From IMG/VR virus record IMGVR_UViG_3300049919_000116, positions 1 through 24,948 of that record: DNA of 24,948 bases. One strand, 5' to 3'. This document shows, piece by piece, positions 1 through 24,948 of the stretch (positions within the stretch are counted from its first letter, which is position 1; each line of letters opens with the position of its first letter). Position numbers and translations under genes: made by a program. The notes below the pieces were generated by a model, which was not told where the DNA came from, made no database searches, and saw only the letters and a program-made list of their open reading frames with translations. The DNA is from a virus.

Positions 1-2492
1 ATTGAAGAGGCTACGAGTGCAGCGGTGATATCTTGCCCGGTGAGGGTGAAGTTGATTTCACTACTATCAGTAACGGTTACAGCAGCGTGGCTAGCTGTTT
101 CGATAGCATCAAGGTCTACTGCCTGCGTTACCGTTATGTGACCGAGCTTTGTTTTTTCAGCAGCTGTAGCAAACTTGTTAGTCGTTCCAACAGTTATGTC
201 ATCGGTGTCGTCTACCGATTTCATAAAAGCACCTGCTGCGGTGACATTAGTCGCATCAGTTACGTCGGCGAGAGCTTCGATACCATCGAGCTTTGTCTCG
301 TCAGCAATAAGAAACGATGCCGTGGTGGCAGCTAGCACTGCGCTGTACCCCTGTACCGTTGTTCCAATGGCGGCTGGCTGTAGTGAGCTATCAGCTAGAT
401 CGAGCGAAGCATTCACGCTGGCATCGAGCTTTGTCTCGTCAATACTACTTGCCACGAGTGCAGCTGTAATACTCGGTGCGCCATCGTTGTATGTGAAGTC
501 AATTTCTGCGCTATCAGTTAGGATAGTACCTACCGCGTCTTGTGCTAGTTCTGTTACGGTTGTGGTGGTTACGACTGTATCGCTGTTTGTAACTACCTTT
601 TGATACGCTACGGTAAGTTCTGAGCCAGAAGCAGGGGCAACTACGAAAGTAAATGTACCACTAGCAGGGGTTGTTTCTGTCCAGTCGCTTCCTGTGCCTT
701 GTATCATCAATTGACCGTTAAGCCAGACCTGAAGTGTTCCAGTGGCGTAGGCTGCTTGCGAGACTGTGAAGACAGCATTTGAGCCGTTGATAGTTCCTGA
801 GATTGCGCCGTATGTATCACTCGTACCACCTGACTGGTCGATGTATATGTCGTTAAAGTTAGTGACTGTTCCGCCAGTGGCTAGGTCGGCGATGGCTTGG
901 GCTGTGACGTACTTTAGATTATCTGTGTCAGAAGCGTCTGCAATAAGTATTTTGTCGGCAGCAGCAGCAGTTACTAGAGTTTTGTTGGTGATAGCTGTCT
1001 TATCGACAGTAAGGGTAGTTGCTCCTGTTACTTCGCCTGTGTGAGTGGCGTTAGTGGTTACATCGCCGACATAAAGCACGTTACCGTCAGATACAGCTGC
1101 ATCAAGTTGTGCCTTAGTGAACGAACCCAGAGCTGTTGCATTGCTATCCTGTGAAGCTGTAATAGCCCCTGTAAGAGCAGCACGTTGCAAGGTGGCTCCT
1201 GCGTCATTGTAAACAATAGAAGTCGCTACCATCGCTCCTGTGGCGTCTTGTGCGGCCTCAGTGAAGTCAGTGATGTTGGCAGCGGTATGTGTATGTCCAG
1301 GCTGTGAAGCGGTGTCTGCCAGGTCAAGTGAAGCGTTGGTGCTTGCGTCTAGTTTTGTTTCGTCAATACTACCCGCGATGATAGAAGCGGTGATGTTTTG
1401 TCCAGCTAGGGTGAGGTCAATCTCGGCACTATCAGTTACGGTAACAGCGGCGTGTAGGGCTGCTTTCTCCGCGTCAGTTACATAGTTATCGTCAACACCT
1501 AGTGATGGTGCTTTCCCGTTGAGCTGTGTTTGGATTGCACTAGTAACACCGTCAACATAGTTGATTTCTGTGACACTAGCGGTTACGTCTGAAATATCTG
1601 CGAGGGTGAGTGTCTCGACTGATACGATAGGATTAGCTGGGTCGGTAGCGTCTACGTCGATGTTGTTGCCCGCTACGATGGTGTTTACCGTTCCTGAGCC
1701 ACCACCTGAGATAGTTACAACGGTAGCGTCATTGCCTGCGTCATCGGTTACGTTTACATTTGCTCCGACAAAGTTAAGGTTAGTACGTTGGGTGAGGGGT
1801 GTGCCTTCGTTTTCGATGGTATGGCCTCCACCGGTGCCTGCTGAACCAGCTTCAAAACGACTGAGGGTACTATTCCAAACAATAGTCTGCCCATTAGTAA
1901 TGCCCTCGATGTTTACATCATTTAAGTAGCGCAGGAGTTTTACCCCAGCATTGCCAATAGTTTTAGGTGAACGGGCTAGCGCCGCAATCTCTTCCCAGTC
2001 GTCTAAGCCTTTAATAGCTGACTTATCAAGGCGTTCATCATCCTGTAGTAGTTCCAAACCGTCACGAATGGCCTCATTGTTGATGGTCAATTCAGTGGGT
2101 AGTGTATTAAAACTAGCTTTAATGTCCACTATATCACGCTCCAATCCACTCAAGTCAGTCTTGGTAGGTATTTTCCGTTCAAGGCGTTTAAGCTCGTTAG
2201 AAAGTTTCGATTCTACCGCTGCGACGGCCTGTTCGGTCTCGTAGGTAAGGCGAGTGATGATCTGCTCAAGGCTGCGCTCTTTCTCGTTTAAGACGGCGAT
2301 AACACGGGTTATTTCTCTAGCTGTCTCTCCTTTAGTATTCTCCAATTCCTTAGTCTGTCGCTGTTTTTCCGTCGTAATGATACCCAGAATAGCCTCACTA
2401 AGCTTAATGAGGTCATCGGGGGTTGCATAATCCTCGTTTATCATCTCGAAGAGTGCATTCAGCTTCTCAAGTTTTTTTTCTTCGGGAGACAT
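1..2492 (-). CDS. Tail-fibre-like virion protein (C-terminus outside window)
   Basis: An open frame of 830 codons starts at an ATG (2490-2492) and runs off the left edge with no stop. The N-terminal 130 or so residues are charged and look coiled-coil-like. After residue 200 the sequence becomes Gly/Thr/Asn/Val-rich and beta-like. A module beginning TDSAEI and ending SLDLAD occurs at bases 1314-1436 and 390-518, and partly at 1-71. PGHTHTAANITDF between modules is a motif common in phage fibres. These features fit a trimeric fibre that binds the host surface; the family assignment rests on composition and motifs only. It is the last visible gene of the minus-strand virion block and has its own promoter-like box just upstream. 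No classical SD precedes it. Confidence 0.75.
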   Translation of the reverse strand, partial: MSPEEKKLEKLNALFEMINEDYATPDDLIKLSEAILGIITTEKQRQTKELENTKGETAREITRVIAVLNEKERSLEQIITRLTYETEQAVAAVESKLSNELKRLERKIPTKTDLSGLERDIVDIKASFNTLPTELTINNEAIRDGLELLQDDERLDKSAIKGLDDWEEIAALARSPKTIGNAGVKLLRYLNDVNIEGITNGQTIVWNSTLSRFEAGSAGTGGGHTIENEGTPLTQRTNLNFVGANVNVTDDAGNDATVVTISGGGSGTVNTIVAGNNIDVDATDPANPIVSVETLTLADISDVTASVTEINYVDGVTSAIQTQLNGKAPSLGVDDNYVTDAEKAALHAAVTVTDSAEIDLTLAGQNITASIIAGSIDETKLDASTNASLDLADTASQPGHTHTAANITDFTEAAQDATGAMVATSIVYNDAGATLQRAALTGAITASQDSNATALGSFTKAQLDAAVSDGNVLYVGDVTTNATHTGEVTGATTLTVDKTAITNKTLVTAAAADKILIADASDTDNLKYVTAQAIADLATGGTVTNFNDIYIDQSGGTSDTYGAISGTINGSNAVFTVSQAAYATGTLQVWLNGQLMIQGTGSDWTETTPASGTFTFVVAPASGSELTVAYQKVVTNSDTVVTTTTVTELAQDAVGTILTDSAEIDFTYNDGAPSITAALVASSIDETKLDASVNASLDLADSSLQPAAIGTTVQGYSAVLAATTASFLIADETKLDGIEALADVTDATNVTAAGAFMKSVDDTDDITVGTTNKFATAAEKTKLGHITVTQAVDLDAIETASHAAVTVTDSSEINFTLTGQDITAALVASS

Positions 2493-2506
2493 TGTAGATT
2501 TACTTA

Positions 2507-2518
2507 ATTATAACACGC
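2507..2518 (-). promoter_or_regulatory. Extended -10 promoter upstream of fibre gene
   Basis: On the minus strand this reads GCGTGTTATAAT: a perfect -10 box with the TGN extension. It ends 14 bases before the ATG of the fibre gene. Eleven of the 12 bases match the boxes at 6348-6359 and 12707-12718. No convincing -35 box is visible, as expected for extended -10 promoters. Confidence 0.55.
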
Positions 2519-2569
2519 GGGGATAACTTTGATTGACGGGATGCGTGTTTGGGGGTATGGTTGGCGGAT

Positions 2570-2677
2570 ATGGGATACGTTATATTTTTCATCTGCGCTG
2601 TATGGCTCGCCATTATTTTTCCTTGGTTATGGATTATATACCTAGGAGTTATCGGCATAGCTTTATTGGCTCGTTAA
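2570..2677 (+). CDS. Possible 35-residue membrane protein
   Basis: This short plus-strand frame encodes an almost uniformly hydrophobic, Trp-rich peptide (MGYVIFFICAVWLAIIFPWL and onward, ending LLAR). It could span the membrane once, with a positive C-terminus. It lies antisense to the surrounding virion genes and overlaps the last 15 bases of the next minus-strand gene. A possible promoter precedes it: TTGACG at 2534-2539, a 17-base spacer, then TATGGT at 2557-2562, eight bases before the ATG. A minus-strand alternative in the same stretch (about 57 codons) is hydrophilic and looks less natural. Holin-like or lysis-related roles are possible but not shown. Confidence 0.35.
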   Translation: MGYVIFFICAVWLAIIFPWLWIIYLGVIGIALLAR

Positions 2678-4759
2678 ACCTAGGAACGCTTCAACTGCTT
2701 GTTGGCGTGCTTCGGGTGTAATACCTGCGGCACCTTTTGCAAAGTCTCCAGCAGTATCTATAGCTGCTGATATAAGCCCCCCTTGGCGCATACGATTCAT
2801 AAAGCCGACACTTTGATCAATACCTTGGGCTACCCCACCAGCAACACGACCCTGGATACTTCCTTTTTGAACGGTTTCATAAATATCATCAAGGAGGTCA
2901 GCAAACCGCACTTGCTTCATTACGCTATTACTGTAAGTGTTTCCGTATTTTCGAGATACGTTTTCGAGATTTTGTAATGCAGACATCGGTTTTGCTGTGG
3001 CTCCACCTAACAAGCGAGTCATAGCCTCTCCAGCTTTCAGGTCTGTTATATTTCCAGAACCAAGATAATCTTTACCAATTAAACGGCGCATTTCATCAAG
3101 CGCTTCAATTGTTTCTTTATATTGTATGTTGGCTTTATTGTAATCAGGAAATGAAGTGTCAAGAACATCGTCGATATTTGTTCTTAGACTTTTTAGCAAT
3201 CGTTCAGCGTCACCAACCAGACCTTCTGCATTTTTGCCATAGGTCACTTGGTTATCAATAAAACGCTTTGCACGGTGTAATGCAAGTCCGTCCATTTTGG
3301 CACCAGCTAAGTCTGGGTCCACTCTCTTTAATACTGTTTTTAGTGTGCGTTGTACAGTGTCCAGTCCTTCAAAAGACGAACCTTCAAAGGCCTGTGCAAT
3401 TTCCTCTTTAGTAGACGACAGTCGAAGCGCATCTATATCTACTCCGTCGCGCTCTAGCTGATTAAAGAAATCGTCAGTTGCTGCACCAGCATTGACAGGC
3501 TTACCCGCCAATTGCCCTCGTGCTATATCATCAATTTGTCCGCCAGCGGTTTTGTTCAACTTTTCTACATCTTTTGCGCGTTGCATGAAAGCCTTACCGA
3601 CAATCTCTTGTTGTCGTTGGTTTGGTAGACCTGTGCTGGCTGTTTCCTTGGCAATTGCTACCATTTCTTTCGCAGCTTTCACATCATCTGGTGAAAACGA
3701 TTGCATGATTGCAACGTCGGTATCTTGCAAACCTTGTTTTAGTAAAGTTTGGGCTTTTTTATCTGCCACCACTTTACCGTTTTCAACTTTAAACCCCGCA
3801 GTAGCTCTATCTTTAAGTTGTGTCGTCGGTTTGACTGTCGGGGCTACAGGAGTAACGTCATCTATGCTATTAGCCGTTTTTAATGTAACTTTAGAGAGAG
3901 CATCGTCGACATTGTCGCTGGTAGATAACATCTCTTTTAACTCATTAGCACGGTTGGATTTTGCTTGAAAAGCGCCACCAGCGCCACCCACTACTCCGCC
4001 GACAGCGCCTCCGAGGGCACTACCAACAGCGCCTTGTTTAGCGACTTCAAAGGCAGTACCGAGCACACCTTTATTCTGCTCAATACCTGTAGCAAGTCCT
4101 GATACTCCACCAAATACAGCTCCAGAAGCAGTGCCAGCTTTAAACCCAGTTGCGGCTCCTTGTAGTACACCACGACCAACACCTGTAGCTGTGGTTAGAG
4201 CTGGAGCTGTCACTTTAGAAAGTACGCCTGTTGTGGCACCAGTTCCACCAAATTGACCGGCACTTGCAATTGTGCCCGCTGTGCGGATTGCAGAGCCTAT
4301 AACCTGACGATTAGTAACACCTAGGTCACGACGTTGTACTGACCCCTCTGTATACGCCTTGAAGTCAACGCCCAAGTCAGCAAGCGCCTTCTCTAATTGT
4401 TGTGTATCTCTACCTTCTGCTTTGTTTTTCTTTATTTGGTCAATGAGCCTGTTTTGAGTTTCGGTATTCTGTTTGAGCTGCTCATTAAACATACGCTCCT
4501 CACGTGGAGCGTTAATAGCTGCCGCTGCACCACGAGCTAGTGCGTCAACACCAGTGAAGCGTGAAATGGCACCAAGTACACCTTTAGTCTCAGGAACTTT
4601 TTGTGACTCAACTTGTTCTGTATATAGCTGCTGTTGCACTTGTGGTATGGCCGTCTCTAGTTTACCGAGATACGACTCAAATCCAGTGTCACCCATGACT
4701 GCTCGTTTTTGTGCGAGTTCACGTGCAATTCTATCTTTTTCTTGTTCTGAAAGTGCCAT
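2663..4759 (-). CDS. Large virion-associated protein with Gly/Ala-rich segment
   Basis: A 698-residue protein. Residues 1-150 are helical and charged. Residues 152-264 form a long Gly/Ala/Val/Thr-rich hydrophobic stretch, including a run of Gly and Val near 247-263, that could insert into membranes. The rest is helical and charged. No peptidoglycan-hydrolase motif was seen. It sits between the fibre gene and another large helical protein, where short-tailed phages often encode internal virion or DNA-ejection proteins, so an ejection role is a reasonable inference. Its ATG follows the upstream gene's TAA by one base (TAATATG), which suggests coupled translation; no SD is present. Confidence 0.6.
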   Translation of the reverse strand: MALSEQEKDRIARELAQKRAVMGDTGFESYLGKLETAIPQVQQQLYTEQVESQKVPETKGVLGAISRFTGVDALARGAAAAINAPREERMFNEQLKQNTETQNRLIDQIKKNKAEGRDTQQLEKALADLGVDFKAYTEGSVQRRDLGVTNRQVIGSAIRTAGTIASAGQFGGTGATTGVLSKVTAPALTTATGVGRGVLQGAATGFKAGTASGAVFGGVSGLATGIEQNKGVLGTAFEVAKQGAVGSALGGAVGGVVGGAGGAFQAKSNRANELKEMLSTSDNVDDALSKVTLKTANSIDDVTPVAPTVKPTTQLKDRATAGFKVENGKVVADKKAQTLLKQGLQDTDVAIMQSFSPDDVKAAKEMVAIAKETASTGLPNQRQQEIVGKAFMQRAKDVEKLNKTAGGQIDDIARGQLAGKPVNAGAATDDFFNQLERDGVDIDALRLSSTKEEIAQAFEGSSFEGLDTVQRTLKTVLKRVDPDLAGAKMDGLALHRAKRFIDNQVTYGKNAEGLVGDAERLLKSLRTNIDDVLDTSFPDYNKANIQYKETIEALDEMRRLIGKDYLGSGNITDLKAGEAMTRLLGGATAKPMSALQNLENVSRKYGNTYSNSVMKQVRFADLLDDIYETVQKGSIQGRVAGGVAQGIDQSVGFMNRMRQGGLISAAIDTAGDFAKGAAGITPEARQQAVEAFLGLTSQ

Positions 4760-4760
4760 A

Positions 4761-6338
4761 TTATTGTGTTGTAGTTGACTGCCCCATCTGCATTGACCTG
4801 TTTAGAATATCTTGCAGTTCATCTGGTGTAGCTCCTGATAATGTTTCAGCAATACCGAAGTCTACTTGACTTAGCGGTGCGGCTCCTTCGTATGCGGTCA
4901 GATAATTAGCACCATTTGAAATACCGGCTGTGTTGTTTACTCGCTTCACGTACTCATTCTTGACGTTATAATATTGTTTGTTTTTAGCTTCAAAAGATGC
5001 ACGAGCTGCTCGTATAAAGTCTTGCTTAACATCTTCAGGTAAGAATCCACCAGTGCGGACTGCGCCATTAAACCGTGCATATGCACCTTGGAATATGGTT
5101 CCTGTTTTTGCTGCATTTTCAAACTCTTGTTCCCGTACTACAGACGTAGGGTCAACAGCTTTCATGAAGTCATATACAAGTTGCATATCCTGGATACCTT
5201 CAATGCCGTTTGCTAGTGTATCCTCAAGGACTATATAACGCTGTAAACCTTCGTTGTATGATTTAACAATTGGCTGTGCTTCAAAGTCTTTATTGAGGTC
5301 GTTAGCAACTTTAGCCTGCTCTGGTGAAATAACACCATTAGCTGCGTCTTGTTCAGCTTGTGCGGCAGCTTGCGTAGTTAGTCCGTATTCAAGTTCATTA
5401 AGAGCAGCGCTCGCACTACTCGCACGGATATTGGCTCGCTGTGCTTCACGATCAAGTGCGCCGATGTAGCTTCCACCTAAGGCGAGAGCCTCTTCACGAG
5501 TCTTAACTTTAAGCATACGTTCTACTACACCAGTAGGCGCACCGTCAGCACTTGCCTGAATACCTAGTTCATAAATAGATTGAGCATTTGTTCGTTCTTC
5601 TTCAATCTTTCTGTCACGATTACCAAGCAATGTCTCAAACTCACGCTGTTCAGCGGTTGTGAAAAGGTCTTTAGCTTCGGTATAAGCAAATTTTAGTGTT
5701 TCATTGTAGATCTGTTGCTGCTCAAGTTTTGCAGATACAGCCCGATCAGCGATTTCTTTAGCACTATCATAGCGCCCTTGTACAGCCATTTGAATAACAG
5801 ATAGGTCAGCTTGTTTGGCCAGACTCTCACGTTCTAGGTTGCCAATTTCAGCAGCAGCTCCGCCTTCTAGTCCACCGCCTACTTTCTGGATACGTTCAGT
5901 GGCACGTCGGAGTGCTAACTGTTCCTTTCGTATTTTATCGTTAATGTCGTTAAGTTCAGGGGTAATGGCGTTTACACCGCCTGGAGCTGCGTATTCTTGC
6001 GCTGTAAGGCCCGTAAGACCTCGTGAGGATTGTAGTGACTTTAGGTATTCATCTAGTGCACTAACTTTTGTTGTAGAAGCAGCTTCTTTAGCGGCAGTTT
6101 GTTGTTGCGTGAAGGCATCTTCTGCTTGTACCTCTAGGTCAGCTGCAAGAGCTGTTCCTTGTACTGGAGTAGGGGGTGTAGGTACGTTAATGACTGGCGT
6201 GGTAGTCATTGACTCAGGTGTAATAACCCCGGTAGCAGTTTTGCTAGGAGTTGTGGGAGTTCCGGTAGAATGTGTTGGTGCACTTGCTATTTTAGGAGCA
6301 TTTGCAATGCTTAAATCTTTAAGAGCCTGAGTTGCCAT
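4761..6338 (-). CDS. Large helical virion-associated protein
   Basis: A 525-residue protein. Residues 1-65 are rich in Pro and Thr and look unstructured. The remainder is rich in Ala, Glu and Gln with heptad-like stretches (about 130-240 and 290-340), suggesting long helices. No enzyme motif is visible. By position and composition it is probably an internal virion or ejection protein paired with the 698-residue protein downstream, which starts one base after this gene's stop. The start at 6338 is supported by an extended -10 box nine bases upstream and by the AT-ATG-GC context shared with neighbouring genes. The exact function is unknown. Confidence 0.6.
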   Translation of the reverse strand: MATQALKDLSIANAPKIASAPTHSTGTPTTPSKTATGVITPESMTTTPVINVPTPPTPVQGTALAADLEVQAEDAFTQQQTAAKEAASTTKVSALDEYLKSLQSSRGLTGLTAQEYAAPGGVNAITPELNDINDKIRKEQLALRRATERIQKVGGGLEGGAAAEIGNLERESLAKQADLSVIQMAVQGRYDSAKEIADRAVSAKLEQQQIYNETLKFAYTEAKDLFTTAEQREFETLLGNRDRKIEEERTNAQSIYELGIQASADGAPTGVVERMLKVKTREEALALGGSYIGALDREAQRANIRASSASAALNELEYGLTTQAAAQAEQDAANGVISPEQAKVANDLNKDFEAQPIVKSYNEGLQRYIVLEDTLANGIEGIQDMQLVYDFMKAVDPTSVVREQEFENAAKTGTIFQGAYARFNGAVRTGGFLPEDVKQDFIRAARASFEAKNKQYYNVKNEYVKRVNNTAGISNGANYLTAYEGAAPLSQVDFGIAETLSGATPDELQDILNRSMQMGQSTTTQ

Positions 6339-6347
6339 ATTTGTCTA

Positions 6348-6359
6348 ATTATACCACGC
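6348..6359 (-). promoter_or_regulatory. Extended -10 promoter upstream of 525-residue protein
   Basis: On the minus strand this reads GCGTGGTATAAT, followed after nine bases by the ATG at 6338. Transcription would begin within a few bases of the start codon, giving a nearly leaderless mRNA. The same 12 bases recur at 12707-12718. Confidence 0.6.
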
Positions 6360-6360
6360 A

Positions 6361-8334
6361 CTATGTGTTCTTATGAATAACATTCGAAAGTTCCAGCATG
6401 TTTACCACAGTACCAGCACCTCGTAATTCGCATTTTACTTTAATCCAAGGCGAGCTACCAATATCAAGTAGTGGTGCCTTAAAGAACTCATTATCTTTAT
6501 TGGTTGCATTAAATACACCAATCTTTTTGAAATTAGTTCGGTATAAATATACTCGGTTTTCCGCTGTCCCGTAGTCTTCATCTATTGTTATGGTAGCAAC
6601 TGTTGTACTAAATTCAGGTGTGCCAACTACGTGAGCAGTTCTTCCTTGTCCCTCACCTTGTGTAAAAATGATTTCATCACCATCTTTTATATCCCGCCAC
6701 GCTGTAAATTCTCTTGTTTCAAAAGTATTTATGGTATTGCTACTAGTCCAGATACCTTCCAATTCAATTCGTTGTGGTTGCGCTTTGGTTTGTACCTTTA
6801 CTACAACTTCATCATTTGAAGTTGTGATACCATCTATAAATGTATAGACTTCCCGCCAAGTTTGTTCGATATTATCAGTATAGATGCGTTGTGTTGTTAA
6901 ATATCCGATATTATTTTGGTCTGAAAAGGCATTTAATGAGTAGACATTATTAAATGTTTCATCTTGTGCACGAGTGCCCCAAATAACTTCAGATACCAAA
7001 AGTCCAATAGGTGTTTCTTTGATGGTTGATTGAGCTATAGCGCCACTAGAGGTGCTACCAATTATGTCTCCATAATGTGTATTTGGATAGTATACAAGCA
7101 CATCTAATGCTCCAGCTGTACCATAAATAGTTACATAGTTTTCATTGACCACTCCTTCACGACTTAGAGAAAGTTTAATTTGATTCGCGGCGATAACAGT
7201 AACGTAATAAACATAATCATTTGATAGACCTGTAAGACCTGTAGTAGTCCTAAACTGGACACCATCCCCAGTTAATAAATTATGATTTGCAGCAGTTGTA
7301 ATAATGCTATTAGTGACTGAAAGAGTATCGTCTTCAACAAGTACATCGGTTGAGTATGATGATTTGTGATACAAACCAACTTCAGGGTCAAAAACCCAAA
7401 CACCTGATTTCATTTCCGGGACAAAACCTGTATATACTCCCCCCTCTATATTTAGGTAAATGTTTTGGCCTATGGTTGCCATTCCACGATTAAATACTTT
7501 ACCAAAAGAACTATTTGTAGCTGCACGTTCCCACGAAGCGTGAGGTGCGTAGTAAATAGGTAGTGCAGCAAGTTGTACATATTGCGAACCAGATACCTGA
7601 ATAAGTTGGCCAGCATTAGTGATAGCTGCAACTGAGGAACCATACTCAGTCATTGAAAATACCCATTCTGCTCCTACGGGACACTCGTATTGTGCATTTG
7701 TACCAGAGCCGTTCCAAATAAATATACGAGCTTCACTACCATCAGTAGTTTTAGTACCCACGTATAAATACCCATTACGATACCGTAGACTTGTAACAAT
7801 AAACTGAGTTGGTAGCGCTAAAATAGTAGCGTTTGCATTGTATGATGTATCGTATGTTTTAACAGTATTGCCGTTACCGATAGCGAGCTTATACGTTGGA
7901 TTACTGTCAAAGATAGCCATAGGGTGCGGAACCCCTGTAGTGAGTGCTCCTAGAGTGTAATTGTCATCAGTAGCTCCATCCCAATCAGTTATTTGTGTAG
8001 CTGTAGTGACCACGAGTCTACTATTAAATACAATAGCATCTGAATATGTTTGTACAGATGGCGTATATGCTGTAACTTCACTAAAGGTATTACCGTCAAG
8101 TTCACCTTGGAAAATCTTGTCACTAGTAACAACTGTATAGTTACCACCAAAATAGACAATAGCCACCACGTACCCGAAGTTGGCGTTACTATCTGATGAC
8201 ATGATTGCTACGGCCTTGCGTGATAAGCGAGCTTGCCCAACAGTATCAAGGGCAATGTTTCGAGTATCATTTAAAATACCAGTGACTTCGCCTTCGTTAA
8301 GTTGCGTCCAGAGTTTGTTAGATGGTATTTTCAT
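6361..8334 (-). CDS. Propeller-like tail protein (putative nozzle/stabilisation protein)
   Basis: A 657-residue beta-rich protein. Residues 1-200 show repeated short beta segments with spaced Trp/Asp/Gly (ITDWDG, YLYVGTKT, IFIWNG), like blades of a beta-propeller. The later part contains further beta-domains. Propeller-like nozzle or DNA-stabilisation proteins lie downstream of the adaptor gene in many podoviruses, and the position here fits; this is inferred from fold-like pattern and order, not from a specific motif. The ATG at 8334 was preferred over one ten codons upstream because it creates the TAATATG junction with the preceding stop, as at two other junctions in this operon. Confidence 0.55.
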   Translation of the reverse strand: MKIPSNKLWTQLNEGEVTGILNDTRNIALDTVGQARLSRKAVAIMSSDSNANFGYVVAIVYFGGNYTVVTSDKIFQGELDGNTFSEVTAYTPSVQTYSDAIVFNSRLVVTTATQITDWDGATDDNYTLGALTTGVPHPMAIFDSNPTYKLAIGNGNTVKTYDTSYNANATILALPTQFIVTSLRYRNGYLYVGTKTTDGSEARIFIWNGSGTNAQYECPVGAEWVFSMTEYGSSVAAITNAGQLIQVSGSQYVQLAALPIYYAPHASWERAATNSSFGKVFNRGMATIGQNIYLNIEGGVYTGFVPEMKSGVWVFDPEVGLYHKSSYSTDVLVEDDTLSVTNSIITTAANHNLLTGDGVQFRTTTGLTGLSNDYVYYVTVIAANQIKLSLSREGVVNENYVTIYGTAGALDVLVYYPNTHYGDIIGSTSSGAIAQSTIKETPIGLLVSEVIWGTRAQDETFNNVYSLNAFSDQNNIGYLTTQRIYTDNIEQTWREVYTFIDGITTSNDEVVVKVQTKAQPQRIELEGIWTSSNTINTFETREFTAWRDIKDGDEIIFTQGEGQGRTAHVVGTPEFSTTVATITIDEDYGTAENRVYLYRTNFKKIGVFNATNKDNEFFKAPLLDIGSSPWIKVKCELRGAGTVVNMLELSNVIHKNT

Positions 8335-8335
8335 A

Positions 8336-8593
8336 TTATGTGATATACGGTATGTCATATCCACCCACTGAAATAAATCCGGTTGGTGGTTTCATAACAC
8401 TGTATGAGCTTGCTCCGGACTCATTAACTGCCTGTGTGCCGCTCGCTGCGGTCTTACTAGAAGAACCAGTTAGTAAAAGTGAAATAGTTCGTTTTATATC
8501 AGGCGCAAGTTCTGGTGTAGAGGTAAACTCACGCATTTGACGTTCCAGTGTTTCAACTCTTTGAAGTAATTGCTGTTGTTGTTCGGGGGACAT
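8336..8593 (-). CDS. Small coiled-coil virion-type protein
   Basis: An 85-residue protein. Residues 1-25 are a Gln/Leu/Glu-rich heptad region (QQQQLLQRVETLERQMREF), probably a short coiled coil. A Ser/Thr/Gly-rich linker follows, then an aromatic, Pro/Gly-containing end (FISVGGYDIPYIT). It could be a small trimeric accessory of the tail or neck. It starts two bases after the upstream stop (TAGTTATG), and the next gene starts one base after its own stop, so it is tightly embedded in the operon. Function is not recognised. Confidence 0.6.
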   Translation of the reverse strand: MSPEQQQQLLQRVETLERQMREFTSTPELAPDIKRTISLLLTGSSSKTAASGTQAVNESGASSYSVMKPPTGFISVGGYDIPYIT

Positions 8594-8595
8594 AA

Positions 8596-9456
8596 CTATT
8601 TATTTGGATTAGTCCAAGTAGAAATTGATTTTGTATCATTATTCCATTGTGTTGGTGACGTACCTTTTCCGGTGGGTGTAAAGGCTGATTGTGTTGAAGA
8701 TACAAAACCAATATTCGCACGGGCGCCGGCACTACCTGTCGGTGTAAAGGCAGATTGAGTTGATGAGACAAACGCTGGTGTACCCGTTGCGTTACTCTTG
8801 CCATTGATTGCCACTAACGCCATGACGGTATCATTGCCTCCTGTGCTTCCCATAGTGATGGAAACGCTCGTTATGGTCTGAGAAGTGGCAAGTGGAGCAG
8901 TGAATACATCGACGATGTCGTCATATTGCTTTGTCCAGGTAGGATTCGTGCCGTTTGTTACAGGTGAAGTACTATTAATCCAGGTTTCATTGCCTGAAGA
9001 TGCGTGTGTAAGCACTAACAGTACATTACTCTGTGTTGGAGTTACAGATAGTCCGCTGTAGACCTGTGGATTAGTCGTATCAGTAGCAGTGCCAGTTGCA
9101 CCAATACTATCGTATATATCATCAGTACGTGTATCAGTTACACGCATCAGGAAGGCGCGCATGTATACCGCAATAGTTTGCGTAAAGGTGAAACTACCCG
9201 CTGCAACGTCGGCACTGTCGGCTATCTTTACAAAAATACAAGTGCGTTGATTGTCGGCGGCTGCTGTATTTGGTACGTCACTAGTCTTTTCCCATCCAGC
9301 AGGTGTATTGATTACAGTAGAACCACCTACGTCGTTATGTGAGTGGATAACGGCAACAAGAGCGTCACCAACAGCCAAGCCGGTTGGTTTAGTTGGAGAC
9401 AATGAACTACCGTTATCGGTAGTTGCTGAAGTTGATGATGCTACTGCTACTGCCAT
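8596..9456 (-). CDS. Beta-sandwich surface/adhesion-like virion protein with C-terminal repeats
   Basis: A 286-residue protein, Thr/Ser/Val-rich throughout and beta-like. The pattern PTGLAVGDALVAVIHSH followed by TPAGWEKTSD (residues 24-60) resembles a jelly-roll-like domain seen in many phage surface proteins. The C-terminus carries an exact 13-residue repeat (FVSSTQSAFTPTG) at residues 229-241 and 251-263, then a WTNPNK ending. It is probably a decoration or host-contact protein of the tail or head; the exact role is inferred. The ATG lies three bases after the upstream stop. Confidence 0.6.
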   Translation of the reverse strand: MAVAVASSTSATTDNGSSLSPTKPTGLAVGDALVAVIHSHNDVGGSTVINTPAGWEKTSDVPNTAAADNQRTCIFVKIADSADVAAGSFTFTQTIAVYMRAFLMRVTDTRTDDIYDSIGATGTATDTTNPQVYSGLSVTPTQSNVLLVLTHASSGNETWINSTSPVTNGTNPTWTKQYDDIVDVFTAPLATSQTITSVSITMGSTGGNDTVMALVAINGKSNATGTPAFVSSTQSAFTPTGSAGARANIGFVSSTQSAFTPTGKGTSPTQWNNDTKSISTWTNPNK

Positions 9457-9459
9457 ATA

Positions 9460-9888
9460 TTAAGCTACAGCCGCATTTTGGGCCGCGATTCCTTCTGCAT
9501 TAAGAGTGAGGGCAAGCGTACCATCTGTTGGTGAAAGTGTTGTGCCGATAGAACCACTAAATACAATTGGCGATGTAGCTGCAACACCTGTATTTACTAT
9601 AATCACAAATTGGTTAGTAACAGTTGTGATACTTGCAGTGCTCGGGTCTGTAAAGTCAATCTCAACACGATTGTTTGTCGTATCCATTGTCACAGTGAGT
9701 CCAGAGATAGTAATTGTTGGTGCACCTGACGCCTCACTGGATGAAATATCTGACCAGTAGCTATTATCTGGATTTGGTGTATAAGCTGTACTCATGTAGC
9801 GAAGTTCTGGAGTACCAGATGGGGCACTTGCTACGTTTAATAAGGATTTAAGCCCTATCTCAAGTCCTTTTAAGTGGAAGTTTGCCAT
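9460..9888 (-). CDS. Small beta-rich phage structural protein
   Basis: A 142-residue protein. The start (LKGLEIGLKSLLN, then LRYMSTAYTPNPDNSYWSDI) resembles a widespread phage family of unknown structural role with a helix followed by a beta-domain. The second half is Thr/Ile/Val-rich with Gly turns. The neighbours are the adaptor-like protein upstream and a beta-sandwich protein downstream, so a virion role is likely. Its ATG is one base after the upstream TAA (TAATATGGC). The recognition is by general pattern, so the family assignment is uncertain. Confidence 0.55.
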   Translation of the reverse strand: MANFHLKGLEIGLKSLLNVASAPSGTPELRYMSTAYTPNPDNSYWSDISSSEASGAPTITISGLTVTMDTTNNRVEIDFTDPSTASITTVTNQFVIIVNTGVAATSPIVFSGSIGTTLSPTDGTLALTLNAEGIAAQNAAVA

Positions 9889-9889
9889 A

Positions 9890-10627
9890 TTATCGTGTTG
9901 ATTCTCTGTTAATGTTTAACTGCATACGTTCATCTTTAGCTCGGCGATCAAAGTATTCCTTTATTTCACGTTCTAGCTTCATCATTTCACCTTCAATGCG
10001 TGGGTATGAAGTGAGAGTATTACGTCTTGCGTAATCATACGCTGGCCTAAGGTAGAAATACTTATGGTGTATCCCTGGGAAGCCTGGAGTTTTTGTGGTA
10101 TCAGTTGAAGTAAAATATTCTCCTTCTCGATTGATAGATACCTTGAGGCCGTCTGTTACGTTTGCGATTGGTAGTACATCGAGGCGAATAGAGTTAGCGG
10201 TCTTGTCGTACTTTGATGGTGTGCCAGTTTGTCCTGAGCCATTTGTAAATGAGCTTGCTTCGGTTTCACTGTCAGCGTCATAATTCTCAAGTAGTTTGTA
10301 GCTGTCACCATCCTTGTAGTACACCTTGTAGATGTCGAGCACCATGTTTCCGTTCTCATCGGTGATGAACGTATAGTCACGCTGTCCGGCTACGATGTCG
10401 GTATACATTTCTGGGTAGTCATCGTGGTTAGTGTCATCAAACTTCCATTTACCTGACACCTGGATAGCAATTGCTGTGTAGTCGTCAATGGCAAGGTTAG
10501 CGTCAGCAGCGAACTCTTTTAATAAGTTAGTATTCCCTGAGACAGTTCCACGAGTTGCACCAATTTCACGCTCGTACATTTGAACGATTCCTTTGAGCGT
10601 TGTTGTGTTTGAGAATTGAATTGACAT
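9890..10627 (-). CDS. Putative head-tail adaptor protein
   Basis: A 245-residue protein. The N-terminal half is helical (about residues 10-65: YEREIGATRG, then DYTAIAIQVSGKWKFDD). The middle is beta-rich (GQRDYTFITDENGNMVLDIYKVYY, about 80-105). The end contains HHKYFYLRPAYDYARR (about 187-202) and long charged helices. This resembles connector/adaptor proteins that sit under the portal of podovirus-like phages. The position two genes after the capsid protein fits. A G-U-containing hairpin lies in its leader (10647-10669). It begins a run of six tightly packed genes ending at 6361. A different minor structural role remains possible. Confidence 0.55.
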   Translation of the reverse strand: MSIQFSNTTTLKGIVQMYEREIGATRGTVSGNTNLLKEFAADANLAIDDYTAIAIQVSGKWKFDDTNHDDYPEMYTDIVAGQRDYTFITDENGNMVLDIYKVYYKDGDSYKLLENYDADSETEASSFTNGSGQTGTPSKYDKTANSIRLDVLPIANVTDGLKVSINREGEYFTSTDTTKTPGFPGIHHKYFYLRPAYDYARRNTLTSYPRIEGEMMKLEREIKEYFDRRAKDERMQLNINRESTR

Positions 10628-10646
10628 TTTGTTTTAATTACTGTAT

Positions 10647-10669
10647 TCACCCACCCAGCGAGTGAGTGA
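10647..10669 (-). other. Leader RNA hairpin upstream of adaptor gene
   Basis: In minus-strand RNA, TCACTCACTC pairs with GGGTGGGTGA over ten base pairs (two of them G-U) with a three-base loop. The plus-strand version does not pair fully, which suits a function in the minus-strand transcript. The downstream ATG is 19 bases beyond the hairpin. It may shield or present the ribosome entry site; that is inference. Confidence 0.45.
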
Positions 10670-10681
10670 GTGAGACAATCG

Positions 10682-11149
10682 TTAAGAGGTTGCGAATGGT
10701 GTTGCTACTACACCTGTACCATGTACTGTTCCTTCTACGAGCCATCGTGTTGATGATAGGCAAGTAAATGTAAGGCGAGTACCTTGTACTGCACCTGTAG
10801 TTGTACCGTTCATAGATACAGCGATGTGTGTTGAACCGTTGCCTACCCAAGCTGCTACTGCGTTTGCAGTATCAGTGTCGATGTTCACAAGTCCACCAAT
10901 CAATAGTTCTGTACCAGCTGCGGTGATAACCTTAGCTGCGTTTGAAGTAATTGTTGTTGAAACAATAAAGTCAAAAGTCGTACCCGGTTTTGCTGTTGGA
11001 AGTGTATAAACAATTCCGGCAGCGCGGTCAAAGAGGCAGGTGCTTCCACTTTCTAACTCATTAAGAGTACGTGTAGCGCCTTGTCCTGAAATGACGTTCT
11101 TCTTTGCGCGTACCTTGTCTAAAACAAGGTCAGTTCCTCGTAATTGCAT
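10682..11149 (-). CDS. Decoration-like capsid protein
   Basis: A 155-residue, Thr/Gly/Ala/Val-rich, beta-type protein. It lacks helical heptads and any enzyme motif. It is encoded directly downstream of the major capsid protein, where many phages place capsid-stabilising decoration proteins. The internal pattern (STCLFDRAAGIVYTLP, then LLIGGLVNID, then WVGNGSTHIAVSMNG, then STRWLVEGTVHGTG) matches small beta-barrel proteins annotated as head-associated in other phages. The assignment depends on position and composition. A structured region lies between it and the capsid gene. Confidence 0.5.
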   Translation of the reverse strand: MQLRGTDLVLDKVRAKKNVISGQGATRTLNELESGSTCLFDRAAGIVYTLPTAKPGTTFDFIVSTTITSNAAKVITAAGTELLIGGLVNIDTDTANAVAAWVGNGSTHIAVSMNGTTTGAVQGTRLTFTCLSSTRWLVEGTVHGTGVVATPFATS

Positions 11150-11216
11150 ATGTTTGTTTTGTTACTTAGTGAGGGTATTCCGAGAGCAAGCCTGGTGGGA
11201 AACTTGCTACCCAGAA

Positions 11217-11237
11217 GACCCCCACTAAGTGGGAGTC
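11217..11237 (-). terminator. Strong hairpin after capsid gene (attenuator/terminator candidate)
   Basis: Nine base pairs (11217-11225 with 11229-11237) close a three-base loop, ten bases past the capsid stop codon. In minus-strand RNA one pair is U-G. The 3' side continues UUCUGGG, so the U-tract is poor. The hairpin may cause partial termination or protect the 3' end of capsid mRNA. A second hairpin (11185-11190 with 11203-11208) follows immediately. Confidence 0.5.
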
Positions 11238-11246
11238 TAATAAGGG

Positions 11247-12104
11247 TTAGGCGAGGGTGATGTCGATAGTAAGGTCGAGACGTGGTGTCCAAGCCTTGAA
11301 ACCGATGTAGCCGTAAGTTACGACTTCCATACCAGTTTTGCCTGATACCATCTTTTCCTCTGTCTTCACTCCGCCAGGCATTGCCATAGTTGACACGCCC
11401 TTAACACCAGCGACACGGTGTCCAGCGTTTGTCCAAGTTGCTGTACCTACAGTTGCGTCGGTGAAAGTACCTGAACGTACAACATAGATATCAACACCCA
11501 TCCACTGTGACACACGGCCGTTTGAGAGCACTGCGTCAGCGTTGTTGAAGCCGTTAGTTGCTCCAGCAGCGATAATACCAACGAGGTCAGTGTTTTCTAC
11601 AACAACGTACATGTTACCGAAGTATCCTTCTGAGTAACCTGAGAGCTTTGCGACGATTTCAGCAAAGATAGTGTTTACGTTAGCTGCTGTAGTGAAACCG
11701 CCAGCTGGTGTAGTGTAAGCACCTGTTCCGGCTTCAGTAAGTGAGTTGAGTACAAACTCGTCAATCTTCTTAGCTACGTTGAAAGCCATTTGCTCTGTAC
11801 GCGCTGAGAAGAGGTCGAAGTTAGTCAACATCTCCTGGAAATCCATGATGTGTTCACTAACGATGAACTCGTCAGTTACATCAAGAGCTTCGTCAGTTGT
11901 AGTGAAGTCTGCTGGTGTGTAAGTTCCTGCAAGCGCCTGTACAACAACTGTTGGAGTTGAACTGTACGGTGATTGAATACGCTTGTTGTTTGATCGGTCT
12001 ACTGAAGTAATTGCTTCAGCTACGAGAGCGCCACGGAGAGCGGTATCAAGGGTAGCTGAACGGTATTTATCACGATATACACGTGATGCGATAGTATTGG
12101 CCAT
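11247..12104 (-). CDS. Major capsid protein (HK97-fold type)
   Basis: A 285-residue protein of the size typical of small HK97-fold capsid proteins. The N-arm region (residues 1-60) is followed by a beta-stretch, a helix-rich part (MDFQEMLTNFDLFSARTEQM, then NVAKKIDEFVLNSL, about 93-120, a likely spine helix) and a Gly-rich mid-domain containing MYVVVEN. The C-terminus (EVVTYGYIGFKAWTPRLDLTIDITL) resembles the closing strand of such capsid proteins. A scaffold-like gene lies directly upstream and a decoration-like gene directly downstream, the canonical order. The ATG at 12104 has the ATATGGC context seen repeatedly here. A perfect 7-base-pair hairpin precedes it. Confidence 0.85.
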   Translation of the reverse strand: MANTIASRVYRDKYRSATLDTALRGALVAEAITSVDRSNNKRIQSPYSSTPTVVVQALAGTYTPADFTTTDEALDVTDEFIVSEHIMDFQEMLTNFDLFSARTEQMAFNVAKKIDEFVLNSLTEAGTGAYTTPAGGFTTAANVNTIFAEIVAKLSGYSEGYFGNMYVVVENTDLVGIIAAGATNGFNNADAVLSNGRVSQWMGVDIYVVRSGTFTDATVGTATWTNAGHRVAGVKGVSTMAMPGGVKTEEKMVSGKTGMEVVTYGYIGFKAWTPRLDLTIDITLA

Positions 12105-12110
12105 ATAATT

Positions 12111-12137
12111 GGGATTATGTCAAGTTAGTGTAATCCC
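12111..12137 (-). other. Leader hairpin of the capsid gene
   Basis: GGGATTA at 12111-12117 pairs perfectly with TAATCCC at 12131-12137 across a 13-base loop, six bases upstream of the capsid ATG. It also contains a GGTGGG motif (minus strand, 12135-12140) found in other leaders. It may control or stabilise capsid mRNA, possibly by bringing GGTGGG nearer the start codon. Confidence 0.5.
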
Positions 12138-12145
12138 ACCAGTGG

Positions 12146-12664
12146 CTACTTCTTCTGTAAGCGCAACCGAGCGAGGCGCACCATATCTTCTTCAGACTCA
12201 GGCATGATACCCTTGCGAGCGTCAGCGATGATTCGTTCGTCAGATACTGCGGTGCCTGCTCTTCGGGTTGACCCCGTGTTGACAGCCTGCGCTGACTTAC
12301 GGAGTTCGGCTTTTTCAGTGAGGGTAGCTTTGAGAACCGTTGACTTCAATGCCTCATGGATTGGTAGCTTTTTGTATGCTGCGTAGTCCAGCACTTCATC
12401 TAGGTCTTCATCGTCAATCTGTGCCTTTGATAGAGCGAGGATATCCTTGGTAGAGAGCGAGCTGTCCTGCTTTACGGCAGTCTGCTTTGGCTTCCCCTTC
12501 TCGGCTTTCTCAGCTCGTACCTTGTAGTTGTTCGCCAGCTCCTCAGCCTTAGCTAAGCGAGTCCGGAGTGTATCTACATCTTCCTCTTCTTCATCCAGTG
12601 TTTCAAGTTCTGGTTCGTCTTCGACTTCTAAGGTTTCGTCGTTTACCTCTTCTTCATTGTCCAT
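12146..12664 (-). CDS. Scaffold-like protein
   Basis: A 172-residue protein. Residues 1-30 are extremely acidic (long Glu/Asp runs). Residues 30-60 form a coiled-coil-like helix (LRTRLAKAEELANNYKVRAE). The remainder is helical and ends in a basic patch (MVRLARLRLQKK). This acidic-to-basic helical plan, and the position just before the major capsid gene, are hallmarks of phage scaffolding proteins, which line the procapsid and leave before DNA packaging. No protease gene was seen near it, so how it is removed is unclear. An extended -10 box lies 42 bases upstream of its ATG. Confidence 0.75.
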   Translation of the reverse strand: MDNEEEVNDETLEVEDEPELETLDEEEEDVDTLRTRLAKAEELANNYKVRAEKAEKGKPKQTAVKQDSSLSTKDILALSKAQIDDEDLDEVLDYAAYKKLPIHEALKSTVLKATLTEKAELRKSAQAVNTGSTRRAGTAVSDERIIADARKGIMPESEEDMVRLARLRLQKK

Positions 12665-12706
12665 ATAGAATGAGTTTTAGGTGCTCAAGCAACACCAGTT
12701 ACTATT

Positions 12707-12718
12707 ATTATACCACGC
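12707..12718 (-). promoter_or_regulatory. Extended -10 promoter before scaffold-capsid genes
   Basis: The minus strand reads GCGTGGTATAAT, identical to the box at 6348-6359. It lies in the 70-base gap between the upstream 112-residue gene and the scaffold gene. It could drive extra transcription of the scaffold and capsid genes, which are needed in large amounts. Confidence 0.6.
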
Positions 12719-12734
12719 TCGCTTGAGGACGTGT

Positions 12735-13073
12735 CTACTTACTGCTGTCCTTCTGCAATCGTTCAAGCACTTGCTCTGGCGATTCATCCTTCTTACCAAT
12801 AAGAGCACGCATAACAGAGAGCGCACCCTCAATATGCTTAACGAGCATGTGACGTGCCTCAACCATGATGACCTTATCTTCACCACTAAGACCATCGAGT
12901 GAGAAGCCTTGGGTGTACAGGTCGTTGTTCTGGAATAATGGGTTGTCTGCTCGGAGTTCTGGAAAGAAGATTTTTCGGATAACTTCCACCGCCCCTTCAC
13001 GATCCTCAAACATTGCCTTCAATACTGCAACGTCTTCTGGTGTCATTCGAGATTTAGTATCTGAAATCTGCAT
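12735..13073 (-). CDS. Small helical protein of the head module, unknown function
   Basis: A 112-residue, charged and mostly helical protein (TPEDVAVLKAMFEDREGAVE near the N-terminus, then MLVKHIEGALSVMRALIG). It begins one base after the TAA of the 82-residue gene upstream (TAACATG) and lies between portal and scaffold. That position often holds head-assembly helpers or accessory scaffolds. No motif identifies the function. Competing frames across the same bases on either strand have poorer composition. Confidence 0.65.
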   Translation of the reverse strand: MQISDTKSRMTPEDVAVLKAMFEDREGAVEVIRKIFFPELRADNPLFQNNDLYTQGFSLDGLSGEDKVIMVEARHMLVKHIEGALSVMRALIGKKDESPEQVLERLQKDSSK

Positions 13074-13074
13074 G

Positions 13075-13323
13075 TTATTTCTTTGCTTTAGCCTTTAATG
13101 TCTCAAGCTCGATATCACTAGCGTCTTTTACTGGCTCGGGTACTGCGTCTTCAGTGAGACCGTAGCGAGCGAATAGAGCTGCCTTCTTAGCTTCGTACTT
13201 CACTGGATTCTGGAGTTTGTACTTAGCGAGCTGTTCGATGATTTCTGCTTTGTCCATTGGGGTTGCGCCTTCACTAGCATCAGCTGGTGTCGGCCTGAAC
13301 TTGCGTAATGCGAGTTTTGCCAT
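13075..13323 (-). CDS. Small basic helical protein of the head module
   Basis: An 82-residue protein. The N-terminus is basic (MAKLALRKFRPTP), followed by a linker, then a helical part (MDKAEIIEQLAKYKLQNPVKYEAKK, about residues 23-47) and a Lys-rich end. Function is not recognised. The chosen start has the TAATATGGC context seen at other genes. An in-frame ATG seven codons upstream (13344) sits ten bases after a GGTGGG motif, exactly as at the portal gene, and is a serious alternative. It lies directly downstream of the portal. Confidence 0.55.
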   Translation of the reverse strand: MAKLALRKFRPTPADASEGATPMDKAEIIEQLAKYKLQNPVKYEAKKAALFARYGLTEDAVPEPVKDASDIELETLKAKAKK

Positions 13324-13359
13324 ATTAGTTAGTTTACTTATCATGTTATTAATTCCCAC

Positions 13360-15183
13360 CTAGGGTGTACCCTGGGGAAGCATCTGTTCTGGTTGTGCTG
13401 GGGAAGGAGTGCCTGGAGGTAAAGGCATAGGAGCTTTAGCTACTGCTACAAGTTCCATTGGAGAGAATGTCCCTGTCTCTTCAAGTATTTTAGATAGAAC
13501 CATACGTGCATTTTCAATGTCGCCCATACCTGCGAGTTGTGCAAGTACAGTAGTAAGAGTAGTGAGGTTAGCGAGTTTGTCAGTTTGTTCGTTTGTTACC
13601 TCTACTTCTACCCCCCATTCAAAGTCCTTAAATAGCTCTTTCCATGTCTTGTCGTCCATTTCGGAAGGCTTAAAGTAACGCTGGTTGCCCATTTGTTGTA
13701 GTTCTTCGACAAGTCCGGCCTGAGTGCCTTCAATGTCAGCTGGTTCTGGGAACGGTACATTCTCATCAAGACCCGACGCTGCAAGCTTGAACATCTGCTT
13801 CTTGATACGCTCGTTCTCAATCTTCTTAGCTTGGTTAGGAAGGTAGATAGCGTCGATTTGCTTGATGTTCATATCATCTAAGGCAGCAACAATCTCATCC
13901 TTATTGTCGAGGTTCTTCTTGATGTGCGGGATAACAAAGGTACGCCATACTTCTTCGAGGGCAAGTCCTTTAGTCTCGGTCATGAGTTCAAATAGAGAAT
14001 GCGACTCTTGCTGGAGCGCTTCTACTTGGCGAGCAGCGGTACCGGACGGCATTGTGTTTCCTTTGATGGCATCCTGAGCACTAGTTACTTCACTACCCTG
14101 GTTTATCCAGGCCATCTTGTCGTTCATCAGTGAGGCAATATCGTGGCTGTTGTTTGCCAGCTGGGTGAGCGGCTGGTTTGGTTCGTGGAATAAGATAGAA
14201 CCAGTGTCGAGGTTGCCGGTGTTCTTCCCTTGGTATGCAGGGTCTGAGGTTTGGAAGATAAGCTTAGATGCTAGTTCGAGCTGGTCTTTGATAGCCTTCT
14301 CGTTGTGGTTCACCATCCACTGTGCTTCAAAGAGGTGTTCTACCGCACCACGACCTATTACCCGGCCTTCTTCTTTAATGAGGTGAGCGATATGGTATGG
14401 GTTCTTCTCCTTACCTGAGTAAAGGATATAATCGTTGTAGTCACCGTTCTCGGACACGGTGAATGAGCAGATGAACACCATTTGTGCATAGTCATCTTCA
14501 TCACCATCTTCGTTTAGCATCGACATTGGGAACTCACCGTGGAGTTCGTAGACTTCGATGTACTCGTTTTTGCTGTCAGCTTTGTCACCGCCGATAGTTT
14601 CACGTGACTGCTTACTAGAAAGAATTAGTGACTCTACCTGCCCCTGATCAAAGTTCTTATTCTTTCGTAGCTGTGAGCCGGTGTAGTAGTGTTTCTCGAT
14701 GACTGGGTTAGCGTAGAAGTCGATGTCATCTACAATCAAGCGGTTCCATGGAACTACAGTAGCTACTAGTTCACCATCCTTTTCTACAAACTTTGATACA
14801 GCCGAGCCATAGCGTGAAAGTGTGCGTCCCCAATCATTAAGCCAAACACCAAAGCCAGACTTACGCATCCACTCTTTACTCTTTACGTCTGCAAGCATAG
14901 CAGTGACATGGTGAGCGCTCTTGGCTGCTTTAATACGGATGTTAGCCCGGTCAATGTCAGTAGCCCTATACCAGACGTTACATGCTGCCGTTACGATATT
15001 GAAAAACGGCTTTTCACGGCCGAGCGAGTCTTTATCACCTGAAATATGCTTTGAGTTGAGGTACGCTTCAATCTTGTCTACGTTTTCTTTGACTGAAAAG
15101 GTAACATGCTCACTGATAGTAGTATCAGAGGTGATGTAGTTCTGCTCTTGTTTACGAACAATATCGAGTGGTGTTTCTACCAT
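13360..15183 (-). CDS. Portal protein
   Basis: A 607-residue protein. The size, the order (terminase large subunit, then this gene, then scaffold and capsid) and the sequence fit a phage portal, which forms the dodecameric ring through which DNA enters the head. Supporting stretches are the N-terminal helical and beta wing (about residues 60-160, with WLNDWGRTLSRYGSAVSKFVE), a central stem region (VEHLFEAQWMVNHNEKAIKD, about 280-300) and the MPSGTAARQ segment (about 373-381) before a long helix. The tail is helical and ends Pro/Gln-rich. It is the length of podovirus-like portals. A hairpin leader and an extended -10 box precede it. Confidence 0.88.
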   Translation of the reverse strand: MVETPLDIVRKQEQNYITSDTTISEHVTFSVKENVDKIEAYLNSKHISGDKDSLGREKPFFNIVTAACNVWYRATDIDRANIRIKAAKSAHHVTAMLADVKSKEWMRKSGFGVWLNDWGRTLSRYGSAVSKFVEKDGELVATVVPWNRLIVDDIDFYANPVIEKHYYTGSQLRKNKNFDQGQVESLILSSKQSRETIGGDKADSKNEYIEVYELHGEFPMSMLNEDGDEDDYAQMVFICSFTVSENGDYNDYILYSGKEKNPYHIAHLIKEEGRVIGRGAVEHLFEAQWMVNHNEKAIKDQLELASKLIFQTSDPAYQGKNTGNLDTGSILFHEPNQPLTQLANNSHDIASLMNDKMAWINQGSEVTSAQDAIKGNTMPSGTAARQVEALQQESHSLFELMTETKGLALEEVWRTFVIPHIKKNLDNKDEIVAALDDMNIKQIDAIYLPNQAKKIENERIKKQMFKLAASGLDENVPFPEPADIEGTQAGLVEELQQMGNQRYFKPSEMDDKTWKELFKDFEWGVEVEVTNEQTDKLANLTTLTTVLAQLAGMGDIENARMVLSKILEETGTFSPMELVAVAKAPMPLPPGTPSPAQPEQMLPQGTP

Positions 15184-15188
15184 GTGTT

Positions 15189-15208
15189 AATTACCCACCA
15201 GGATAATT
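15189..15208 (-). other. Leader hairpin of the portal gene
   Basis: In minus-strand RNA, AATTATCC pairs with GGGTAATT (eight pairs, one G-U) around a TGGT loop, five bases before the portal ATG. The motif GGTGGG spans loop and stem. Only the minus-strand RNA pairs completely. It probably affects translation start or mRNA stability. Confidence 0.45.
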
Positions 15209-15225
15209 TATTAAATGTTGCTTCT

Positions 15226-15234
15226 ATTATATCA
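15226..15234 (-). promoter_or_regulatory. Extended -10 promoter before portal gene
   Basis: On the minus strand this reads TGATATAAT: a perfect -10 box with the TGN extension. It lies about a dozen bases past the terminase stop and 42 bases before the portal ATG. The predicted start point leaves a leader that includes the portal hairpin. Confidence 0.55.
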
Positions 15235-15245
15235 CAAGGGATATG

Positions 15246-16673
15246 CTACCGTGTCGAGTTCATGTCTTTAAATACGTCTCCTTGGAGGAACTGCTGGGCA
15301 GTCTTTGCTCGGCGTTCTACCGCTTCGATAGACTGTCCTGGTACGAGTTTGCCTTTCACAACGAAGTACATGCGCATAATGAGCGTATCTGAAATATCAG
15401 GTGACCTGCCTATGATTGCCTTCACGTCTTCCTTCATGGTGGCCATGCGCTTGCCGTCACCCTTGCTCGCATCCTGGTACGTGGCCAACTCTTCGATGAT
15501 AGCCTCCTTGATGCGTATGTCAGGCACTTTGACTGCTATCTCATGCTTATTGACCAACTCAGCTAGGGTGAACAAACACTGTGAGCGCAGGTTGGTGTAC
15601 TCACTGATAAGTGGTGCCTCCTTAGTGTAGTGCACGTTAGGGAGCTTCGTAGGGTCTGCGTCAGTTCTAATGGCACCATAGCTACTCTTGAATGACACTA
15701 AGCCATCCAGCAATGACGATGAAGCCACACCAGCACCGACACCAATCGCATCGACGACTATCTGACTGTATGGTATGCGTTCCTGAGCTGCGTACTCACG
15801 GGTCTGATTGATGATGGCCTCAGTGGTTAGTTGAGCAAACTTCTCGATGCGGTAACATTCCAGGCCTTCCCAAAAGGAGAACACGGTCTTGTCGGAGCCG
15901 TCATCAGCTACGTCAATCACCAGGTACTTCTCCTTGTCTTTGGTTATCGTGTTCGAGAACATATCCACCAGTGAGGTGTACCTAAAGAGCGCCCCAGCGT
16001 TATCGACGTACTCAGCCATGATCTCCTGCTGGTAGGTATCGTTGTCCATCTCCTCACGAGCCTTGTCTAGCTCAGCACGTGGAATGGCTGGGTTGTCCCA
16101 TGAGGTAAAGTGGTACGCCCCCCACTCTGGGTCTTCTTCAGCTATCTTCTCTAAGCGTCGCAGGTTAGGGTTCTCTTTCTTAGGTGTACCACCAAAGCCT
16201 GCACTGCCTCCGGTCTCCATGAGCATCGGGCGGAAAATCTCCTGCCAACCAATGAAGAAGTCCTTCATGGTGTCTACCTCATCGAACTCGATGTGCACGA
16301 CGTTACTCATACCACGGTAGTTCTCACGGTTCTCCCAGCCTCCGACAAAGATAGTTGTAGTGCCACCTTCCTCATTCGGGATAGCCATTTCAAGCCGTGA
16401 CTCGTTAGCCCCACCTATCTTAGCGAGTCTACCCTTGAGTGACTCCCATACAATGGTGCGAGCCTGGCGTTGCGTAGGTGCGATGAAGATAACCGAGCGC
16501 TCTTTGAATTGTCGAGCCAGTGGTATGTTCTTCGAGATGCCCTTGAACAGCATGGTCTCCTGCTTGAGTACGGTCTTACCGCCTCGCCGACCACCACGAG
16601 TTACCTTGAAGCGTCTCGTACTGCCGGACACCTTACGCTGATGGATATATAGAATCATTGAATGAACCGTCAA
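15246..16673 (-). CDS. terL: Terminase large subunit
   Basis: A 475-residue DNA-packaging motor. The ATPase domain shows a Walker A GGRRGGKT at residues 27-34, a VIFIAPTQRQARTIVW strand-helix (61-76) and a Walker B VVHIEFDEVD at 125-134 with catalytic D131/E132. The nuclease domain begins near LVIDVADDGSDKTVFSFWEG with its first metal-binding Asp and continues through IVVDAIGVGAG; a third acidic site is probable near ISDTLIMRMYF. It would bind the portal, pump DNA and cut the concatemer. Its start overlaps the small-subunit gene by about 40 bases; an in-frame ATG at 16658 is an alternative. Confidence 0.95.
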   Translation of the reverse strand: MTVHSMILYIHQRKVSGSTRRFKVTRGGRRGGKTVLKQETMLFKGISKNIPLARQFKERSVIFIAPTQRQARTIVWESLKGRLAKIGGANESRLEMAIPNEEGGTTTIFVGGWENRENYRGMSNVVHIEFDEVDTMKDFFIGWQEIFRPMLMETGGSAGFGGTPKKENPNLRRLEKIAEEDPEWGAYHFTSWDNPAIPRAELDKAREEMDNDTYQQEIMAEYVDNAGALFRYTSLVDMFSNTITKDKEKYLVIDVADDGSDKTVFSFWEGLECYRIEKFAQLTTEAIINQTREYAAQERIPYSQIVVDAIGVGAGVASSSLLDGLVSFKSSYGAIRTDADPTKLPNVHYTKEAPLISEYTNLRSQCLFTLAELVNKHEIAVKVPDIRIKEAIIEELATYQDASKGDGKRMATMKEDVKAIIGRSPDISDTLIMRMYFVVKGKLVPGQSIEAVERRAKTAQQFLQGDVFKDMNSTR

Positions 16674-17004
16674 AGGTTACAGTAAGTGGTGCGCCATTAG
16701 CTCCGGTCTGTTCGACTCTGTCACTAAACTCATCCTTCTCTCGCTTTGAAAGCCAGTCTTTTGATGATGCGTAGTCACCTTCGGCCATTTTTGCAATCCA
16801 GTTTGAGCGCGCCAATCGGTTAGGCTCGTTTTGCCAGGCGGTCACTTGTACACGAAGTGCCTCATCGTTATCTATCCAAGTTTGTACAGTAGACTGCGGA
16901 ACACCACCATATTCACAGGCTTTTTTTACAGAGCAACCTATCAAGAAAAAGGGCTTAAGAGCCTCGATTGTCTTTTCTTTGTCACGTGCTATTCCTTGTG
17001 CCAT
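16633..17004 (-). CDS. terS: Terminase small subunit
   Basis: A 123-residue protein. A helix-turn-helix occupies about residues 22-44 (IGCSVKKACEYGGVPQSTVQ then TWI), followed by helical oligomerisation segments and a short beta-like tail. Small terminases recognise phage DNA and recruit the large subunit. The overlap with the large-subunit gene and the position at the head of the packaging block support the call. The ATG has a GGTGGG motif 12 bases upstream and no classical SD. The gap upstream (17005-17147) holds no gene; an extended -10 box overlaps the end of the kinase gene. Confidence 0.82.
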   Translation of the reverse strand: MAQGIARDKEKTIEALKPFFLIGCSVKKACEYGGVPQSTVQTWIDNDEALRVQVTAWQNEPNRLARSNWIAKMAEGDYASSKDWLSKREKDEFSDRVEQTGANGAPLTVTFDGSFNDSIYPSA

Positions 17005-17147
17005 GTTGTAAGGTAGCCCACCACAGTATCGAACTGCGTGGTCTCGACTAGGTTGGGAGAAACGAGGAGGTCAGAGTATGGAAAGTGTGTCCTAGTGAGA
17101 CGAGAACCATTCGTGGGCTAATTGCCAGTCCTTATTGACTAGCCTGC

Positions 17148-17735
17148 TTACATTGTACCACACCGAGCCAGGGTATCGTCAAGGGATGTGTATAACTTAT
17201 CGAGGTTATCCTTCTCACACTCGATTGTGTAGTCAGCCTGTAGTGATGCTTGCTCGGTTTCGGACTGGTGATTGTCGGTATTTACAAGGTCAGCCCGGTT
17301 GAGGCGGATAGTTATCCCTCCAAGTGCTTTGACAGCTTCATACTCGTTCAGGAAGCGAACGTCATCGGTTACGATGCTGGTAACAATCTTGCCCTCTTGT
17401 ATATCCACTACCTTAGACACTGCAAGGATCCACTTGTTAGTCCAATAGTTGGGATTCTCTTTGCGGCGTAGCTCGGTGCCGTAGTTCTGCATGAGCGCAC
17501 GCATGAGGGGTGGTTTCTTAATAAAGAGTTCCTCTACGCTAGTTAAGTTGTCATTATGAAATGCTACATTCTCTGCATGAGCAATCGCCCCTAATAAATC
17601 CGGAAAGTTGAGTTTAATTTCCTCGATAAGTGCATCCTTGAAATTGATGTGGTGGACTCCTTCCAGTTTAGTCTTCAAGTAATTACAAGCGGTGGTTTTA
17701 CCTGAGCCTTTAAGGCCGATAAGTGCGTAGATCAT
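17148..17735 (-). CDS. Deoxynucleoside monophosphate kinase-like protein
   Basis: A 195-residue P-loop kinase. GLKGSGKTT (residues 7-15) binds ATP. MQNYGTELRRKENPNYWTNK (82-101) and the TDDVRFLNEYEA motif (123-134) are typical of T4 gp1-like dNMP kinases, which phosphorylate dNMPs to supply phage DNA synthesis. The HQSETEQ stretch (156-162) also fits. The start is placed at 17735. The frame is open to 17840, but that extension lies in repeat DNA and has a poor, Cys/Pro-rich composition, and an extended -10 box ends six bases before the chosen ATG. It sits between the putative origin and the terminase genes. Confidence 0.85.
   Translation of the reverse strand: MIYALIGLKGSGKTTACNYLKTKLEGVHHINFKDALIEEIKLNFPDLLGAIAHAENVAFHNDNLTSVEELFIKKPPLMRALMQNYGTELRRKENPNYWTNKWILAVSKVVDIQEGKIVTSIVTDDVRFLNEYEAVKALGGITIRLNRADLVNTDNHQSETEQASLQADYTIECEKDNLDKLYTSLDDTLARCGTM
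17152..17160 (-). promoter_or_regulatory. Extended -10 box upstream of terminase genes
   Basis: On the minus strand TGGTACAAT overlaps the last codons of the kinase gene, about 147 bases before the small-terminase ATG. It would give a long untranslated leader with a weak hairpin near the start codon. Being inside a gene lowers confidence. Confidence 0.35.
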
Positions 17736-17741
17736 ACCTAG

Positions 17742-17750
17742 AGTGTAGCA
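17742..17750 (-). promoter_or_regulatory. Extended -10 promoter giving leaderless kinase mRNA
   Basis: TGCTACACT on the minus strand ends six bases before the kinase ATG at 17735, so transcription would start at or next to the start codon. The same nine bases precede the plus-strand nuclease gene at 20895. Confidence 0.55.
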
Positions 17751-17867
17751 CACCGAGGGAGCCCCGGGGTGGGGTTGTCCACACCCAAAAAGACACCACA
17801 AAACTTGACTTAAATCAAATATTGTGAAAAATCTGAACACCTACCCCCCTTTTTTAGCAAACACTTA

Positions 17868-17926
17868 CAGGAGTATATAAATACAGTAAATATATATCTA
17901 ATACTTATATCATTAAAAATAGGTAT
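17868..17926. other. AT-rich DNA-unwinding stretch of putative replication origin
   Basis: A roughly 60-base run of almost pure A/T (TATATAAATACAGTAAATAT and similar) lies between the first and second copies of the repeat. A C-run followed by a T-run occurs at 17844-17856, and a one-mismatch DnaA-box-like sequence at 17775-17783. AT-rich DNA next to iterons, beside a primase-helicase gene, is the standard layout of an initiator-type origin. An operator-only role is the main alternative. Confidence 0.55.
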
Positions 17927-18042
17927 AGGTGTTCAGGAATAGTAATAGTAACCATATCTATAGCCATATTTTAGCCTGAACACCTTTGTTTAGAGGTGTT
18001 CAGAATGAACACCTCAGGTGTTCAGAATCGCTATTTGATAAT

Positions 18043-18075
18043 AAAAAAGTCACCCCGTAAAGGGTAACTTTTTTT
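18043..18075 (-). terminator. Rho-independent terminator of the primase-helicase mRNA
   Basis: The stem GTTACCC with GGGTGAC (18049-18055 with 18062-18068 on the plus strand) is complete on the minus strand with one G-U pair. A six-base loop separates the arms, and A- and T-tracts flank both sides. It ends transcription arriving from 20282 and would also work partly in the other direction. It lies inside the repeat array. Confidence 0.8.
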
Positions 18076-18122
18076 GGCTGAACACCTCCCTGAACACCTC
18101 TAGGGGTAAAAGGTGTTCAGGA

Positions 18123-20282
18123 TTAGAAATTATTTATTTCATGTTTTGACACCCTGAATGGGGTGGCAGCGCCACGGTCAAATAGCTCGCCGGGCACCCA
18201 CACATTCCCCCAGTCAAAGTGCTTTTTCTCCAAGCCGATCTTCTTTAGGATTCGTCCTACACGCATCTCATCAGCCTTACCGATAGACACAGTGCTCTCA
18301 TCGAGCGTCTCACCGTAGCGGTCATTTTTATATGCCTGGCAATACGCCTGGCGGGTAGTCTTGCCCCTGTTCTGCTCATCAGCAGAGAGATTGTAGTACC
18401 AGGTCTTGAAGAGATCCTCATCCTGTTCAGTAGCGGTGATAGACCGTTGGTGCCTCATCAGCTCGTAATCGTCAATCTTGCGGAAGTCCTCCCCGTTGCG
18501 CACTCGAACCGCAGCCTCAGCAAATAGTTGGTCACGGTTAGCTCGGAGCCAGTGGATATCCGCCTGGCGCTTAGGTGGGTAGCACTTCATGTCATCTGGC
18601 ACCTCCACCGCCCACCAACGTCGGCCTCCCGTACTATCCTTCAGAATGTCATCATTGTTAGCTGTTACGGCGAAGACACACCTGCGAGGGAAGTCACGAG
18701 CATGTCGCTCATACGGCACACGGAAGGTATCGGTCTGGCGTGAGACAATAGACTTCAGTGACTCACTGTCCGCCTTACTGAAAATAGCCGCCTCAGCGAA
18801 CTCAACAATAAGTTTTCCCTGCATGTCCTGTTGCATTTCACGCACCTTGAGGTCAGTGAACTCGATATGCTTATCCTCTCCGGCAATAATCAGGAAGACA
18901 CTACTCTTACCAATGTTCTGCCCACCCTGGACAATGAGCGCACTGTCGAACTTGCAGCCTGGGTTTAGAATACGAGACACTAGCCCCATGAACCACTTAG
19001 ACCCTATGTCCTTGTAATATTGCTCCTCTGGTACGAAGAACACACTATTGAGCCAGGTATTGAGCCTCCCCACTCCATCCCATTTGAGACTATTCACGTA
19101 GTCCTGAGCGGAGTCAAACACGTTGCGGTACTGCACATAGGTGAGCAGGTCGCCCACCCGCCTGGCTGTCACCTTGGCTAGGAATGGGAACTTCTCCACC
19201 AGCCAGGAGTACAACTGCCCGTCACTCCCATCATCACGGAGTATCCAGGTGCCACCGATACATAAGTATGAGCGGTTCATAAAAGCATCATACCGGGCGA
19301 GTTTGTAGTGGTTAAAGATACGGATGATATTTTCGTCGTTGGCTAAGTACTCAATCACATAGTCATCACCCTTCTTCTTCTTAATATACATCAGTGTTTC
19401 CCAATCAATGTCCTCCATTCCATCACCACTTACTGTCGGTGCCTCCTTAGGCAACTCACCATACTTATCAATCAACCACTTGTACGCCTGCTTGGTAGTG
19501 ATACCCAGCACACCTGCCACATATGTGGTGGCATTACCTTTGTACGGATACTCATCACTGGTGGTCGCAATGTAGTTCTCTGTACCTGATCGCCCGATGA
19601 ATGTGCCGGTTGGTTGTCCGTTCCAGACCATACGACCTAAAGAGTCGAACGTCACTGTGTCACCTTTCTCTGCCCATGCGTCGATTGCTGCCTGGCGTAC
19701 ATCATACTCAGCATTGGCAGACGGCGCGTGCTCGACTACCTCCTTATACACCGGCGGCATTGCAGCAAGTAACTCATCCCAGGTGTAACGGGTGTCTTCG
19801 TTGTCCTCGATGACGGAGACCATGAACGGGTGCTCGGGTTGCTTCTTGTGCTCATGACCAGGGAGACGCATCAAGCGTAACGCATCCATCGCTCCACTAT
19901 CACTGTTGTACCGCTCGTGGATGAATCGGTGAACACCCTCCACTTGTTTAATCATGTCCGCTCGGTTGTCATCAGTTACGATAATCGGCTCGTTAAGTAA
20001 CCAGTACAAGTGCCAGCCGTTGCCACTCTCTACAATAAAGGTCGGGGTAGGTAAGCCATCAAGGTCGAGCATGAACTGTTTGAAGTCTGGCTTAGCAGAC
20101 CCCGTTGGCTGCCCTTCCTTCGGCTTGAAGTCCCAGTCAGCGAACACAGCGTTCACGTGAGTCAGGTTAGTGTCCTTCTTACGTGCCCCGGTGTATCCAT
20201 TAGGGGTAAAGAACACCCCCTCGTTTGGCTCTTCATAGTTGAGCTTCTCGACTTTGCTATTGGTGAAATAGTGGCTGAACAT
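18123..20282 (-). CDS. Primase-polymerase / VirE-type helicase fusion
   Basis: A 719-residue replication protein. The N-terminal part has archaeo-eukaryotic-primase features: FADWDFK with metal-binding D49 and D51, then SGNGWHLYW (86-94) with H91, and RLMRLPGHEHKK (136-147). The C-terminal part matches the VirE/SF3-like helicase family: NSLKWDGVGRLNTWL (397-411), Walker A GGQNIGKSS (453-461), Walker B LIVEFAE (491-497), a sensor-like FAVTANND (537-544) and arginine residues in GGRRWW (552-557). It would prime and unwind DNA, probably at the adjacent repeat array. The linker (about 190-395) is unassigned. It is read divergently from the early genes and ends at the terminator. Confidence 0.85.
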   Translation of the reverse strand: MFSHYFTNSKVEKLNYEEPNEGVFFTPNGYTGARKKDTNLTHVNAVFADWDFKPKEGQPTGSAKPDFKQFMLDLDGLPTPTFIVESGNGWHLYWLLNEPIIVTDDNRADMIKQVEGVHRFIHERYNSDSGAMDALRLMRLPGHEHKKQPEHPFMVSVIEDNEDTRYTWDELLAAMPPVYKEVVEHAPSANAEYDVRQAAIDAWAEKGDTVTFDSLGRMVWNGQPTGTFIGRSGTENYIATTSDEYPYKGNATTYVAGVLGITTKQAYKWLIDKYGELPKEAPTVSGDGMEDIDWETLMYIKKKKGDDYVIEYLANDENIIRIFNHYKLARYDAFMNRSYLCIGGTWILRDDGSDGQLYSWLVEKFPFLAKVTARRVGDLLTYVQYRNVFDSAQDYVNSLKWDGVGRLNTWLNSVFFVPEEQYYKDIGSKWFMGLVSRILNPGCKFDSALIVQGGQNIGKSSVFLIIAGEDKHIEFTDLKVREMQQDMQGKLIVEFAEAAIFSKADSESLKSIVSRQTDTFRVPYERHARDFPRRCVFAVTANNDDILKDSTGGRRWWAVEVPDDMKCYPPKRQADIHWLRANRDQLFAEAAVRVRNGEDFRKIDDYELMRHQRSITATEQDEDLFKTWYYNLSADEQNRGKTTRQAYCQAYKNDRYGETLDESTVSIGKADEMRVGRILKKIGLEKKHFDWGNVWVPGELFDRGAATPFRVSKHEINNF

Positions 20283-20330
20283 GGTAGGTTGTAATAATTA
20301 CGCTACTGCGACGGCTCTTTTAATACAGGT

Positions 20331-20347
20331 ATTATACACGAGTGTAT
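20331..20347. promoter_or_regulatory. Palindromic operator overlapping primase -10 box
   Basis: The minus strand has TATAAT at 20331-20336, 48 bases before the primase ATG. A perfect 14-base palindrome ATACACGAGTGTAT (20334-20347) overlaps it. A dimeric repressor bound here would block primase transcription. The HTH protein encoded on the other side is a natural candidate, but that is inference. Confidence 0.5.
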
Positions 20348-20367
20348 TCGTTGTGTGTTTTTGCAAT

Positions 20368-20376
20368 TGTGGATAA
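20368..20376. promoter_or_regulatory. Perfect DnaA-box match
   Basis: TGTGGATAA is the exact complement of the DnaA consensus TTATCCACA. It lies in the divergent control region between primase and early genes. One such nonamer is weak evidence alone; a second exact match is at 23714-23722. Confidence 0.4.
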
Positions 20377-20399
20377 CCATGCACGTTTCGTTTTTAGTG

Positions 20400-20408
20400 T
20401 GGTAATAT
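20400..20408 (+). promoter_or_regulatory. Extended -10 promoter of the early genes
   Basis: TGGTAATAT ends eight bases before the HTH-gene ATG. Transcription would start at or beside the start codon. It faces away from the primase promoter, forming a divergent pair. Confidence 0.5.
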
Positions 20409-20416
20409 ATGTGTAT

Positions 20417-20593
20417 ATGAAAGCACATATAAAAGACAAGCAGACCGAACTTATAAGAGCATTAGGCGTACAAGACTATTCATACCAGGAAATCGCAAGC
20501 ATTTTTGGTGTGTCTAAGAGTTACGTTTATAAAATTATCAGTACCACATCAAAGGACTATATTTGTCCTTGGGTTAAACGCACTGACGTATGA
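20417..20593 (+). CDS. Small HTH DNA-binding protein
   Basis: A 58-residue protein with a clear helix-turn-helix at about residues 22-42 (SYQEIASIFGVSKSYVYKII), resembling the recognition part of resolvase/sigma-like or Trp-repressor-like HTH domains. The rest is short and basic, ending PWVKRTDV. It is the first gene of the plus-strand block and lies beside the divergent promoter region, so it may regulate the switch between the two strands. The start is set by the extended -10 box eight bases upstream; a longer frame from 20342 is unlikely. Its stop overlaps the next start (ATGA). Confidence 0.65.
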   Translation: MKAHIKDKQTELIRALGVQDYSYQEIASIFGVSKSYVYKIISTTSKDYICPWVKRTDV

Positions 20594-20727
20594 CCGAACT
20601 CCTCTGTCCTATCTGTCACACACAGAAAAATCCAAACAAGATAAAGTGTGACAAATGTAAAAAACTACCAATCCGAGTAGACATCGAAACTGAGATGTAC
20701 CGTATCAATCTAAAGAAAAACAAATGA
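20590..20727 (+). CDS. Zinc-ribbon miniprotein
   Basis: A 45-residue protein with two CXXC pairs, LCPIC (residues 5-9) and KCDKC (19-23), spaced like a zinc ribbon. The rest is basic (RINLKKNK end). It overlaps the HTH gene by four bases (ATGA) and the next gene by four bases, which indicates coupled translation. The composition and conserved Cys pairs argue for a real gene despite the size. It may bind nucleic acid or a host enzyme; no specific function is known. Confidence 0.6.
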   Translation: MTELLCPICHTQKNPNKIKCDKCKKLPIRVDIETEMYRINLKKNK

Positions 20728-20864
20728 CCACCATCTACGCCATTAACGCTGACGGCCAGGAACGCTATGACACTATACACCCTGACTCAGTAGCTAAACG
20801 CATCAAAGAACTCCGCCGACAAGGCTGGCTCAATGTGCGCGTTATACCCACACTGAAAAAATAA
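20724..20864 (+). CDS. Small basic protein, unknown
   Basis: A 46-residue protein (MTTIYAINADGQERYDTI, then HPDSVAKRIKELRRQGWLNV, then RVIPTLKK). A short beta-strand start followed by an amphipathic basic helix is visible. It starts inside the zinc-ribbon stop (ATGA) and is followed by a 30-base gap with a promoter box. Function is not recognised; the tight coupling and good composition support a real gene. Confidence 0.55.
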   Translation: MTTIYAINADGQERYDTIHPDSVAKRIKELRRQGWLNVRVIPTLKK

Positions 20865-20878
20865 CGCCGCAAGGCACG

Positions 20879-20887
20879 TGCTACACT
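20879..20887 (+). promoter_or_regulatory. Extended -10 promoter giving leaderless nuclease mRNA
   Basis: TGCTACACT, identical to the kinase promoter box at 17742-17750 on the other strand, ends seven bases before the nuclease ATG. The predicted transcription start is on or next to the A of ATG. Confidence 0.55.
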
Positions 20888-20894
20888 AGTAGCA

Positions 20895-21605
20895 ATGACT
20901 GAGCAAATCCAAACCTTCACCGGCGAGACCATTCTATATAACGAGCAATACCATGCGTACTACTCCCTGGAAGGCAAGAAACTCCTCGGTGCCTCTAGTT
21001 ACGCCAAGCGCTTTGGTGACACGTTCAACGCCAACGCCATCATCCCTGGGTTAGTCACTAAGTGGCAGCTTCCCGCTGATGACATCCGCCAACTGTGGGC
21101 CATCAACGCTGACATCAGCAACTCATTCGGCTCCGCTGTCCACAGTGCGATGGAGCTATGGTTCCGCTACCACAAGGCTGGCGAGCATATCCAGTCTATC
21201 CGTGATATGGAGCATAACTACGCGCTGCCGAAGAATGTGCACCTCCGTGATATAGTCCTCTCGTTCGTCGACCAGTTCGGTGATATCGACGGCGTACCGG
21301 AGGCCATGCTATCCGCTGTGGTCAAAGGCATGGCTGGCCGCACTGACCTGATACACCTCACGGGGATACGCTCCTGTCGGGTAGGAGACTACAAGACCAA
21401 TAATGACTTAGATAAGGATAAACTGCATAAGTACCAGCATCAGCTATCGTTCTATGCGGATATACTGACCCACCATGGCTGGCTAGTCGAAGGGTTGGAT
21501 ATCTACCACCATGATGGGCAACAGTGGACACATATACCGCTTGAGGTATTACCCGTGGAGCTATCCACACCCACCCGTCGCGCTCCGGCGTTTAATACGC
21601 TATAG
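20895..21605 (+). CDS. PD-(D/E)XK nuclease (RecB/Cas4-like exonuclease)
   Basis: A 236-residue nuclease. The RecB-family signature is complete: GSAVHSAMEL (79-88, with H83 and E87), GRTDLIHL (148-155, with D151), VGDYKTN (163-169, with D165 and K167) and KYQHQLSFYADIL (179-191, the QXXXY-type motif). Such phage proteins act as 5'-3' or single-strand exonucleases in recombination and replication. The next gene encodes an SSB-like protein, a frequent partner. The C-terminus is Pro-rich and short of further domains. The start is supported by the promoter box seven bases upstream. Confidence 0.87.
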   Translation: MTEQIQTFTGETILYNEQYHAYYSLEGKKLLGASSYAKRFGDTFNANAIIPGLVTKWQLPADDIRQLWAINADISNSFGSAVHSAMELWFRYHKAGEHIQSIRDMEHNYALPKNVHLRDIVLSFVDQFGDIDGVPEAMLSAVVKGMAGRTDLIHLTGIRSCRVGDYKTNNDLDKDKLHKYQHQLSFYADILTHHGWLVEGLDIYHHDGQQWTHIPLEVLPVELSTPTRRAPAFNTL

Positions 21606-21659
21606 TAAGCAAGGTGGGAGATAATAATATCTAACACATAATAAGAGTCATACAATCAT

Positions 21660-22310
21660 ATGGGACTAATGCAAACAGAAGACAAAGGACGACTATTATA
21701 TGTACTAGCTGACGGTCTCCTACGGGAGCAAGTCGAGGAGACTAGTGAAGGCGCTAAGTTGCGTATCATCAAGAACGATGACGGCACCGAGAAGATGCGT
21801 AAGTGGGAGTATACCTACCCAGGTATCAGCGGCTTCATCACTAGTGTCACCACCCGTGATGGCGACTACGGGACAAGCATCCTCATTTCTATCAAGGATA
21901 GTAATGACGAACAGTTCACATTAGCACTTCAAGCGAAGAGTAAGTATGGTGAGGACTTCATCCATAAGCTGCCTAACATCTCGCTGGCTAAGGAGGTAAG
22001 CATCAAGCCGTATAACTTCACTGACGGCGATCGTAAGGTGGCTGGTGTCACTATCACCCAAGATGGGGAGAAGGTAGGGAACGCTTTCAACTGGAAAGAA
22101 GACGATGAGTGGAAGTCACTTGATGGCTACCCACAAGTTGACGAAAAGAAAACACCAAAAAACAGCGACCAGTGGATGATCTTCTTCACCCAGCGTCGTG
22201 AGTGGGTGCTCGATTACCTGACTGAGAAGGGTCTTATCACCGAAGCGACCGGCACTGATGCCGACATCATTGAAGAAGTTACCACCAATGGAGACGAAAA
22301 GCCTTTCTAA
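21660..22310 (+). CDS. SSB-like single-strand DNA-binding protein
   Basis: A 216-residue protein. A beta-rich core (about residues 45-140) with alternating strands (ISGFITSVTTRDGDYGTSIL and ISIKDSNDEQFTLALQ) suggests an OB-like fold. The end (DADIIEEVTTNGDEKPF) is acidic and finishes in a Pro-Phe, like the partner-binding tip of bacterial SSB (DDDIPF). The location between two nuclease genes also fits. The family itself was not recognised, so this is inference from pattern. The preceding 54-base gap holds GGTGGG (21613-21618) and AT-rich DNA. An ATG three codons in (21669) is an alternative start. Confidence 0.55.
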   Translation: MGLMQTEDKGRLLYVLADGLLREQVEETSEGAKLRIIKNDDGTEKMRKWEYTYPGISGFITSVTTRDGDYGTSILISIKDSNDEQFTLALQAKSKYGEDFIHKLPNISLAKEVSIKPYNFTDGDRKVAGVTITQDGEKVGNAFNWKEDDEWKSLDGYPQVDEKKTPKNSDQWMIFFTQRREWVLDYLTEKGLITEATGTDADIIEEVTTNGDEKPF

Positions 22311-22692
22311 TCGCATAACTGATTACGTCTTAGGGCGTAGTACAACCACCCTCACTGAGCTTGAGGGTGTTGTTGTGTCTGCTGGCTTCACGCTCGATGA
22401 GCTGTACGCAGCGCTCAACCAGGTGCACAAGAACAAAGCCATCCGCCGTACCGTGAGGCAAGGTGAGGTGGTGTACCTCAAGGCGCTGCCACCCAAGGAG
22501 CCAGGGAGCCACTTGTCGTGGACTCGCACGCACTACCCCCCGATGGACAGCACCAACAATGGGAGCGGCTTCGATATCGACTACAGCTACCTATTCCTAT
22601 CACCTGATGCGCTCCTGGAGTACAAGGCAGCTGCCCGGAATATCCCAAAGCACATGATACAATCATCACATGGCCATCACACCAGAAGGTAA
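22288..22692 (+). CDS. Winged-helix-like protein, unknown function
   Basis: A 134-residue protein. Residues 7-67 look like a winged helix-turn-helix: ITDYVLGR, a helix (TLTELEGVVVSAGFTLDELY), another helix (ALNQVHKNKAI) and a hairpin (RRTVRQGEVVYLKAL). The second half is aromatic and polar, without a motif. It overlaps the preceding gene by 23 bases and the nuclease downstream by 23 bases. The ATG at 22288 was chosen over one ten codons upstream. A regulatory or DNA-binding accessory role is probable. Confidence 0.55.
   Translation: METKSLSNRITDYVLGRSTTTLTELEGVVVSAGFTLDELYAALNQVHKNKAIRRTVRQGEVVYLKALPPKEPGSHLSWTRTHYPPMDSTNNGSGFDIDYSYLFLSPDALLEYKAAARNIPKHMIQSSHGHHTRR
22655..22663 (+). promoter_or_regulatory. 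Extended -10 box giving leaderless VRR-NUC mRNA
   Basis: TGATACAAT, inside the end of the winged-helix gene, ends six bases before the VRR-NUC ATG. It could start a leaderless transcript of that gene. Confidence 0.45.
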
Positions 22693-22993
22693 AATCCAAC
22701 TAGCTATCATGCAGTACCTCCGTAAGCAAGGACACTTGTTCTGGCGCTTCAGTCCTGAGACGTATAACGCCACCCTGGGCAGGCACATCAAGCATGAGTA
22801 CATACCCTCCGGCCTCCCCGACATTATGCTCATCGACAAGGAGAACTACGGCCAACTCGTCGGCCTTGAGGTGAAAGCTCCAAAAGGTAAGCCGAGCGCC
22901 GATCAGCTCCTTATGCAGAAACGCTTCAGGCTTCACAATGCGGAGTATCATGTCGTGCGCTCCGTTGATGAGGTGAAGGAGCTAGGTTTATAG
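22670..22993 (+). CDS. VRR-NUC domain nuclease
   Basis: A 107-residue, single-domain nuclease of the VRR-NUC family. IQLAIMQYLRKQGH (9-22), then SGLPDIMLI (47-55, catalytic D51) and GLEVKAPKGKPSADQ (65-79, catalytic E67 and K69) are the diagnostic motifs, followed by a helix and HVVRSVDEVKEL (94-105). Virus-type VRR-NUC proteins act on branched DNA as Holliday-junction-like resolvases. It may resolve recombination or replication intermediates before packaging. Its start overlaps the previous gene, and a terminator-like hairpin follows. Confidence 0.9.
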   Translation: MAITPEGKIQLAIMQYLRKQGHLFWRFSPETYNATLGRHIKHEYIPSGLPDIMLIDKENYGQLVGLEVKAPKGKPSADQLLMQKRFRLHNAEYHVVRSVDEVKELGL

Positions 22994-23002
22994 CCCTATA
23001 AT

Positions 23003-23038
23003 AGGCGCACTGAGTTATCCCCACATGCGCCTTTTATT
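23003..23038 (+). terminator. Rho-independent terminator after VRR-NUC gene
   Basis: GGCGCA (23004-23009) pairs with TGCGCC (23026-23031) over a 16-base loop, and the stem can be extended by an A-T pair. TTTTATT follows. It ends ten to forty bases past the nuclease stop. Confidence 0.7.
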
Positions 23039-23042
23039 GCGC

Positions 23043-23070
23043 TTGCATTATACTGTCACTCTGCTAGTAT
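23043..23070 (+). promoter_or_regulatory. Sigma70-type promoter for the small-gene cluster
   Basis: TTGCAT (23043-23048), a 16-base spacer and TAGTAT (23065-23070) preceded by TGC. It lies just after the terminator and about 29 bases before the next ATG, so it restarts transcription for the downstream miniproteins. Confidence 0.5.
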
Positions 23071-23098
23071 ATACCTATACAAGTAACACATAACAAGT

Positions 23099-23245
23099 AT
23101 GAAACCAGAAATCATCGACGCAGATGAAGCAAACACCCGTAACCGTGAAGAAGACCATGACGACACCAAGGCGTACCAGGAAGAGCGTGAGACCGAGCAA
23201 CAGGAGGCGGACTATTATCCATCAGAAGGCTACGGCGACTACTAA
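23099..23245 (+). CDS. Small acidic protein, unknown
   Basis: A 48-residue, highly charged protein (MKPEIIDADEANTRNREEDH, then Glu/Gln-rich, ending Tyr/Gly-rich SEGYGDY). It is acidic overall and probably unstructured. Its promoter lies 29 bases upstream and its stop is one base before the next start (TAATATGG). Such acidic phage miniproteins often target host factors, but nothing here shows that. A longer competing frame in the same bases is Arg/Thr-rich and is rejected. Confidence 0.55.
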   Translation: MKPEIIDADEANTRNREEDHDDTKAYQEERETEQQEADYYPSEGYGDY

Positions 23246-23246
23246 T

Positions 23247-23399
23247 ATGGAACTAAACATTAAACTCAAAATAGATGTACCTAATATAGATGTACCAGTA
23301 GAGATGACACCGGCACAACTAATGAAGTTTCATGATGACCTAACTCAATTCATTAACGATAATTATGCCGCACTCACAAATGAAAACACATCAGACTAA
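23247..23399 (+). CDS. Small protein, unknown
   Basis: A 50-residue protein (MELNIKLKIDVPNIDVPVEM, then TPAQLMKFHDDLTQFINDNY and a short polar end). A beta-strand pair and an amphipathic helix are visible. The ATG follows the previous stop by one base in the TAATATGG context seen across the phage. The end overlaps the next gene by about 20 bases. Function is unknown. Confidence 0.55.
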   Translation: MELNIKLKIDVPNIDVPVEMTPAQLMKFHDDLTQFINDNYAALTNENTSD

Positions 23400-23601
23400 G
23401 GCCGACCTCGATGTGCTCAAGTTCATCAAGAAATACTTCAAGGAGTACGGTTGTGCTCCGACCCACGTAGCCATCGCCAACGAGTTTGGCCTTACCCGCC
23501 AATGGGCGACCTACCGCATCGACCGCCTGAAGAAGCTTGGCAAGCTGTTGCCCGCCAAACGCTTTGGATTATATGTAATACACTTCGAAGACCCACGCTA
23601 G
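23380..23601 (+). CDS. LexA-type winged-helix protein
   Basis: A 73-residue protein. The pattern DVLKFIKKYFKEYGCAPTHV (11-30), AIANEFGLTRQWATYRIDRL (31-50) and the KKLGKLLPAK wing matches the LexA N-terminal DNA-binding fold, without the protease half. It may be a transcription repressor of this block. The ATG at 23380 was chosen; one five codons upstream also lies in frame. It is followed by a 19-base gap with a weak promoter-like stretch. Confidence 0.65.
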   Translation: MKTHQTKADLDVLKFIKKYFKEYGCAPTHVAIANEFGLTRQWATYRIDRLKKLGKLLPAKRFGLYVIHFEDPR

Positions 23602-23620
23602 TGGGGTAATACACCCATAT

Positions 23621-23761
23621 ATGAAACTAAACATCAAAGGCTGGAAGCGCGAACTACAGCAAGTAGTGATCGCCGACCGCACCAAGTACACCCTCAAGAA
23701 CGGCCGCGTTGTTTTATCCACAAGTAATATGGAGCGTCAGCTTCGGAAGATGATAAGCTAA
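23621..23761 (+). CDS. Small basic protein, unknown
   Basis: A 46-residue basic protein (MKLNIKGWKRELQQVVIADR, then TKYTLKNGRVVLSTSNMERQ and LRKMIS). Two short strands and a basic helix may form a small nucleic-acid-binding unit; that is inference. A perfect DnaA-box sequence (23714-23722) lies inside its coding sequence. The next gene starts six bases after its stop. Confidence 0.5.
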   Translation: MKLNIKGWKRELQQVVIADRTKYTLKNGRVVLSTSNMERQLRKMIS

Positions 23762-23766
23762 CTAGT

Positions 23767-23904
23767 ATGACAAACAAACACATCGAACAAGCCTCCTGGG
23801 ATGAGAACATCGAACACTACCCCGCTACCCCTGACTGGTTCCTTATTATTGGCGTGGGATCACTGATTACGTTTGGTATCGTAGCGTTAATCGTAATTCT
23901 CTAG
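23767..23904 (+). CDS. Small single-pass membrane protein
   Basis: A 45-residue protein. The first 24 residues are polar and acidic (MTNKHIEQASWDENIEHYPA then TPDW). Residues 25-45 are a clear membrane segment (FLIIGVGSLITFGIVALIVI then L). The acidic N-terminus followed by one C-terminal helix suits a small membrane anchor or regulator; a holin or antiholin role cannot be excluded. The next gene begins one base after the stop. Confidence 0.6.
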   Translation: MTNKHIEQASWDENIEHYPATPDWFLIIGVGSLITFGIVALIVIL

Positions 23905-23905
23905 C

Positions 23906-24253
23906 ATGAAAACACCATTGCCAGAGAAGTACCTAGGTAAAATGCTCAATGAGCACACTAAACAATTTATAGACTACGAAGATAAAATCAACCAACTCAT
24001 CACCTACCTAGCCGAACTGACTGAGGTGGTGGAAGGGAAGTCGGCATACGCAGAAGGATATAAGCAGGGAAAATTTGACGCTGAGATGGATGGAGCGCAC
24101 TTAGAGTTTAAGAAGGTTACACTTACCACAGTACCCACCCTTAAAGATACGCTGTTGGGAGAGATACGAGGTATATTCTATCGGTCAGATTATCTAATTG
24201 AACGAACAAAGTATGAAGACGTAGAAGCCATCATTAACCGCCTCATTCCTTAG
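23906..24253 (+). CDS. Helical protein, unknown function
   Basis: A 115-residue protein. Residues 1-45 form charged helices (LNEHTKQFIDYEDKINQLIT). AYAEGYKQGKFDAEMDGAHL (47-66) is a motif often seen in small phage helical proteins. The rest is helical with charged patches. It has no recognisable enzyme motif. It starts one base after the membrane-protein stop and ends two bases before the next start, so it belongs to one operon. Confidence 0.6.
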   Translation: MKTPLPEKYLGKMLNEHTKQFIDYEDKINQLITYLAELTEVVEGKSAYAEGYKQGKFDAEMDGAHLEFKKVTLTTVPTLKDTLLGEIRGIFYRSDYLIERTKYEDVEAIINRLIP

Positions 24254-24255
24254 CT

Positions 24256-24525
24256 ATGGAAAAACTTAAAGCTAACTACGTCACCAGTGGTGCAGGTGGA
24301 AGCCAAACTGGAAGTGTACATGGCCGACCTGAATCAATTTCACAAACATCCACCCTCAAAGATTCATTCCAAAAGGAGTACAAAAAAGGCTATCAGCAAG
24401 CCCTAGCGGATGTACAAACTGGGGTGCCTGAGGAAAGTGAGTCTTTTGATTGGATGGAAAGACTAGGCCACAACACCTGCCGCACCGCCGTACTGGAGCA
24501 CTTAGATTTATTAGGTAAGGAGTAA
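24256..24525 (+). CDS. Small protein with EYKKGYQQAL helix, unknown
   Basis: An 89-residue protein. The first 35 residues are Gly/Ser-rich and flexible. A helix SFQKEYKKGYQQALADVQTG (about 37-56) resembles the GYxxG/A helix of the gene before, followed by an acidic stretch and a final helix (HNTCRTAVLEHLDLLGKE). The similarity of helix pattern suggests related small phage proteins, but function is unknown. Its last codons form the AAGGAG ribosome site of the next gene. Confidence 0.55.
   Translation: MEKLKANYVTSGAGGSQTGSVHGRPESISQTSTLKDSFQKEYKKGYQQALADVQTGVPEESESFDWMERLGHNTCRTAVLEHLDLLGKE
24517..24522 (+). promoter_or_regulatory. Classical Shine-Dalgarno site
   Basis: AAGGAG lies nine bases before the ATG at 24532, inside the end of the previous gene. 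It is the only clear classical SD that I saw in the window. Confidence 0.6.
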
Positions 24526-24531
24526 TTGAAC

Positions 24532-24681
24532 ATGAGAAAAATATATCGTTATAAAGATTCGAAAGGAAACACAATACGGTCTCTGTACTCAAAACCGAGT
24601 GAAGAAGTTGAAGGTTGGTCGTCGTTATTTGCTTTTATTTTTGCAATTTTATTCGCTATTGGATTAGCCATTTGGGGTTAG
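24532..24681 (+). CDS. Small C-terminal-anchored membrane protein
   Basis: A 49-residue protein. The first 28 residues are polar and basic (MRKIYRYKDSKGNTIRSLYS, then KPSEEVEG), and residues 29-49 are a membrane helix (WSSLFAFIFAILFAIGLAIW then G). It has a real Shine-Dalgarno site, unlike its neighbours. It may be a membrane anchor; no specific role is shown. The next gene starts two bases past its stop. Confidence 0.6.
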   Translation: MRKIYRYKDSKGNTIRSLYSKPSEEVEGWSSLFAFIFAILFAIGLAIWG

Positions 24682-24683
24682 TT

Positions 24684-24887
24684 ATGAAGCATAAAAAGAA
24701 TTGCCGCAAAATGTGTGACTGGGCAGTAGAATACGAAGTCCTCAGAAACGACGATATGCGAGAAGTTGCCAAGCAATGTTATGACGCTGGCTGGGAAGAC
24801 AGGAAAAATTTTGACATTTCGTTACTCAAGTCTATGCCAAGCTACTGGGTAGATAGGATGATACGGACTATTAAAAATAAGTTATAA
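24684..24887 (+). CDS. Small Cys-containing protein, unknown
   Basis: A 67-residue protein (MKHKKNCRKMCDWAVEYEVL then RNDDMREVAKQCYDAGWEDR, ending basic). Two Cys near the N-terminus and one later do not form an obvious zinc site. The helix EVAKQCYDAGWEDRK resembles the GYxxG-type helices of neighbouring small proteins. The start at 24684 was preferred to a frame beginning at 24615, which is hydrophobic and overlaps the membrane-protein gene. Function is unknown. Confidence 0.55.
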   Translation: MKHKKNCRKMCDWAVEYEVLRNDDMREVAKQCYDAGWEDRKNFDISLLKSMPSYWVDRMIRTIKNKL

Positions 24888-24891
24888 AACC

Positions 24892-24948
24892 ATGCCAACC
24901 CCACAAAACCTCCCCGCCCTGATTAAAGAGATGCAGGAGCGGGCACGG
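24892..24948 (+). CDS. Start of next gene (runs off right edge)
   Basis: Nineteen codons are visible (MPTPQNLPALIKEMQERAR), opening with a Pro/Gln-rich start and then a charged helix, four bases after the previous stop. Too little remains to name it. Confidence 0.4.
   Translation, partial: MPTPQNLPALIKEMQERAR

Follow-up and report, generated by a model that had tools for sequence, protein, structure and literature searches.

The window, by which we mean the whole 24,948-bp viral record analysed here, has the gene content of a tailed phage and may be an incomplete fragment. An array of short repeats lies between the stop codon of a primase-helicase gene (18123, - strand) and the ATG of a dNMP kinase gene (17735, - strand). 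The kinase gene is followed, on the same strand, by those for TerS, TerL, portal, head and other proteins. In the + strand region to the right of the primase-helicase gene, consecutive genes overlap briefly (22258-22310 and 22670-22692). We rejected the possibility that the element is a PICI, a satellite borrowing the structural genes of a helper phage, because portal, major head protein and terminase are all encoded in the window. The features discussed below are as follows.

17148-17735, - strand: dNMP kinase, the first gene past the array, then TerS, TerL and portal
17833-18120, no strand assigned: proposed origin, nine-unit iteron array of AGGTGTTCAG in both orientations
17833-17842, - strand: iteron 1, exact, the sole unit beyond the AT-rich run
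17874-17933, no strand assigned: AT-rich run (83% AT), proposed unwinding element
17927-17936, + strand: iteron 2, exact
17976-17985, - strand: iteron 3, exact
17994-18003, + strand: iteron 4, exact
18005-18014, - strand: iteron 5, one mismatch, reads AGGTGTTCAT
18016-18025, + strand: iteron 6, pairs with iteron 5 as a 19-bp palindrome (18006-18024)
18043-18074, - strand: stem-loop with U tract, putative terminator of the primase-helicase transcript (RNA fold)
18078-18087, - strand: iteron 7, exact
18090-18099, - strand: iteron 8, exact
18111-18120, + strand: iteron 9, exact, 2 bp from the primase-helicase stop codon
18123-20282, - strand: primase-helicase, 719 aa, proposed initiator, with an N-terminal primase domain and a VapE-like SF3 helicase
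18123-18485, - strand: C-terminal domain of the primase-helicase, spanning about residues 600-719 and proposed to bind the iterons
20342-20593: 83-aa HTH protein (HTH83)
23365-23601: LexA-like protein

The initial annotation had described nine 10-base units in both orientations directly downstream of the primase-helicase gene, and we located all of them: eight exact copies of AGGTGTTCAG and one copy with a single mismatch. The claim that no exact copy exists elsewhere holds for the whole record. When one mismatch is allowed, the record contains a single extra copy, at 5556 on the - strand. Both of the inverted arrangements that had been pointed out are real: the perfect 19-bp palindrome has the form TGAACACCT-C-AGGTGTTCA, and a second inverted pair of units spans 17976-18003. 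The two spacings could, as suggested in the initial annotation, differ in how they bind a dimer and a monomer. We estimated the chance expectation from 200 windows simulated with an order-1 Markov model, counting in each how often a single 10-mer occurred within 300 bp. The maximum was 2 copies in 198 windows and 3 in the other 2, compared with 8 observed. An Rfam scan gave no match.

The AT-rich run comprises the highest-AT 60 bp of the whole window, and the least stable duplex of the window (z about +4.6) has this run as its core. As had been proposed, iterons flank it on both sides; the arrangement is asymmetric rather than balanced, with eight units on the primase side and one on the far side. 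Within the array, the segment 18036-18085 folded on the - strand gives -17 kcal/mol (z -4.2), and its strong stem is terminator-like for the primase transcript. The array could also be viewed as an operator through which HTH83 or the LexA-like protein controls the kinase-to-packaging/head operon. It does lie upstream of the operon whose first gene is dNMP kinase, genes for HTH proteins are close by, and there is a promoter-like match inside the AT-rich run (- strand, 17900-17872). However, promoter matches are not in excess (7, compared with 5.7 expected from shuffles), and no exact copies of the unit occur at the HTH genes or elsewhere in the record. In other replicons, moreover, arrays follow the helicase gene while the next gene is variable (VRR-NUC, recombinase, unknown). 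We therefore regard an operator as very unlikely to be the explanation of the array, though such a role could possibly coexist with origin function.

The neighbouring protein combines two halves. PF05272 (VapE-like) covers residues 397-601. The N-terminal half is matched by PHROGs primase families and contains, as read by eye, the AEP-like motifs DWD and SGNGWHLYW; a match to a PrimPol structure was not significant (E 0.4). Among proteins of solved structure the only significant relative is 7pds_A, named 'Similar to D. nodosus vapE' and matched over residues 379-592 with E 1e-32; we take it to be the Rep helicase of a SaPI. The C-termini of the window protein and twelve other VapE proteins, combined in a profile, match residues 281-451 of 7pds_A with an E value of 3e-14. 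As queries, the helicase half alone found no relative among viral contigs and the C-terminal 160 residues found no phage match. An AlphaFold model of the isolated C-terminal 150 residues, computed without an alignment, was poor (pLDDT 51) and lends no support to a winged-helix fold.

Phage P4 offers one precedent: its alpha protein is a primase-helicase that recognises its own iterons, and these (GGTGAACAG) have a core similar to that of the window. Unlike the window, P4 has an ori and a cis region that are separate. A further difference is that the primase domain of P4 alpha is of the Toprim type (PMC4234260). In SaPIs, the C-terminal domain of the Rep protein recognises an iteron origin located directly downstream of its own gene (PMC7581432). 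SaPI/PICI origins and the window share an array that directly follows the initiator helicase gene on its 3' side and multiple short iterons around an AT-rich run (PMC7581432, PMC6092414), as well as a VapE helicase homologous to 7pds_A, with the C-terminal region included in the homology. They differ in that the window belongs to a tailed phage that itself encodes portal, head and terminase proteins, that its primase is fused to the helicase, and that the two fuller iteron sets around the AT run of SaPI/PICI origins are replaced by the 8:1 arrangement. The Cch2 protein of SCCmec also binds repeats downstream of its own gene via its C-terminal domain (PMC7581432); unlike the window, its putative origin contains only three 5-nt iterons and the primase is encoded separately. 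The archaeal plasmid pRN1, encoding the primase-polymerase-helicase ORF904, has an essential origin region directly downstream of the primase-helicase gene, and this region also contains a putative terminator (PMC4234260). In both respects it resembles the window; unlike the window, it has a stem-loop and no iterons.

The initial annotation had suggested that the layout is uncommon. We surveyed the window and 25 other replicons, searching 700 bp 3' of the helicase gene in each. Setting aside L009, which has a D5-type helicase half, and L033, a DUF927 phage that entered the survey through the iteron pattern, left 23 other VapE replicons. Eleven of them had an array count clearly above every Markov control, which is at odds with a rare layout; the fraction is no population estimate, because the rows were hand-picked for diversity from ranked lists and only 30 Markov simulations were run per replicon. 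The 11 are phiPaco, Ollie, Staph690, JB1P3, APSE-1, MissE2, LPPA36, Microcystis, Komagataeibacter, Apilactobacillus and Arsenophonus, and each has an iteron word particular to it. Allowing up to one mismatch, for instance, the arrays of Ollie, APSE-1 and LPPA36 consist of nine copies of ACTGCAACA, nine of GTTGTTACA and eleven of CTGTCCCAC, respectively. The controls were exceeded also by the window (9), L009 (8) and L033 (12). Three replicons were not counted: V16 (8 versus a control of 6, yet its own upstream control reached 10), Javan630 (marginal margin over the control) and bIL312 (above the control only in the exact 8-mer test). As about half of the VapE replicons show no clear array, a visible iteron array is not required by VapE. 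The initial annotation had proposed looking for the same array beside primase genes in related phages; arrays recur 3' of VapE helicases, with words that differ by lineage. A scan of genome contigs gave 17 inverted pairs and no array, and a direct-repeat scan of IMG/VR was discarded, the hits being mostly same-strand repeats at multiples of 9 bases, which we read as collagen-like coding repeats.

The simplest case in the survey is the Microcystis plasmid p2-NIES88 (L184; 3,117 bp). It has two annotated genes and looks like a minimal VapE replicon: the VapE protein gene is followed by twelve copies of AAGGTAGGG, which an AT-rich run separates into two sets of six. With twelve units around an AT-rich run and only two genes, an origin role is hard to avoid for the class, and the plasmid is circumstantial support for autonomous replication by gene plus origin in this class. 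The same layout in small plasmids without an annotated terminase also speaks against the idea that the window array is a pac site read by the small terminase subunit. TerS is encoded about 0.8 kb from the array and TerL is close too, yet no array of this word was found in any of 20 contigs whose TerL is 56-82% identical to that of the window (a partial test, as a recognisable TerS is present only in L010 and L027). We give a pac site hardly any credence.

The part of the initiator that reads the iterons may be illuminated by L009, which resembles a natural swap. L009 is related to the window in primase residues 1-325 (64%) and VRR-NUC (65%), and it also has relatives of g22258, g21660 and HTH83 of the window. 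Its helicase half is D5_N/DUF5906, unlike the VapE half in the window, and the array directly 3' of the helicase consists of eight copies of another word, ATCTGTCCC. Judged from these sequences, the swap is consistent with iteron recognition by the helicase half, though the remaining genomes differ too. L009 also encodes a 711-aa terminase-like ORF (9707-11842), the middle part of which is intein-like.

The same iteron word, searched for as GGTGTTCA, is found beside helicases of other classes. Pattern scans located arrays in L030-L032 and L033 (DUF927 helicase with HTH_56), in L194 (VapE with Prim-Pol), in L193, L195 and L196 (D5 helicase, AlpA-bearing element) and in L199 and L202 (AAA_25 ATPase). 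The array lies about 100 bp or less from the stop codon in L033, L193 and L202, and lies about 0.8 kb downstream in L194 and about 1.5 kb downstream in L032. In the satellite-like, AlpA-bearing L193 (1696-1932), and also in L195 and L196, a TATGAACACC array is directly 3' of a D5-type helicase; in L202 (2142-2282) the GGTGTTCA array is directly 3' of an AAA_25 ATPase with an HTH-like C-terminus. In L191 (1177-1517), a contig without a helicase, nine copies of GGTGTTCA lie to both sides of a run very rich in AT, with terminase genes downstream. Pattern matches in L192, L197 and L198 were rejected, as they appear to be chance or coding. The reversed word, intended as a negative control, matched L200 and L201, whose arrays look like one region in two related contigs; the L201 array overlaps the 3' end of a VapE gene and continues past it. 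L201 also contains a 993-aa DNA polymerase ORF with an apparent intein-like insert (2358-5339). The recurrence of GGTGTTCA is only suggestive, because the loci were chosen by the word itself, and any excess was judged against the one reversed control word. That GGTGTTCA is an origin signal common to phages and satellites with four ATPase classes (VapE, DUF927, D5 and AAA_25) is, in our view, doubtful. If true, one initiator class would exchange origin-binding modules or origins with another, or else some common factor of wide distribution would read the word.

The recurrence also speaks for a variant of the origin reading in which the iterons bind a separate initiator, either a phage HTH protein or a host factor, and the primase-helicase is merely recruited: a shared outside factor would explain why GGTGTTCA adjoins four ATPase classes. 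The retention of a diverged HTH83 relative (34%) in L009 points the same way. Against it, binding by SaPI Rep and by Cch2 is reported to reside in the helicase's own C-terminal domain (PMC7581432), words vary among lineages with the same helicase family, as expected if initiator and iterons co-evolve, and the reversed control word also met an array where a VapE gene ends, in L201. We consider a separate initiator improbable, while noting that the identity of the binder is the least certain step in reading the array as an origin.

A change in strand skew at the site, which the initial annotation had named as a further mark of an origin, was seen in part. Cumulative GC skew shows no sharp peak or trough at the array; it decides little either way, as the genes switch direction close by. 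The skew at fourfold sites, calculated on the coding strand, does change at the array. It is -0.28 for the - strand genes to the left of the array, which are homogeneous (p 0.27), and -0.23 for the + strand genes to the right. The primase-helicase, the sole long gene directed towards the array, has a value of -0.01 and differs from the genes pointing away (Fisher p 0.0017). This fits the prediction for an origin at the array, resting on one gene, the primase-helicase, whose skew may simply reflect a different descent.

We conclude that the array is probably the replication origin of the phage, recognised by its own primase-helicase, and would put the probability at roughly 80%. The position of the array, the AT-rich run and the fact that the neighbouring protein is a homologue of SaPI Rep all support the initiator-type origin put forward in the initial annotation, as do the arrays that recur 3' of VapE helicases. 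We infer the following steps of binding, ring assembly, melting and initiation at the array. The C-terminal domain of the primase-helicase would recognise the nine iterons, and the protein would form helicase rings on the array. The helicase would then melt the adjacent AT-rich run (17874-17933) and load itself, and the N-terminal primase domain would prime synthesis.

The proposed origin in the window would work like, and be a new member of, the already known SaPI/PICI origin type. It would give a group of uncultivated phages an origin that is precisely placed and open to testing, and the swap in L009 offers a ready way to ask which half of the primase-helicase reads it. Our survey suggests that the iteron-origin layout, which has been described as unique to PICIs, is also present in VapE-encoding replicons of two other kinds, complete phages and small plasmids, and this wider distribution bears on the exchange of replication modules between satellites and phages.
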